Assembly: GCF_013912065.1 (NCBI RefSeq) | Contig: NZ_JACESA010000008.1 | Location: 1-64,000, forward strand | Origin: Brevundimonas sp. | GTDB taxonomy: Bacteria; Pseudomonadota; Alphaproteobacteria; Caulobacterales; Caulobacteraceae | Reading direction: 5' to 3' | DNA: 64,000 nucleotides | Shown here: positions 1 through 64,000 of the stretch, piece after piece | Layout: each line of letters starts with the position of its first letter | How positions within the stretch are numbered: position 1 is the first letter of the stretch | The notes under the pieces: model-generated | Database searches by the model: none | What the model was told of the DNA's origin: nothing | Seen by the model: the letters and a program-made list of their open reading frames with translations, nothing else | Made by a program: the position numbers and the translations under genes

Positions 1-316
1 AGCCACCACCGTTGCCGCCGCCGTTGCCCCCGCCCGGATAGCCGGGCCGGCTGTCCTCGTAGTCGCCGCGGAAGCGACCGCAGACCAGCAGGCCGTTGTC
101 ATTGTTGATTTCTTCATTGCCGCAGCGCGCCAGTTCGATCGAGGAGCCGCGAATCTGACCCCGAATGTCGCGGCAGTCGGCGTAAAGGCGACCCCGGTTC
201 GTATAGGCGTCGGTGCAGGACCGGCTGTAGCTGCCGCGCGGCGCGACGCGCTGGGCGGTGACGTCCTGGCCCGAAGCCAGGGCTGCGGCCATGGCGGCCC
301 CAAGCAGAATGGACAT
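1..316 (-). CDS. Secreted CVNH-like (cyanovirin-N homology) protein, C-terminus off the window
   Basis: The reading frame starts at an ATG at 316 behind an AGAGG ribosome site and stays open to the left edge, so only about the first 105 residues are visible. A short hydrophobic signal peptide precedes a stretch with the spacing of a CVNH domain: a GSYSRSC start, a YADCRD strand, a GSSIELARC strand and an NNDNGLLVC end, with paired cysteines. A glycine/asparagine-rich tail then begins. CVNH domains are small carbohydrate-binding folds, so a periplasmic or extracellular lectin-like role is possible. The assignment rests on pattern memory, not an alignment, and the end of the protein is not visible. 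Confidence 0.6.
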   Translation of the reverse strand, partial: MSILLGAAMAAALASGQDVTAQRVAPRGSYSRSCTDAYTNRGRLYADCRDIRGQIRGSSIELARCGNEEINNDNGLLVCGRFRGDYEDSRPGYPGGGNGGGNGGG

Positions 317-536
317 GATGTTTTTCCTCTCCCAAAGGCGAAAGCCTCTACTAACGCGAAGGTTGCCGCGGCGCACATGAACCTTGGCTGTACGTGATTG
401 TTCGGCGGCGTTTTCTTTTCAGGCGAATAGGCCTATATCGAAACCATAAGCGCCCGGTCGAAAGGCCGGGCGCCGTCGTATCCAACGCCAGCCGAACCCA
501 CATTCGGCGGCCCCACCATTCCGGGACGAACGCCCC

Positions 537-1205
537 ATGAGCGACATTCTGATGCCGAAGGCCACCGCGGTCTGGCTGGTCGACAACACCTCTCTCAGCT
601 TCGAGCAGATCGCGGACTTCTGCGGCCTGCATCCGCTGGAAGTGCGCGGCATCGCCGACGGCGACGTGGCCCGCGACATCCGCGGCGTCGACCCCGTCAC
701 CGGCGGTCAGCTGACCCGCGAGGAACTGGACCGGGCCCAGGCCGACGAAAACTATCGCCTGAAGGCGATCGTCAGCCGTCACGCCGAACTGCTGAAGTCG
801 GCCAAGCCGGCGCCGAAATATACGCCCGTCTCGCGCCGCCAGGACCGGCCGGACGCCATCGCCTGGTTCGTGCGCAACCACCCGGAAGTGACCGACGCCC
901 AGATCGCCAAGATGCTGGGAACCACCAAGTCCACCATCGAAAGCGTGCGCAACCGCACCCACTGGAACAGCGCCAACATCAAGCCGGTCGATCCAGTGAC
1001 CCTGGGCCTGGTCGGTCAGTTGGCCCTGGACGAGATCGTCAAGAAGGCCGCCGACAAGAAGACCAAGGACGACCTCAAGAAGGGTGGCGGCACCATCCTG
1101 CCCGTCGCCGAGGAAGTCGAGGCCGAGCCGGAGTTCGTGCCGGAAGCCCGCCAGCGTCCCGGCGCCGAGCCGACGGCTGAATCGGTGTTCGGCACGAAGG
1201 ACTGA
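537..1205 (+). CDS. trcR: Cell-cycle transcriptional regulator TrcR family (DUF1013)
   Basis: This 222-residue protein matches the alphaproteobacterial DUF1013 family, whose Caulobacter member is named TrcR. The N-terminal half starts with MSDILMPKATAVWLVDNT, and the middle (about residues 100-145) reads as a helix-turn-helix, with the segment AQIAKMLGTTKSTIESVRNR. The tail is charged and probably disordered. Members are thought to act in transcription and cell-cycle control. The gene stands alone on the plus strand and is followed by a repeat element and a strong terminator. Family recognition is confident. The regulatory role is carried over from the Caulobacter literature. Confidence 0.8.
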   Translation: MSDILMPKATAVWLVDNTSLSFEQIADFCGLHPLEVRGIADGDVARDIRGVDPVTGGQLTREELDRAQADENYRLKAIVSRHAELLKSAKPAPKYTPVSRRQDRPDAIAWFVRNHPEVTDAQIAKMLGTTKSTIESVRNRTHWNSANIKPVDPVTLGLVGQLALDEIVKKAADKKTKDDLKKGGGTILPVAEEVEAEPEFVPEARQRPGAEPTAESVFGTKD

Positions 1206-1206
1206 G

Positions 1207-1324
1207 ACGCGCGGGGGTGGAGGGGGTCTTGAAGTCCCACCGACGCCTGTGATGCGGTTTAGAGCCCCTCCGTCGCGACGCTGAAGACGCGTCGCGCCAC
1301 CTCCCCACGATGTGGGGAGGAGAC
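1207..1324 (-). repeat. Intergenic ~117-bp palindromic repeat, copy A (minus orientation)
   Basis: Read on the minus strand, this segment opens with a CTCCCC/GGGGAG hairpin, continues with GGTGGCGCG, TTCAGCG and GACGGAGGGG blocks, and ends with GGGACTTCAAGA followed by CCCCTCCACCCCCGCGC. The same blocks occur in the same order at 6931-7046 on the plus strand. It sits just after trcR and before a terminator, and contains no convincing reading frame. Confidence 0.8.
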
Positions 1325-1333
1325 ACACGAAAA

Positions 1334-1363
1334 ACGGCCCCGGAGAGCGATCTCCGGGGCCGT
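1334..1363. terminator. Bidirectional Rho-independent terminator
   Basis: A perfect 13-bp stem (1334-1346 with 1351-1363) around a GCGA loop is preceded by an A-run and followed, after a CGTCG stretch, by TTTTT. It can end trcR transcription on the plus strand and the DUF465 gene on the minus strand. Confidence 0.85.
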
Positions 1364-1390
1364 CGTCGTTTTTCCGGAGGTCGAGGACCG

Positions 1391-1564
1391 CTAGTGGATC
1401 CGCGCCTCCAGACTGGTGATTTCTTCCTTGAGCCGGAGCTTTCTCTGCTTCAGCTCCCTGACCTGCAACGTGTCCACGGACGGACGGGTGAGCTCCCTTT
1501 GAATGGTCTGATCCAGGGTGCGATGACGATTACCCAGTTCGCGAATACGAGCCTCGATGGTCAT
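1391..1564 (-). CDS. DUF465 (YdcH-like) small coiled-coil protein
   Basis: A 57-residue frame begins MTIEARIRELGNRH and ends ITSLEARIH. It is almost entirely charged helix, with the RELKQRKLRLKEEI block diagnostic of DUF465/YdcH proteins. These small proteins have no firmly established role. The ATG at 1564 follows an AACGGAGGCGC ribosome site, and the gene ends just before the shared terminator at 1334-1363. A second DUF465 gene lies at 2796-3020, so this region carries two members of the family within 1.5 kb. Confidence 0.85.
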   Translation of the reverse strand: MTIEARIRELGNRHRTLDQTIQRELTRPSVDTLQVRELKQRKLRLKEEITSLEARIH

Positions 1565-1680
1565 GGCTTGCGCCTCCGTTGGTTAGGGACCAGTAGAGTG
1601 AGCGCCCGGTTTGGCAGGCTGTGGAATCACATTCCGGTGACAGTCTGCCCCGCCGGACCAGACGGAGGCTGACCCCAAAT

Positions 1681-2280
1681 ATGGTCGATGATGTGAACGG
1701 AGCCGTACCGAGACCGCCGGCCCGAATGGTTGTCGGAATTTCAGGGGCTTCCGGAGCAATCTATGGCGCGCGGGTGCTGGACGCGCTGAACGACCTGGGC
1801 GTCGAAAGCCATCTGGTGGTGACGAAGGCCGCCCTGCTCACATTGTCGCAGGAGACCGATCTCTCGTCCGACGACCTGACGTCGAAGGCGTCGGTTGTGC
1901 ACAAGCTGGCCGATGTCGGCGCGACCATCGCCTCCGGCTCGTTCCGCACCCTGGGCATGATCGTGGCCCCGTGTTCCGTCAAGACGATGAGCGAGATCGC
2001 CACTGGCGTGACTTCGTCCCTGCTGACCCGCGCGGCCGACGTGACGCTGAAGGAACGCCGGCCCCTGGTGCTGATGGTGCGCGAGACCCCCTTCCATCTG
2101 GGCCATCTGCGGACGATGACCGCCCTGGCCGAGATGGGGGCGATCATCGCCCCGCCCCTGCCCGCCTTCTACGCCCGCCCCGCGTCGATCATGGAGATGG
2201 TGGACCAGTCGGTGGGCCGCAGCCTGGATCTGTTCGGGCTGGACTGGAGCGCCGTCCGGCGCTGGGAAGGCCTGAAGTGA
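1681..2280 (+). CDS. ubiX: Flavin prenyltransferase UbiX
   Basis: The 199-residue protein makes prenylated FMN, the cofactor that UbiD-type decarboxylases need in ubiquinone synthesis. The N-terminal flavin-binding segment VVGISGASGAIYGARVL, the central APCSVKTMSEIATG loop and the RRPLVLMVRETPFHLGHL active-site region are all present. The ATG at 1681 gives a length close to the family norm plus a 15-residue leader; an internal ATG at 1726 would match the shortest homologues. The stop overlaps the GTG start of the next gene (GTGA), so the two are coupled. Confidence 0.95.
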   Translation: MVDDVNGAVPRPPARMVVGISGASGAIYGARVLDALNDLGVESHLVVTKAALLTLSQETDLSSDDLTSKASVVHKLADVGATIASGSFRTLGMIVAPCSVKTMSEIATGVTSSLLTRAADVTLKERRPLVLMVRETPFHLGHLRTMTALAEMGAIIAPPLPAFYARPASIMEMVDQSVGRSLDLFGLDWSAVRRWEGLK

Positions 2281-2759
2281 GCGACGTGCGGGATACCCTT
2301 TGGGACTGGGCGGTCGCCGCCTATGGCGCGCCGGGCGTAAGCGAGGCCTGCGTGGCCTTGCAGGACAGTCACGACCAGAACGTCCCGCTGCTGCTGTGGT
2401 CCGGTTGGCTGGCCGCCACGGGCCGCAAGCCGGACGCCGAAACCCTGGAGGCCGCCTGCGATACCGCGCGCGCCTGGGACGGGGTGGTGGTCGCGCCGCT
2501 GCGGTCGATCCGCCGCACCTTGAAAGCCCCGATCCCCGATATCGACGACGGCCCGCGCCAGACCGTGCGCGACCGCGTCAAGACGCTGGAGCTGGAGGCC
2601 GAACGCCATCTGCTCGACGCGCTCGAAGGCTTGGCCGCTGGCGAGGCGACCGGCGCGCGGCGCCCCGCCATCGAGGCCCTGGTCGCCGCCGCGCGGGTCT
2701 GGGCCCCGGTGACGCCGCGCCCCGCCCTGACCCGGCTCGCGGACGCCCTTCCGGCTTGA
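2277..2759 (+). CDS. TIGR02444/DUF2390 family protein
   Basis: The GTG at 2277 overlaps the ubiX stop and opens a 160-residue frame starting VSDVRDTLWDWAVAAYG. The WDWAVAAYGAPGV opening, the segment NVPLLLWSGWLA and the later ARAWDGVVVAPLRSIRR are typical of the TIGR02444 family, small helical cytosolic proteins of unknown function found across proteobacteria. The overlap implies co-transcription and translational coupling with ubiX, but nothing else ties it to quinone chemistry. Confidence 0.8.
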   Translation: MSDVRDTLWDWAVAAYGAPGVSEACVALQDSHDQNVPLLLWSGWLAATGRKPDAETLEAACDTARAWDGVVVAPLRSIRRTLKAPIPDIDDGPRQTVRDRVKTLELEAERHLLDALEGLAAGEATGARRPAIEALVAAARVWAPVTPRPALTRLADALPA

Positions 2760-2795
2760 GGCGCGCATGGTTATAAGCGCGCCGGGGATACCAAG

Positions 2796-3020
2796 ATGAA
2801 TGACGACGTACCGGAGATCAGCGAAGAGGAAGCGGTGCTTCATGCCCGCCTCGCCCTGTTGCGCCGCGAACATGCCGACCTGGACGCCTCGATCGAAGCC
2901 CTGTCAGAGGCCGCCATTCCCGACCAGCTGATGATCGCCCGCTTGAAGCGCAAGAAGCTGGCGCTGAAGGACGAGATCGTGAAGATCGAAGACCAGATCC
3001 TGCCCGACATCATCGCCTGA
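2796..3020 (+). CDS. DUF465 (YdcH-like) small protein
   Basis: This 74-residue protein carries a short acidic leader followed by the DUF465 helical hairpin, with the family signature DQLMIARLKRKKLALKDEI near the C-terminus. It resembles the 57-residue protein at 1391-1564 but is longer and lies on the opposite strand. Function is unknown for the family; many members are short coiled coils. It follows the TIGR02444 gene by 36 bp and probably belongs to the same transcript. Confidence 0.9.
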   Translation: MNDDVPEISEEEAVLHARLALLRREHADLDASIEALSEAAIPDQLMIARLKRKKLALKDEIVKIEDQILPDIIA

Positions 3021-3087
3021 CGAATCCGTTCGGTTGAACCCAGTCGACCACGATGATAACGATTCTCACCTATCGACGGAGACGATC

Positions 3088-3708
3088 ATGGCGACCGCGA
3101 GCACGGGATGGGACGCGCGCTATGCCGCGACGCCGGATTATGTCTTCGGCACGGCCCCAAGTCGTTTTCTTCTGAATCACGCGGCAGCTCTGACGCCAGG
3201 CAGCCGTATCCTGGCGCCGGCCGATGGCGAGGGACGCAACTCGGTCTATCTGGCGTCCTTAGGTCATGAGGTCGTCGCCACCGACATCTCGCCGTCCGGC
3301 CAGGACAAGGCGCGCCGCCTGGCTCTGGAAGCCGGGGTAGAGGTCGATTTCAGGGTGCAGGATCTAAAGGACTGGACCTGGCCGCGAGCCGCCTATGACG
3401 CCGTGGCGGCGGTCTTCATCCAGTTCGCCGACCCCGATTTCCGGGACCAGATTTTCGAGGGGATGAAGACGGCGGTGAAGCCGGGCGGCTTGATCCTTCT
3501 GCACGGCTATACGCCGCGCCAACTTGAGTATGGCACCGGCGGCCCGCCTCAGATCGAGAACCTCTATACGCCCGAGCTGTTGCGGCGTGCGTTCGGCGAT
3601 TTCGAAATCGTCACGCTGGACGCCTATGACGCCGATCTGGACGAAGGCGCGGGGCACAGCGGACGATCGGCCCTGATCGATCTGATCGCACGGCGTCCAC
3701 CGACCTGA
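3088..3708 (+). CDS. Class I SAM-dependent methyltransferase
   Basis: The ATG at 3088, preceded by CGGAGACGATC, gives a 206-residue protein; the longer frame would need a TTG at 3034 with no ribosome site. It opens with GWDARYAATPDYVFGTAPSRFL, a layout shared with TehB-like or thiopurine-type methyltransferases. The SAM-binding loop is ILAPADGEGRNSVYLA, followed by VVATDISP, where the aspartate binds the ribose. The substrate cannot be read from the sequence. A Fur-like AT-rich stretch lies just upstream (3054-3073), hinting at metal or stress control, but that is weak. Confidence 0.8.
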   Translation: MATASTGWDARYAATPDYVFGTAPSRFLLNHAAALTPGSRILAPADGEGRNSVYLASLGHEVVATDISPSGQDKARRLALEAGVEVDFRVQDLKDWTWPRAAYDAVAAVFIQFADPDFRDQIFEGMKTAVKPGGLILLHGYTPRQLEYGTGGPPQIENLYTPELLRRAFGDFEIVTLDAYDADLDEGAGHSGRSALIDLIARRPPT

Positions 3709-3772
3709 CGCCTGCGACCAACCGCCGCCCGACGACGGTCTAAAAGTCGCCCCAGCCGATAGGCATAAGCCA

Positions 3773-3789
3773 GCCTCCCTTCGGGAGGC
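3773..3789. terminator. Hairpin, possible factor-independent stop without U-tract
   Basis: A perfect 7-bp stem, GCCTCCC with GGGAGGC, around a TTC loop lies in the gap after the methyltransferase. No T-run follows, so termination is only a guess. Confidence 0.4.
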
Positions 3790-3852
3790 GCCGCGCGTCC
3801 GGCCGCCGCCTCCCCCCATACCAGAGCGTGAATACGCTGGAGACGCCGCCGC

Positions 3853-4488
3853 ATGCGACGCCTGCTGACCCACGCGCCCCTGGCGCGCTGCAAGACCCTG
3901 TTGATCCACGGCGGTCAGACCGCCGCCTTCGCCGCCGTGGCGGTTCTGGCCGCCGCCGCCGCGCCCAGCGTGACGCGCGAGCCGCCCTCGCCCGCCGCCT
4001 TGGCCGCGCCGGTCGCCCCTCCGGTCCGGGCCGAGGTCGAGGCCCCCGGCCCGGTCGTGCGCAAGATCGTCTTTTCCGCCCCCGTGCGCGGCTATGCGAT
4101 CAACTCCCCCTTCGGCCTGCGCAAACTGGCGATCGAGGCGCGGGCGCGGGCGCACAAGGGCGTCGATATCGCCGCGCCCAAGGGCACGTCGGTCTTCACC
4201 GCCGCCGAGGGCCGGGTCGTCCGCACCGGCTACGAAGCCGGCGGATACGGCAATTTCATCGAGGTCCGCCACCCGAATGGGCTGAGCACCGTCTATGGCC
4301 ACCTGAGCCGTATCGACGTGGCCAGCGGCGACGCCGTGACGCCCGGGCAGCGTATCGGCCTGGTCGGCTCCACCGGCTATTCCACCGGCCCCCATCTGCA
4401 TTTCGAGGTGCGTCGCAACGGCGGTCAGGTGAACCCGACCAAGGTCCTGGGTCGCGATTTCGATGTCGCGGTGAAGGCCCGGGGCTGA
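3853..4488 (+). CDS. M23 family zinc metallopeptidase (LytM-like)
   Basis: The 211-residue protein has a hydrophobic N-terminal segment (about residues 22-42) that should act as signal or anchor, a proline/alanine-rich linker and a C-terminal M23 domain. The zinc ligands are visible in HKGVD near residue 99 and in HLHFE near residue 182. An intervening VYGHLS motif completes the active site, so the enzyme looks catalytically competent. M23 proteins cut peptidoglycan cross-links in the periplasm. No divisome or secretion partner is adjacent, so its cellular role (division, shape, or lysis) is open. Confidence 0.9.
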   Translation: MRRLLTHAPLARCKTLLIHGGQTAAFAAVAVLAAAAAPSVTREPPSPAALAAPVAPPVRAEVEAPGPVVRKIVFSAPVRGYAINSPFGLRKLAIEARARAHKGVDIAAPKGTSVFTAAEGRVVRTGYEAGGYGNFIEVRHPNGLSTVYGHLSRIDVASGDAVTPGQRIGLVGSTGYSTGPHLHFEVRRNGGQVNPTKVLGRDFDVAVKARG

Positions 4489-4610
4489 ACCCGGAACCTG
4501 TAGCGGGTTCGCGCAGGACGCAGGCGGGGCGCCGGGCAGGGCGCCAGTTTGTCGCTGGCCTGTATCGCGAATAGCTTGCTAGGCTGGTCCCAACTGTTCT
4601 GGGAGGGACG

Positions 4611-5561
4611 ATGACGGCGGCCTTGACGCTCGAAGGCGTGAGCAAGCGATATGGCGGTTTCGAAGCCGTTCGCGATCTCAGCTTCCAGGTCCCCAAGGGA
4701 TCGATCTGCGGTTTTCTGGGTCCGAACGGGGCGGGCAAGACCTCGACCCTGCGGATGATCCTGGGGCTTCAGCCGGCGACCTCGGGCCGGATCGACATTC
4801 TGGGCGCGGCCGACGGGCGGCTGGTGCGGGACCGGATCGGTTTCCTCCCGGAGGAACGCGGCCTGTACAAGAAGATGACCCCGGTCGAGGCCATCGCCTT
4901 CTTCGGCGCCCTGAAGGGCCTGCCGACGCATGAGGGCAAGAAGCGGGCGAAACTGTTGCTGGAGCAGCAGGGCTTGGGCGCCGCGCAGAAAAAGAAGATG
5001 AAGGAGCTGTCCAAGGGGATGGCCCAGAAGGTCCAGCTGATCGCCGCCGTGGTCCACCGTCCCGAGTTCGTCATCCTGGACGAGCCCTTCTCGGGCCTGG
5101 ACCCGATGAACCAGCAGGGTCTGGAAGAGATGATCCGGGGTCTGGCCGCAGAGGGGGCCACCGTCCTGTTCTCGACCCATGTGATGCAGCACGCCGAACG
5201 GCTGTGCGACAAGGTCGTGCTGCTGGCGCGGGGGCGCAAGGCGTTCGAGGGCACGGTGAACGAGGCCAAGGCGACCGCGCCGCGCTTCCTCGACCTGGAG
5301 GGCGCCATCACGCCCGAGGCGGCGGCCGGACTGCCCGGCGTGGCCGGGGTCGAGACCGTGTCGGAGCAGGACGGGGTGCGGCGGCTGAAGGCGGCCCTGG
5401 CGCCCGGCGCGGGCGGTCAGGAGACGCTGAAGGCGGCCTTCCTGAACGGGCTGGACGTGCGCGGCTTCGCGCTGAAGGAGCCGAGCCTGCACGAGGCCTT
5501 CATCGGCCTGACGGGCGACAATCCCGATCAAGCCGTCACCGGCGCGGAGACCGTCCGATGA
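4611..5561 (+). CDS. ABC-2 type transporter ATP-binding subunit (NatA-like)
   Basis: The 316-residue protein contains Walker A GPNGAGKTS at about residue 43, an unusual signature motif LSKGM instead of LSGGQ, Walker B FVILDEPFSGLDP and the H-loop STHVM. A C-terminal DUF4162-like region follows from about residue 215. The GGGAGGGACG ribosome site precedes the ATG. Its stop overlaps the permease start by four bases (ATGA). This arrangement resembles the NatAB sodium exporter family, although the true substrate is unknown. Confidence 0.9.
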   Translation: MTAALTLEGVSKRYGGFEAVRDLSFQVPKGSICGFLGPNGAGKTSTLRMILGLQPATSGRIDILGAADGRLVRDRIGFLPEERGLYKKMTPVEAIAFFGALKGLPTHEGKKRAKLLLEQQGLGAAQKKKMKELSKGMAQKVQLIAAVVHRPEFVILDEPFSGLDPMNQQGLEEMIRGLAAEGATVLFSTHVMQHAERLCDKVVLLARGRKAFEGTVNEAKATAPRFLDLEGAITPEAAAGLPGVAGVETVSEQDGVRRLKAALAPGAGGQETLKAAFLNGLDVRGFALKEPSLHEAFIGLTGDNPDQAVTGAETVR

Positions 5562-6919
5562 AACGCACCCTGCTGATCGCGCGCCGCGAATTCGTCGCCT
5601 ACGCCAAGACGGTGGGCTTCTGGCTGTCGCTGCTGGCCTTTCCGATGTTCGCCGTCCTGGGCGGCGGCATTCCGCTGCTGATCCGGTCGGCCGAGCCGAT
5701 CAAGACGGTGGCGGTGATCGAGGAAGGTCCGGCCGCGACCGGACTGGCGGCCGAGGTGCGCAAGGCCCTGCAAGCTGAAAGCGACCGTATCGCCGAGCGG
5801 GTGCAGGAGGCCGCGCAGAAGGGCCAGGGGGCCGCCGGCCGCGCCGCCGCCTCCATCGCTGGCCCCAAGATGCGGCTGGTCGAAGCGCCCGCCGCCATCA
5901 CCGCCGCACAGCCCGGCGCGGCGCGGGAAGCCGCGCTGCGCGATGTGCTGGACAAGGAGGCGCCGAAGGAAGGGCGGCTGGACGCCGTGGTGTTCCTGGA
6001 CCGCGTCGACGGCAAGCCCCAGGCCCAGGTCTGGACCGCGCGGGCCCTCGACAACGACGTAGCGGATTTCGTCCGCAACGCCCTGCGGACCGGCTATCGC
6101 GACAACGCCCTGACCGCCGCAGGGGTGGCTCCGGCACTGGTCGAGGAGATCGAGGCGTTCAAGCCCGAGGTGAAGGCCTTCTCGCCCAACGCCGCCAGCG
6201 GCGGCGAGGTGTCGATGCGCGACCGGATACCGTCCTTCATCGGCCTGGGCGCCGGTTTCCTGCTGTGGTCGCTGGTCATCACCGGCGCCTCCATCCTGCT
6301 GAACAGCGTGATGGAGGAGAAGTCGAACCGGATCCTGGAGGTGCTGCTGTCCTCGGCCTCGGCGACCGAGATCCTGACCGGCAAGGTCTTGGGGGTGGCG
6401 CTGCTGACCCTGACGGTGCTGGCGGTGTGGGGCGGGATCGGAACCGCCGTCCTGCTGTCGGCCTCGCCGGACACGGCGGCGACCATCGGCCAGGTGCTGC
6501 TGAGCGACGGTCTGGTCTTCTATTTCGTCGCCTATATGGTCGGCGGCTATCTGATGTACGCGGTGCTGTTCGCGGCCATCGGCGCCTTCTGCGAGACGCC
6601 GCGCGACGCACAGACCCTGATGGGGCCGATCATGATGATCCTGGTCGTGCCCATCCTGGTCATGCAGATGGCCCTGACCAGTCCGGACGCGCCGGTGGTC
6701 AAGGTCCTGTCGTGGATTCCCCTCTTCACCCCCTTCCTGATGAGCGCCCGCGCGCCCAGCGATCCGCCGCTGATCGAGATCGTCCTGACCCTGATCGGCA
6801 TGTTCGCCACGGCCGCCCTGATGGTCTGGATCGCCGGACGGGCGTTCCGGGCGGGCGCCTTGTCGGACGTGAAGCTGAGCTGGAAGAGCTTCGGCCGGGC
6901 GATCACCGGCCGGGGATGA
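5558..6919 (+). CDS. ABC-2 type transporter permease (NatB-like)
   Basis: The start MKRTLLIARREFVAYAKT at 5558 overlaps the ATPase stop. The 453-residue protein has one N-terminal membrane helix (about residues 17-41), a large extracytoplasmic domain of roughly 180 residues rich in alanine, lysine and glutamate, and then about five helices including GLGAGFLLWSLVITGASILL. The membrane-proximal EEKSNRILEVLLSSASATEI motif is diagnostic of ABC-2 permeases of the NatB/YhaP group. Together with the upstream ATPase it forms a half-transporter pair that probably exports a small ion or molecule. Confidence 0.9.
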   Translation: MKRTLLIARREFVAYAKTVGFWLSLLAFPMFAVLGGGIPLLIRSAEPIKTVAVIEEGPAATGLAAEVRKALQAESDRIAERVQEAAQKGQGAAGRAAASIAGPKMRLVEAPAAITAAQPGAAREAALRDVLDKEAPKEGRLDAVVFLDRVDGKPQAQVWTARALDNDVADFVRNALRTGYRDNALTAAGVAPALVEEIEAFKPEVKAFSPNAASGGEVSMRDRIPSFIGLGAGFLLWSLVITGASILLNSVMEEKSNRILEVLLSSASATEILTGKVLGVALLTLTVLAVWGGIGTAVLLSASPDTAATIGQVLLSDGLVFYFVAYMVGGYLMYAVLFAAIGAFCETPRDAQTLMGPIMMILVVPILVMQMALTSPDAPVVKVLSWIPLFTPFLMSARAPSDPPLIEIVLTLIGMFATAALMVWIAGRAFRAGALSDVKLSWKSFGRAITGRG

Positions 6920-6930
6920 TCACCAATCCT

Positions 6931-7046
6931 GTCTCCTCCCCGCTCTGCGGGGAGGTGGCGCGGCGCTCCTTCAGCGCCGTGACGGAGGGGTTCTTCGACA
7001 CATCACCAGCGCCAGTGGGACTTCAAGAGCCCCTCCACCCCCGCGC
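6931..7046 (+). repeat. Intergenic ~117-bp palindromic repeat, copy B (plus orientation)
   Basis: This is the same block order as copy A at 1207-1324 but on the plus strand: CTCCCC hairpin, GGAGGTGGCGCG, TTCAGCG, GACGGAGGGG, GGGACTTCAAGA and CCCCTCCACCCCCGCGC. It lies in the gap between the convergent natB-like gene and rpsU, right before a strong terminator. A further CTCCCCGC/GCGGGGAG hairpin follows at about 7067-7085. Confidence 0.8.
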
Positions 7047-7097
7047 AAGAGGCGCGGCGGTCCCGCTCCCCGCGAGCGGGGAGGAGAAGGCAAAGAA

Positions 7098-7127
7098 AAA
7101 GGCCGCTTCCTTGCGGAAGCGGCCTTT
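7098..7127. terminator. Bidirectional terminator between the ABC permease and rpsU
   Basis: A perfect 13-bp stem (7098-7110 with 7115-7127) with a TTGC loop has an A-run on its left and T residues on its right. It can serve both the plus-strand ABC operon and the minus-strand rpsU gene. Confidence 0.85.
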
Positions 7128-7148
7128 GTTCTGATCGGTGCGTCAGCC

Positions 7149-7403
7149 TTACCGGCTGCCGGCGCCGGCGCCCGGAACGCGCGGCTTCGGCGCGGGCAGC
7201 AGGCCCTCGCGCTGGGCGCGCTTGCGAGCCAGCTTGCGGGCGCGACGGACAGCTTCGGCCTTTTGACGGGCGCGCTTTTCCGACGGCTTTTCGTAGTGCA
7301 CGTGGCGCTTCATTTCACGGAAGCTGCCTTCGCGCTGCATCTTCTTCTTGAGGGCTTTCAGCGCTTGATCGACGTTATTATCGCGAACGAAAATCTGTAC
7401 CAG
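7149..7403 (-). CDS. rpsU: 30S ribosomal protein S21, apparent CTG start
   Basis: The 84-residue protein matches S21: [20 protein letters not shown] at the N-terminus, then [16 protein letters not shown] and a very basic tail, with an alphaproteobacterial proline/glycine extension at the end. Family members begin [10 protein letters not shown]. Here the codon in the methionine place is CTG at 7403, and an AAAGGAG ribosome site lies eight bases upstream. No ATG, GTG or TTG lies between that site and the conserved residues, so CTG is the only consistent start unless the read has an error. S21 sits on the 30S platform and affects initiation. Confidence 0.92.
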
Positions 7404-7590
7404 GTTGAACTCTCCTTTGGCCGCCCGCCGCGTCCTGTGAGGGAGACGGGCGAACAAAATAAAATCGTCTTCCGAAAGCCGGGCTCTCGGATGAAGGCGC
7501 GCTGATACACGAGCCGACCGCGCCTGTCCAGTTGGTCTCAACCATTCTTGAAGGCTCGAAACGCCCGCAAGACGGGGGTATGATCGACCC

Positions 7591-8238
7591 ATGACACAGA
7601 ACGACGACTGGGCCGACCGGACCGAACAGACCGTGCTGGACGCGGCCGTCGCCCGCGCGCCCGCCCTGGGCTGGAACGCCCGTCTGGTGCGGGAAGCCTG
7701 CGAGGCCTGCGGCCTGTCGCGCGGCGACGAGGAACTGCTGCTGCCCAACGGCGCGCGGGATTTAGCCGCCCTGCTGTCGCGCCGTCACGACGCCCGCGCC
7801 CTGGAGGCCCTGGGCGGGATCGACGCCAAGTCCCTGAAGATTCGCGAACGAATCGCTCGCGCCGTGTCCGAGCGGATGGAGGCCGGGGCCGCCGATCTGG
7901 AGGCTACGCGCCGTTGCGCCGCCTTCCTGGCCCTGCCGACCAACACCGACCTGGGGCTGAAACTGGCCTGGGAGAGCGCCGACCACCTGTGGCGCTGGGC
8001 CGGGGACGAATCGACCGACTGGAACCACTATTCGAAGCGGGTCATCCTGTCCGGCATTCTGATCCCGGCCCTGACGATGCGCTGGTTCGACGGTCGCGAG
8101 AAGGCGGAGGCCTTCGTCGCCCGCCGCATCGAAAACGTCATGGCCTTTGAGAAGTGGAAGGCCGGCAAGGACTTCGAAGCGCCGTTCAGGAAGGTGACGG
8201 ACGTGCTGAGTCGCGTGCGGTACGGGGCGCGGGCTTAG
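7591..8238 (+). CDS. COQ9 family protein
   Basis: The 215-residue helical protein carries the COQ9 hallmark [19 protein letters not shown] in the middle, preceded by a TetR-like N-terminal helical region. Mitochondrial COQ9 is a lipid-binding protein that helps the COQ7 hydroxylation step of ubiquinone synthesis; alphaproteobacterial homologues are presumed to do the same. It has its own short upstream region and is convergent with purK. UbiX and a polyprenyl diphosphate synthase elsewhere in the window belong to the same pathway. Confidence 0.9.
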
Positions 8239-8284
8239 GCCCCACCCCATCCTCCTGACGAGGATGACGGGGCGTTGGGGCGGG

Positions 8285-9367
8285 TCAGACTGAACCCAGC
8301 ACCCGGTTCACATGGGCCATCTTGCGGCCGGGCCGGGCCTCGGCCTTGCCGTACAGGTGGAGGCGCTCGTCGGACTTGCCCGCCAGGGCGCGCCATTGCT
8401 CGACTTCGTCGCCCAGCAGGTTCTTCATCTCGATACGGGCGTGGGCGTCGGTCGGGCCTAGCGGCCAGCCGGCGACGGCGCGGATATGTTGTTCGAACTG
8501 GTCGCAGACGCAGCCGTCCTGGGTCCAGTGGCCGGTGTTGTGGACGCGGGGCGCGATCTCGTTGACCAGGAGGATGTCGTCGCCGAGATCGAACAGCTCG
8601 ACCCCCACGACGCCGACGTAGTCGAGACCGTCAAGGATCGCCTCGGCGATGGCGCGAGCGCGGACCTGGGTCGTCTCGTCCACCGTCGCCGGCGCGAGCG
8701 TCGTGCGCAGAACGCCCCCCTCGTGCCGGTTCTCGCCCAGGGGATAGACCGCCATATGGCCGTCCCAGTCGCGCGCGGCGATGACCGACAGTTCGCGCAC
8801 GAAGGTGGCCTTGGCCTCCAGGATCGCCGGGCGGCCGCCCAGGCTTTCCAGGGCCGCGGGCGCGTCCTCGATGGCGTGGATCCAGACCTGGCCCTTGCCG
8901 TCATAGCCTTCGCGTCGGGTCTTCAGCAGGGCGGGCAGGCCCAGTTCCGTCAGGCCGACGACCAAGTCGTCCAGCGTATCGACCACGGCGAAGGCGACCG
9001 TCGGCGCGCCCACGGCGTTCAGGAAGGTCTTTTCGTCGACCCGGTCCTGCGACACGCGCAGCGCCGTCGGCCCCGGCGCGACCAGAGCCCCGGCCCCAGC
9101 CAGACGCTCGATGGAGGCGGCGGGGACGTTCTCGAACTCAAAGGTGACGACGTCGGCGGCACGGCCCAGGGCGGTCAGGGCCTCGGGGTCGTCATAGGCG
9201 GCGACAATCTGAGCGCTCGAGACGCGGCCGGCGGGGCTGTCCGGCTCGGGGTCCAGGATGACCACGTCGAAGCCCAGGCGCGAAGCGGCCTGGCTGAGCA
9301 TCCGGCCGAGTTGGCCGCCGCCGAGAATGCCGAGGGTCGAACCGGGGGGAAGCGGCAGATCGGGCAC
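8285..9367 (-). CDS. purK: N5-carboxyaminoimidazole ribonucleotide synthase PurK
   Basis: The 360-residue ATP-grasp enzyme converts AIR, ATP and bicarbonate to N5-CAIR in purine synthesis. The N-terminal GSTLGILGGGQLGRMLSQAA nucleotide fold, the central ATP-grasp core (LLKTRREGYDGKGQ) and the late NEIAPRVHNTGHWT motif are all typical. The start is a GTG at 9367 that directly abuts the purE stop (TGAGTG), so purE and purK form one minus-strand operon with no gap. Confidence 0.96.
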   Translation of the reverse strand: MPDLPLPPGSTLGILGGGQLGRMLSQAASRLGFDVVILDPEPDSPAGRVSSAQIVAAYDDPEALTALGRAADVVTFEFENVPAASIERLAGAGALVAPGPTALRVSQDRVDEKTFLNAVGAPTVAFAVVDTLDDLVVGLTELGLPALLKTRREGYDGKGQVWIHAIEDAPAALESLGGRPAILEAKATFVRELSVIAARDWDGHMAVYPLGENRHEGGVLRTTLAPATVDETTQVRARAIAEAILDGLDYVGVVGVELFDLGDDILLVNEIAPRVHNTGHWTQDGCVCDQFEQHIRAVAGWPLGPTDAHARIEMKNLLGDEVEQWRALAGKSDERLHLYGKAEARPGRKMAHVNRVLGSV

Positions 9368-9859
9368 TCAGTCCTCGACGGTTTCGGCGACGGATTCGGT
9401 CAGGGCGGCGCGGAATGCGGCCAGGCGTTCGGCCAGGGCCGCGTCCGACAGGGCCAGGATCTGGGCGGCCAGGATACCCGCATTGGCGGCGCCCGCCTCG
9501 CCGATGGCCAGGGTGGCGACCGGAACGCCGGCCGGCATCTGCACGATCGACAACAGACTATCCATGCCCTTCAGGGCCTTGGACTTCACCGGCACGCCCA
9601 GCACCGGCAGTTCGGTCATGGAGGCGGCCATGCCCGGCAGATGGGCGGCGCCCCCGGCGCCCGCGATGACGACCTTGAAGCCCGCGGCCTTGGCCCCGGT
9701 CGCGAACTCGACCAGCCGTTGGGGGGTGCGGTGGGCGCTGACGACCTTGGCCGTCCAGGCGACGCCCAGTTCGTCCAGCTTGTCGGCGGCCAGCTTCATC
9801 GTCGGCCAGTCCGAACGGCTGCCCATGATGATCGCCACCGGCGTTGCGGAAGTCGCCAT
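9368..9859 (-). CDS. purE: N5-CAIR mutase PurE
   Basis: The 163-residue class I PurE rearranges N5-CAIR to CAIR in the next purine step. The conserved [12 protein letters not shown] opening, SAHRTPQRL and [13 protein letters not shown] motifs are intact. The ATG at 9859 follows a GGGGCC stretch. It is first in the purE-purK operon and divergent from the diguanylate cyclase gene at 10040, with about 180 bp between them. Confidence 0.97.
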
Positions 9860-10039
9860 GCTTGTTAAGGCCCCTCGCGGAAAGGCCGCCCGTTACAGCA
9901 CACGGACGGCGCCCGCAACCGAACAGCCGGTTTTGGGTCGGGTTTCGACAAGGCGCAGCCTTCAATCTCGGCCGTTCAGCCTCTAACATCGGGTCAACGC
10001 GCGTCCGGCTGAGTCGCGCGGCAGGAGCCTGACTGCGCC

Positions 10040-10603
10040 GTGACCGACGTGGCCGAACACGACCTGACCGCCGAGATCGCGCGCCTGCGCGCCGAGCTGG
10101 ACGCCTGGAAACAGCGCGCCGCCGCAGCCGAGGCGGCGGCCGACCACGACGTCCTGACCCCCGCCCTGAACCGTCGCGGCTTCGTCGCCGCCATGCAGCG
10201 GACCATGGCCTATTGCCAGCGGCACGAGGTGCCGGCGGTCCTGCTGTATCTCGACATGGACGGGTTCAAGTCCGTCAACGACCAGCTGGGCCATGCCGCC
10301 GGGGACGCCGCCCTGGTGGCGGTGGCGCGCATGCTGCTGAACCATCTGCGCGAATCGGACGCCGTCGGGCGGCTGGGCGGCGATGAATTCGCCCTGCTGA
10401 TGCTGCACGCCGGCCTCGACGAAGGCCGGGTCAAGGCGCGGCAGCTGGCCGAGGCGCTGAAGACCGAGGGTTTCGTCTGGGAAGGTCGACAGACGCCCCT
10501 GGGCGGATCATTCGGCGTCCGCGCCTGGGACGGCCACACCGACCCCGAGATCTGGCTGACCGAGGCCGACGCCGCCATGTGGGTGCGCAAGAAGGGGCGC
10601 TGA
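10040..10603 (+). CDS. Diguanylate cyclase (GGDEF domain, soluble)
   Basis: The 187-residue protein starts at a GTG behind GCAGGAGCC. A short coiled coil (about residues 8-35) precedes a single GGDEF domain, with the metal-binding DMDGFKSVND segment and an intact GRLGGDEFALL active site. A product-inhibition I-site, RESD, lies exactly five residues before GGDEF, so the enzyme should make cyclic di-GMP and be feedback-controlled. No sensor or membrane domain is attached, and the coiled coil probably drives dimerisation. Confidence 0.92.
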   Translation: MTDVAEHDLTAEIARLRAELDAWKQRAAAAEAAADHDVLTPALNRRGFVAAMQRTMAYCQRHEVPAVLLYLDMDGFKSVNDQLGHAAGDAALVAVARMLLNHLRESDAVGRLGGDEFALLMLHAGLDEGRVKARQLAEALKTEGFVWEGRQTPLGGSFGVRAWDGHTDPEIWLTEADAAMWVRKKGR

Positions 10604-10611
10604 GGCCCCTT
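10592..10611. terminator. Hairpin overlapping the diguanylate cyclase stop
   Basis: AAGGGGC pairs perfectly with GCCCCTT around a six-base loop that contains the stop codon. It lies between two convergent genes and may act as a weak terminator; there is no T-run. Confidence 0.4.
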
Positions 10612-10623
10612 CCCCGCCCCTGC

Positions 10624-12426
10624 TTACAGCGGCAACCGCAGCTGGATTCCGCCCATGTGGCTGTCGGCGTGTTCGCCGTAGCGGCCGCGATAGGCCACCG
10701 TCACCTTGACCGGACCCAGCGAGCCCTCGACCCCGGCCGAGGCCAGGAACTGACCGCCGAAGGGCTCCTCGACCTCACGCTCCAGCACCTGGGCCGGGTT
10801 GTTGTAGATGCCGACGCGCACCGGATCGGAACTGTCATCCAGCGCGTCACGATAGCCGCCCTCGGCGAACAGGCCGAAGCCGCCCATCTCCGCCTCGGCC
10901 CGTAGAGCGACCTCGCCGGTGATCGCCTTCATCTCGCGGTCCTCGTATTCGTACTGGGCCGCGACGCCCTGCTCGTAATAGCCGTCGACGTCGCTTGTGG
11001 CCCAGGTCACGGCGGCGCGGGGCGACAGGGCCACCCCGCCCATGTCGAACCACATGCCCCCCTGGAGGCGCGCGCCGGTGCTGAAGGCCCGGGTATCAGC
11101 CGTATGGACGATGGGGGCGAGGCTGGTCAGACGTTCGATGTCGTCGATATTGTCCCGCGCCACGCCGACGGCCGCATTGACGAAGGCGCCGCCGGACCGC
11201 CAGCCGCCGTACAGATCCAGGCCGAAGCTTTCGACGGTGAAGGTCAGGGCCTGGCTTTCGACGTCGGTCTTGCGCGCCGTCCCCGCCATGCCGAACCGCC
11301 AGGTCTCCGACGGTCCCGCCTCCAGCGCGATCCGTGCGCCCCAGCCGTCGCTGGACGACTCGGTCACGGAATCACGGGCGTCCGTATCGACGCTGTCGAT
11401 CATAGCCGACGTGGTGATTGAGACGCCGGCTTCCCAGGCTTCGCGGCCGGACAGGGCCTCGCCGGCCGCGTCCAACGCATCCTCGCGGTGCCGGAAGGCG
11501 GTCTCGCCCTGCAGGGCCGACTGGGCGCCGATGTCGCCGTAGTACAGATAATCGGTCGCCAGACGGGCGATGATCTGGTGCCCGGTCGCGGTCGGGTGAA
11601 CCCCGTCGAAGTAGAAGTAACTGCTCGGGTTCGAACAGACGGTCACTCCGTTGAAACAGGCCTGGGTGACGTTGGTCACGCCGAACTGGCCCGGATTGGC
11701 GGCCAGGGTGTCGCCGACCTTGAACAGGTCCATCATGATGATGTTGCTGCCGGGACGGGCCGCCGCCGTGGTGTTCAGCCCCGTCAACAGGGCCGAGTTG
11801 AAGGTCGTCACCGCATAGTCGGCCAGGGGCGCCGCCGTCGTGCCGGCGAACTGCGGCGTCAGGCTGAGCTTGGGCAGATTGGTGACCAATATGGTCCCCG
11901 CCCCCGCGCCGGCCACGCTGTTGACCAGGCTGGTGATATTCGCGGCGGCGGTCGTGGCGACAGGGGTGATGGCCGCGACGGGACTGGACGAGGCGCCGGC
12001 GGCGGGCAGACCCTGGAAGATGTCATTGGCCCCGCCCAGGACGCTGACCAGGTCATTGGCCCCGAAGGTCCCGCCCCGGCTGGTATAGGCCGCCAGCTGG
12101 CTCAGCATGCCGGGCGGCGGTCCCGCCGATGTGTCGGTGCGGGCGCCGCCGAAGGCGTAGTTGATGCTGCCGCTGACAGCGCCGGTGAAATTGACCGCGT
12201 TGAAGCCCAGAAGTTCGGTGAACACCGGTCCGCTGGAGAATCGCCCCTGATAATAGGGCGCGGGCGTCTGGGCGCCGCCGGTGGCCAGAAACAGATTACC
12301 GTTGTCGCTGAGGCTGTCGCCGAAAACGACAAGCCGATCATAGTCCTGGGCAGTGGCCGAGCCCGCAAAGGCGCAGGCGGCGACGACCAGCGCGGCGAGG
12401 GCGCCGCCGGTGAGATAGCGTGACAT
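10624..12426 (-). CDS. Autotransporter GDSL/SGNH esterase
   Basis: The 600-residue protein starts MSRYLTGGALAALVVAAC behind a GGGAGGAAAC site and has a signal peptide ending near ATAQD. The passenger is an SGNH hydrolase with block I FGDSLSDNG, the asparagine of GGANDIF and the catalytic pair in DGVHPTATGH. From about residue 330 a type V autotransporter beta-barrel follows, rich in alternating strands and ending in QLRLPL. Such enzymes (EstA-like) sit on the outer membrane and hydrolyse lipids or esters. The gene appears monocistronic, between a convergent GGDEF gene and the serB-serA fusion. Confidence 0.92.
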   Translation of the reverse strand: MSRYLTGGALAALVVAACAFAGSATAQDYDRLVVFGDSLSDNGNLFLATGGAQTPAPYYQGRFSSGPVFTELLGFNAVNFTGAVSGSINYAFGGARTDTSAGPPPGMLSQLAAYTSRGGTFGANDLVSVLGGANDIFQGLPAAGASSSPVAAITPVATTAAANITSLVNSVAGAGAGTILVTNLPKLSLTPQFAGTTAAPLADYAVTTFNSALLTGLNTTAAARPGSNIIMMDLFKVGDTLAANPGQFGVTNVTQACFNGVTVCSNPSSYFYFDGVHPTATGHQIIARLATDYLYYGDIGAQSALQGETAFRHREDALDAAGEALSGREAWEAGVSITTSAMIDSVDTDARDSVTESSSDGWGARIALEAGPSETWRFGMAGTARKTDVESQALTFTVESFGLDLYGGWRSGGAFVNAAVGVARDNIDDIERLTSLAPIVHTADTRAFSTGARLQGGMWFDMGGVALSPRAAVTWATSDVDGYYEQGVAAQYEYEDREMKAITGEVALRAEAEMGGFGLFAEGGYRDALDDSSDPVRVGIYNNPAQVLEREVEEPFGGQFLASAGVEGSLGPVKVTVAYRGRYGEHADSHMGGIQLRLPL

Positions 12427-12549
12427 ATGTTTCCTCCCACGACCGTCGTGTATCGCGGCCGTTACACGGGAGGATGCGCCACTTTGCGGCGAGCGCAAGA
12501 TGCCGTTAGGTCAGCCTTCGGACGTTTTCTCCGTCGGGCTGTCTTCGCC

Positions 12550-14442
12550 CTAATGCAGCGTCCGGAACTTCAACGTGCCCGGCACGGTCTTCAACGCCCG
12601 CAGAGCCTCGGGGTCGTAGTCGCGGTCCACGTCGGTGATGACATAGCCGGTGCGTTCGTCGGTCTTCAGGTGCTGGCCCAGGATGTTCAGACCGGCGGCG
12701 GTCAGGGCGCGGTTCAGTTCGGCCAGGACACCCGGCTGATTCCTGTGGATGTGCAGGATGCGGTGGGCGCCCGAGACCTCGGCCAGCTGCACGTTCGGCA
12801 GGTTGACGCTGAAGGTGGTGTCGCCCCGGTTCAGATAGCCCAGCAGACGCTCGGCCGCGAACTCGGCGATGGCCTCCTGCGCCTCCTCGGTCGAGCCGCC
12901 GATGTGGGGCGTCAGGATCATGTTCTTCAGACCCTGCAGCGGGCTTTCGAACGGATCGGCGTTGGTGCGCGGCTCCTCGGGGAAGACGTCCACGGCCGCC
13001 CCCGCGACACGGCCCGACCCCATGGCCTGGGACAGGGCGCCGACATCGACCACGTGGCCGCGCGACAGGTTCAGGAACAGCGCCCCCTCCTTCATCCGAG
13101 AGAACTGGGCGGCGCCGAAGACGCCGGCGTTTTCCTTGCGGCCATCGACGTGCAGGGTGACGACATCGCTCTCGGCCAGCAGGGCGTCCAGCGACCGCAT
13201 GCGCCGGGCGTTGCCCAGGGCCAGCCGTTCCGACAGGTCGTAGAAGACAACCCGCATGCCCAGGTTCTCGGCCAGGACCGACAGCTGGCTGCCGATGGCG
13301 CCGTATCCGACGATCCCCAGGGTCTTGCCGCGCAGTTCCTTGGAGCCGGTGGCCGACTTGTTCCATTTGCCGACGTGCATGGCCGCCGACTTGTCCGGCA
13401 CGTCGCGCATCAGGACGATCATCAGGCCGATGGCCAGCTCCACCACCGAACGGGTGTTCGAATAGGGGGCGTTGAACACCGCCACCCCGTGGTCGGAGGC
13501 CGCGTCCAGATCGATCTGGTTGGTGCCGATGCAGAAGGCGGCGACGGCCATCAGCCGGTCAGCCTCTTCCAGCACCCGACGGGTCACGGTGGTCTTGGAG
13601 CGGATGCCCAATACATGGACGCCCTTGATGGCGGCGATCAGATCGTCCTCGTCCAGGGCGCCCTTGACCGTCTCGACCGAATAGCCGGCCTCCTCCAGCC
13701 GTTCGACGGCCGTCGGGTGGATGTTCTCGAGCAGCAGCATCTTCATGCGGCTGCGCGGGAAGGACCAGCGGCCGACCAGGCCCTCGGCGTGCAGGACCTC
13801 GTCCAGCGAGGCGGCCTCGGCGTCGGCGACCTCGACCACCGGGGCGCGGCGGGCGACCTCGGTGAAGGCGTAGAAGGCGTCCGCGGCGCCGGCCAGCTTG
13901 ACCTCGGCATCGTTCCAGCCGTCGCCGATCATCACCACGCGGCCCGACAGGTTCAGGCCATGGATGACGGCCGGCTTGCCGTCGGCGTGGGACAGGGGAT
14001 TGGCGTCGTCCACGCCGGTCACGCGGCCGTCGACGTCATAGATCAGGTCGTTGCACAGCACCCGGTCGGGCGACACGCCCAGCTCCTCGGCGACCGGCGC
14101 GATGATCTCGCGGAAGCCGCCGGACAGGATGACGACCTTGCCCTTGTGCTGCTGGAAGAAGTTCAGGTTGCGCCGGACGGAGGCGGTCAGGAGGTCCGGC
14201 GCCCGCTGAGCCAGGGTCGCGACATGATCGCGGGTCAGGGGCAAGAGGGCCAGGCGCCGACGCAGGGCGTCGCCGAACTCCAGCTCGCCAGCCATGGCGC
14301 GGTCGGTCAGGGCGGCGATCTCGGCGCGGATCGGACCCGCGTCCGCCGAGTCCGCCAGGGCGATGTCGGCCAGGGCCTCGAGGGTCTCGAAGGCGACCAG
14401 GGTCGAATCGAAGTCGAAGATCAGTGTGGGGCGCGCGCTCAT
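12550..14442 (-). CDS. Phosphoserine phosphatase - phosphoglycerate dehydrogenase fusion (SerB-SerA)
   Basis: One uninterrupted 630-residue frame joins two serine-pathway enzymes. Residues 1-225 are a HAD phosphatase of the SerB type: the nucleophile motif DFDST at 10-14, SGGF near 107 and GDGWNDAE near 173. From about residue 233 (MKMLLLENIHP) a D-3-phosphoglycerate dehydrogenase follows, with the NAD loop GIVGYGAIGS, the catalytic TPHIGGST histidine and a C-terminal ACT-like domain (about 555-630) expected to sense serine. SerA does the first and SerB the last pathway step; the middle enzyme SerC is not in this window. The linker is short and no internal start with a ribosome site is obvious. 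Confidence 0.93.
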   Translation of the reverse strand: MSARPTLIFDFDSTLVAFETLEALADIALADSADAGPIRAEIAALTDRAMAGELEFGDALRRRLALLPLTRDHVATLAQRAPDLLTASVRRNLNFFQQHKGKVVILSGGFREIIAPVAEELGVSPDRVLCNDLIYDVDGRVTGVDDANPLSHADGKPAVIHGLNLSGRVVMIGDGWNDAEVKLAGAADAFYAFTEVARRAPVVEVADAEAASLDEVLHAEGLVGRWSFPRSRMKMLLLENIHPTAVERLEEAGYSVETVKGALDEDDLIAAIKGVHVLGIRSKTTVTRRVLEEADRLMAVAAFCIGTNQIDLDAASDHGVAVFNAPYSNTRSVVELAIGLMIVLMRDVPDKSAAMHVGKWNKSATGSKELRGKTLGIVGYGAIGSQLSVLAENLGMRVVFYDLSERLALGNARRMRSLDALLAESDVVTLHVDGRKENAGVFGAAQFSRMKEGALFLNLSRGHVVDVGALSQAMGSGRVAGAAVDVFPEEPRTNADPFESPLQGLKNMILTPHIGGSTEEAQEAIAEFAAERLLGYLNRGDTTFSVNLPNVQLAEVSGAHRILHIHRNQPGVLAELNRALTAAGLNILGQHLKTDERTGYVITDVDRDYDPEALRALKTVPGTLKFRTLH

Positions 14443-14518
14443 GGGCGGCGTCTTAACCGCCTTCGCGGCTGCGGCAAAGCCGAGCCTTGCTGATGAAGGG
14501 GCTCAGCTGCGCTTAAAC

Positions 14519-14557
14519 CTTGCCGCTCGCCGGAAGTTTCGCCCGGCGAGCGGCAAG
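14519..14557 (-). terminator. Terminator-like hairpin after the SDR gene
   Basis: A perfect 15-bp stem (14519-14533 with 14543-14557) lies six bases beyond the SDR stop on the minus strand. Only a short TTT follows, so it may stop transcription or protect the 3' end; it also insulates serB-serA from the SDR gene. Confidence 0.65.
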
Positions 14558-14562
14558 AAATA

Positions 14563-16017
14563 TCAGAACCGGGCGATGCGGCGCACGTGGCTGTCAGGAC
14601 GGCGGCTTTCCAGAACGGCCGCACCGACAGCGGCCGCGATGGTGGCGACCGCCAGCAGCGCCCCGCCCTCCCGGACATGACCGCGCGCATAGGCGCCGGC
14701 GTCGTCGGCATAGCGGCGGGCGGCCCGGCCTTGCTTCTTCAACGCCTTTTTCGAGCCCTTGCGCGCGGAGCGGAACCATTCATCGGCGCGATCGCGGGCG
14801 TCCTCGGAAAAGTCGGCGGCGCGATAACGGGCCTCGCGCGAGAAGTCGCCTGCTCGCTCGCCCACATCCTGGGCGAGGTCCGACGCGCCGTGGCGGAAGG
14901 CGTCGACCGCGTCCTCGAACCGGTGACGAAGGGCGCCTGCGTCGACCCAGCCGCGCGGATCGACGCGGGTCTTTATGCGCTGGTATCGGGTCGGGCCGCT
15001 GCGTTGCGACAGATAAAGGGCCAGGCCGACGCCGGCCAGAACGGCGGCCAGGGTGCCGGCGCTGACGCCAGGATGTTTGCGGACTTCTGCCAGGGCGCTG
15101 AAATTGCGAACCATCGGATAGTGAACCTCTTCATCCAGGCCGTCTTCGGTGGGATCATAAAGCCCGTCGTCATACGGCTGATAGGCGGAACGACGGTCCC
15201 GCATCAGCGAAGGAGCGAACCGCGCCAGAAGTGGTTCCGCCATTCCCGGCAAAGCTGAATACAGGGACGCTATGACGCGCCCTCCCCCGCCCACGGTGAT
15301 CTCCCGGATCGGATGGGTGGCGCAATACAGGATGGTGTCCGCCACCACATGGGTCGCATAGACCGGCTGGGGATTATGCACCGCCTGACCGGTCAGATTG
15401 CGGGCGTGACGGGTGTAGGGGGTGTCGATCGCCCCCGGCTTGACCAGGCTGACGGCGACCGGCGACTGTTCGCGCAGCAGTTCGATCCGCAGGGCGTTGG
15501 TGAACCCCTTCACCGCATGTTTGGACGCCGCATAGATCCCCTGGACCGGCAGGGGCAGATCCGACAGGATCGAGCCGACATTGATGACGGCCCCGCCGCC
15601 GGGTCGCGTCCGCAGATGTTCGACCGCCGCCAGGGATCCGTTGACCACGCCCCAGTAGTTGGTCTCGAACAATCGGCGCTGGTCCTCCAGCGTCGTCTCG
15701 CGGATCGGACCGAACAGGCCGACGCCGGCGTTGTTGACCCAGGTGTCGAAGCCGCCGAACAGACGCACGCATTTCTCGGCCGCCGTCTTCAGGGCCTCGG
15801 CGTCGGACACGTCCGCCGCCGCCCAGGCGACGCGCGATCCCTGCGCCTGCAACTCTTCGCACAGCGCCCTCAGATCCGCCTCACCTCTTGCGATCAGGAA
15901 CACCCTGGCGCCCGCCCGCGCCGCCCGACGCGCTGTCGCCAGACCGACGCCCGACGTCGCGCCGGTGACGACGATACACTGCTGACCCAGCGGCTTTAGA
16001 ACAGGTTTCGCGGGCAT
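14563..16017 (-). CDS. SDR oxidoreductase with C-terminal membrane and helical tail
   Basis: Residues 1-260 form a classical short-chain dehydrogenase: the nucleotide motif TGATSGVGLATA, the NNAGVG motif and the catalytic YAASKHAVKG. The protein continues to 484 residues, twice the length of a simple SDR. A membrane helix occurs near residue 320 (TLAAVLAGVGLALYL), followed by a long charged helical region with heptad-like RYRAADFSEDARDRADE segments, then a second hydrophobic helix (GALLAVATIAAAVGAAVL). The tail resembles DUF883/YqjD-like membrane-tethered helices. The enzyme is thus probably held at the inner membrane; its substrate is unknown. Confidence 0.85.
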   Translation of the reverse strand: MPAKPVLKPLGQQCIVVTGATSGVGLATARRAARAGARVFLIARGEADLRALCEELQAQGSRVAWAAADVSDAEALKTAAEKCVRLFGGFDTWVNNAGVGLFGPIRETTLEDQRRLFETNYWGVVNGSLAAVEHLRTRPGGGAVINVGSILSDLPLPVQGIYAASKHAVKGFTNALRIELLREQSPVAVSLVKPGAIDTPYTRHARNLTGQAVHNPQPVYATHVVADTILYCATHPIREITVGGGGRVIASLYSALPGMAEPLLARFAPSLMRDRRSAYQPYDDGLYDPTEDGLDEEVHYPMVRNFSALAEVRKHPGVSAGTLAAVLAGVGLALYLSQRSGPTRYQRIKTRVDPRGWVDAGALRHRFEDAVDAFRHGASDLAQDVGERAGDFSREARYRAADFSEDARDRADEWFRSARKGSKKALKKQGRAARRYADDAGAYARGHVREGGALLAVATIAAAVGAAVLESRRPDSHVRRIARF

Positions 16018-16203
16018 GGCCGTTCCTCACGTCCAGACCTCGACAAATTTCGAGGCATTCCATGGCTTGTAGAGCCGGATTCTACAGGTTTTTCGAGCCG
16101 ACGCCGCGCCTTTGATCGCCGCAACCCGATCGGCCGATTTCCTCCGCCAACATCGCCCCCTTATCAAGCGGGCTCTGGGCGCCTAAATAGCCGCGATCCC
16201 GAA

Positions 16204-17151
16204 ATGACGCCTTCCAAGGACTTCGCCGTGACCGATCGCGCGCCTCACTCCGCCGTTTCCGACGATCTGGCCGCCGCCTTCCAGATCGAGGGCTGGCCCG
16301 TGCGCGGTCGCCTGGTCCGCCTGGGCGCCACGATCGACAAGATCCTGGCCGCCCACGCCTACCCCGAACCGGTCGCCGCCCTGCTGGGCGAGGCCTGCGC
16401 CCTGGCCGCCCTGATCGGCTCCAGCCTGAAGTTCGACGGCCGGCTGATGGTCCAGGCCCAGGGCGACGGGCCCGTGCGCTATGTCGTCGCCGACTACGGC
16501 ACGGACGGCACGCTGCGCGGCTATTGCCGTTATGACGAGGCCGAGGTGGCCGAGGCGTCGCAGGGTTTCGCCCGTCCCGGCGCCCAGACCCTGTTGGGCC
16601 AGGGCGTCTTCGTCATGACGCTGGACCGCGGGCCGGATTTCGAGCGGACCCAGGGCATCACCCCGATCGAGGGCGAAAGCCTGTCCCTGTGCGCGGAACA
16701 CTATTTCCAGCAGTCCGAACAGGTGCCGACCAAGGTCCGCCTGGCCGTCGGCTCCGTCCAGACCCAGGCGGGATCGCAGTGGCGCGCCGGCGGGGCCATG
16801 ATCCAGATCATCGCCGGCGACGAGGCGCGCGGCTCGACCGAAGAGGTCTGGGACCGCACCCGCGCCCTGTTCGGCACCCTGGCCGACGACGAACTGATCG
16901 ATCCGACCATCTCGCCCGAGACCCTGCTGTTCCGGCTGTTCCACGAGGACGGGGTGCGGCTGGAAGGCGCGCGCGCCCTGTCGGCCGTCTGCCGCTGCTC
17001 GCGGGACCGTATCGCCTCGGTCCTGGCCTCCTTCGATCCGGCCGAACGCGCCGACATGATCGAGGACGACGGCAAGATCCGCGTCACCTGCGAATACTGC
17101 GCCAGCGTCTATGCGCTGGAGCCCGACGAGATCGTCGCGGAACAGACCTGA
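16204..17151 (+). CDS. hslO: Redox-regulated chaperone Hsp33
   Basis: The 315-residue protein has the Hsp33 fold and, near the C-terminus, the zinc-binding cysteines CRCS and CEYC that release zinc and form disulfides under oxidation, switching on the holdase. The motif GSSLKFDGRLMVQAQGDGP and the following VADYGTDGTLRGY are standard. The ATG at 16204 is used here; an in-frame GTG at 16228 is possible. It runs in the same direction as the ParDE pair 42 bp downstream but is probably a separate unit. Confidence 0.95.
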   Translation: MTPSKDFAVTDRAPHSAVSDDLAAAFQIEGWPVRGRLVRLGATIDKILAAHAYPEPVAALLGEACALAALIGSSLKFDGRLMVQAQGDGPVRYVVADYGTDGTLRGYCRYDEAEVAEASQGFARPGAQTLLGQGVFVMTLDRGPDFERTQGITPIEGESLSLCAEHYFQQSEQVPTKVRLAVGSVQTQAGSQWRAGGAMIQIIAGDEARGSTEEVWDRTRALFGTLADDELIDPTISPETLLFRLFHEDGVRLEGARALSAVCRCSRDRIASVLASFDPAERADMIEDDGKIRVTCEYCASVYALEPDEIVAEQT

Positions 17152-17192
17152 TGCGCGTGGCGGCGGGGGCGGTTTCATGAGAGGATCGCACC

Positions 17193-17474
17193 ATGGCCGC
17201 CACCCGCAAGATCACCGTCGAACTGCCCGAGGAGACGGCGCGAGAGATCGACGCCAAAGTCGCCTCGGGCTTTTCCGAGAGCGCGGAAGCCTATGTGGTG
17301 GAGAGCGTGGAGACCTATCTGCTAGGTCAGGATCCGGAGGTCGATCGCTGGGTGCGTGAAGAAGTCGCCCCTGCTTATCACGAATGGAAAAGCGGCGAGG
17401 ATCCCGGCGTGCCCGCGGAGGAAGTCTTCGCCAAGCTCAAAACAAGTCACGCGGCTCGGAAGTCGGCGCGTTGA
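17193..17474 (+). CDS. ParD-like ribbon-helix-helix antitoxin
   Basis: The 93-residue protein begins MAATRKITVELPEETAREID, a beta-strand and helix typical of ribbon-helix-helix antitoxins, and ends with an acidic, probably disordered segment able to wrap a toxin (WVREEVAPAYHEWKSGEDPG). Such antitoxins bind their own promoter and neutralise the ParE partner. The GAGAGGATCGCACC site lies upstream of the ATG. Its stop overlaps the toxin's TTG start (TTGA). Confidence 0.85.
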   Translation: MAATRKITVELPEETAREIDAKVASGFSESAEAYVVESVETYLLGQDPEVDRWVREEVAPAYHEWKSGEDPGVPAEEVFAKLKTSHAARKSAR

Positions 17475-17770
17475 CGACATGGCGGCTGGTCCTGTCGCGC
17501 CGCGCCAGCACCGACCTCGCCGCCATCTATGACTGGATCGCGGAAGAGGCCAGCGAGACCACGGCGGACAAATATGCAGAGCGGCTGGAACGCTTCTGCC
17601 TTCGTCTGACACGTTATCCGAAGCGCGCAATCGTCAGGAATGACCTGTTTCCCGGCGTCCGACTGATCGGCTTCGAAAAGAGTGTGACGGTCGTCTTCGT
17701 CGTCGATGACAGCAGGAACGAGGTTCGAGTGCTGCGCCTACTCTATCGCGGACAGCAGCTCGACCTCTGA
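17471..17770 (+). CDS. ParE/RelE family toxin
   Basis: A TTG at 17471, embedded in the antitoxin stop, opens a 99-residue frame beginning LTTWRLVLSRRASTDLAAIYDWI. The pattern matches ParE toxins: the early RRASTDLAAIYDWIAE helix pair, FPGVRLIGFEKSVTVVFVV strands and the late VRVLRLLYRGQQ. ParE proteins poison DNA gyrase, whereas RelE proteins cut mRNA; the sequence looks closer to ParE. Coupled overlap with the antitoxin fits the usual antitoxin-first layout. It converges on phoB with only four bases between the stops. Confidence 0.85.
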   Translation: MTTWRLVLSRRASTDLAAIYDWIAEEASETTADKYAERLERFCLRLTRYPKRAIVRNDLFPGVRLIGFEKSVTVVFVVDDSRNEVRVLRLLYRGQQLDL

Positions 17771-17774
17771 ATCC

Positions 17775-18464
17775 TCAGCCTTCCAGATCCAGCGAATAGC
17801 CCGCCGAACGGACGGTGCGGATCGGGTTGGCGCTTTCGCCGATGTTCAGCGCCTTGCGAAGACGACCGACGTGGACGTCCACGGTGCGGGCCTCGACATA
17901 GACGTCCGAACCCCAGACGGCGTCCAGCAGCTGTTCACGGCTGAACACCCGGCCCGGATGCTGCATGAAATGGTCCAGCAGGCGGAACTCGGTCGGACCC
18001 AGATGCACTTCCTGGCCGGACCGCTTCACGCGGTGCGAGACGCGGTCGATGATAATGTCGCCGTGGTTCAGGCGGTCGTCGGCAAGACCGGGACGGATGC
18101 GGCGCAGGACGGCGCGGATGCGCGCGATCAACTCGACCATCGAGAAGGGCTTGGTCAGATAGTCGTCGGCGCCGGTGTCCAGACCCCGAACCCGATCGCT
18201 TTCCTCGCCCCGCGCCGTCAGCATGATGACCGGCAGGTTGCGGGTCTCGGCCTTGCCCCGGATGCGACGGCAGACCTCGATGCCCGACAGTTTGGGCAGC
18301 ATCCAGTCCAACAGAACCAGATCCGGCTGGCGCTCGTCGATCTGGAGCATGCCTTCTTCGCCGTCGGAAGCGACGGTGACGTCGTAGCCTTCCTTTTCGA
18401 GATTGTACTGAAGCAGGGTCGCCAACGCGTCCTCGTCTTCCATCACAAGGATATAGGGCTGCAC
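17775..18464 (-). CDS. phoB: Phosphate regulon response regulator PhoB
   Basis: The 229-residue OmpR/PhoB-class regulator starts at a GTG and carries a receiver domain (phospho-acceptor aspartate in LVLLDWMLP near residue 53, lysine in TKPF near 105) and a winged-helix domain ending in RTVRSAGYSLD. Phosphorylated by PhoR under phosphate limitation, it binds Pho boxes such as the one at 23037-23054. It is the last gene of the minus-strand pst-pho operon, 20 bp after phoU. Confidence 0.97.
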   Translation of the reverse strand: MQPYILVMEDEDALATLLQYNLEKEGYDVTVASDGEEGMLQIDERQPDLVLLDWMLPKLSGIEVCRRIRGKAETRNLPVIMLTARGEESDRVRGLDTGADDYLTKPFSMVELIARIRAVLRRIRPGLADDRLNHGDIIIDRVSHRVKRSGQEVHLGPTEFRLLDHFMQHPGRVFSREQLLDAVWGSDVYVEARTVDVHVGRLRKALNIGESANPIRTVRSAGYSLDLEG

Positions 18465-18484
18465 GTCAGGTCTCCGGTCGCGGC

Positions 18485-19216
18485 TTAGTGCGAGGTGGTC
18501 GTCAGATTAGGCGTGGAGGTTTCATCCTCCGCCCCCGACAGCGCGCGTGGGCGTTCGCCCAGCATGTCGTCGCCGGTGATTTCGTAGTGAACAGTTTCGG
18601 CGATATTGGTCGCGTGGTCGCCGATCCGTTCCAGGTTCTTGGCCATGAACAGCAGATGGGTGCAGGCGCCGATCGTGCGCGGATCGCCCATCATATAGGT
18701 CAGCAGTTCGCGGAACAGGGAGTTGTAATGCTCGTCCACCTCGTCGTCGGTCTGCCAGACGGCGACGGCGCGATCGAGTTCCGAGGCGGTATAGGCGTCC
18801 AGCACGTCGCGCAGTCGGGTCGAGACCAGACGGCCCATCCGCTCGATCGACCGGGTCAGGGGCTGCATCGGTTCGGCTTCGGCCAGGATCAGCGCGCGCT
18901 TGGCGATGTTCTTGGCCAGATCGCCGGTACGTTCCAGGTCCGAGGCCATCTTCATGGCCCCCAGGGTGCGGCGCAGATCGCTGGCCACCGGCTGACGCAG
19001 GGCGATCAGGCGGATGGCCTTTTTCTCGATATCGCGATGCAGGGCGTCGAGCTTGAGGTCACGATCGACCACGGCGCGAGCCAGAGCGATGTCGCGTCGC
19101 GCGACGGAATCGATGGCGTCCGAAACCTGAGCCTCGGCGAGGCCGCCCATGCGGGCGACTTCGGCCGTGATCTGATTCAGTTCGTCGCCGTAAGCTTTTA
19201 CCGTGTGCTGATTCAT
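18485..19216 (-). CDS. phoU: Phosphate signalling protein PhoU
   Basis: The 243-residue protein consists of two repeated three-helix PhoU domains, each with the metal-binding E/DxxxD-type pattern, for example MASDLERTGDLAKNIA and AKNLERIGDHATNIAE. PhoU links the Pst transporter with the PhoR kinase and represses the regulon when phosphate is ample. Its ATG overlaps the last base of the pstB stop. The C-terminal 25 residues after HYEITGDDML are variable and probably flexible. Confidence 0.97.
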   Translation of the reverse strand: MNQHTVKAYGDELNQITAEVARMGGLAEAQVSDAIDSVARRDIALARAVVDRDLKLDALHRDIEKKAIRLIALRQPVASDLRRTLGAMKMASDLERTGDLAKNIAKRALILAEAEPMQPLTRSIERMGRLVSTRLRDVLDAYTASELDRAVAVWQTDDEVDEHYNSLFRELLTYMMGDPRTIGACTHLLFMAKNLERIGDHATNIAETVHYEITGDDMLGERPRALSGAEDETSTPNLTTTSH

Positions 19217-20199
19217 CAGCCGAATCGTCCGGTGATATAGTCCAGAGTGCGACGTTCGCGGGGATTCTGGAAGATGTCTTCGGTGTCGCCGGTCTCGACG
19301 AGGCGGCCCATGTGGAAGAAGGCGGTCCGTTGCGACACCCGCGCGGCCTGGGCCATCGAGTGGGTGACGATGACGATGCAGAACCGCTCGCGCAGTTCGT
19401 CGATCAGTTCCTCGATGCGGGCCGTGGCGATGGGGTCCAGGGCCGAGCAGGGCTCGTCCATCAGGATCACTTCAGGGTTCACGGCGATGGCGCGGGCGAT
19501 GACCAGACGCTGCTGCTGACCACCCGACAGGCCCATGGCCGAGGACTGAAGGCGATCAGCGACTTCTTCCCACAGGCCGGCCCGCTTCAGCGCGCTTTCG
19601 ACCACGCCGTCCATCTCGGATTTGGCGCTGACCAGGCCGTGAATCTTGGGTCCGTAGGCGACGTTTTCGTAGATCGACTTCGGGAAGGGGTTCGGACGCT
19701 GGAACACCATGCCGACGCGGGCGCGCAGCAGCACAGGGTCGATCGAGCGATCGTTGATGTCCTCGTCGTCCATGGCGATCCGGCCGGTCACCTTGGCGCC
19801 CGCGATGGTGTCGTTCATGCGGTTCATGGTCCGCAGGAAGGTCGACTTGCCGCAGCCCGACGGGCCGATCAGGGCGGTGACGGTCTTGTCCGGGATGTCC
19901 AGCGAGACGTCGTACAGCGCCTGTTTGCCGTCATAGAAGACCGAGACGTCGCGCGCGGCGATCTTGATCGGACCGGTCGGCGGGCTGACGACCACGGTCG
20001 GGCCAGCCGTGCGGGTGGCGTCTTCGCGGCGAGCTTCCACCGTGGCGTCGCCCTTGGGTTCGACCTGGTCGCCGGAGGCGGCGGCCGCGGGGGCGTCCGC
20101 CTGGGGCAGGACCTGACCGCCCATGCGCGGCGTTTCGGTCGGGTCGGGCCGGCCTGCGCCTGTCTGGTCTTCGGCGGAGCGGAAAATACGGAATTTCAT
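19216..20199 (-). CDS. pstB: Phosphate ABC transporter ATPase PstB with long N-terminal extension
   Basis: Residues 76-327 are standard PstB: Walker [10 protein letters not shown], signature LSGGQQQR, Walker [14 protein letters not shown] and the segment [18 protein letters not shown]. The first 75 residues, rich in proline, alanine and threonine, are absent from enterobacterial PstB (about 257 aa) and look disordered. ATG 20199 is the only start tight against pstA (four-base gap); no internal start with a good ribosome site is obvious just before the core. PstB powers high-affinity phosphate import with PstA and PstC. Confidence 0.96.
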
Positions 20200-20203
20200 T
20201 CTC

Positions 20204-21508
20204 TTACCACCGGCGCTCGAAGCGCCGCCTCAAGATGATGGCCGCCGCGTTCATGATGATCATGAAGACCAGCAGGACGATGATCGCAGCAGCGGTGCGC
20301 TCGTGGAAGGCCCGCTCGGAGGCGTTTTCCCAGATGTAGATCAACGACGGCAACGCGCCGACCGGCTGGTCGATCGCATGAGGCACGCCGGGCACGAAAC
20401 TGACCATGCCGATCAGCAGCAGGGGCGCGGTCTCGCCCAGGGCGTGGGCCATCGAGATGATGGCGCCGGTCATCACGCCGGGCATGGCCAGCGGCAGGAC
20501 ATGGCTGAACACGGTCTGGGTCTTGGAGGCGCCCATGGCCAGGGCCGCCTCGCGAATGGAGGGCGGCACGGCCTTCAGGGCCGAACGCGTGGCGATGACC
20601 AGGGTCGGCAGGGCCATCAGGGCCAGGACCAGGCCGCCGACGATCGGGCTGGCGCGCGGCAGATGCATCCAGTTGATGAACAGGGCCAGGCCCAGCAGGC
20701 CGTAGACGATGGAGGGCACGGCCGCGAGGTTGTTGATATTGATCTCGATGATGTCCGTCAGCCGGTTCTTGGGTGCGAACTCTTCGAGCCAGATGGCGGC
20801 GCCCACGCCCAGGGGAATGGCGATCAGGGCGGTGACCATCAGCATCAGGGCCGAACCGACCACGGCTCCCAGCACCCCGGCCAGTTCCGGCTGGGTGGAG
20901 TCGCCGTTGGTGAACAGGGCGGTGTTGAAGTGGGATCCGACCAGGCGCTCGGCCTGCATCCGGTCCAGCCAGGCGATCTGCCGATCGGTCAGGCGGCGCT
21001 GGTCTTCCGGCGTCTCCTTCGAGATTTCGCCCTTCAGATAGAGGTCGGCGTCGTCCGACAGCGGGGCGGCCAGCGGGACGGTCTCGCCGATGACCTCCGG
21101 GCGCTTGGCCACCAGCTCAGCGGCGACGAACTTCATCTCCGAGGAGAACAGCCCCTTCATCTCGCTGGAGGCCCTGCCCGCCGCGTCATCCGCTATGCCC
21201 CAGCGGGACAGTTGCTGCTCGGCCGCCAGCTGCTCGAAATTCGAGCCCTGCGGATAGGCGCGATCGATGCGCGCCGGGTCCATGTAGACCGGCAGGGTCA
21301 CCGTGTGCGCGTAGAAGGCGGTATGGCCCTGCTCGACGATGCGCACCAGCAGCACGGCCAGGAAGATCATGGCGGCGGCGATAGCCAGCCGGCCGGCCCA
21401 TTTGAACCGGGCCTCCTTGGCGTGACGGCGCTTCAGCCCGGCGCGAAGACGCTCCAGACGCCCTTTCGCGGCCGCGCCGTCGATCTGATCGGGGGTCGCG
21501 TCAGTCAT
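20204..21508 (-). CDS. pstA: Phosphate ABC transporter permease PstA
   Basis: The 434-residue permease is longer than E. coli PstA (about 296 aa) because of a large loop after the first helix (about residues 60-195) that should face the periplasm. The C-terminal half holds the membrane core with the EAA-type loop [21 protein letters not shown]. Its ATG overlaps the pstC stop by eight bases (ATGACTGA), indicating tight coupling. Confidence 0.96.
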
Positions 21509-22931
21509 ATTGTTCCCGGTAGGTCTGGACGATCCGGTGGGCGACGATGTTCAGCACCAGGGTCGCCAGGAACAGGGTCAGGCCCAGGCCGAAGGCCGAC
21601 AGGGTCTTGGCGCTGTTGAACTCCTGGTCGCCGGTCAGCAGGGTCACGATCTGAACCGTGACTGTGGTCACCGTGTCCAGCGGATTGAAGGTCAGGTTGG
21701 CGGCCAGGCCCGCGGCCATGGTCACGATCATGGTCTCGCCGATGGCGCGCGACACGGCCAGCAGCAGGGCGCCGGCGATGCCCGGCAGGGCGGCGGGCAG
21801 CAGGACCCGCTTCACCGTCTCCGACTTGGTCGCGCCCATGGCGAAGGAGCCGTCGCGCAGGGACTGGGGCACGGCGTTCAGGATGTCGTCGGACAGGGAC
21901 GAGACGAACGGGATCAGCATGATCCCCATCACGGCGCCGGCGGTCAGGGCCATCTGATTCTGCACCAGGGCCAGATAGTGCCCCAGGCCGTCCAGCGGTC
22001 CGCCGATCAGGAACAGACCGATCTCGTTGAAGAAGACCCGAAGGATCGGCCCGACCGTCAGGGCGGCGAAGAAGCCGTAGACGACGGTCGGCACGCCGGC
22101 GAGGATCTCGAGCAGCGGCTTGATCACGGCGCGGCTCCCTCGGCTGGCATACTCGGACAGATAGATGGCCGACAGCAGGCCGATCGGCGCCGCAACGCAC
22201 ATGGCGATCAGCATGATCAACAGGGTCCCGGCGAACAGCGGCACGGCGCCGAAGGCGCCCGTCGAACCGACCTGGTCGGCGCGAATGGCGATCTGCGGGC
22301 TCCACTGGGTCCCGAACAGGAACTCGAAGACGGGCACCTTCTGGAAGAAGCGCAGCGAATCGAAGGCCAGCGAGGCGATAATGCCCAGTGTGGTCAGGAC
22401 GGCGATGGCCGAACAGACGAACAGGGCGCCGTACACCCAACCCTCGACCCGGTTACGGGCGCGGGTCTGGGGCTTGATCTGGGTGAAGGCGAACAGCCCC
22501 CCCAGTATGGCGGCCAGAATGGCGGCGATCCCGCCGCCCCATTTCAAGGTGCGTTCGATGCTGACCATGCGGCGAGCCTCGACCGGAAGCAGTTCGGCCA
22601 GCGGGCGTTCCCAGATCTGCAGGGCAGGCTCGCCCTGGCCGACCCGGTGAGCGTCGGCGAAGAAGGCGTCGCGACGGAAGGGCTCAAGCGCGGCTACGGC
22701 GTCGGGCGTGGCGGCGGCGGTCAACTGCCGCTCCAACGGAGCGGAGAAGACGCTCATGAGAATGAGGACCAGCAGGGCCGGCGCGGCGACCCAGATCAGG
22801 GCGTAGGCGCCGTGCTGACCGGGACGCGAATGCGGTTTGGCGCCGATCGCGCGACGACGCGCGAGTTCACGCCCGCCAATAAAGGCAGCGGCGCTCAGCG
22901 CGATGAGGATCAGCAGATAAATCCAGATCAT
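21501..22931 (-). CDS. pstC: Phosphate ABC transporter permease PstC
   Basis: The ATG at 22931 (MIWIYLLILIALSAAAF) gives 476 residues; a longer frame would need a TTG at 22970. The protein has three helices ahead of the usual permease core, as in other long alphaproteobacterial PstC proteins, and the EAA loop GSFAMGATKSETVKRVLLPA. It is the first gene after the Pho box at 23037-23054, so the pstC-phoB unit can be transcribed apart from phoR. No PstS phosphate-binding protein gene is in this window. Confidence 0.94.
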   Translation of the reverse strand: MIWIYLLILIALSAAAFIGGRELARRRAIGAKPHSRPGQHGAYALIWVAAPALLVLILMSVFSAPLERQLTAAATPDAVAALEPFRRDAFFADAHRVGQGEPALQIWERPLAELLPVEARRMVSIERTLKWGGGIAAILAAILGGLFAFTQIKPQTRARNRVEGWVYGALFVCSAIAVLTTLGIIASLAFDSLRFFQKVPVFEFLFGTQWSPQIAIRADQVGSTGAFGAVPLFAGTLLIMLIAMCVAAPIGLLSAIYLSEYASRGSRAVIKPLLEILAGVPTVVYGFFAALTVGPILRVFFNEIGLFLIGGPLDGLGHYLALVQNQMALTAGAVMGIMLIPFVSSLSDDILNAVPQSLRDGSFAMGATKSETVKRVLLPAALPGIAGALLLAVSRAIGETMIVTMAAGLAANLTFNPLDTVTTVTVQIVTLLTGDQEFNSAKTLSAFGLGLTLFLATLVLNIVAHRIVQTYREQYD

Positions 22932-23036
22932 TCCGGGTCCGAGGGCGGGCAGGCGCGAATCGAAAAACAACCGGGAATCCGGGTTCGACGCGGCGCGACT
23001 ACTGCCTGTGAATGGTCAGCGGATTAAGACGGGTAG

Positions 23037-23054
23037 ATGACAGTTCGGTAACAG
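23037..23054 (-). promoter_or_regulatory. Pho box upstream of pstC
   Basis: On the minus strand the sequence reads CTGTTAC, CGAA, CTGTCAT: two 7-bp direct repeats separated by four bases, which is the PhoB recognition pattern. It lies between phoR and pstC, about 106 bp before the pstC ATG. A TTAATC stretch 10-15 bases downstream could be the -10 element. This predicts PhoB autoactivation of pstCAB-phoU-phoB. Confidence 0.85.
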
Positions 23055-23070
23055 CGTCGGTCCGCCGCCG

Positions 23071-24501
23071 TCAGGCGGCCGTGCGTGCGTCGCGGCGCTC
23101 CACAACCATCGGGAACCAGGCCGTGAAGGCGGCGCCCAGTCCCGGCGCGCTTTCGACCACCAGACCACCCGAATGGCGATTGATGATATGTTTGACGATG
23201 GCGAGGCCCAGGCCGGTCCCCTGGCGCTCGCCGCTCTTCTGGCCCTCGACGCGATAGAAGCGCTCGGTCAGGCGGGGCAGGTGTTCGCGCGCCATGCCCG
23301 GTCCGTGATCGCGAACCGTGACGGCCGCATAGAGGACGCCGGCGGCGCGGTCGGGCGTGACCAGGGGCAGTCGCGTCGCACCCGGCATCCGCGACGCCCA
23401 GGCCTCGTCGAACGAAAGGTCGGACCGCACGGAAATCTCGACCGTCCCGCCCTTGGGCGAATATTTGACGGCGTTGTCCAACAGGTTCTGAACCACCTGA
23501 AGTATCTCGTCGCGATCGCCGTTGATCGACGCCCTCGCCTCGCCCTGATCGACCCTGACGTCGACTTCCTTCTCCTGCGTCAGGACGCTGACGGCGTCGA
23601 CGACGTCGGCGGCCGCGCGATCCAGATCGACCCGACCGGACGGCGGAATATGTTCGTTCAACTCGATCCGGCTGAGCGAAAGCAGGTCCGCGACCAATCT
23701 TCCCATCCGATCGGCCTGAGCGGACATGATGTCCAGAAAACGGTCCCGCGCCGCGGCGTCGTCGCGCGCGTGCCCCTTGAGCGTTTCAATGAAGCCGCTC
23801 AGCGACGCGAGCGGCGTCCGCAGTTCATGACTGGCGTTTGCCAGGAAATCGACGCGCATCATCTCGGTGCGTCGCGCGTCCGTCTCGTCACGCATGATGA
23901 CCATGGCCAGGGCGTCGTGCCCCAGACTTTCGCCACCGCCGAGAGGCCGGGTCCAGGCCCGCCAGCGCCGGTCCCTCTGGCCGCCGGTAGTGTAGTCGGT
24001 GGTGCGCGACACGCCCCCGAACAGGGCTTCGTCGACGGCCTCCAGAACGCCAGGCTCGCGAATGACCTGGACCAGCAAGGCCCCCTGGCGCTGAATGCGG
24101 AGCAGATCGCGCGCGGCGTTGTTGGCCATAAGGATCCGACGGCCGGCGATGTCGTCAGGCTCGCCGCCGCTGATGATCAGGACGGGATCGTCCAGGGCCT
24201 CGAACACCCTGTCCAGCAGTTCCGCCGTCATCGGATCCGACGGTCTTTCGACCGGGGCGCCGATCGATTCCGGAAGCGGCGCCGCCGAAGACGGCTGCGC
24301 ATTCAGAATCCAGGCCGAGAAGGCCACCACCACCGCGCCGCCGATCAGCCAGTTGGCGATCTGCGGATGGACGAAAGCGAGCCCGACCAGAACAACCAGG
24401 GCGATAGCGATACTGATGCCCACCGTCCAAAGACGGGAGGTCGAGATCGGCGCCACAGGCGAAGGCGAGGATTCATAAGGCATATGCGGCGCGTGACCCA
24501 T
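23071..24501 (-). CDS. phoR: Phosphate regulon sensor histidine kinase PhoR
   Basis: The 476-residue kinase has two membrane helices (about residues 26-44 and 48-65), a PAS-like region (about 95-205), the phospho-accepting histidine H225 in NASHELRTPL, and an ATPase domain with DNAVKYSP and GTGLGLAIVKHI. It responds to phosphate through PhoU and Pst and phosphorylates PhoB. An alternative start is the ATG at 24483. It heads the minus-strand cluster and is divergent from the hybrid kinase at 24634. I saw no Pho box directly before it. Confidence 0.95.
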   Translation of the reverse strand: MGHAPHMPYESSPSPVAPISTSRLWTVGISIAIALVVLVGLAFVHPQIANWLIGGAVVVAFSAWILNAQPSSAAPLPESIGAPVERPSDPMTAELLDRVFEALDDPVLIISGGEPDDIAGRRILMANNAARDLLRIQRQGALLVQVIREPGVLEAVDEALFGGVSRTTDYTTGGQRDRRWRAWTRPLGGGESLGHDALAMVIMRDETDARRTEMMRVDFLANASHELRTPLASLSGFIETLKGHARDDAAARDRFLDIMSAQADRMGRLVADLLSLSRIELNEHIPPSGRVDLDRAAADVVDAVSVLTQEKEVDVRVDQGEARASINGDRDEILQVVQNLLDNAVKYSPKGGTVEISVRSDLSFDEAWASRMPGATRLPLVTPDRAAGVLYAAVTVRDHGPGMAREHLPRLTERFYRVEGQKSGERQGTGLGLAIVKHIINRHSGGLVVESAPGLGAAFTAWFPMVVERRDARTAA

Positions 24502-24633
24502 ATTGGCGGCCGAAGGAATCCGATCCTTGCACGGATTCTGTGACGGCGCGCCGACAGCGACGGTTGTTTTTATCGTCCCGGTCGCACGGTTTGTTTAGGA
24601 GTTTCGGTCAATCTCTCTCGCTAAGGGGGCGTC

Positions 24634-26925
<2,292 letters not shown>

Positions 26926-26953
26926 TCGCGAAGGCCGTCGCCCACCATGGCGG

Positions 26954-26982
26954 TTGCACATCCGTCATGATGCGTGTAATAG
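26954..26982 (+). promoter_or_regulatory. rplY: Sigma70-type promoter for rplY
   Basis: TTGCAC at 26954-26959 and TAATAG at 26977-26982 are separated by exactly 17 bases, about 90 bp before the L25 start. This is one of the clearest housekeeping promoters in the window. Confidence 0.6.
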
Positions 26983-27071
26983 CCCGCGCTCTTGAATTCG
27001 AGGGTTCATGACCCCCGCCGCGCGGGCCCAGGGTTGGCGCGGTGTTTTCCGTTGTTGTTGAGGCGAGCCAG

Positions 27072-27695
27072 ATGGCCGAGATCATTCTGAACGTGGACGT
27101 CCGCGATGGCGTCGGCACCGGTGGCGCCCGCGCCGCCCGTCGCGCCGGTTTCGTGCCGGGCGTCCTGTACGGCGGCGACCAAGCCCCCGTCGCCATTTCG
27201 GTGAACGAGAAGGACTTCCGCAAGTCGCTCTACACCGGCAAGCTGCTGGGCCACCTGGTCACGCTGAAGTACGGCGACGAGACCCAGCCGGTCATCGCCA
27301 AGGACGTGCAGTTCGACCCAGTGTCGGACCGTCCCCTTCACTTCGACCTGATGCGCGTCGATGAGCACGCTCCGGTCAAGATCGAAGTGCCGGTTCACTT
27401 CAAGAACGCCGACGAAGCCCCGTTCTCGCGTCAGGGCGGCTCGCTTGAAATCGTCCGCCACGCGGTCGAAATCATGGTCAAGGCCGACAGCATTCCGGAA
27501 GAACTGGTCGTCGATCTGGCCAAGTCGCAGATGGGCGACACCATCCGCTTCTCGGACATCGAACTGCCCAAGGGCGTCGAGCCGACCATCACCGACCGCG
27601 ACTTCGTGATCGCTACGATCAAGGTCTCGTCCGCCGCCCTGTCGGCCGCCGCCGATGAGGCCGCCGAGACCCCGGCCGAGAAGACCGAAGACTAA
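27072..27695 (+). CDS. rplY: 50S ribosomal protein L25/general stress protein Ctc
   Basis: The 207-residue protein is the long (TL5/CTC) form: an N-terminal 5S-rRNA-binding domain (GTGGARAARRAGFVPGVLYGG) and a C-terminal beta domain, finishing with an alanine/glutamate-rich tail. The ATG at 27072, behind GAGGCGAGCC, fits family starts better than the frame opening at 27042. It is followed by a terminator and then pth, a common rplY-pth pairing in bacteria. Confidence 0.96.
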   Translation: MAEIILNVDVRDGVGTGGARAARRAGFVPGVLYGGDQAPVAISVNEKDFRKSLYTGKLLGHLVTLKYGDETQPVIAKDVQFDPVSDRPLHFDLMRVDEHAPVKIEVPVHFKNADEAPFSRQGGSLEIVRHAVEIMVKADSIPEELVVDLAKSQMGDTIRFSDIELPKGVEPTITDRDFVIATIKVSSAALSAAADEAAETPAEKTED

Positions 27696-27720
27696 GCCGT
27701 CTTCTCTTCGACAAGATCAG

Positions 27721-27755
27721 GCCCCGCCCGGCTCGCCGCGGCGGGGCTTTTCTTT
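27721..27755 (+). terminator. Rho-independent terminator after rplY
   Basis: GCCCCGCC (27721-27728) pairs with GGCGGGGC (27740-27747), followed by TTTTCTTT. It lies between rplY and pth, so full read-through into pth is unlikely or partial. Confidence 0.8.
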
Positions 27756-27782
27756 GACTGGCGCAAGCGGCATGAGGACATC

Positions 27783-28403
27783 ATGATCATCATCGCTGGG
27801 CTCGGCAATCCGGGCGCCAAATACGAAAAGAACCGGCACAACATCGGCTTCATGGCGGCCGATGAGATCGCGCGGCGCTGGCGCTTCGGGCCGGAGCGGG
27901 CCAAGTTCCAGTCGATCGTCAGCGAGGGCGAGGTCGAGACGGCGGACGGACCGGTCAAGGTCCTGCTGATGAAGCCCCAGACCTTCATGAACGAGAGCGG
28001 CCGGGCCGTCGGCGAGGCGGCGCGCTTCTACAAGATCAAACCCTCCGAGATCATCGTCTTCCACGACGAGATCGACCTGGCGCCTGGCCGGTTTCGCATG
28101 AAGACCGGCGGCGGGGCGGCGGGCCAGAACGGCGTCCGCTCGCTGATCAGCCACCTGGGCGCCGACTTCCGCCGCGCGCGCCTGGGGATCGGCCATCCCG
28201 GCGAGAAGGAGCTGGTCATGCCTCATGTCCTGGGCGATTTCCACAAGGCCGAGCAGCCGTGGCTGAACGCCATGCTCCAGGCCTGCGCCGACGCCCTGCC
28301 CTTCGCCGCCGCGGGCGACGACGAACGCTATCAGGGCGAGGTCATGCGCCTGGCCCCCGCGCCCAAGTTCAGCCCCCGTCAGGCGGCGCGCGGCGAACTG
28401 TAG
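27783..28403 (+). CDS. pth: Peptidyl-tRNA hydrolase
   Basis: The 206-residue enzyme releases tRNA from prematurely ended peptidyl-tRNA. The family motifs are present: GLGNPGAKYEKNRHNIGF with catalytic histidine (in RHNIG), KPQTFMNESG, and the FHDEIDLAPGRFRMKTGGGAAGQNG segment. The C-terminal tail is slightly extended. It follows rplY, as in many genomes. Confidence 0.97.
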   Translation: MIIIAGLGNPGAKYEKNRHNIGFMAADEIARRWRFGPERAKFQSIVSEGEVETADGPVKVLLMKPQTFMNESGRAVGEAARFYKIKPSEIIVFHDEIDLAPGRFRMKTGGGAAGQNGVRSLISHLGADFRRARLGIGHPGEKELVMPHVLGDFHKAEQPWLNAMLQACADALPFAAAGDDERYQGEVMRLAPAPKFSPRQAARGEL

Positions 28404-28440
28404 CCTGTACGCCCGGCGAGAAACGCCCTAGAGGCGAAGC

Positions 28441-28827
28441 GTGACCCGTTGCCAGGCCGATAATTGGTCGACCACCCGCTCGCTCGCCTTCCTGGCGGCG
28501 GTGTTCGCGCTCGTGATCGGCGCGCTGTTGCCGTTCGCGGCCCTGGCGGCGGCCAAGCCCGGCCAGCCTCTGGTCATCTGCTCGGCCGAAGGCCCCCAGA
28601 CCGTGCAGACGGGCGGAACGGACGGACCGGTCAACAAGCACGTGGGCGCCAAATGCGCCGCCTGTGTCGTGCCCCTGGCCGGCGCCCTGCCCACGCCCCC
28701 CGCGCCCGAGCCCGCCGCCCTTATCCGCACCACTGAGACGGTCGTCTACAGCCCGACCGCCGCCGGCCCGCCGCCGCCGGCCCGCGCGCCGCCGCGCCCG
28801 CCCTCCACCGCCCCTCCTCACGCCTGA
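28441..28827 (+). CDS. DUF2946-like small secreted or membrane protein (copper-operon type)
   Basis: A GTG opens a 128-residue protein with one strong hydrophobic segment (residues about 14-36) and then PGQPLVICSAEGPQTVQ and a KCAACVVPL cysteine pair, as in DUF2946 proteins. The last 50 residues are mostly proline and alanine. DUF2946 genes often precede copper-type TonB receptors and PepSY proteins, which matches the downstream context. Function is unknown; metal handling is inferred from context. Confidence 0.65.
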   Translation: MTRCQADNWSTTRSLAFLAAVFALVIGALLPFAALAAAKPGQPLVICSAEGPQTVQTGGTDGPVNKHVGAKCAACVVPLAGALPTPPAPEPAALIRTTETVVYSPTAAGPPPPARAPPRPPSTAPPHA

Positions 28828-28893
28828 ACCAGACCCCGAGCCCGCGCCGGCCTCATGCCCGCGCGCCCTTCTCGTTCTGACTTCAGGATCATC

Positions 28894-29052
28894 ATGTCTC
28901 TCGGAAACACCGTGGCGCCCAGGGCGCTGCTCCTCGCCGTTCCGGCCTGCCCGCTCGCGGCCGGCTCGGCCTTGGCTCAATCCAGTACAAACCGGTCCTC
29001 TTTCCCCGGCGAGGGCCGGTCGGCCTATGTCGGCGTCAGGATGAGCTACTGA
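28894..29052 (+). pseudogene. Remnant of a TonB-dependent receptor: signal peptide joined to the C-terminal strand
   Basis: The frame encodes only 52 residues: a signal peptide (MSLGNTVAPRALLLAVPACP to SALAQ) followed at once by SSTNRSSFPGEGRSAYVGVRMSY-type sequence. The last 18 residues look like the final strand of an outer-membrane receptor, ending in the aromatic residue that such barrels need. The stop overlaps the ATG of the PepSY gene (TGATG), as an intact upstream receptor gene would. About 600-700 residues of plug and barrel seem to be missing. It could instead be a genuine tiny secreted peptide. Confidence 0.6.
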
Positions 29053-30407
29053 TGGCGGACACCACTCAGACCCCGGCGTTGGACGATCTGTCCGGCGCCT
29101 ATCGCGCCGTCTGGCGCTGGCATTTCTACGCGGGGATCTTCGTCATGCCCGTCCTGATGCTGATGGCCCTGACCGGCGGCCTCTACTTGTTCAAGGACGA
29201 GATCGACGGCGCCCTGTATCGCGACGTGATCCGCGTGCCCGCAGTCCAGTCTCAGGCGGCGCCGGCGACCTGGCTGGCCTCGGCGGCCCGGGCCGCCGGC
29301 GGCGGTCGGGTCGCCAATCTGGTCATGCCCGCCCAGCCGGATCAGGCCGTCCGTCTGCGGGTGGATCGGCCCGACGGGGTGCAAAAGACGGTCTTCGTCG
29401 ATCCCCACACCGGTCGGGCGACCGGGGTCATTCCGGCCGGCGGCTTCATGGAACTGGTCAAGAAGACCCACAGCCTGACCTTGTTGGGGCGGCCGTTCAA
29501 CATCCTGGTCGAGATCGTCGCCGGCTGGACCATCATCCTGTTCGCCACCGGCCTTTATCTGTGGTGGCCGCGTGGGCGGGCAGTAGCGACCTTCGCGGCC
29601 CGGACGACCGACACGCGCCGCCGACCCTTCTGGCGCGACCTGCACGCCCTGACGGGCCTCTATGTCGGCGGCGTGGTCCTGTTCCTGGCGGTCACGGGCA
29701 TGCCCTGGTCGGCCTTCTGGGGCGACACGGTCATGGATGTCGTCAAGTCCAGCGGTCTGGGCCGCCCGCCGGCGCCCGTCGCCGGCGCCTGGCAGCGCGC
29801 CGAACACCATGACCGGCCCATCGGCGCCGGCTGGGCCATGGACGGCATGGTCATGACCCACGACCATGCGGGCCATGGCGCGCTGGACCGGGTGCTGAAG
29901 GCCGCCGACGACGTTGGTCTGGCCAGGCCCTACGCCGTCAACATCCCCGCCGCCGACGGTACGGCCTATACGATCACGACCCAGGCCCGCCGGGTTCAGG
30001 ATAGCCGATCCCTCTATATGGACGCCGCCTCGGGCCGCCTGTTGGCCGATCTCGGCTACGACCGGTTCGGCGCCGGGGCCAAGGCCGTTGAATGGGGCAT
30101 CTACACCCACCAGGGCACTCAGTACGGGCAGGTGAACCGGATCATCATGCTGCTGGGCTGTATCGGCGTCTGGCTGCTGGCGATCAGCGGACTGGTGATG
30201 TGGTGGAAACGTCGCCCGCCGAGCCCGTCGCGCCTTCGCCTGGGCGCGCCCCCCGCCCCACCCGGGCCCCGCGTCCGCGCCGCTGTCCTGGGCATCGTCC
30301 TGCCTCTCGCGGTCCTCTATCCCCTGACGGGCCTGAGCCTGGTCTTCGCCGTATTGCTCGATCGAGCCGTGCGACCGATGATCCGGCGCCGTACCGCCGT
30401 TTCCTGA
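29052..30407 (+). CDS. PepSY-associated membrane protein (PiuB-like)
   Basis: The 451-residue protein has the layout of PepSY_TM proteins: a first membrane helix (FYAGIFVMPVLMLMALTGGLYLF), a PepSY-like periplasmic section, then helices near residues 155-175 (GWTIILFATGLYLWWP), 205-225 and two more near the C-terminus. Histidines in HSLTLLG and LHALTGLY are probable heme or metal ligands. Such inner-membrane proteins commonly partner TonB receptors in iron or copper reduction and uptake. Here the receptor upstream looks gutted, while a PCuAC chaperone follows 13 bp downstream. Confidence 0.88.
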   Translation: MADTTQTPALDDLSGAYRAVWRWHFYAGIFVMPVLMLMALTGGLYLFKDEIDGALYRDVIRVPAVQSQAAPATWLASAARAAGGGRVANLVMPAQPDQAVRLRVDRPDGVQKTVFVDPHTGRATGVIPAGGFMELVKKTHSLTLLGRPFNILVEIVAGWTIILFATGLYLWWPRGRAVATFAARTTDTRRRPFWRDLHALTGLYVGGVVLFLAVTGMPWSAFWGDTVMDVVKSSGLGRPPAPVAGAWQRAEHHDRPIGAGWAMDGMVMTHDHAGHGALDRVLKAADDVGLARPYAVNIPAADGTAYTITTQARRVQDSRSLYMDAASGRLLADLGYDRFGAGAKAVEWGIYTHQGTQYGQVNRIIMLLGCIGVWLLAISGLVMWWKRRPPSPSRLRLGAPPAPPGPRVRAAVLGIVLPLAVLYPLTGLSLVFAVLLDRAVRPMIRRRTAVS

Positions 30408-30420
30408 AAGAACTGACGCC

Positions 30421-30921
30421 ATGAAAACCCATCTGTCCCTCGCCGCGGTCGCCCTCATTCTGGCGGCCTGCAACCCGCCTGCGGACAAGCCGGCCCCCGC
30501 CGCTGAGGCCACTGCCGCCGAGGCGACGGCCGCTGTCGTCACCGCCGCCGACGCCTGGTGCCGCCCGTCGCCCAACGGGGCCAAGGCCGGCGGCTGCTAC
30601 GTCACCCTGACCGCCGCGACCGACGACCGCCTGACCGGCGGCGCCAGCCCCCGCGCGACCGAGCTTCAGGTCCACGAGATGAAGACCGAGAACGGCATGA
30701 TGAAGATGGCCCAGCTGACCGAAGGCCTGCCGCTGCCGGCCGGTCAGGCCGTCGCCCTGGCGCCCGGCGGCAATCACCTGATGCTGATCGGCCTGACGGC
30801 GCCCCTGGTCGCCGGCGAGACCGTGCCCCTGACCCTGAAATTCGCCTCGGCGCCCGAGGTGACGGTGCAGGCGGCGGTGCGTCAGCCGGCCATGGCGGGC
30901 ATGGATCACGGCGCCCATTGA
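30421..30921 (+). CDS. PCuAC-type periplasmic copper chaperone (lipoprotein)
   Basis: The 166-residue protein has a lipoprotein signal (LILAAC) and an alanine-rich linker, then a PCuAC domain. The copper-binding pattern is visible as VHEMKTENGMMKMAQ followed by GGNHLMLIGL, corresponding to the H-M...M...H-M ligand set. A histidine and methionine tail (MAGMDHGAH) may add metal sites. PCuAC proteins carry Cu(I) in the periplasm, often to cytochrome oxidase. Its position after the DUF2946 and PepSY genes supports a copper operon. Confidence 0.88.
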   Translation: MKTHLSLAAVALILAACNPPADKPAPAAEATAAEATAAVVTAADAWCRPSPNGAKAGGCYVTLTAATDDRLTGGASPRATELQVHEMKTENGMMKMAQLTEGLPLPAGQAVALAPGGNHLMLIGLTAPLVAGETVPLTLKFASAPEVTVQAAVRQPAMAGMDHGAH

Positions 30922-30932
30922 CCTGAGTTGAA

Positions 30933-30976
30933 GCGCGAGCCTGACAAACGGGTCGGAACCCGCTAAAGGCTCGCGC
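30933..30976. promoter_or_regulatory. Nested hairpin just before ychF
   Basis: An outer perfect 9-bp stem (GCGCGAGCC at 30933-30941 with GGCTCGCGC at 30968-30976) encloses an inner CGGGT/ACCCG stem with a CGGA tetraloop. It ends a few bases before the GAGGAA ribosome site of ychF. It could terminate the copper operon or shape the ychF leader; no T-run is present. Confidence 0.6.
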
Positions 30977-30991
30977 CTCACGAGGAATCCC

Positions 30992-32086
30992 ATGGCTCTT
31001 AAAGTCGCGATCGTCGGCCTGCCCAACGTCGGCAAGTCCACCCTGTTCAACGCCCTGACCAAGACGGCGGCGGCCCAGGCGGCCAACTATCCGTTCTGTA
31101 CCATCGAGCCGAACACCGGCGACGTGGCCGTGCCCGAGGCGCGTCTGAACGCCCTGGCCGAGATCGCCGGCTCCAAGGAGATCATTCCCGCCCGCATCAC
31201 CTTCGTCGATGTCGCCGGTCTGGTGCGCGGCGCGTCGAAGGGCGAGGGCCTGGGCAACCAGTTCCTGGCCAATATCCGCGACTGCGACGCCGTGGCCTTC
31301 GTCGCCCGCTGCTTCGTCGATGACGACATCACCCACGTCGAGGACCGGATCGATCCGATCGCCGATCTGGAGATCATCGAGACCGAGCTGATGCTGGCCG
31401 ACATGGAAAGCCTGGAGCGCCGCCGGCCCCAGCTGGAGAAGCGCGCCAAGGGCGGCGACAAGGAATCCGGCCTGACGCTGAAACTGGTCGATCTGGCCCT
31501 GGCCCAGCTGAACGCCGGCAAGCCCGCCCGCACCGCCGAAGTGTCCAAGGAGGACGCCAAGGCCTGGCACATGCTGCAACTGCTGACCGCCCTGCCCGCC
31601 CTGTACGTCTCCAACGTCGAGGAAGGCTCGGCCGACAAGGGCAATGAGCTGTCCGACAAGGTCGCCGCCCGCGCCGCCGCCGACAACGCCAATTCGGTCG
31701 TCATCTCGGCCCAGATCGAATCCGAGATCGCCGTGCTGGACGACGAGGAGCAGAAGGAGTTCCTCGAGACCCTGGGTCTGGAAGAGCCCGGCCTGAACCG
31801 CCTGATCCGCGAGGCCTACAAGCTGCTGGGTCTGCAGACCTATTTCACGGTCGGCCCCAAGGAGGCCCGCGCCTGGACCATCAATGTCGGCGATACCGCG
31901 CCCCAGGCGGCCGGCGTCATCCACACCGACTTCGAGAAGGGCTTCATCCGCGCCGAAACCATCGCCTTCGACGACTTCATCGCCTTGCGCGGCGAGGCCA
32001 AGGCGCGCGAGGCGGGCAAGCTGCGCGCCGAAGGCAAGACCTATGTCGTCAAGGACGGCGACGTGATGAACTTCCTGTTCAACTAG
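30992..32086 (+). CDS. ychF: Redox-regulated ATPase YchF (Obg-type P-loop protein)
   Basis: The 364-residue protein carries G1 GLPNVGKST, the switch region and G3 DVAG, an inserted coiled coil, and the C-terminal TGS-like domain ending VVKDGDVMNFLFN. The usual NKxD is replaced by the NVEE-type motif (YVSNVEEG) that gives ATP rather than GTP preference. YchF binds ribosomes and modulates stress responses. The C-terminus overlaps the convergent lipoprotein gene by eight bases. Confidence 0.97.
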   Translation: MALKVAIVGLPNVGKSTLFNALTKTAAAQAANYPFCTIEPNTGDVAVPEARLNALAEIAGSKEIIPARITFVDVAGLVRGASKGEGLGNQFLANIRDCDAVAFVARCFVDDDITHVEDRIDPIADLEIIETELMLADMESLERRRPQLEKRAKGGDKESGLTLKLVDLALAQLNAGKPARTAEVSKEDAKAWHMLQLLTALPALYVSNVEEGSADKGNELSDKVAARAAADNANSVVISAQIESEIAVLDDEEQKEFLETLGLEEPGLNRLIREAYKLLGLQTYFTVGPKEARAWTINVGDTAPQAAGVIHTDFEKGFIRAETIAFDDFIALRGEAKAREAGKLRAEGKTYVVKDGDVMNFLFN

Positions 32087-32615
32087 GATCGGCGGGAGGG
32101 GTTTCGTCCCCTTCCCCCTTCATCATCTTCTCCAGCGGATTGGCGGGGTCCGGCGCCCGGGGTGAACCCGGGCAGCGCGCCAGTTTGACCGTGGTTATGT
32201 CGCGGTCGATCCAGGTCAGGTTCATGACGTCGCCGCTGGCGGCCATATGCACCCGTTCCGACCGGGTCTGCCCCTCTCCGGCGCAGTTCAGCGTGGCCAC
32301 ATAGCCCGAGCCCGTCTCGTCGATCCGGGCGATGTCGCAACGATTCTCATAGCCCTCGAATCGCATCGGCGTGAGGATGATCGGCCGCCGCTCGCCTTGC
32401 GGATTGGCGCACCAGCCCGGATTGGCCGCCCATACGCCCACGAAACTGCGCGATCCCCGGCTGGCTAGGGACGACGGTCCCGGCGGCTCCACCTGCTGCA
32501 TCGCCTCGGGCGTCCGAAGCGGAGCCGCAGGTTCGTCAGGCGGATTGACCCCGCGATGATCGCACGCCGCAAGCAACGAGATGGCCGCAGCCATCGGAAA
32601 CAAGACCGTCCTCAT
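32079..32615 (-). CDS. Lipoprotein of unknown function
   Basis: A 178-residue frame begins with a signal peptide and lipobox (ISLLAAC). The mature part contains a conserved-looking FVGVWAANPGWCANPQGERRPIILTPMRFEGYENRC segment, written here as three parts: FVGVWAANPGWC, RRPIILTP and FEGYENRCDI. Paired cysteines suggest disulfides in a small beta-rich domain. It overlaps the 3' end of ychF by eight bases on the opposite strand. I do not recognise a named family with certainty. Confidence 0.75.
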   Translation of the reverse strand: MRTVLFPMAAAISLLAACDHRGVNPPDEPAAPLRTPEAMQQVEPPGPSSLASRGSRSFVGVWAANPGWCANPQGERRPIILTPMRFEGYENRCDIARIDETGSGYVATLNCAGEGQTRSERVHMAASGDVMNLTWIDRDITTVKLARCPGSPRAPDPANPLEKMMKGEGDETPPADPS

Positions 32616-32670
32616 AGCGTCACAACGCCAAGGCCAAGGTTGAGGTTCAAGAGTCCACCTTAATTGCGGT

Positions 32671-32691
32671 TGATTCTCATAATCGTTCGCA
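32671..32691. promoter_or_regulatory. Fur-type operator upstream of the heme receptor
   Basis: TGATTCTCATAATCGTTCGC followed by A closely fits the Fur consensus when read on the minus strand (TGCGAACGATTATGAGAATC). It is an AT-rich island in GC-rich DNA, 37 bp before the receptor start. Iron-dependent repression of the receptor is predicted. Confidence 0.75.
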
Positions 32692-32727
32692 TTAACACGC
32701 CTCGACAGTCATCAAGCGGGGCCATTC

Positions 32728-34929
32728 ATGCGCAACCTCCTCCTTTCCACGGCGGCAGCCGCCTTCGGCTCGGTTCTCGTCGGCCAGCCCGCCAATGCTG
32801 AAGAAACGCAGATCCCGTCGACGGAAGTCGATCCGGTCGTCGTTATCGGCACCCGTTCGGAACGGCTCGCGTCCCGCACCCCTGCCACCGTCAGCGTCAT
32901 CGATGCCGAACAGATCGAGGCCCAACTGGCCACCGACATCAAAGACCTGATCCGGTTCGAGCCGGGCGTCAGCGTGCCGACCTCGCCCGCCCGCTTCACT
33001 CTGGCGGGCTCTGGCGCCGGCCGAGACGGCAACTCGGGTTTCACCATTCGCGGCATGGGCGGTGATCGAGTTCTGATCATCAACGATGGCGTACGCCTGC
33101 CCAGCGGGTTCAGCTTCGGCGCCCAGTCGGTGGGGCGCGGCGACTACAACGATCTAGACATGATCAAGTCGGTCGAAATCCTGCGCGGCCCGGCCTCAGC
33201 CCTGTACGGATCGGACGGCATCGCCGGCGCCGTGGCCTTCACCACCAAGGATCCGGTCGATTTCCTGTCGGTGGGTAAGGACTTCGGCGCGCGCGGCCGC
33301 GTGGCCTATAATTCCGCCGACGAAGGCTGGACCGAGGGCCTGGCCTTCGCCGGCCGCACCGGATCCGTCTCCGGCCTGTTGGCCTATACCCGCCGCGATC
33401 ATCAGGAGACGGAGAACCAGGGCGAGGTCGGCGGCGTCGGCTCGACGCGGACCCAGCCCAACCCTCAGGACTTCGCCTCGAACGCCGTCCTGGGCAAGCT
33501 GGTATGGAACGTCGCACCCGGTCATTCGCTGCGCCTGACCTACGACCACCTCGATTCGGAGATGGACGGCGAGGCCCTGACCGCCCAGTCGGCCACGGTC
33601 CTGGCCGTCACGGGTCATGACGAGACTCAGCGCGACAGCATCAAGGCCGAATGGCGCTTCCAAGACTTCGCCGGATTCGAAAACGGGTCGGTCAGCGCCT
33701 ATTGGCAAGACGCCACCACCCGCCAATACACCTACGAAGACCGCACCCCGGCCGTCGACCGCGTCCGCGACACAACTTTCGACAACACCGTCTATGGTCT
33801 GGCCGCCCAGGGCGCGCGTGTCTTCGGCGCAGGAGGCGCGGTGGAGCACCGCGTCACCGTCGGCGGCGACTGGTCGATGACGACCCAGGAAGGCGTCCGC
33901 GACGGCGTCACCCCGCCGGTCGGCGAAACCTTCCCGACCCGCGCCTTCCCCAAGACAGAATATCAGCTGGCGGGCCTGTTCGTTCAGGACGAGATCGAGC
34001 TGCTGGACGGGGCGCTCAGCATCATCCCGGCCGTCCGCTATGACTGGTACGACCTGTCGCCCGAAGTGGACGCCCTGTTCCCGGCTCAGGCCACGGGTCA
34101 GTCGGACGATCGCATCTCGCCCAAGATCGGCGTGGTCTGGTGGGCGGATCGGCGCTTCGGCCTGTTCACCAACTATGCCCAAGGCTTCCGCGCGCCGTCG
34201 CCGATGCAGGTGAACAACTATTTCGAGAACCCGGTCTATGGCTACACCTCGATCCCCAATCCGGATCTGGAGCCCGAGACCAGCGACAGTATCGAAGCCG
34301 GCATGCGGTTCCGCGACGTCGGGGCCTTCGGCGGCGCCCTGCGTCTTCAGGCCACCGCCTTCAACACTCACTACGACAATTTCATCGAACAGATCGTCGT
34401 CTCGGGAACCGGCGTGCCGGGCGTCGATCCGCTGGTCTTCCAGTACGTCAACCTGACGGACGTGGACATCTGGGGCCTGGAAGCCCGTGGCGACATCGCC
34501 TGGACCAACGGCGTCAGCCTGGTCGTCTCTGCCGCCTTCGCGGACGGCGAGGTAGAGACGGACGGCGAGAAGGCCCAGCTCAGCAGTGTCGATCCGATCA
34601 AGCTGGTCGGGGGGCTGAACTACGCCGCGCCGTCGGGCGTGTGGGGCGGCTCGGCCGTCGTCACCTGGTCGGACAAGAAGGACGCCGCGACCTATGAACT
34701 GTCGTGCGGCTCGGCCTGCTACACTGGCGACAGTTTCACCCTGCTGGACGTCACCGCCTACTGGAACCTCACCGAGCGGGCGACGCTGCGGGCCCGCGTC
34801 TTCAATGTGCTGGACGAAAAATACGCCTGGTGGAGCGACGTGCGCGGCCTGTCCGCCAGTTCGTCCATCAAGGACGCCTACACCCAGCCGGGCCGCAACT
34901 TCGGCGTCTCCCTGACCCTGAAGCTGTAA
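32728..34929 (+). CDS. TonB-dependent heme/hemoglobin receptor
   Basis: The 733-residue outer-membrane receptor has a signal peptide, an N-terminal plug (TRSERLASRTPATVSVIDAE to the SVEILRGPASALYGSDGIAG region) and a 22-strand barrel ending in VSLTLKL. The heme-receptor boxes FRAP (near residue 488) and NPDL (a variant of NPNL) are both present. The histidine usually found between them appears absent, which may alter heme capture. The Fur-like site upstream and the DUF6607 gene downstream support an iron-regulated heme uptake unit. Confidence 0.88.
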   Translation: MRNLLLSTAAAAFGSVLVGQPANAEETQIPSTEVDPVVVIGTRSERLASRTPATVSVIDAEQIEAQLATDIKDLIRFEPGVSVPTSPARFTLAGSGAGRDGNSGFTIRGMGGDRVLIINDGVRLPSGFSFGAQSVGRGDYNDLDMIKSVEILRGPASALYGSDGIAGAVAFTTKDPVDFLSVGKDFGARGRVAYNSADEGWTEGLAFAGRTGSVSGLLAYTRRDHQETENQGEVGGVGSTRTQPNPQDFASNAVLGKLVWNVAPGHSLRLTYDHLDSEMDGEALTAQSATVLAVTGHDETQRDSIKAEWRFQDFAGFENGSVSAYWQDATTRQYTYEDRTPAVDRVRDTTFDNTVYGLAAQGARVFGAGGAVEHRVTVGGDWSMTTQEGVRDGVTPPVGETFPTRAFPKTEYQLAGLFVQDEIELLDGALSIIPAVRYDWYDLSPEVDALFPAQATGQSDDRISPKIGVVWWADRRFGLFTNYAQGFRAPSPMQVNNYFENPVYGYTSIPNPDLEPETSDSIEAGMRFRDVGAFGGALRLQATAFNTHYDNFIEQIVVSGTGVPGVDPLVFQYVNLTDVDIWGLEARGDIAWTNGVSLVVSAAFADGEVETDGEKAQLSSVDPIKLVGGLNYAAPSGVWGGSAVVTWSDKKDAATYELSCGSACYTGDSFTLLDVTAYWNLTERATLRARVFNVLDEKYAWWSDVRGLSASSSIKDAYTQPGRNFGVSLTLKL

Positions 34930-34967
34930 CCGTCATGCCAACCAGAGACACCTCCAGGAGCCGCCGC

Positions 34968-35951
34968 ATGCGCGCCATACTGACCGCCGCCGCCCTGCTG
35001 ACCGTGCCCGTCACGGCCGCCCAGGCGTTCGAAACCCCAGCCGCTGCACAGACGACGGTTCCGACCGCCCCGGCCGACGCCTTCGCGCGGGATCGCCAGT
35101 CCATCCTCGCCCAGGCCGGCCAGCACCGAGTGCATTTCGACATGCGCGAGAACGTCAGCTTCCGCTCCGACTACGATCCGCTGGAAGAAAAGCTCTCGGG
35201 CGGCAGCGAGATCGTGCGCGTGGTCTATGATCACGGCGACCGGATCAGCCTGCAGCACATCCTGGTGATGGAGCACGACGGCCAGGTCATGGTCATCAAA
35301 CACTGGCGTCAGGACTGGGTCTATCAGCCGCAGACGGTCCTGACCTACGCCGGGCCGAACCAGTGGGTGTTGACCCCCGTGCCCGCCGACCAGCGTCAAG
35401 GCGCCTGGTCCCAGACGGTGTGGCAGACGGACGATTCGCCCCGTTACGGCGGGGTCGGCCGCTGGACCTACGACAATGGTCTGTCGGCCTGGACGTCCAA
35501 CCCGACCTGGCGGCCGCTGGCGCGCCGCGATGCGGTGCGCCAGCCCATCTACGACCGCTATCTGGGGACCAATCGCCACATCCTGACGCCGGACGGCTGG
35601 GTCCATATCCAGGACAATATCAAGATGGCCGGCCAGGCGGACGGGACGCCGATCGCGATCGTTCAGGAAGACGTGATCAACACCTACGACCGTTCGACCA
35701 GCTATTCGGCCCAGCCGGGTGACGACTACTGGGCCAAGACCCAGGGCTTCTGGGCCGCCGTGCGCGACGCCTGGGACGCAGCGGCCGTCGCTGGAAACGG
35801 CGTCCGCCTGCAGCAGGAGGCCGAGACCGGCTCCGTCACCGGCGCGCCGCTGATGGACCTGGGCCAGTCGGTGGCCGACGGCGAGATCTCCGTGCCGGAA
35901 GCGATCGCCAAGGCTCGCGCCTTGATCACCAAGGCGACCGCCGCCCGCTGA
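34968..35951 (+). CDS. DUF6607 family secreted protein (heme-operon partner)
   Basis: The ATG at 34968 lies behind an AGGAG nine bases upstream; an earlier ATG at 34935 lacks a ribosome site. The 327-residue product has a signal peptide (ILTAAALLTVPVTAAQA) and a DUF6607 domain with FARDRQSILAQAG and the later HWRQDWVYQ motif. DUF6607 genes often follow TonB receptors, but no biochemical role is known to me. It shares a transcript with the heme receptor (gap 38 bp), so a periplasmic step in heme handling is a fair guess. Confidence 0.75.
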   Translation: MRAILTAAALLTVPVTAAQAFETPAAAQTTVPTAPADAFARDRQSILAQAGQHRVHFDMRENVSFRSDYDPLEEKLSGGSEIVRVVYDHGDRISLQHILVMEHDGQVMVIKHWRQDWVYQPQTVLTYAGPNQWVLTPVPADQRQGAWSQTVWQTDDSPRYGGVGRWTYDNGLSAWTSNPTWRPLARRDAVRQPIYDRYLGTNRHILTPDGWVHIQDNIKMAGQADGTPIAIVQEDVINTYDRSTSYSAQPGDDYWAKTQGFWAAVRDAWDAAAVAGNGVRLQQEAETGSVTGAPLMDLGQSVADGEISVPEAIAKARALITKATAAR

Positions 35952-35962
35952 CGTCCCGCAAG

Positions 35963-36002
35963 GCGACCGCCGACGGCCTTAGCGCCGCTGATCGGCGGTC
36001 GC
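35963..36002. terminator. Long hairpin between convergent genes
   Basis: GCGACCGCCGA (35963-35973) pairs perfectly with TCGGCGGTCGC (35992-36002). The right arm lies in the last codons of the M28 gene. It probably marks the end of the heme operon; no T-run follows. Confidence 0.5.
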
Positions 36003-37628
36003 GTCGCGGATGGCGTTGAACTCGGCGGTGGGTTTCCAGGCGGGCCAGGTCGTGCTGTCGGCGACCGTCAGGCCTAGACGGTAAAGCAGGTCGAGGTTCT
36101 GCACTGCGGCGGTGAAGTCGTAGTCGGCCCGCCATTCGTCCGTCAGCTTGTGATAATAGCGGTCCATCTGGCCCTCGTAATAGGCCGCGCCCGTCTCGAT
36201 CCCACCCTCGACGAAGTCGCGGCCGGTCCAGGGCATCAGAGCTGGCACGCCGCCGGCCGCGAAGTTGAAATGGTCGGAGCGGTAATAGAAACCCTGCTGG
36301 GGGTAGCCGTCGCCGGTCACGGTCCGGCCCTGCGCCAGGGCGAACCGACCCAGAATATCCTCCAACTCCGACTTGCCCACGCCGAACACCGCCACGTCGC
36401 GTGTCGCGGGGGTGAAGGGCAGCATGTCGATGTTGATGTCGGCCGCCGTCCTGGCCAGCGGGTAAATCGGATCGGCGGCGTAGGCTTCGGACCCCAGCAG
36501 TCCCTGTTCCTCGGCCGTGACGTGCAGGAAGAGCACCGTCCGTTCCGGCGCCGGGCCGGCCTTGAAGGCGCGCGCCATCTCGATCAGGCCCGCCGTTCCG
36601 GAGGCGTTGTCCCAGGCGCCGTTATAGATGTCGTCGCCGTCGGCGTTCGGTTCCTTGGCCTTGCCGATATGATCCCAGTGGGCGGAATAGACGACATATT
36701 CGTCAGGCCGGGTCGTTCCGGGCATCTTGGCCAGAAGATTGTTCGAATGGATGATCTCGGTCGTCTCGGCGATATCGACATCCAGCCGCACCTTCAGGTC
36801 GACGACCCCGCCCAGCGCCCCGGACTTGGCCCGCGTCAGGGTGTCTTCCAGGGCCGCGCCGCCGATCGCCGTCGCCGTCGCCGCGCTGATCGATCCGTCG
36901 AAACGCGTGTCATGGGCGCCCTTGACCGTCATCCGAGGGCGCGCCGCCCCGCCGACGGCCCGGCGCCAGCGACTGTCGGTGTCCTGCAGGGTGATGACCG
37001 CCGCCGCCCCGCGCTTCAGCGCCTCCTGCGTCTTGTGGGTGGCCGAGCCGTAGAAGTTCGGGTCCGCCCCCATCGACTCGGGCTGACCGCGCAGGATCAC
37101 CACCACCTTGCCCGTCAGGTCCGCGTCGCCGTAGTCGTCCCAGCCGCGTTCGGGCGCCACGACCCCATAGCCGGCGAACACCAGGGGCGCCCCGTCGATC
37201 TTCACCACCGGATCTGCCGGCCCGGCGCGCAAGGTGATGTCGGTTCCCGAGATCAACGGATGGCTGACGCCGTCCGCGCCGATCCAGGCGACGGTCGGGG
37301 CGCGTTCGGGCGTGAACCGCACCAGATCGACCGGCTGCAACCAGGATCCGTCCCGACCGCCCGGCTCCAGACCCAGCGCCTCGTACTGGGCCTGCAGATA
37401 GGCTAGGGTCAGCCGCTCGCCGACCAGACCGGGAAATCGTCCCTCCAGTTCGTCGGAGGCCAGATATTTGATGTGGTCGGACAGCCGCTCGGGACTGAAC
37501 TGAGGATCGGCCGCCGACGCCGTGGCGAAGGCGTCGTCCTGAAGGGCCGCGGCAGAGACCGGCGCCATGGCGCAGGCCGAAAGCACCAACGCCGCCAGGG
37601 CGGCGACGGGCGAACGACGAAGAAACAT
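35979..37628 (-). CDS. M28 family aminopeptidase with PA domain (lipoprotein-like signal), copy 1
   Basis: The 549-residue secreted peptidase has a signal with a cysteine after LVLSA, a PA-domain insert (LVFAGYGVVAPERGWDDYGD), and an M28 zinc site: SAHWDHIG, WDNASGTAGL, EEQGLLGSE and RSDHFNF. Both zinc ligands and the catalytic glutamate are present, so it should be active on exported peptides. A paralogue lies directly upstream at 37694-39361, with the same domain order, so the pair looks like a tandem duplication. Confidence 0.92.
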   Translation of the reverse strand: MFLRRSPVAALAALVLSACAMAPVSAAALQDDAFATASAADPQFSPERLSDHIKYLASDELEGRFPGLVGERLTLAYLQAQYEALGLEPGGRDGSWLQPVDLVRFTPERAPTVAWIGADGVSHPLISGTDITLRAGPADPVVKIDGAPLVFAGYGVVAPERGWDDYGDADLTGKVVVILRGQPESMGADPNFYGSATHKTQEALKRGAAAVITLQDTDSRWRRAVGGAARPRMTVKGAHDTRFDGSISAATATAIGGAALEDTLTRAKSGALGGVVDLKVRLDVDIAETTEIIHSNNLLAKMPGTTRPDEYVVYSAHWDHIGKAKEPNADGDDIYNGAWDNASGTAGLIEMARAFKAGPAPERTVLFLHVTAEEQGLLGSEAYAADPIYPLARTAADINIDMLPFTPATRDVAVFGVGKSELEDILGRFALAQGRTVTGDGYPQQGFYYRSDHFNFAAGGVPALMPWTGRDFVEGGIETGAAYYEGQMDRYYHKLTDEWRADYDFTAAVQNLDLLYRLGLTVADSTTWPAWKPTAEFNAIRDATADQRR

Positions 37629-37693
37629 GGGCGCGGCTCGAAACTAGAGGAGGACAAGGGTCGGGATCTTCCGGCCCTGCGTGGAAGACGGCT

Positions 37694-39361
37694 TCAGCGG
37701 CGCTCTGACGCCGTGTCGGCACGGACCGGAGCGAACTCGGACCCCGTCTTCCACTGGGGCCAGTCGCGGCTGTTCGCCAGGCTGCGGCCGACGTCGTAGA
37801 AGACCGCCAGATCCTCGATCATGCCGCGATAGTCCCAGTCCGGCGACCATTCATCGGCCGCCTGGTGATAGCGTTTGGCGCCATATTCGGCGCGGGACGC
37901 CTCGCGCTGGGCCACGGGTTCGTCGCGGAAGTCGCCCCGGCTGCTGGCGTAGGCCATGGGCACGCCGCGCTTGGCCAAGGGGAAGTGGTCGGACCGATAA
38001 TAGGTGCCCGCCGCGTTCTCGTAATCGGGGATCAGGGTGCGGCCCTGGGACTGGATCGCCGCGCCCAGACGCTCGTCGAAATCGGACTGGCCGTAGCCTG
38101 TGACGCCCAGCCCCCGGACACGGCCATAGACGTTCATCGAATCCATGTTGAAGCCGCCCACAGTCTTCGCCAGCGGATAGACCGGGTTGACGGCGTAGTA
38201 TTCCGACCCCAGCAGGCCGCTTTCCTCAGCGGTGAAGCTGATCATCACCACCGACCGCTCGGTGCGCGGCGCCTGGCCATAGGCGCGGGCCAGGGCCAGA
38301 AGGCCGGCGGTGCCCGAAGCGTTGTCGACGGCGCCGTTGAATATCCGGTCGCCCGTCGCGTCCGGCTCGCCCATGCCGATATGGTCCCAGTGGGCGGTGT
38401 AGAGGACGGTCTCGTCCGGGTGGGTCGCGCCCGGCAAGCGGGCGATGACATTGTGGCTGGTGACCTGGTTGGTCGCCACGTCGAACTCGGTCGAGAAGGC
38501 GGCGCCGGGCAGGGCCACGGGCTGGAAGTCGCGGCTGCGGGCCTGGACCTTCAGGGCGTCGAAATCCAGGCCGGCGCGGCGGAACAGATCGACCGCCACG
38601 TCGCGCTGTATCCAGCCCTCCATCGGCACGCGTTCGGCCGCCGCATTGGGCCGCAGGATGTCAAACTGAGGGACGCCCCACGAATTGGCCACCGTCGCCC
38701 AGCCATACGAGGCGGGCGCGGTCTCGTGCACGATCAGCACCCCGGCTGCGCCGTGTTTGGCCGCCTCTTCGTACTTGTAGGTCCAGCGGCCGTAGTAGGT
38801 CATGGCCTTGCCGCCGAAGGTGTTCAGCGCCGGCTCTTCGAAATCGGCGTCATTGACCAGGACGACCAGGATCTTGCCGCGCAGGTCCTGACCCTTGAAG
38901 TCGTTCCAGTTCCGCTCGGGCGCATTGATCCCATAACCGACGAAGACCAGAGGCGCGTCCTTCAGGCTGACATGGTCGGCCGGACGGCGGGTCGAGATGG
39001 CGACTTCGCGTCCCTGAGTCATCGGCAGGGTCCAGTCGCCCAGTTTCAGCGAAGCCTGGACGTTCGACTGGACAAACCGGTTCAGGATCACGTCCTGGGT
39101 CCATTGACCGTCCGGCCCGCCGGGCTGGAAGCCGGCGGCGGCGTATTGTTCGCTGAGATACCGGACGACCTTTTCTTCCGCCGGGGTGGCGATGCCCCGC
39201 CCCTCGTAGGCGTCGCTGGACAGGATGCGGATGTCCTCGGAAATCCGCGCGACGTCGAAGGCGGGCGCCGCCTGGGCCATTTCAGAGCTCGGCGCGGTCG
39301 CGCAGGCGGAAATGGATGCGCCGGCCAGCAGGATCACAGCCAAGGAAGTGACGAGACGCAT
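37694..39361 (-). CDS. M28 family aminopeptidase with PA domain (lipoprotein), copy 2
   Basis: The ATG at 39361 gives 555 residues; the longer frame needs a TTG two codons earlier. A lipobox (ASISAC) is followed by the PA-domain segment LVFVGYGINAPERNWNDFKG and an M28 catalytic domain with TAHWDHIG, VDNASGTAGL, EESGLLGSEYYA and RSDHFPLAKRGVP. The protein should sit in the outer membrane or periplasm and trim peptides. It precedes its paralogue by 65 bp and is probably co-transcribed. Such peptidases often feed nutrient peptides in Caulobacterales. Confidence 0.92.
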   Translation of the reverse strand: MRLVTSLAVILLAGASISACATAPSSEMAQAAPAFDVARISEDIRILSSDAYEGRGIATPAEEKVVRYLSEQYAAAGFQPGGPDGQWTQDVILNRFVQSNVQASLKLGDWTLPMTQGREVAISTRRPADHVSLKDAPLVFVGYGINAPERNWNDFKGQDLRGKILVVLVNDADFEEPALNTFGGKAMTYYGRWTYKYEEAAKHGAAGVLIVHETAPASYGWATVANSWGVPQFDILRPNAAAERVPMEGWIQRDVAVDLFRRAGLDFDALKVQARSRDFQPVALPGAAFSTEFDVATNQVTSHNVIARLPGATHPDETVLYTAHWDHIGMGEPDATGDRIFNGAVDNASGTAGLLALARAYGQAPRTERSVVMISFTAEESGLLGSEYYAVNPVYPLAKTVGGFNMDSMNVYGRVRGLGVTGYGQSDFDERLGAAIQSQGRTLIPDYENAAGTYYRSDHFPLAKRGVPMAYASSRGDFRDEPVAQREASRAEYGAKRYHQAADEWSPDWDYRGMIEDLAVFYDVGRSLANSRDWPQWKTGSEFAPVRADTASERR

Positions 39362-39460
39362 GAACAAAAAAGCCCCACAGCCGGAAAGAAGGCGCCGACC
39401 CTAGGCGGTGAAATCCATCGTGTCGATTCCATGTCACGCGCCATTTGTCGCAAAACAAAA

Positions 39461-39489
39461 AAGCCCGCCGAGGCGACCTCGGCGGGCTT
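39461..39489 (-). terminator. Terminator of the cytochrome bc1 operon
   Basis: A perfect 13-bp stem (39461-39473 with 39477-39489) is followed on the minus strand by TTTTTTGTTTTG, a strong Rho-independent terminator 24 bases past the cytochrome c1 stop. Confidence 0.92.
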
Positions 39490-39512
39490 GAAGAGCGGCG
39501 ATCAGACAGGTC

Positions 39513-40385
39513 CTAGTGGGCGACGCCCTTCCAGATGCGGCGATAGCTGGCGTAGGTGAGGCCCGCGAAGATCAGCAGGAAGATGATCACGCCGAACCCG
39601 GCCTGTTTGCGCTCGACCATCTTGGGCTCGGACGTCCAGGCGATGAAGGCGGCGACGTCCTTGGCGTACTGCTCCACCGTCTGCGGCGAACCATCGTCAT
39701 AGGTGACCTGGCCGTTCTGCAGCGGCGGCGGCATGGCGATGAAGCCGCCGGGCGGCACATGTTCGGGATCACCGGTCCAGAAGGGCGTCAGATCGCCGGG
39801 CATATAGGGGTTGTAGTGTTGACCCTCGCGGATTTGCAGCCCCGCCGGCGGGGCCTTGTAGCCCGCCAGCAGCGAATAGATGTAGTCGGCGCCGCCGTGA
39901 CGGGCCTTGGCCATCACCGACAGGTCGGGCGGAGCCGCCCCGCCGTTGCCCGCCGCAGCGGCCGTGGCGTTGGGATAGGGGGCGCGGAACTTGTCGGCCG
40001 GCGTGGCGTCGCGCTGGATGGCTTCGCCCGTCTCGCTATCGATGTCCGGAACCTGAACCTGTTTGGCCAGGGCCTTGACCACCGGATTGTCGTTCGGGTT
40101 CGGATATTTCGGGTTCCAGAACGGCCCGTGGCGATCGCCCAGGTTCCGATAATGCATCATGTTCATGCCGTGACAGGCGGCGCAGACCTCTTGATAGACC
40201 TTGTAGCCACGTTGCAGTTGGCCCTGGTCATAGACGCCGAACGGCCCGTCGAAGCTGAACCCGCCCGAATGCGGGTGCGCCGCTCCGCCCGAAGCCAGAG
40301 CGGGCGCCGCGAGCATCAGTCCGAAGGCGGCGGCGGCCGAGGCGATGACCTTGGAGATCGACACGCTCATTTTCCCAATCATCAT
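39513..40385 (-). CDS. petC: Cytochrome c1 of the bc1 complex
   Basis: The ATG at 40385, behind AAGGGC, gives 290 residues; another in-frame ATG at 40370 is a fair alternative. After a signal peptide the heme c site CAACH appears near residue 57, and the sixth ligand methionine lies in the FIAMPPPL segment near residue 222. One C-terminal helix (FGVIIFLLIFAGLTYASYR) anchors it in the inner membrane. It carries electrons from the Rieske protein to soluble cytochrome c and is the last gene of the fbc operon. Confidence 0.96.
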   Translation of the reverse strand: MMIGKMSVSISKVIASAAAAFGLMLAAPALASGGAAHPHSGGFSFDGPFGVYDQGQLQRGYKVYQEVCAACHGMNMMHYRNLGDRHGPFWNPKYPNPNDNPVVKALAKQVQVPDIDSETGEAIQRDATPADKFRAPYPNATAAAAGNGGAAPPDLSVMAKARHGGADYIYSLLAGYKAPPAGLQIREGQHYNPYMPGDLTPFWTGDPEHVPPGGFIAMPPPLQNGQVTYDDGSPQTVEQYAKDVAAFIAWTSEPKMVERKQAGFGVIIFLLIFAGLTYASYRRIWKGVAH

Positions 40386-40390
40386 GACGC

Positions 40391-41719
40391 TCAGCCCTTC
40401 TTTTCGGGCGAGGCCGGGGCGGCCGCCGGGATAGCGTCGGCGCCGACTAGCACCGGCTCGGATATGGTGGCCGGGATCGGCAGCGGCGTCTCCTTCAGCC
40501 CCACGAAGGGCAGGATCACCAGGAAGAAGGCGAAGTAATACAGGGTGAACAGCCGCGTCAGCCACAGATAGGAGTTGATGTTGCCGTCCAGCAGGACGAA
40601 GCCGTCAAAGCCCGGGATGACCGGCGCATCCGGCAGCTGACCACCGCACCAGCCCAGACCCACGCCCACCACCAGGAAGATGAAGAAGAAGGTCCGCATG
40701 GTCGGGCGATAACGCATCGACCGCACCTTGGACGTATCCAGCCAGGGCAGGACGAACAGCACGCCGATGGCGCTGAACATCGCCACCACGCCGCCGAACT
40801 TGTCCGGGATGGCGCGCAGGATGGCGTAGAAGGGCAGCATGTACCACTCGGGCACGATGTGCGACGGGGTCTGCAGCGGATTGGCCGGGATATAGTTGTC
40901 CGCGTGGCCCAGGGCGTTCGGCTGATAGAAGACGAAGATGGCGAACAGGATCAGGAACAGGATGATGGCGAACCCGTCCTTGACCGTGAAATAGGGGTGG
41001 AAGGGCACCAGGTCCTTCTTCTCCCGATCCTTGGGGATCAGGATGCCGACCGGATTGTTCTGCCCGGCATGGTGCAGGGCCCACAGGTGCAGGACGACGC
41101 AGCCGAGAATGGCGAACGGCAGCAGATAGTGCAGCGAGAAGAAGCGGTTCAGCGTCGCATTGTCGATCGCCGGTCCGCCGCGTAGCCAGATCAGGATCGG
41201 CTCGCCGATCACCGGGATAGCCCCGATCAGATTGGTGATCACCTCGGCGCCCCAGAAGGACATCTGCCCCCAGGGCAGGACATAACCCAGGAAGGCCGTG
41301 GCGATCATCAGGAAGAAGATCACGCAGCCGATGATCCAGATCATCTCGCGCGGCGCCTTGTAGGAGCCGTAGTAGAGCCCCCGCAGCATGTGCAGATAGA
41401 CGGCGATGAAGAACATCGACGCCCCGTTGGCGTGGACATAACGGATCAGCCAGCCGCCGTTGACGTCGCGCATGATGCGCTCGACCGAGGCGAAGGCCAG
41501 GTCGACATGCGGCGTGTAGTGCATGGCCAGAACGATGCCGGTGACGATCTGGGTCATCAGGCACAGAGCCAGGATGCCGCCGAAGGTCCACCAGTAGTTG
41601 AGGTTCCTCGGCGTCGGCAGCGACATATAGTCGACGCCGAAGCGGATGATCGGCAGCCGGGTGTCCAGCCACTTTTCGACGCCCGTCTTAGGGACGTAGG
41701 TGGATTCGTGTTCGCTCAT
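40391..41719 (-). CDS. petB: Cytochrome b of the bc1 complex
   Basis: The 442-residue protein has eight membrane helices and the four heme-ligating histidines, including those in [12 protein letters not shown] and [19 protein letters not shown]. The quinol-site PEWY motif is visible as [22 protein letters not shown] precedes the ATG. It is the core of the quinol:cytochrome c oxidoreductase, with Rieske 15 bp upstream and cytochrome c1 downstream. Confidence 0.98.
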
Positions 41720-41734
41720 CTTTCCCCCTCGTCC

Positions 41735-42271
41735 TCAACCGATTCTTACGCGGGTGTCGGACGTGTATTCGTATTCCGGCACGATCAGGTTCAGGGGCGC
41801 AGGCCCCTTTCTGATCCGTCCGGACGCATCATAGTGCGAGCCGTGGCAGGGGCAGAACCAGCCGCCGTAGTCGCCGGCGTTGAAGGTGGGAACGCAGCCC
41901 AGATGGGTGCAGGAGCCGACCACGACCAGATATTGTTCATGCCCGGACTTGGTGCGTTCGGCGTCGGTCTGGGGCGGGCTGCCGACGGCGCCCTCGGTGA
42001 CGACCTTCTGCAGTTCCGCCGGGGTGCGATAGCGCACGAAGACCGGCTTGCCCTGCCATTTGATGACGACCTGCTGACCTTCCTGAACCTTGGTAAGGTC
42101 GAATTCGATAGAGGCCAGCGCCAGGGTGTCAGCGGCGGGGTTCATCTGGTTGATCAGCGGCCAGGCGATCATCGCCCCGGCCCCCGCAGCAGCGGCCCCG
42201 GCCGCAATATGGATGAAGTCGCGGCGATTCGGATCGCCCTCGCCTTCCGAAATCACACCCGTTTCGGCCAC
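41735..42271 (-). CDS. petA: Rieske iron-sulfur protein of the bc1 complex
   Basis: A GTG at 42271, behind GAGAGGTG, starts a 178-residue protein. The N-terminus has a twin-arginine segment (NRRDFIHIAAGAAAAG) that serves as uncleaved Tat signal-anchor. The 2Fe-2S ligands are in CTHLGC and CPCHGSHYD. It is the first gene of the petA-petB-petC operon. The leader contains a hairpin at 42295-42316. Confidence 0.97.
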   Translation of the reverse strand: MAETGVISEGEGDPNRRDFIHIAAGAAAAGAGAMIAWPLINQMNPAADTLALASIEFDLTKVQEGQQVVIKWQGKPVFVRYRTPAELQKVVTEGAVGSPPQTDAERTKSGHEQYLVVVGSCTHLGCVPTFNAGDYGGWFCPCHGSHYDASGRIRKGPAPLNLIVPEYEYTSDTRVRIG

Positions 42272-42294
42272 GTTTCACCTCTCGAACACCGCCG

Positions 42295-42316
42295 GGAACG
42301 CCTCTATTGGCGTTCC
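42295..42316. promoter_or_regulatory. Hairpin in the bc1 operon leader
   Basis: GGAACGCC and GGCGTTCC form a perfect 8-bp stem around TCTATT, 24 bases ahead of the Rieske start. It could affect leader stability; its role is not known. Confidence 0.4.
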
Positions 42317-42396
42317 TCTTGTGCGGCACGAACCCTAACAACGACGCCTGACGATCCCCCCGGCCTGATCTCGCGACTTCGGGTCGCAAGTTGCTG

Positions 42397-42419
42397 ACGT
42401 TTCTTGCGAAACGTTCGCA
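42397..42419. promoter_or_regulatory. Overlapping palindromes in the petA-trmL divergent gap
   Basis: Two overlapping inverted repeats occur: ACGTTTC with GAAACGT (42397-42403, 42408-42414) and TGCGAA with TTCGCA (42405-42410, 42414-42419). They lie between divergent promoters, so a regulator site for the bc1 operon or trmL is possible. Confidence 0.4.
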
Positions 42420-42464
42420 GACAGACCGCGACAAACCCCCAGGCCGCGTATAGTAGGGATTAGA

Positions 42465-42914
42465 ATGCGTCTCGCCCTTTTTCAACCGGACATTCCTCAG
42501 AACGTCGGCGCCTGCATCCGGCTCTCGGCCTGTTTCGGCGTCGAGCTGCATATTGTAGAGCCGACGGGCTTCCGTTTCGACGACCGGGCCATGAAGCGGG
42601 CCGCCCTGGACTACGGCCCTTTGTCGCACATGAGCCGTCATTCCGACTGGGACGCGTTTCAGCGCGACCGGCCGTCGGGCCGGTTGATCCTTTTCACCAC
42701 GCGCGGCGCCACGCCCTTGCCAGACTTCGTGTTTGAGCCTGACGACACCCTGTTGTTCGGCAAGGAAACCTCGGGCGCTCCTGACCATGTCCACGCCGCC
42801 GCGGACGCACGAGTTGTCATTCCCCTGCGGCCAGAGGCGCGATCGCTGAACCTGTCGGTCACGGCAGGCATCGCTCTATGGGAAGGGCTTAGGCAGACGA
42901 GTGGTCTGAAGTAG
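42465..42914 (+). CDS. trmL: tRNA (cytidine(34)-2'-O)-methyltransferase TrmL
   Basis: The 149-residue SPOUT methyltransferase begins MRLALFQPDIPQNVGACIRL, with the trefoil-knot SAM site in LLFGKETSGAPDHV and IPLRPEARSLNLSVTAGIAL. It methylates the wobble base of certain leucine tRNAs. A TATAGT box lies about 12 bases before the ATG. It is divergent from the bc1 operon. Confidence 0.95.
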   Translation: MRLALFQPDIPQNVGACIRLSACFGVELHIVEPTGFRFDDRAMKRAALDYGPLSHMSRHSDWDAFQRDRPSGRLILFTTRGATPLPDFVFEPDDTLLFGKETSGAPDHVHAAADARVVIPLRPEARSLNLSVTAGIALWEGLRQTSGLK

Positions 42915-42937
42915 GGGCGCCTGCCGTTCAGACGCCG

Positions 42938-43072
42938 TCAGGCGTCCGTACGGCGACCTTGTCGAGTGTCGCGAACGCGCACGGGGACGCGCTTCGGTTG
43001 GGGCTGGTTGGCATGGAGGATCACGAGCAGCATGGCGGACAGGGCGGAACCGGTTGCCAGGGCGATGATCAT
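42938..43072 (-). CDS. Small single-pass membrane protein, 44 residues
   Basis: On the minus strand an AGGAGG, nine bases from the ATG at 43072, precedes a 44-residue frame. It starts MIIALATGSALSAMLLVILH, a membrane helix, and continues with a basic tail (KRVPVRVRDTRQGRR). The strong ribosome site and helix-plus-basic-tail topology make it likely to be a real small gene of the inner membrane. I recognise no family. It ends close to the trmL stop and is divergent from the hemoglobin gene. Confidence 0.65.
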   Translation of the reverse strand: MIIALATGSALSAMLLVILHANQPQPKRVPVRVRDTRQGRRTDA

Positions 43073-43243
43073 GATCTTCGAGCCTCCTGCTCAAAACTCG
43101 TCAGAGACAGGAGGATGGGTCGTATTTGTGCGATGCGCAAGTCCGGTGAACTCCTGAAACGAACACGGCCGCGTGAAACACGTGCTCCAGGGTGGACCGT
43201 CGGTCCAGTGGCGCCGCCCTCGCGGAATCGCTAGGAGGCCGTC

Positions 43244-43738
43244 ATGGAGAGCCGTTTCCGCATCGATGACCCAGCCGGAGCCGCCGCCCGTCGGGAGGCC
43301 GCCGTTCAGCGTCTGCGGGATGAGACCGGCATAGACGAGGCGATGATCGACGCCCTGGTCGAGACCTTCTACGACCGCGTTCGCGACGACCGGCTGATCG
43401 GGCCGGTCTTCGCGGCCCGCATAGACGACTGGGGTCCGCACCTTGCGCAGATGAAGTTGTTCTGGTCGTCGGTGGCCCTGTCGACCGGCGTCTATCAGGG
43501 TCGGCCCATGCCCAAACACCTGCCCCTGCCCATCGACGCCCGCCACTTCGACCGCTGGCTGGAGATTTTCGTCGAGACGGCCCGCGACCTGTGCCCGCCC
43601 GTCGCCGCCGACCATTTCATCGAACGCGCCCGTCGCATCACCGAGAGCCTGGAGCTGGGCATAGCCACAGCCAACGGCGTGATCCTGGCCAAGGGCGAAC
43701 GGTTCGTGCGCCCGACGCAGGCGTGGACACCAAAGTAG
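43244..43738 (+). CDS. Group III truncated hemoglobin
   Basis: The 164-residue protein shows the trHb3 pattern: ALVETFYDRVRDDRLIGPVF at the start of the globin helices, KLFWSSVALSTGVYQGRPMPKH with the family-specific KH segment, and the proximal histidine in DARHFDRWLEIF. An AGGAGG lies directly before the ATG. Group III globins are thought to handle oxygen or nitric oxide chemistry at low oxygen. An imperfect inverted repeat at 43126-43140 might be a regulator site. Confidence 0.9.
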   Translation: MESRFRIDDPAGAAARREAAVQRLRDETGIDEAMIDALVETFYDRVRDDRLIGPVFAARIDDWGPHLAQMKLFWSSVALSTGVYQGRPMPKHLPLPIDARHFDRWLEIFVETARDLCPPVAADHFIERARRITESLELGIATANGVILAKGERFVRPTQAWTPK

Positions 43739-43777
43739 GTAAGGCCGGTGACCGCCTAGCTTACGGGGCGCCGCAAT

Positions 43778-43792
43778 GTTCGCACATTGTTC
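43778..43792 (+). promoter_or_regulatory. LexA (SOS) box upstream of uvrA
   Basis: GTTC at 43778-43781 and GTTC at 43789-43792 are separated by exactly seven bases, the alphaproteobacterial LexA operator pattern. It lies 80 bp before the uvrA start, so DNA-damage induction of uvrA is predicted. Confidence 0.85.
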
Positions 43793-43872
43793 TTGCTTCA
43801 ATCGCGCGATTCATCCCCATATAGCGATGTCGCGCCGGAGCCCTCCGGCTCCTCTCCGCGTTCCCGGACCGC

Positions 43873-46827
<2,955 letters not shown>

Positions 46828-46856
46828 GCCTCGCCGCTCTCGTCACCGTAACCGCA

Positions 46857-47738
46857 TCAGCTGTTCCGGAGGCCCTGCCAGGCCGCCGAGAAAGGCGCGT
46901 ATAGTACAGCCAGTTGCAGGGCCGACAGAACGGCGTTGACCACCGACCAGACCAGGATGGCGGGCCAGGCCTGGGCCAGGATCTCGATCGTGGACAGACC
47001 GTCCAGCGCCGACAGGCGGGCGATCCCGCCCGTCGCCAGATCGGTCCCCGCGCTGATGATCGTGCCCAGGATGCTGACGACGAAGCTCATGATCAGGGCG
47101 ATGATCGCCATGCCCAGCAGCGACCAGAACCGGCCCTTGGTGGCGTTGAAGGACTCGAACAGGACGATCTTGCGACGATCAATCGTCATGGGCACGGACA
47201 GACAGAATTTGACCGACAGCCAGACGACGAGCGCGACGGCGCCCAGTCCAAGAACCAGGGACAGCAGGATCACCAGCGCCTGCCCGGAACTGGAGCCCAA
47301 GCCGAACACGACGCCGACGACGGTGAAGACCAGACTGCTCGCCAGGCCCACGATCAGGGCGATTGCGAGCGTCACCGCCAGCACGCGAACCTCGTCCATG
47401 CCGAGCCGCAGATAGCCCCAGGCGCTCTCGGCCGGTCTCAGCACGGATCGGGCCACGGCCGCGCTCAACACCGCGCCGGTCGCCAGACCCAGAGGCGCCA
47501 TCCAGACGAGCAACCCCATATAGGTCTGACCCAAGGCCACCAACTCCTCGGGCGTTGGGTTGGCCGACTGTTCGACAGCCTCCGCCGCCGCCATGATCGA
47601 GGCCAATTGCCCGGCCCCCAGTCCAAACACGACCAGGAACATGACCAGGTAGACCAGTCCCCAGGACAGAGCGGTGATCGGGTGGCGACGAACCACCCGG
47701 AAACCTTCGAACGCCGCATCGGTGGCGGAAAAACTCAT
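46857..47738 (-). CDS. Multi-pass inner-membrane protein of unknown function (paralogue 1)
   Basis: The 293-residue protein has about six membrane helices, for example LSWGLVYLVMFLVVFGLGAG near residue 25 and TLAIALIVGLASSLVFTVVG near 135. A short conserved-looking stretch (VKFCLSVPMTIDRRK then ESFNATKGRFWSLLG) recurs in altered form in the next gene, so the two are probably related. I do not recognise a named function. It is the downstream member of the pair on the minus strand. Confidence 0.75.
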   Translation of the reverse strand: MSFSATDAAFEGFRVVRRHPITALSWGLVYLVMFLVVFGLGAGQLASIMAAAEAVEQSANPTPEELVALGQTYMGLLVWMAPLGLATGAVLSAAVARSVLRPAESAWGYLRLGMDEVRVLAVTLAIALIVGLASSLVFTVVGVVFGLGSSSGQALVILLSLVLGLGAVALVVWLSVKFCLSVPMTIDRRKIVLFESFNATKGRFWSLLGMAIIALIMSFVVSILGTIISAGTDLATGGIARLSALDGLSTIEILAQAWPAILVWSVVNAVLSALQLAVLYAPFSAAWQGLRNS

Positions 47739-47812
47739 GGCGGACTCCAGACCAGATTCTCGCCTACCCTAAACCATCGCCTCGGCCGCGTCTCACGGCG
47801 CGGACGCCGAGG

Positions 47813-48637
47813 TCAGCGCGTCGGATGCTCTTGCGGGGTCCAGTATTCCAGCCGGCGATAGGCCGCGCCTAGGAAGCTCAGGATCAGGGGCGTCTGAACC
47901 GCCGCCAGGACCGCCGCCCAGACCAGACCGGCGATAAGGCCGCTGATCACGCCCGCGCCGTTCAGCACGAGGACCATTAGGCCCGGCAGGCCGACCACGA
48001 CCAGTCCGCCCAGCAGCGGCCAGAAATTGCCCTGGGCGATCCCCATGCTGTTCAGTGAAACCATGTGTCCGCGCCCCAGGGTGGCCGGGGCGAACAGGGA
48101 CAACCTCACCGCCATGACCAGCACGGCGTACAGGGCCGCCAGGGTCATGACAGCCAGCAGGGCCAGCTTCCAGACCGGCCCGACCGCGGCCCAGTTCCGA
48201 TGGTTGATCGCCTCGGCGTCCAGCCCCGCCATGCCGTAAACGGCCAGCAACAGCAGGGCGACGACCGACAGGATCATGGCCATGAAGACCGCGCAAAGCA
48301 GGGCGGCGCCCAGCAGCCGCAACTCGGCTAGGCCGAACTGGAGGCCCGCCGGTCCCAGGCCCAGTCGCCGAGCGGCCTCAATATCTTCCGTCACGGCGAT
48401 CCGCGTCGCCGCGCCGACCAGCACCAGGCTCGCGATCAGGCCCGCCACTACTGCCACGGCCCCGGCCCAACCCGGCGCCAGCCCGGCCGCCGCCCAAGCC
48501 CCGGCTCCGATCAGGATCGCGCCCCAGGCGCCCGTCCATATGCGCGGCAGACGGCCGAAGGCCACCGCCAGGGCCTCGCCCAGCCGCAGAAGTCGATGAC
48601 TGCTCACGCTCGCGCCCCCATATCCCCGCCCCGACAT
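47813..48637 (-). CDS. Multi-pass inner-membrane protein of unknown function (paralogue 2)
   Basis: The 274-residue protein has about six helices and contains VRLSLFAPATLGRGH followed by NSMGIAQGNFWPLLGG, matching in position and pattern the corresponding segments of the 46857-47738 protein. The start may be the ATG at 48637 or a GTG ten codons further in. Both proteins fit a diverse family of glycerophosphodiester-phosphodiesterase-membrane-domain-like proteins, but that is only a suggestion. It is divergent from trmFO, 46 bp apart. Confidence 0.7.
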   Translation of the reverse strand: MSGRGYGGASVSSHRLLRLGEALAVAFGRLPRIWTGAWGAILIGAGAWAAAGLAPGWAGAVAVVAGLIASLVLVGAATRIAVTEDIEAARRLGLGPAGLQFGLAELRLLGAALLCAVFMAMILSVVALLLLAVYGMAGLDAEAINHRNWAAVGPVWKLALLAVMTLAALYAVLVMAVRLSLFAPATLGRGHMVSLNSMGIAQGNFWPLLGGLVVVGLPGLMVLVLNGAGVISGLIAGLVWAAVLAAVQTPLILSFLGAAYRRLEYWTPQEHPTR

Positions 48638-48683
48638 AGCAGGGGATCATGACATCACGCCAGACGGCCGCTAGAAGGCCGCG

Positions 48684-50078
48684 ATGACTGCTTCCTCCTC
48701 TCCTTCCCCCATCCATGTCATCGGCGGCGGCCTCGCCGGGTCCGAGGCCGCCTGGCAGATCGCCCAGGCCGGCGTGCCCGTCATCCTGCACGAGATGCGC
48801 GGCGTTCCAGGCGTCAAGACCGACGCCCACCAGACCGATGGTCTGGCCGAACTGGTCTGCTCCAACTCCTTCCGGTCGGATGACTGGGAGCACAATGCGG
48901 TCGGCCTGCTGCACGCCGAGATGCGGGCGCTGGATTCGGTCATCATGGCCTGCGGCGACATCAACCAGGTGCCGGCGGGCGGCGCCCTGGCCGTGGACCG
49001 CGAGGCCTTTTCCGAGGCCGTGACGGCCAAGCTGACGGCCCATCCGCTGATCACCATCGTCCGCGAGGAGATCGCCGGCCTGCCGCCGCAGGAGTGGGAC
49101 AATGTCATCGTCGCCACTGGCCCCCTGACCTCGCCGGCCTTGGCCGAGGCGATCCTGAAGGCCACCGGCGAGGAGAGCCTGAGCTTCTTCGACGCCATCG
49201 CCCCCATCGTCCACGCCGACAGCATCGACTTCGACATCGCCTGGCGTCAGTCCCGCTATGACAAGGAAGGTCCGGGCGGGGACGCCGCCGCCTATGTCAA
49301 CTGCCCGATGGACAAGGATCAGTACGAGGCCTTCATCGACGCCCTGCTGAACGGGCCCAAGGCCGAGTTCAAGGACTGGGAGCACGTCCCCTATTTCGAC
49401 GGCTGCCTGCCGATCGAGGTGATGGCCGAGCGGGGCCGCGAGACCCTACGTCACGGCCCGATGAAGCCCGTCGGCCTGACCAATCCGCGCGATCCCTTGG
49501 TCAAGGCCTACGCCATCGTCCAGCTGCGCCAGGACAATGCGCTGGGCACTCTGTTCAACATGGTCGGCTTCCAGACCAAGCTGAAGCATGGGGTCCAGGC
49601 CGAGGTGTTCCGCATGATCCCCGGCCTGCAGAACGCCCAGTTCGCGCGCCTGGGCGGCCTGCACCGCAACACCTATCTGAACAGCCCCCAGCTGCTGGAC
49701 AAGCAGCTGCGGCTCAAGGCCATGCCCCGCCTGCGCTTCGCCGGCCAGGTCACGGGGGTCGAGGGCTATGTCGAGAGCGCCGCCATGGGCCTGCTGACCG
49801 GCCGCCTCGCCGCGGCCCAGGCCCTGGGCCGGGAACTGGCCCCGCCCGCGCCGGAGACCGCCATGGGCGCCCTGGTCGAACACATCACCGGCGGCCACCT
49901 GGCAGGCTCGAAGTTCCAGCCGATGAACATCAACTACGGCCTGCTGCCGCCGCTGGACCCGCCCAAGGTCGACGAGGACGGCAAGAAGATCCCGCTGAAG
50001 GAGCGCGGCCGGGCGAAGAAACGGCTGATGAGTCTCCGCGCGATGGCGAGCCTGAAGGCGTGGCGGGACGCGGGCTGA
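48684..50078 (+). CDS. trmFO: Methylenetetrahydrofolate-tRNA-(uracil-5-)-methyltransferase TrmFO
   Basis: The 464-residue flavoprotein makes 5-methyluridine at tRNA position 54 using methylene-THF. The FAD-binding [14 protein letters not shown] at the N-terminus, the CSNSFRSDD motif near residue 54 and the [14 protein letters not shown] segment are all typical of TrmFO rather than GidA. The C-terminal tail is slightly basic. It is convergent with the phytoene-synthase-like gene. Confidence 0.97.
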
Positions 50079-50085
50079 AGACGCC

Positions 50086-50742
50086 CTAAACCCGCCCGCG
50101 CAGACTGGCCCAGATCAGGCGAAGGCGTTTGACCGGTTCGGGCTCGTCCGGGCGGATCAAGGTCGCTGAGGCGACAGCCGGGAAAGCTTCGGCCGGCAAG
50201 CCCTTCAACTCTGCGTTCGCCGCCTTGCGTCCCGCCTTAGCCTCGTCTGTGCGGCCGACCTGTCCCAGGCCCCGCACCCGCCCCGCCTCGACCACCTTGT
50301 CCGCATGGCCCGGTCCGGCCAGCACATGGACCGCCGTCTGCATGGGGCCGACGTAGAAGGCGTCGAGGTCGTGGGGGTCGCCGTGGACGCGGCCGATATG
50401 GGCCTCGATCAGGGCGTCGAAGGGGGCGCGGTCCAGGCCGTGGCGGGCGACGAGATCGGTCAGGGCCTCCAGCACCGGATGCCCCTTGCGGGCGACGCCG
50501 GAAAAGACCCCGTCCATCTGTTCCGCCCACCAGGTGTAGCGCATCTCGGCCAGCAGGGGCTGGGTCACGCGCGTGGGAATGGCCATCAGCTCGGCCTCGA
50601 AGGCGTAGAGGGCGATCAGGTCGGCGCGGGCGCGTTCATCGGCGACCAGGCGGCTGGACAGCCAGCGATCCAGGTCGGCGGCCCGGACCTGGGCGTCCAG
50701 GCTCGCTGCGGCCGTCGCCGCCGGATCGGCTTCAGGCGGCAC
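50086..50742 (-). CDS. Squalene/phytoene synthase-like protein
   Basis: A GTG at 50742, inside the end of the polyprenyl synthase gene, opens a 218-residue frame with an all-helical squalene/phytoene-synthase-like fold: DLDRWLSSRLVADERARADLIALYAFEAEL and MRYTWWAEQMDGVF. The classic second aspartate-rich motif is not evident, and the protein is shorter than true synthases (about 290 aa). It may be closer to the NDUFAF6-like group linked to complex I assembly. The eleven-base overlap couples it to the synthase upstream. Confidence 0.75.
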   Translation of the reverse strand: MPPEADPAATAAASLDAQVRAADLDRWLSSRLVADERARADLIALYAFEAELMAIPTRVTQPLLAEMRYTWWAEQMDGVFSGVARKGHPVLEALTDLVARHGLDRAPFDALIEAHIGRVHGDPHDLDAFYVGPMQTAVHVLAGPGHADKVVEAGRVRGLGQVGRTDEAKAGRKAANAELKGLPAEAFPAVASATLIRPDEPEPVKRLRLIWASLRGRV

Positions 50743-51763
50743 GCGAAACGGCGAAATCGGCCAGGTCTTCCAACGCCGCGCGCCAGTCCGAGGCGGGCAG
50801 GACGGCCAGGGCGGCCTTGGCCCGGTCGGCATATTCGCCGGCTAAATCCAGGGTCGCGCCGATGGCGCCCGATCCCACGACCAGTTCACGGGCGCGGGCG
50901 AAGTCGTCGGGCGTGCGTTCGCCCTTGGTCACGGTCCGCTCCCAGAAGTCGTCCTCGCGGCCCCGGGTGCGGGCCACGGCCAGCAGCAGCGGCAGGGTGG
51001 CCTTGCCCTCGTTGAAGTCGTCGCCGGCGTTCTTGCCAAGGGCCTCGGCCGTCGCGCCGTAATCCAGGGCGTCGTCGGCCAGCTGGAAGGCGATGCCCAG
51101 GGCCATGCCGTAGTCGCGCAGGGCCTGGGTCGCGTCGGCATCGGCGGCGGCGCCCACCGCCCCGGCCTCGGCGGCGGCGGCGAACAGTTCGGCGGTCTTG
51201 GCCGAGATGATCTGCAGATAGGTGGCCTGGTCGAGGTTCAGGTCGTGGGCGCGGGTCAGTTGCAGCACCTCGCCTTCCGAGATCACCCGCGACGCCTCGG
51301 CCAGGATGCCCAGGGCGCGCATCGAATCGGTCTCGACCATCAGTTCGAAGGCGCGGGCGAACAGGAAGTCGCCGACCAGGACGCTGGTCGGGGCGCCCCA
51401 GATCAGATGGGCTGCGACCTTGCCGCGACGCAGTTCCGAGGCGTCGACGATGTCGTCGTGCAACAGGGTGGCGGTGTGGATGAACTCGACGGCGGCCGCC
51501 AGCTTCTTCGGCGAAAGGATGTCCCCCTGGGCACCCGAGGCGCGGGCGGCGGCGACGGTCAGCAGGGGCCGCAGACGCTTGCCGCCGGCCGAAACAAGGT
51601 GTTCCGCCAGTTTGGGAATGATGGGCACGTCCGACTGCATCCGATCGATGATCAGCGCGTCCACGGCGGCCATGTCCGTTCCGGCCAGCCGGACGAGGGC
51701 GTTCACATCCCCCTTCGGGCGGGGAGAGGCGGCGAGGACTGCGTCCAAGGCATACTCTTTCAC
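50732..51763 (-). CDS. ispB: Polyprenyl (octa-/nona-/decaprenyl) diphosphate synthase
   Basis: The GTG at 51763 gives 343 residues beginning VKEYALDAVLAASPRPKGD. The isoprenoid-synthase motifs are visible: GGKRLRPLL, the first aspartate-rich motif DDIVD near residue 110 and a second, DDALD, near residue 235. It builds the polyprenyl tail of ubiquinone. Chain length cannot be read with certainty. The start is uncertain because an in-frame TTG lies further in; the conserved region begins near residue 40. It is divergent from the TrmN6 gene. Confidence 0.92.
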   Translation of the reverse strand: MKEYALDAVLAASPRPKGDVNALVRLAGTDMAAVDALIIDRMQSDVPIIPKLAEHLVSAGGKRLRPLLTVAAARASGAQGDILSPKKLAAAVEFIHTATLLHDDIVDASELRRGKVAAHLIWGAPTSVLVGDFLFARAFELMVETDSMRALGILAEASRVISEGEVLQLTRAHDLNLDQATYLQIISAKTAELFAAAAEAGAVGAAADADATQALRDYGMALGIAFQLADDALDYGATAEALGKNAGDDFNEGKATLPLLLAVARTRGREDDFWERTVTKGERTPDDFARARELVVGSGAIGATLDLAGEYADRAKAALAVLPASDWRAALEDLADFAVSRAA

Positions 51764-51871
51764 ACGTCGCGCGACCTTGGCCGCGCTGGCAATTCCGACC
51801 GCGTCCGCTTGCCGGATCGCGATGGCGCGCACAATGGTGATCGGTCCCCGGAGGGTCAAGGAGATTGAGGT

Positions 51872-52627
51872 TTGGACACAGCCGCCGACGCGTCCGAAGT
51901 CGTCGAGAACGCCCTGCTGGGCGGCCGGGTCCGGCTGCGTCAGCCGGCGCGCGGCTATCGCGCAGGCATGGACGCGGCCCTGCTGGCGGCGGCCGTGGCC
52001 CCCAAGCCGGGCGAGCGGCTGTTCGAAGCCGGCTGTGGCGCCGGCGGCGTGCTGATGCAGATCGCCGCACGTCATGAGGCGGCGTCGCTGACGGGGCTGG
52101 AGCGCGATTCGACCGCCGTCGGCCTGGCGCGCGAGAATGCAGGGCTGAACGGTTTCGGGGATCGCACCACGATCATCGACGGCGATGTGGCGGCGGGGTT
52201 CCGCGCCCTGGACCTGGCGCCCTTCGACTGGGCCGTGTCGAACCCGCCGTTCTTCGACGACCCCGGCGCCCTGCGCGCGCCGGCGCCGGGCAAACAGGGG
52301 GCCTGGATGGCCGACGACGGCCTGGCGGCCTGGACCGGCCTGCTGCTGAAATCGGTGCGCGAGGGCGGCCGGATCGTGATCATCCACCGCGCCGACCGTC
52401 TGGCGGACCTGCTGGCCCTGCTGGGGGAGAAGGCCGGCTCCTTCGCCATTCGCCCGGTCCAGCCCTTCGCCGACGAGCCTGCCAAGCGGGTGCTGGTCCA
52501 GGCGATCAAGACCGGCAAGGCGCCGCTGCGGCTGTTGCCGCCCCTGGTGCTGCACGACCGGTCCGGGGCGAAACACACGCCCCAGGCCGAGGCGATCCTG
52601 AGGGGCGAGGCGGCGCTGGGCTGGTGA
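51872..52627 (+). CDS. TrmN6-like tRNA1(Val) adenine-N6-methyltransferase
   Basis: A TTG at 51872, eight bases after AAGGAG, starts a 251-residue class I methyltransferase. The SAM loop is LFEAGCGAGGVLMQIA, and the catalytic NPPF motif appears in VSNPPFFDDPG, followed by MADDGLAAWTGLLL as in TrmN6 (YfiC). It probably methylates adenine 37 of tRNA1(Val), although the exact RNA target is inferred. No partner lies nearby. Confidence 0.88.
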   Translation: MDTAADASEVVENALLGGRVRLRQPARGYRAGMDAALLAAAVAPKPGERLFEAGCGAGGVLMQIAARHEAASLTGLERDSTAVGLARENAGLNGFGDRTTIIDGDVAAGFRALDLAPFDWAVSNPPFFDDPGALRAPAPGKQGAWMADDGLAAWTGLLLKSVREGGRIVIIHRADRLADLLALLGEKAGSFAIRPVQPFADEPAKRVLVQAIKTGKAPLRLLPPLVLHDRSGAKHTPQAEAILRGEAALGW

Positions 52628-52638
52628 GCGTCTGACAC

Positions 52639-52659
52639 TGTCACGTAAACAGGGTGACA
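52639..52659. repeat. Inverted repeat after the TrmN6 gene
   Basis: TGTCAC and GTGACA are perfectly inverted with a nine-base spacer. Because no gene start lies close, a weak terminator or a chance site is most likely. Confidence 0.35.
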
Positions 52660-52660
52660 A

Positions 52661-52684
52661 GGCGCCAAAGGCGCCAAAAGCGCC
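52661..52684 (+). repeat. Short tandem GGCGCCAAA repeat
   Basis: The unit GGCGCCAAA occurs twice directly (52661-52669, 52670-52678) and is followed by AGCGCC. It lies in the 248-bp gap between the TrmN6 gene and thiG, which otherwise holds only a CTCCC/GGGAG hairpin near 52855-52868 and no convincing gene. Confidence 0.6.
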
Positions 52685-52875
52685 AGGGTGTCGATAGGTA
52701 CTGATATGGCGCCGCCGTGGGTCATAGGGCGCATTTTACGGGCGCGGCTAACCCCGGTGGGAAAGACGGCGCGAGAAACACGCAAGCGGTTGAAAACGCT
52801 GGGACGGAACCAGCGTCATTGTGCGCGATGGCGGCCCACTGTCTTTCCTTCTCCCGTGGGGAGAGGGAAAAGCTA

Positions 52876-53658
52876 TCAGATCAACCCCGCCAGCGGCGAG
52901 GACGGGTCGGCGTACATGCGTTTGGGCATGCGGCCGGCCAGATAGGCGTCACGGCCGGCGATGACGGCGTGTTTCATTGCGGTCGCCATGCGGATCGGGT
53001 CCTTGGCGCCGGCGATGGCGGTGTTCATCAGGACAGCGTCGCAGCCCAGCTCCATCGCGCGGGTCGCGTCCGAGGCCGTGCCGACCCCGGCGTCGACCAG
53101 GACCGGCACCTTGGCCTGTTCGACGATCAGGCGGACATTGACCTCGTTCTGAATGCCCAGGCCGGAGCCGATGGGCGCGGCGGCGGGCATGATGGCGGCG
53201 GCCCCGGCGTCTTCCAGCCGCTTGGCCATCACCACGTCGTCGGTGCAATAGACCATGACGTCGAACCCGTCCTTGATCAGCAGGTCCAGGGCCCGCAGGG
53301 TCTCGATCATGTCGGGATACAGGTGGGCGGTGTTGGACAGCACCTCCAGCTTGACCAGGCTCCAGCCCCCGGCTTCGCGCGCCAGACGCAGGGTCCGCAC
53401 CGCGTCCTCGCCGGTGAAACAGCCGGCGGTGTTGGGCAGGAAGGTGAAGCGGTCCGGCTTCACATAGTCGACCAGCATCGGCTGGTTCGGATCGGTCAGA
53501 TTCACCCGGCGCACGGCCACGGTCACGATCTCGGCCCCCGCGGCCTCGGCGGCGGCGGCGTTCTGGGCGTAGTCGGCGTATTTGCCGGTGCCCACGATCA
53601 GGCGCGAGGTGAAGGTGCGGCCGGCGACGGACCAGGTTTCGGAGGCTGTATCGGTCAT
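52876..53658 (-). CDS. thiG: Thiazole synthase ThiG
   Basis: The 260-residue TIM-barrel enzyme makes the thiazole of thiamine from DXP, a glycine-derived imine and the ThiS thiocarboxylate. The ATG at 53658 fits the family. The key motifs are [27 protein letters not shown] with its Schiff-base lysine, and [13 protein letters not shown] with [11 protein letters not shown]. Its usual partner thiS is on the same strand but 746 bp upstream, with a toxin-antitoxin pair on the other strand between them. No TPP riboswitch is evident nearby. Confidence 0.96.
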
Positions 53659-53735
53659 GGAGGGTGACCTAGTCCTGTCGCGCCGGATGCGAAAGGGCGG
53701 ATCGATCACGCCGCGTTGCGAGGCGGGGCCGGATA

Positions 53736-53754
53736 GACTAGACTAACTGGACTA
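53736..53754 (+). promoter_or_regulatory. GACTA direct repeats before the VapB-like gene
   Basis: GACTA occurs at 53736, 53741 and 53750 in an AT-richer stretch just before the antitoxin gene. Antitoxins of this type bind repeats in their own promoter, so this is a candidate autoregulatory operator. Confidence 0.5.
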
Positions 53755-53774
53755 AGTTCACCGGGAGCGACGCC

Positions 53775-54020
53775 ATGGAAACGGTCAATGTCCACGAGGC
53801 CAAGACCCATCTGTCGCGCCTGCTGGAGCGGGCGGCCAAGGGTGAAACCATCACCATCGCCAAGGCGGGCAAGCCGATCGCCAAACTGGTCCCGCTGGAC
53901 GAGGCCCCGAAAAAGGTGGTGCAACGCATCGGTTTCATGGCGGGCGAAGGCGTCGTCCCGGACGACATAAAGACCCCGTTCAAGGACGAGATCGAAGAGA
54001 TGTTCTACGGCAAGCCGTGA
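53775..54020 (+). CDS. Phd/YefM-type antitoxin (VapB-like)
   Basis: The 81-residue protein begins METVNVHEAKTHLSRLLERA, the classic Phd/YefM DNA-binding fold, with GETITIAKAGKPIAKLVPLD. The C-terminal half (GEGVVPDDIKTPFKDEIEEMF) is the toxin-binding part. A CCGGGAGCGACGCC site precedes the ATG. Its stop overlaps the GTG of the PIN toxin. The pair lies between thiS and thiG in opposite orientation, suggesting it arrived as a cassette. Confidence 0.92.
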   Translation: METVNVHEAKTHLSRLLERAAKGETITIAKAGKPIAKLVPLDEAPKKVVQRIGFMAGEGVVPDDIKTPFKDEIEEMFYGKP

Positions 54021-54403
54021 ACATCCTGCTGGACACCCATCTGCTGATCTGGACGGCGACGCGACCCGAGCGTCTGTCGGTAAAGGCGCGCGGCTATCTG
54101 GAAGACCCGCGCAACCTGCTGTTCTTCAGCGCCGTCAGCATCTGGGAGATCGGGATAAAGCGCCGGCTGGAGCGGCTCGACTTCCAGTTGGACCCGGAGC
54201 GACTGCGGGATCAGTTTCTGGCCAACGGCTACAACGAAATCGACTTCACCAGCCTGCACGGCCTCGCCGTCCAAGCCCTGCCGCTGCTGCACCGCGACCC
54301 GTTCGACCGGGCGTTGATCGCACAGGCCCGCGTTGAAAACCTGATGCTGATGAGCGCCGACCGCGACATCGCCCTGTATCAGGAGGCCATACTGGCCGTC
54401 TGA
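54017..54403 (+). CDS. PIN-domain toxin (VapC-like)
   Basis: The GTG at 54017 overlaps the antitoxin stop. The 128-residue PIN domain shows the acidic residues of the RNase site: NILLDTHLLIW at the start, FFSAVSIWEIGIK in the middle and DPFDRALIAQA with MSADRDIALY near the end. VapC toxins cut tRNA or rRNA. It ends one base from the thiS stop on the other strand, leaving no room for a terminator between them. Confidence 0.93.
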   Translation: MNILLDTHLLIWTATRPERLSVKARGYLEDPRNLLFFSAVSIWEIGIKRRLERLDFQLDPERLRDQFLANGYNEIDFTSLHGLAVQALPLLHRDPFDRALIAQARVENLMLMSADRDIALYQEAILAV

Positions 54404-54404
54404 A

Positions 54405-54602
54405 TCACCCGCCGCCGACGAACTGGACCAGTTCGATCCGGTCCCCCTCGGCAAGGGCGGTGACGGCGTACAGCGACCGGGGCACGATCTCCAGATTGCG
54501 CTCGACCGCCACCTTGCGCGGGTCCAGAGACAGTTCCTGGACCAGCCCCGATATGGTCGTGGCGTAGATCTCGCGATGATCACCGTTGACTTGGATGCGC
54601 AT
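54405..54602 (-). CDS. thiS: Sulfur-carrier protein ThiS
   Basis: The 65-residue ubiquitin-like protein begins MRIQVNGDHREI and ends in the obligatory diglycine (VGGG), to which sulfur is attached for ThiG. The segment LVQELSLDPRKVAVERNLEIVPRS is typical. It is separated from thiG by the toxin-antitoxin pair, so thiS and thiG cannot share a short leader as they usually do, though read-through on the minus strand remains possible. Confidence 0.94.
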   Translation of the reverse strand: MRIQVNGDHREIYATTISGLVQELSLDPRKVAVERNLEIVPRSLYAVTALAEGDRIELVQFVGGG

Positions 54603-54716
54603 GACGTTAGGTCAACCCGTTCCACGCTGCGCTTTGACCCGCGCCGCGCCTAAGCTACAAGGCCGGCCCTGAACCGTCAGAGGCCGCCCGATTCCGGAGC
54701 CTCGATTCGAGAACCG

Positions 54717-55163
54717 ATGTCCGACACGTCCGTCATCTATGTGCTGAACGGCCCCAATCTCAACCTCCTGGGGGTCAGAGAGCCGGAAATCTATGGCCGC
54801 GACACCCTGGCGGACATCGAGCAGCGCTGCGTGACGGCAGCGGGCGAGGCGCAGATCGTGTTTCGCCAGACCAACCATGAAGGCGTGCTGGTCGACTGGA
54901 TCCAGGAGGCGCGGGAAAAGGCGCAGGCCCTGATCATCAATCCGGCGGCCTATGGCCACACTTCGGTCGCCCTGCACGACGCATTGAAGACGCTGACCAT
55001 CCCGGTGATCGAACTGCATCTGTCCAATCCGGCGGCGCGCGAGGCGTTTCGCCATCACTCCTATGTGTCGTCCGCGGCGACCGGCGTCATCGCCGGCTTC
55101 GGCGCGGCCGGCTATGAATTGGCCGTCCAGGCGGCCCTCACCAAGGTTCGGGAACGCGCCTGA
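54717..55163 (+). CDS. aroQ: 3-dehydroquinate dehydratase type II
   Basis: The 148-residue enzyme dehydrates 3-dehydroquinate in the shikimate pathway. The active-site segment is [20 protein letters not shown], with the lid tyrosine; [16 protein letters not shown] and [18 protein letters not shown] complete the signature. It lies 48 bp before accB and faces the same way, the familiar aroQ-accB-accC order. Confidence 0.97.
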
Positions 55164-55210
55164 GGGCGCCCCCGTTCACAATCAAGACGAAAGACAAAGG
55201 CGCAACCGCA

Positions 55211-55696
55211 ATGGCCGATGACAAGAAACACGCCGAGATCGACGCCGCCCTGGTTCGCCAGCTGGCCGAGATCCTGAACGAAACCGACCTGACCGAGGTC
55301 GAGGTCGAGCGCGGCGAACTTCGGATCCGCGTCGCCCGCGAGATCACCGTCAACGCCGCACCTGTCCAGTACGCCGCCGCCCCGGCTCCGATGGCCGCCG
55401 CCGCGCCTGCCGCTCCGGTCTCCATGCCGTCCGATCCCGCCACCATCGTCGCCCGCGCGGGCGAAGAGGTGAAGTCGCCGATGGTCGGCACCGCCTATCT
55501 GCAGGCCTCGCCGGAGGCTCCGGCCTTCATCCAACCCGGCGACAAGGTGAAGAAGGGCCAGACCCTGCTGATCGTCGAGGCTATGAAGACGATGAACCCG
55601 ATCCAAGCCCCGCGCGACGGCGTGGTCGCCGAAATCCTGGTCGGCGACGCCCAGCCGGTCGAGTTCGGCGAGCCGCTCGTCCTGCTGGAAGCCTAA
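55211..55696 (+). CDS. accB: Biotin carboxyl carrier protein of acetyl-CoA carboxylase
   Basis: The 161-residue protein has an N-terminal helical region, a long alanine/proline-rich linker (about residues 52-80) and a biotinyl domain with the biotinylated lysine in VEAMKTMN near residue 124. It carries carboxybiotin from AccC to the transferase AccAD, encoded elsewhere. It sits between aroQ and accC with only three bases before accC. Confidence 0.97.
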   Translation: MADDKKHAEIDAALVRQLAEILNETDLTEVEVERGELRIRVAREITVNAAPVQYAAAPAPMAAAAPAAPVSMPSDPATIVARAGEEVKSPMVGTAYLQASPEAPAFIQPGDKVKKGQTLLIVEAMKTMNPIQAPRDGVVAEILVGDAQPVEFGEPLVLLEA

Positions 55697-55699
55697 GCC

Positions 55700-57055
55700 G
55701 TGTTCACGAAAGTCCTGATCGCGAACCGCGGCGAGATCGCCCTGCGGATTCATCGCGCCTGCAAGGAGATGGGCATCTCCACCGTGGCCGTGCACTCCGA
55801 GGCCGACCGCGGCGCCATGTGGGTGCGCCTGGCGGACGAGAGCGTCTGCATCGGCCCGGCCTCGGCGGCCAAGTCGTATCTGAACATTCCGTCGATCATC
55901 GCGGCGGCCGAGATCACCGGCGCCCAGGCGATCCACCCCGGTTATGGCTTCCTGTCCGAGAACGCCCGTTTCGCCGAAATCGTCGAAGCCCACGGCATGA
56001 CCTTCATCGGTCCCAAGCCCGAACATATCCGGGTCATGGGCGACAAGATCAGCGCCAAACAGACCGTCATGGACGCCGGCATCCCGGTGGTCCCCGGCTC
56101 CAAGGGCGAGGTCGAGACCGTCGAGGCCGCCATCGAGGCGTCCAAGACCATCGGCTTTCCCCTGATCGTCAAGGCGGCGGCGGGCGGCGGCGGACGCGGC
56201 ATGAAGGTGGCCCTGACCGCCGACGACCTGGTCGAGGCTGTCCAGACCGCCCAGTCCGAGGCCAAGGCCGCCTTCGGCAACGGCGCCGTCTATATGGAGC
56301 GCTATCTGCAGAAGCCGCGCCATATCGAGATCCAGGTCATCGCCGACAGCCACGGCAATGTCGTTCACCTGGGCGAACGCGACTGCTCGCTGCAGCGCCG
56401 TCACCAGAAGGTGCTGGAAGAGGCCCCCTCGCCCGCCCTGTCGGCCGAGGGTCGCAAACAGATCGGCGAGACGGTCAACAAGGCCATCGCCGCCATCGGC
56501 TATCTGGGCGTCGGCACCATCGAATTCCTGTGGGAGGACGGCGAGTTCTTCTTCATCGAGATGAACACCCGGCTGCAGGTCGAACACCCGGTCACGGAGG
56601 CCATCACCGGCGTCGACCTGGTGCGCGAACAGGTGCGGATCGCCGCCGGCCTGCCGCTGTCCTTCACCCAGGACGACATCCATTTCGAAGGCCACGCCAT
56701 CGAAGTGCGGATCAACGCCGAAAACCCGGAGACCTTCACCCCGTCGCCGGGCAAGATCACCGACTTCCACGCGCCGGGCGGCCTGGGCGTGCGGCTGGAT
56801 AGCGCCATATACGCCGGCTATTCGATTCCACCCTATTACGACAGTCTGATCGGCAAGCTGATCGTCCACGGCCGCGACCGCGAGGAGGCCATCGCGCGCC
56901 TGAAGCGGTCGCTGAACGAGATCGTCATCGACGGCGTCGACACGACCATCCCCCTGTTCCAGAAACTACTGGCCGAGCCGGACATCCTGTCGGGCGACTA
57001 CGACATCCACTGGCTGGAGAAATGGGCGGCGCGCCAGAAGGGCGAGAGCGCCTGA
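55700..57055 (+). CDS. accC: Biotin carboxylase subunit of acetyl-CoA carboxylase
   Basis: A GTG starts a 451-residue ATP-grasp enzyme: [21 protein letters not shown] at the N-terminus, the glycine-rich lid [12 protein letters not shown], and the catalytic [19 protein letters not shown] and [14 protein letters not shown] segments. It carboxylates the biotin of AccB, the first committed step of fatty-acid synthesis. The aat gene follows with an overlapping end. Confidence 0.98.
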
Positions 57056-57738
57056 CAAAGCCCGACGACAGCGCCGGCGGGCCCTTCGGCGGCTTCGGCC
57101 CCGACGACCTGCTGGCCTGTTATGCACGAGGCGTCTTCCCGATGGCCGAGTCGCGCGATGATCCGCGCGTCTTCATCATCGAACCGGAACAGCGCGGGGT
57201 CATCCCGCTGGACGGCTTCCACATCCCCACGCGCCTGCGCCGCACCGTGCGCGGCGAACCGTTCGAGGTGCGGGTCGATACTGCCTTCGAGGCGGTGCTG
57301 GAGGGTTGCGCGGCGGCCCAGGGCGGCGAGCGTCAGGACACCTGGATCAACGACCCGATCCGCCGCCTTTACGCCGCCCTGTTCGCACGAGGCTTCGTCC
57401 ATTCGATCGAATGCTGGAAGGACGAGCGGCTGGTCGGGGGTCTGTACGGCGTCTCCCTGGGCGGCGCCTTCTTCGGCGAGAGCATGTTCAGCCGCGAACG
57501 CGACGCCTCCAAGGTGGCGCTGGTCCATCTGGTGGCGCGGTTGAGAAAAGGCGGCTGGACGCTGCTTGACGCCCAGTTCCTGACCGACCACCTGAGCCAG
57601 TTCGGCGCGGTGGAGACGCCGCAGGCGGCCTATCTGAGACGCCTGAAGCCGGCGCTGAAGGTCGCCGTGGATGATACGGCCCTGATTGCGCCGATGACGG
57701 GGGCGGAGGCGGTGGAGCTTGCTCTCGGCCCGGTCTGA
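57022..57738 (+). CDS. aat: Leucyl/phenylalanyl-tRNA-protein transferase
   Basis: The transferase adds leucine or phenylalanine to N-terminal arginine or lysine, marking proteins for ClpAP. The conserved part begins [19 protein letters not shown] near residue 26 and includes [20 protein letters not shown] and [15 protein letters not shown]. The ATG at 57022 overlaps accC by 34 bases and has a GGAG only two bases away. An alternative is the CTG at 57052, which overlaps the accC stop (CTGA) and follows an AGGGCGAGAG stretch. There is no ATG, GTG or TTG between these and the conserved core, so the true start is unclear. Confidence 0.93.
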
Positions 57739-57743
57739 CGGCC

Positions 57744-58412
57744 CTAGTTCTTACAGCCGACCACCCAGGCGTCGTAGTTTGGGTTCTGAAGGCCGCTGAC
57801 GGCGGGGGATGAAGCGAACATCCAGCCACGGAAGACCTGACGCGGTTCCGCCGCCTGGTTGGTCCCTCGTCCCTGCAGCGAAACGTCGACATAGGCGATG
57901 GCGTCTTCGGTCAGTTCGTCGGGCGTCGAGACCTCGCAGGCGCGGACGCTGAAGATCAGGTTCTTGTTGAACCGCACCGGGCGGCCCCCGACCTCGACCT
58001 CGAACTTCATGGTCTCGGCGGTGGTCTTGTCGATGGCCTGGATGACGGCGAACTTGCGTCGCTGGCGAGGGGCGGGCGTCGTCGGCTGTTCGATGGCCTT
58101 TTCCACGACCGGAGTTTCGGCCGCCTCTTCCTCCGCGGCCTTCTCGGCGACCGCCTTGTCCTCGGCGATCACCACGGTCGGAGGCGGGGTAACAGCGACG
58201 GGCGTGCGCGGCGCGGGGGCCGCAGCCGGAGGCGCTTCGGTCGGGACAGTGGCCGCAGGCGGGGCGGGCGTGTTGCGAATGATGTCGCCGATGGGATCCT
58301 GGGCAGGACGCGCGTCGCGCGGGGCGTCCTGCAGGACGCTGGCGGTCACCGCCCCGGCGCTGAGCGCCACGACGACGGCCGCGCCGCCCAACAGGAGCCG
58401 ATTCGTTTTCAC
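57744..58412 (-). CDS. DUF2155 domain protein
   Basis: The GTG at 58412, within the stop of the NDUFA12 gene (GTGA), gives 222 residues. One N-terminal hydrophobic segment (LLLGGAAVVVALSAGAVTASV) is followed by a proline/alanine/glutamate-rich linker. The DUF2155 domain from about residue 120 has the marks FAVIQAIDKTTAETMKFEVEVG and ending VFRGWMFASSPAVSGL. DUF2155 proteins are alphaproteobacterial and of unknown function, often beside the NDUFA12 homologue, as here. Confidence 0.88.
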   Translation of the reverse strand: MKTNRLLLGGAAVVVALSAGAVTASVLQDAPRDARPAQDPIGDIIRNTPAPPAATVPTEAPPAAAPAPRTPVAVTPPPTVVIAEDKAVAEKAAEEEAAETPVVEKAIEQPTTPAPRQRRKFAVIQAIDKTTAETMKFEVEVGGRPVRFNKNLIFSVRACEVSTPDELTEDAIAYVDVSLQGRGTNQAAEPRQVFRGWMFASSPAVSGLQNPNYDAWVVGCKN

Positions 58413-58801
58413 TCGGGGGTCCAGGCCTGATAGTCGCCGGTGGCGGCGGGGCGTTTGGCGTCGGCGGCCAGGGAGCCCGGCGGACGCCACGCCATGGGCG
58501 TGCCGGTGAAGTTCGGCAGGTGATCCTTTTCCCACGCCCGACGCGGCAGCGGCGCCTCGGTCGGCGGCAGGTCGAAGGTGTAGCGCAGCCAGCCGTGCCA
58601 GTCTGGCGAAACCTTGGACGCCTCGGCATAGCCTTCGTACACGACCCAGCGACGCTTGCGGCCGTCATAGCTGGAGTGGTCCCTGGCCTCGTAGTATTTG
58701 TTGCCGATCTCGTCGGTCCCGACGTAACGGCCACGCTTGGCGATCGTGAAGAGGGTGCCGATCGTGGCCCCGTTCCACCAGGCGAAAATCTTGTTCAGCA
58801 C
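58409..58801 (-). CDS. NADH dehydrogenase NDUFA12-type subunit
   Basis: The GTG at 58801 gives 130 residues beginning VLNKIFAWWNGATIGTLFT, close to family starts. The NDUFA12 (B17.2) pattern continues with KRGRYVGTDEIGNKYYEAR, RRWVVYEGYAEASKVSPDWHGWL and the late HLPNFTGTP. It is an accessory subunit of complex I in alphaproteobacteria and mitochondria. The gene is coupled to DUF2155 downstream. Confidence 0.93.
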   Translation of the reverse strand: MLNKIFAWWNGATIGTLFTIAKRGRYVGTDEIGNKYYEARDHSSYDGRKRRWVVYEGYAEASKVSPDWHGWLRYTFDLPPTEAPLPRRAWEKDHLPNFTGTPMAWRPPGSLAADAKRPAATGDYQAWTPE

Positions 58802-58925
58802 GTCGTCAAACCTACGCGAAAGACTCCGAGGACAAATCCTGCGGCTGGACGGGATCATAGAAACCCGCACCGCTTTCGTCCAGCGCTGAGCGGGGCGCGC
58901 GGAGCCTAAGCCCGCATCTCCGCCC

Positions 58926-60500
58926 TCAATCCAGCGTCAACACGACCAGCGCCTTCGCCGGCATGCGAACGATCACCACGTCGCCGCGTACGCGCGCATC
59001 CGTGAAGGGAGCGGGCATGACCGCTTTGGGCGCGTCGAAGGTGTTTTGCCCATCCATGGCCGCCGCGGTCAGGACACGCCCGGAAACCCGGCGGGCCGTC
59101 CCGCCGGCCACCGACAGCGCCACCTCGACCGGTCGGCCCGGATCGAGGTTGACCAGCGCGAGATGGACTTTTCCGTCCAGGCCCCGCGCCGCCGTTCCGT
59201 CGACGGCCTTCAGCGGACCGTAGTCCGGCGACTGGATCTCCAGCGGCAGGACCGTCGCGCCCTGGAACGGCCGGTACATCTCGAAGGCGTGGTAGGTCGG
59301 CGTCAGCACCATCCGTTCGTCGTCGGTCAGGATCATCGCCTGCAGGACGTTGACCATCTGGGCGATATTGCCCAGCCGCACCCGGTCGGCGTGGCGATGG
59401 AATATGTTGAAGTTCACCGCCGCCAGCAGGGCGTCCCTGAGGCTGTTCTGCTGCTGCAGCCAACCGGGGGGCGACCCGGGCGTCGGGTCGTACCAGGCGC
59501 CCCATTCATCGACGGCCAGTATCTTAGCGCCCGCCGGATCGGTCTGGTCCATCACCGCGTCGTGGGCGGCGATCATCGCCTCCATCCGATAGGTCTGGAC
59601 GAAGGTGGAGGTCCACTGGCTTTCGTCGAAACCGGTCGCCGGACCCTTGGCCGTCCAGTCGCCGGTCGGCAGGGTGTAGTAGTGCAGCGCCAGGGCGTCG
59701 AGATGATCGCCCGCCACGGACATCAGCGTGCGTGTCCAATCCACATCGTCCGAGTTCGGTCCCGCGGCGACGATGATCGCCTTCTGGCCGGTCGGAGCGA
59801 CGAAGCCGACATATTGCCGCAACAGGTCGGCGTACCAGGACGGCCGCATCCGCCCGCCGCAACCCCACGGCTCGTTGCCGATGCCCAAGTAGTCGATCTT
59901 CCAGGGCTGGTCGCGGCCGTTGGCGCGGCGCAGCTCGGCGAGGCGCGAATGGGACGGCGACGTGATGTATTCGATCCAGTCCGCCGCCTCGGCCGGCGTG
60001 CCGGAGCCGACGTTGACGCTGAGATAGGTCTTCGCCCCGATCAGCTCGGCGAACTCGAAGAACTCGTGGGTTCCGAAGGCGTTGCCCTCTTCCTTGTCGC
60101 CCCACCAGCGGTTCAGCGTGACCGGCCGCTGGTCCCGCGAGCCGATCCCGTCGCGCCAGTGATAGATGTCGGCGTAGCAGCCGCCCGGCCAGCGGACGAC
60201 GGGCACGTCCAGCGCCCTCAGGGCCTCGACCACGTCGTTGCGAAAGCCACGGGTGTTGGGGATGGGGGAGTCCGGACCGACCCAGACGCCTTCGTCGATG
60301 CCCGTCCCCAGTTGCTCCATGAACTGGCCATAGACCTCGGGCGCGATCGTGACGCCGGGCTGATCGACCCGGACCTCCCCCGTCGCCCGAAGCGGCTGAG
60401 CCGTTGCGCCCGTGGCCATGAGGACAAGCGAAACCGCCAGCGCCAACCCACCGGCCAGTCTCGCTCCTCGCCCCGAAGTCAGTTTCACCAGTGATGTCAT
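58926..60500 (-). CDS. GH51 alpha-L-arabinofuranosidase (secreted)
   Basis: The ATG at 60500 (MTSLVKLTSGRGARLAGG) starts a 524-residue exported protein with a signal peptide ending at ATAQ. The GH51 barrel has the acid/base glutamate in LGIGNEPWGCGG and the nucleophile in AVDEWGAWY, followed by a C-terminal beta domain. Such enzymes release arabinose from plant arabinans and arabinoxylans. A 23-bp palindromic operator sits 9 bp upstream of the start, so control by a LacI-type repressor is likely. No other sugar genes flank it. Confidence 0.92.
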   Translation of the reverse strand: MTSLVKLTSGRGARLAGGLALAVSLVLMATGATAQPLRATGEVRVDQPGVTIAPEVYGQFMEQLGTGIDEGVWVGPDSPIPNTRGFRNDVVEALRALDVPVVRWPGGCYADIYHWRDGIGSRDQRPVTLNRWWGDKEEGNAFGTHEFFEFAELIGAKTYLSVNVGSGTPAEAADWIEYITSPSHSRLAELRRANGRDQPWKIDYLGIGNEPWGCGGRMRPSWYADLLRQYVGFVAPTGQKAIIVAAGPNSDDVDWTRTLMSVAGDHLDALALHYYTLPTGDWTAKGPATGFDESQWTSTFVQTYRMEAMIAAHDAVMDQTDPAGAKILAVDEWGAWYDPTPGSPPGWLQQQNSLRDALLAAVNFNIFHRHADRVRLGNIAQMVNVLQAMILTDDERMVLTPTYHAFEMYRPFQGATVLPLEIQSPDYGPLKAVDGTAARGLDGKVHLALVNLDPGRPVEVALSVAGGTARRVSGRVLTAAAMDGQNTFDAPKAVMPAPFTDARVRGDVVIVRMPAKALVVLTLD

Positions 60501-60508
60501 TTTGCAAT

Positions 60509-60531
60509 TGGTAGCGATAACATCGCTATCA
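60509..60531. promoter_or_regulatory. Palindromic operator of the arabinofuranosidase gene (LacI-type)
   Basis: Two 10-bp half-sites, TGGTAGCGAT (60509-60518) and ATCGCTATCA (60522-60531), are inverted with nine of ten matches around an AAC spacer. The site lies 9 to 31 bases before the gene's ATG, where a bound repressor would block transcription or initiation. Confidence 0.8.
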
Positions 60532-60584
60532 GGCAAATGAAGATTTGCTTGAGGCCCGCGGTGCGAAGCCCGGACTGATCTACC

Positions 60585-61403
60585 TTACAGATGCGGGCCC
60601 CACATGAAGGCGATCGTGCCGAAGACGCCGGCGGCGGTGTAGGCTGAGGCTAGAAGCAGCAGCGTCGCCATCGCCGCGCGGACGGCGCCGTGGCGGCTGT
60701 GTTGGGCGGCGAAGTAAAGCTCCAGGACCGCCAGGGGGATCAGGTAGCTGCCGAAGGTCAGGACGATGTCGGCCGGGCCGGACAGGGTGTCGTTCATGCC
60801 CACCGGCCCCCGGTTCACCACCACCCAGCCCATCAGGCCGACGCGCAGGAACCAGACGCCGCTGACCACCATGAAGGTTCGCATGGCCCAGCGGCGATGT
60901 TGGTCGAACCGGCGCTTCAAGGCCTCGCGCCAGGCCAGCCCCGCGAAGATCAGGATCAGCACCGCGTTGATCAGGATGGCCGCGTCCGACACGGGCGAAA
61001 GCGACGTGCCGCGCACCAGCGACAGCCACATGCCGCTGAGGGCCATGAAGAGGGCGATGACGATGAAGACCCGCCCGGTCCAGCGATGCAGGCCAGGCCA
61101 GCGGCGGCGCAGGACCGGGATCAGTTGCATCAGCCCGCCGAGGGTCACCACCGAGGCCAGCAACACATGGGCGGCGAAGACGACATTGCCCATGGGATCG
61201 CCCTCGATATAGCCGTCGATCAGCGGCTTGTCGTTCCAGCCGGCGAAGTTCCGGGTGGCGGTGCGCACGCCATAATAGGCCAGGATAAAGCCGATGAAGG
61301 CCGCCTGCCCGAACACGGCGACGGCGAACCAGAGCCGGCCAGCCCAGTTCAGGGCAGCCGCTGCGACGGCAGGTGCGGCGGAAGAGGATGAAGCGATCGA
61401 CAT
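60585..61403 (-). CDS. DUF2306 multi-pass membrane protein
   Basis: The ATG at 61403 (MSIASSSSAAPAVAAAALNW) starts a 272-residue protein with about seven helices, for example WFAVAVFGQAAFIGFILAYYG, LHRWTGRVFIVIALFMALSG and MRTFMVVSGVWFLRVGLMGW. The conserved HRRWAMRTF and GRVF motifs match the DUF2306 family, of unknown function. Histidines in the helices could bind heme or a metal. It is divergent from a membrane-bound AraC regulator, which probably controls it. Confidence 0.88.
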   Translation of the reverse strand: MSIASSSSAAPAVAAAALNWAGRLWFAVAVFGQAAFIGFILAYYGVRTATRNFAGWNDKPLIDGYIEGDPMGNVVFAAHVLLASVVTLGGLMQLIPVLRRRWPGLHRWTGRVFIVIALFMALSGMWLSLVRGTSLSPVSDAAILINAVLILIFAGLAWREALKRRFDQHRRWAMRTFMVVSGVWFLRVGLMGWVVVNRGPVGMNDTLSGPADIVLTFGSYLIPLAVLELYFAAQHSRHGAVRAAMATLLLLASAYTAAGVFGTIAFMWGPHL

Positions 61404-61460
61404 GGTGGTCCTGATGCGGCCGAAGAGGATGACCCGTGGTGCGGGCCGCCGCCCCCGCCG

Positions 61461-61500
61461 TCTCGCCGATTTGGAATTCGGCGAGAGATTCTTTCGGCGA
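61461..61500. promoter_or_regulatory. Inverted and direct TCGGCGA repeats between DUF2306 and araC-like genes
   Basis: TCTCGCCGA (61461-61469) and TCGGCGAGA (61478-61486) form a perfect 9-bp inverted repeat. TTCGGCGA also recurs directly at 61477-61484 and 61493-61500, a 16-base period. This is a strong candidate site for the adjacent AraC-type regulator. Confidence 0.65.
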
Positions 61501-61572
61501 ACCCTCTCGTTCCGGGGCCGCTGGACAGACGCGCGGAGGCGGAGGCATCCTTGCCGGTGAAGGGAAGATCCG

Positions 61573-62577
61573 ATGGCATCGACGGCGACATTCGGCACGT
61601 CCCTGGCGGCGGTCGGACGAGGACTGAGGCCCTGGCGGCCGCGCGGGCGGCTGGCGCTCCACGCCGTTATCGCGACGGCCTCCTTCGTCAGCTACATCCT
61701 GGCGCGGCTGCTGGACGGGGACGCGGCGACAGGCTTCCTGGCCATCGGCGTCGGCGCCTGCGGCTGGGCCTGGCTGGTGGCGCGGGCCCTGTTCGATCCG
61801 TCCGAGCGCGACGTCGAATGGGCGCCGATCGTCGCTGGGGTGGTGGCCGTGACAGGAGCCATATCGGTGCTGGCGCCGCACGGCATGCTCGGCCGCGTGA
61901 CCGACAACGCCTATGCGATCAGCGGATCGGCGGCGTTGCTGCTGACTTTCGTGGAGCCCTTTCTGCGATGGCGGCCCGACCTGCCTGCCGTGGAGAAGCG
62001 CTTTCGGTACGGCTTCACCGGGATTTACGCCTCGCTGGTCGTGGCCTCAGTGTTGGGGCTGTGGACCGGGAGCGACGGCCCGCACGGGCAAATGCGCGAT
62101 GACCTGATCAAGGGCGGCTGCGCCGTGATCGGCCTGATCGCCATGTGGGTGGCGGTGCGGTTTCGCCAGCTCCATCCGCACACGGCGACCGCGCCGTCTC
62201 GGCGCGCGGCGACGTCCGAGGACGTGATATTGGCGCCTCGGCTAATGCGACTGCTGGTGGACGAGGATCTGGCCGCCCGGCCCGAACTGAAGATCGCTGA
62301 AGTGGCCGTGTTGCTGCGCCAGCCCGAATACCGCGTGTCGCAGTGCATCAGCACAGTGCTGGGGTTCGCCAACTTCAATCGCTGGATCAACCACCACCGC
62401 ATCGCGCGGGCCAAGATCCTGCTGGCCGATCCGGTCGAGCGCCGCTCGATCCTGGAGATCGCCTTCGCCTGCGGTTTCGCCTCGCTGGGGCCGTTCAATC
62501 GGGCGTTCCGCGACGAGACGGGGATGACGCCGAGGGGGTATCGGGCAGCCAGCCGGAGCGAGACGAGCTCGCGCTGA
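61573..62577 (+). CDS. Membrane-anchored AraC-family transcriptional regulator
   Basis: The 334-residue protein has about six membrane helices in its first 200 residues (for example HAVIATASFVSYILARLL and ISGSAALLLTFVEPFL) and a C-terminal AraC domain of about 100 residues ending in FACGFASLGPFNRAFRDETG and TPRGYR. GAAGGGAAGATCCG precedes the ATG. It likely senses a membrane signal and regulates the divergent DUF2306 gene through the repeats between them. The signal is unknown. Confidence 0.9.
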   Translation: MASTATFGTSLAAVGRGLRPWRPRGRLALHAVIATASFVSYILARLLDGDAATGFLAIGVGACGWAWLVARALFDPSERDVEWAPIVAGVVAVTGAISVLAPHGMLGRVTDNAYAISGSAALLLTFVEPFLRWRPDLPAVEKRFRYGFTGIYASLVVASVLGLWTGSDGPHGQMRDDLIKGGCAVIGLIAMWVAVRFRQLHPHTATAPSRRAATSEDVILAPRLMRLLVDEDLAARPELKIAEVAVLLRQPEYRVSQCISTVLGFANFNRWINHHRIARAKILLADPVERRSILEIAFACGFASLGPFNRAFRDETGMTPRGYRAASRSETSSR

Positions 62578-62642
62578 AATACCGGACCGCGTCAGGGTCT
62601 CATTGTATGGCGGTGCGCGCGTGGTCGAATGTCGGGAAAATC

Positions 62643-62654
62643 GGGGGGGGGGGG
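62643..62654 (+). repeat. Run of 12 G residues
   Basis: An unbroken G12 tract lies five bases beyond the stop of the alpha/beta hydrolase gene. Such tracts slip during replication and sequencing, so its exact length is uncertain. Confidence 0.9.
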
Positions 62655-62659
62655 GCCGG

Positions 62660-63346
62660 TCAGACGATGTCTTGACCCGCACGCTCGATGATTTCAGCGA
62701 CCTGGGCGGCGCGGGAGATCATCACGGCGTGGCTGGCCGGGATTTCGATGGCGGTGGCGCCGGCGCGCCCGGCCATCTGACGTTGGGCGAACAGCGGGAT
62801 CATGCGATCTTCCGTCGCCACGACATAATGGGAGGGCTTGGTTTTCCAAGCCGCCTGGGCGACGACGCCGGAGAAGGCCGCCCCGCCCCAGGCCGCCTGT
62901 GAAGCCGCCATGAAGCGAGCTTCCGCTGCGGGAATATCGGCGGAAAAAGTCTCGGCGAACCGGTCGCGGTCGATGGAGAGCCAGCCGTCGTCCGCGACGA
63001 TCGGCGGCGGCGTGACCTCGGCCGGAGGATTGGCGGTGAGATCGGCGACGGACTCTCCCGAGTCCGGGACGAAGGCGGCGACATAGACGAGGCTGCGCAC
63101 CTTCGGATCGTTTCCGGCCTGGCTGATGACGGCGCCGCCGTAGGAATGTCCCACAAGGACCACGGGGTATCGGGCCTGCGCGATCGAGCGGCCGACCACC
63201 TCGACGTCCGCGTCCAGCGACAGGGTCGGATGCTGCGTCACCAGCACCTCATGCCCCTTTTCGGCGAGGATATCATGCACCTGACGCCAGCCTGAGCCGT
63301 CGACGAATGCGCCGTGGACGAGAACGAAAGAACAGAGCGTCGACAT
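62660..63346 (-). CDS. Alpha/beta hydrolase (esterase-like)
   Basis: The ATG at 63346 (MSTLCSFVLVHGAFVDGSGW) gives 228 residues of a single alpha/beta hydrolase domain. The oxyanion HGAF, the nucleophile in VGHSYGGAV near residue 77, an aspartate in ATEDRMIP and the histidine in IPASHAVMIS complete a triad. It resembles plant-hydroxynitrile-lyase or salicylate-esterase-like proteins found in many soil bacteria. The natural substrate is unknown. The frame stays open upstream to 63559, but that part looks non-coding. Confidence 0.9.
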   Translation of the reverse strand: MSTLCSFVLVHGAFVDGSGWRQVHDILAEKGHEVLVTQHPTLSLDADVEVVGRSIAQARYPVVLVGHSYGGAVISQAGNDPKVRSLVYVAAFVPDSGESVADLTANPPAEVTPPPIVADDGWLSIDRDRFAETFSADIPAAEARFMAASQAAWGGAAFSGVVAQAAWKTKPSHYVVATEDRMIPLFAQRQMAGRAGATAIEIPASHAVMISRAAQVAEIIERAGQDIV

Positions 63347-63692
63347 CGGATGGGTCCAGTTCGGAAAGGCTGCGGTTCTGACGACCGATGCATCGGGAAG
63401 CGGCTCGGCCCGCATAGGGGCATGTCGCGACCGAGGCAGGATCGGCATGTGGATCATCCGGTGTCGGAACCCGAACCAAAAGTAAGCTGCGGTAAAATCC
63501 CGGACTGGTGGCCGGCTTTTCGCGCCGGGGAAAATGCGCCCGAGCGACTTGCGGGACATGTGCGCGAACCTCGACCCCCAAGGCTTTACCGGGCTTTACG
63601 ACCGGTCCGCCCGCCTCGCCGCTAGGCTTCTGGATGTGCGGCGGACCTCAGAGATTTCGCCGTCGGCCCCATATCCCGAGGAGGAATTGAAG
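63347..63692. other. Divergent gap between two hydrolase genes, no gene seen
   Basis: I find no convincing gene here. The stretch holds two CTTTAC repeats ten bases apart near 63583-63598, an imperfect TTTTC/GAAAA inverted repeat near 63516-63533, and an extended GAGGAGGAA ribosome site for the next gene at the right end. Regulator sites for one or both divergent hydrolase genes are likely. Confidence 0.5.
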
Positions 63693-64000
63693 ATGAGACG
63701 CCTGTTCCTGTCCACCGCCGCCCTGGCGATCGCTGCTCTGGCGACGCCCGTCGTGGCTGCCCCTCCGCCCCCGGTTCAGCAAGCGCAGGCCGAGCCGGCG
63801 TCGGTCATTCACTACCGCACCGCGACGGTGGAAGGCGTGCGGGTCTTCTATCGCGAAGCCGGGCCCGCCGACGCACCGGTCGTCCTGCTGCTGCACGGGT
63901 TCCCGACCTCGTCGCACATGTTCCGCAACCTGATCCCGCTGCTGGCGGACCGCTACCACGTCATCGCGCCGGACTATCCGGGGTTTGGCCAAAGCGACAT
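63693..64000 (+). CDS. Secreted alpha/beta hydrolase, C-terminus off the window
   Basis: The ATG at 63693 follows GAGGAGGAATTGAAG. The visible 102 residues have a signal peptide ([19 protein letters not shown]), a linker and the start of an alpha/beta hydrolase: [37 protein letters not shown], written as [13 protein letters not shown] and [14 protein letters not shown], then [14 protein letters not shown]. This resembles epoxide hydrolase or haloalkane dehalogenase-type enzymes. The catalytic residues lie beyond the window, so the reaction cannot be assigned. Confidence 0.85.

Follow-up and report, generated by a model that had tools for sequence, protein, structure and literature searches.

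Positions 12550-14442 on the minus strand of the window, the 64,000-nucleotide stretch of Brevundimonas DNA that we analyzed, hold a single open frame of 630 codons with an ATG start and no internal stops. On the basis of this frame and its Pfam and NCBIfam matches, we assigned it as a fused serB-serA gene. Pfam models were matched at residues 8-179 (HAD, PF12710), 236-547 (2-Hacid_dh, PF00389), 338-515 (2-Hacid_dh_C, PF02826) and 562-624 (ACT_AHAS_ss, PF22629). The predicted protein divides into a SerB-like HAD-IB phosphatase half (approximately residues 1-220; 13783-14442), a short junction (approximately residues 221-232; 13747-13782), the SerA catalytic and NAD domains (approximately residues 233-571; 12730-13746) and a C-terminal ACT domain (approximately residues 562-630; 12553-12759), all encoded on the minus strand. 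The gene next downstream, on the same strand (10624-12498), encodes a GDSL esterase autotransporter. Because this GC-rich DNA also carries a 688-aa frame on the strand opposite the fused gene, frame length by itself is weak evidence. A scan of positions 12440-14700 for promoters and terminators found nothing above chance, with no promoter-like element and one terminator-like element versus a mean of 1.0 in shuffled sequence.

The NCBIfam SerA model NF008759 matched residues 225-629 of the fused protein over positions 4-409 of its 410, with a score of 637.9 bits against a cut-off of 404, and E. coli SerA (L237) aligned to the C-terminal half with 51% identity. In this alignment, R240, E269 and H292 of the E. 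coli enzyme correspond to R461, E490 and H513, which we take to be the catalytic residues, and its H344, N346 and N364 correspond to H566, N568 and N586, presumably the serine-binding site. All six residues were unchanged in the 73 rows having the position in a 75-row alignment (A3). The fused protein departs from E. coli SerA at R62, which is replaced by K283. As judged by model and alignment, residues ~225-630 are a complete ACT-bearing 3-phosphoglycerate dehydrogenase (PGDH) of the E. coli type (PRK11790/NF008759; PDB 1psd, 1yba and 2p9c), which matches the whole fused C-terminal half. E. coli SerA itself is a 410-aa protein without a phosphatase domain, unlike the fused protein.

The N-terminal half passed the HAD-SF-IB model TIGR01488 (68.6 bits versus a cut-off of 45) and missed the serB equivalog TIGR00338 (91-94.5 bits versus 144.15). 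The latter result is a weak negative, since the TIGR00338 cut-off was reached in just 7 of 14 well-known control genomes. When a profile of the phosphatase half was searched against the PDB, phosphoserine phosphatases, presumably the human enzyme, came out on top (E values of 6.4e-37 to 7.3e-37), with 1f5s, which we take to be the M. jannaschii enzyme, at 3.8e-19. When the window sequence was used by itself, 3kd3 (a 'phosphoserine phosphohydrolase-like protein') was level with the phosphoserine phosphatases. PDB searches with this half also matched 6iuy, presumably the bi-domain glycerol-3-phosphate dehydrogenase of Dunaliella. Residues D20, D22, E29, M52 and F58 of the presumably human phosphoserine phosphatase align with D10, D12, E19, M50 and F56, and R65, S109, K158, D179 and D183 align with R63, S107, K156, D174 and D178, while R202 aligns on or beside R199. 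D10 and D12 belong to a DFDST motif. From phosphoserine phosphatase structures, we take E19, M50, F56, R63 and R199 to be substrate-binding positions. D10, D12, E19, M50, R63, K156, D174, D178 and R199 were unchanged in all 71 A3 rows having the position; F56 was kept in 70 of 71 (L in one) and S107 in 69 of 72 (T in two, N in one). Alignment A1 likewise showed conservation of the active-site positions. At position 177 the window's protein has N where the aligned solved enzyme has T; of 71 A3 rows, 47 have T, 22 have N and two have G. By alignment, the predicted catalytic and substrate-binding positions of the solved phosphoserine phosphatases are all present in the phosphatase half. The fused N-terminal half has its HAD-IB domain and active-site positions in common with 1nnl and 1l8l, both presumably the human enzyme, and with 1f5s; the solved proteins are free-standing and 211-225 aa long, in contrast to the window's, which is half of a fusion.

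The first-pass annotation had described two complete enzymes with intact catalytic motifs. The motifs were borne out by the key residues kept in the alignments, and the SerA half merits the word complete by its score over the NF008759 cut-off. For the phosphatase half, which missed the strict TIGR00338 cut-off, we infer both completeness and substrate from the residues and the nearest solved relatives. AlphaFold modeled the SerA half poorly from a 10-row alignment (mean pLDDT of 64.4), and this value rose to 89.7 with the 75-row alignment. Among the matches listed in Foldseek and VIA searches with the whole fused model, the SerA half filled all rows, so that assignment of the phosphatase half rests on sequence.

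The junction between the halves is short, with the phosphatase running to about residue 220 and SerA homology starting at ~225-229. It is also conserved: G224, R225, S227, P229, R230 and S231 were invariant in the 10-row alignment of fused members (A2), and G224, R225, S227, P229 and R230 were kept in at least 90% of the 75 A3 rows. Two methionines at the junction, M233 and M235, were candidate internal starts for production of free SerA. Methionine was found at position 233 in 27 of 73 rows and at position 235 in 35 of 71, indicating that such a start is not a conserved feature in general; this candidate was set aside, although it may still apply to the window's own genome.

We searched the 45-contig assembly with family models for separate serA and serB genes, a check that the first-pass annotation had proposed, and found none. 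The dehydrogenase model PF02826 gave 13 matches in the genome, nine of them weak and four strong, and the fused gene was one of these four. The other three strong dehydrogenases (308-333 aa) fell under every cut-off shown, including those of both PGDH models, in a scan that covered the strong matches. At E≤0.001, TIGR00338 matched the fused gene alone, with no second SerB match in the genome. A general HAD model ranked another protein, C34, on top, with 104.3 bits versus 62.9 for the fused gene; C34 belongs to the HAD-IB hydrolases of TIGR01490 and did not match the serB model at 1e-10. serC is separate, lying on another contig (C45; TIGR01365, 477 bits) where it adjoins purA. By family models, the fused gene would be the sole SerA over cut-off among the strong dehydrogenases and the sole match to the SerB model.

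A search with the whole protein matched all 121 genomes of the genus that were examined. Matches in 115 were full-length, defined as one match from residue ≤5 to 629 or 630, with 68-94% identity (the window's own genome is included, at 100%) and no internal stop. Among the six genomes with partial matches, those of G022, G039 and G058 start at contig base 1-13, those of G005 and G105 are in pieces, and that of G100 spans residues 372-630 only. A contig scan with the phosphatase half found 178 relatives, from which 80 named loci were kept, 62 of them titled Brevundimonas and the rest mostly Caulobacteraceae, Caulobacterales or Alphaproteobacteria bins. Each of the 80 had one open frame running through the junction from phosphatase into SerA, and 76 were full-length; L099 fell a few residues short, and contig ends truncate L123, L139 and L149. 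The neighborhood was largely shared as well, with an SDR gene in 75 of the 80 loci, Hsp33 in 76 and the GDSL autotransporter in 70. Comparison with six relatives (Nei-Gojobori, equal-length pairs) gave dN/dS values of 0.12-0.36 for the phosphatase half and 0.045-0.18 for the SerA half, indicating that both halves of the fusion are under purifying selection. An annotation or assembly artefact, or a pseudogene, might have accounted for a locus with long opposite-strand frames and for the broken frame of one relative (G239, below). We give such an origin next to no probability, because the same two-domain frame recurs full-length and without a stop in the 115 genomes and continuously in all 80 named loci, and because selection acts on both halves. 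The first-pass annotation was therefore correct that SerB-like and SerA halves are joined in one polypeptide and that this is no obvious pseudo-fusion. One of the 80 loci, L123, comes from a bin titled Bordetella and carries a Brevundimonas-type fusion at the end of a 3.5-kb contig; this is probably a misplaced contig.

The extent of the fusion, which the first-pass annotation could not judge, was gauged in samples of increasing breadth. In the family sample, 68 of 199 genomes gave a match across both halves, matches of this kind ranking first among those listed. These 68 fall into 5 of the 22 genera and comprise 39 of the 40 genomes of the window's genus, all 25 of g14, both of g3 and the single genomes of g7 and g9. 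In one g14 genome (G239; L079, near 4865), the fused frame holds from residue 13 on and the preceding residues lie in another frame, so that this copy may be broken or contain a sequence error. The two genomes of a sixth genus, g17, carry serB and serA as separate genes side by side (L073:2978-4890 and L074:1679-3591). Their four-base overlap (TTGA) coincides with the position of the junction in the fused gene, the TGA of the phosphatase gene overlapping the TTG of SerA, and an AGGAAGG sequence lies a little upstream of this TTG. The TTG is the first possible SerA start in G136; G149 also has an earlier GTG. The other 129 genomes of the family sample are G202 plus 128 from 16 other genera, and among the matches listed they gave dehydrogenase matches of 34-39% identity. 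In the two genomes examined from these 16 genera (G190 and G125), a longer SerA is encoded directly behind serC. G202 is a 99% complete genome of the window's genus in which neither a SerA scoring above cut-off nor, at 1e-20, a phosphatase half was found. It keeps serC, and its state possibly reflects gene loss, which would make it a possible serine auxotroph, or an assembly gap.

Outside the family, the loci that we inspected from the order, class and phylum samples, a subset of the rows, included no fusion. In the order sample, the phosphatase profile picked up a separate phosphatase relative in 29 genomes of family f4, all of which were opened. In 15 of them the 1.5-2 kb flank contains an E. 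coli-type SerA gene that is encoded on the other strand, tail to tail with the phosphatase gene (L185, L188, L191, L255, L256, L258, L262, L265-L271 and L275); in the flanks of the other 14 no such SerA was seen, and none of the 29 was fused. In the class sample, 11 of 385 genomes matched the phosphatase profile at 1e-20, three of them from the window's genus. One distant match, in the 1.7-Mb genome G562 (L192:1474-3401), consists of serB and serA on the same strand with a 4-base overlap like that of g17. In G511, a weak match to the SerA C-terminus immediately precedes the phosphatase. In the phylum sample, 130 of 398 genomes matched at 1e-15; no SerA adjoined the phosphatase in 24 new loci (L200-L223) or in five more chosen for long frames (L276-L280). 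As a separate observation, a stretch of Caballeronia DNA (L236:307-1509) bears the PLSDB label ADC-222 beta-lactamase at 100% identity and matches SerA along its whole length; the label is probably wrong.

Fused and split genes fell into one clade with support of 100/100 in both the SerA tree and the joint tree. The phosphatase tree was less clear, with outgroup rows in an open fork with the fused rows. Support for the placement of the split genus g17 among the fused genera was modest (92/88 in the SerA tree, 89/89 in the phosphatase tree). In the joint tree, the alternative with all fused genes as one clade was not rejected (AU p of 0.426), so that the split state of g17 may be either ancestral or secondary. 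Either the overlapping pair fused once or the g17 gene was split again. serC is followed by purA in five loci of the fused lineage (L081 and L226-L229). A precise loss of an old serA from a serC-serA-purA cluster was considered but not borne out, since the 6-kb stretches from G190 and G125 yielded no purA.

The fused protein is most likely a bifunctional enzyme that is feedback-inhibited at its SerA half, as predicted from its models and residues. The C-terminal half would convert 3-phosphoglycerate to 3-phosphohydroxypyruvate, the separate SerC would transaminate this product to phosphoserine, and the N-terminal half would release serine from phosphoserine. Serine binding to the ACT domain should inhibit the SerA half, as in E. 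coli. One polypeptide would then hold both ends of the phosphorylated serine pathway and stand in for separate SerA and SerB proteins, an explanation that we consider very probable as a whole. The fusion probably arose by joining of an adjacent serB-serA pair, and its main benefit may be the supply of both enzymes in equal amounts on one scaffold, which is probably tetrameric. Counting against the bifunctional reading are the missed TIGR00338 cut-off, N177, the failure to find either half in G202 at the thresholds applied and the frame break in G239; the last two mean that the fused gene is not intact everywhere.

The main substrate of the phosphatase half could instead be a different compound, such as histidinol phosphate or a by-product of SerA, with phosphoserine being dephosphorylated elsewhere. 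SerB-like proteins have been proposed as histidinol-phosphate phosphatases in four other bacteria (PMC5764234). The missed TIGR00338 cut-off would fit this reading, as would the presence of other HAD proteins in the genome, C34 among them with its higher score on the general HAD model. However, the positions aligned with the presumed substrate-binding residues of phosphoserine phosphatase are kept, the genome contains no further TIGR00338 match at E≤0.001, and in several lineages serA is either joined to the phosphatase gene or its neighbor; we consider another main substrate improbable. A different question is whether the joining itself matters. The halves might work independently, the fusion being a neutral accident of two overlapping genes, which is compatible with a bifunctional enzyme. 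The 4-base-overlapping pair of relatives and the split genus within the same clade of the SerA and joint trees, which fits fission as well as an ancestral split, lend themselves to this account. The fused state in 39 of 40 genomes of the window's genus and in 29 of 29 of the four other genera, as well as the conserved short junction, speak against it while still being compatible with neutrality, and we view an idle fusion as a real possibility that we do not favor. The first-pass annotation had suggested that serine feedback on SerA could be coupled to product release by SerB. It is conceivable but rather unlikely that the halves communicate, such that serine at the ACT domain, or a tetramer controlled by it, also tunes the phosphatase, or that the protein docks SerC. 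In that event, entry to and exit from the pathway would be regulated as one unit, with the middle step on another protein.

Enzyme fusions mostly unite steps that follow one another, and channeling then suggests itself as the reason. Since the bifunctional enzyme would join steps 1 and 3 of serine synthesis and skip step 2, direct channeling between its halves cannot be the simple reason, and the fusion raises the puzzle of what favors linking two steps that do not follow one another. Among the matches listed in the literature searched, which included few subscription journals, none described a SerB-SerA fusion. Oomycetes and brown algae have a PGDH-PSAT fusion (PMC5715807, PMC2705460), likewise a fused serine-pathway enzyme that includes PGDH; it joins steps 1 and 2 rather than 1 and 3, and its partner domain and domain order differ. 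The bi-domain glycerol-3-phosphate dehydrogenase of Dunaliella (PMC3633914) resembles the window's protein in that a SerB-like HAD domain at the N terminus precedes an NAD-dependent dehydrogenase. The dehydrogenase and pathway are different, and its domains are described as taking DHAP to glycerol in consecutive steps, unlike those of the fusion. Fused serine-pathway enzymes and HAD-dehydrogenase fusions are thus already known, whereas the pairing of steps 1 and 3 is new as far as our search extended. Public annotation may carry the fusion unremarked under one name. Best-hit annotation could name one half only, making serB look missing in fused genomes; GapMind describes this kind of problem in general terms (PMC7311316). 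The states found among relatives, namely the fused gene, the overlapping pair, the tail-to-tail pair and the different long SerA behind serC, provide a natural comparison for why such fusions are kept.
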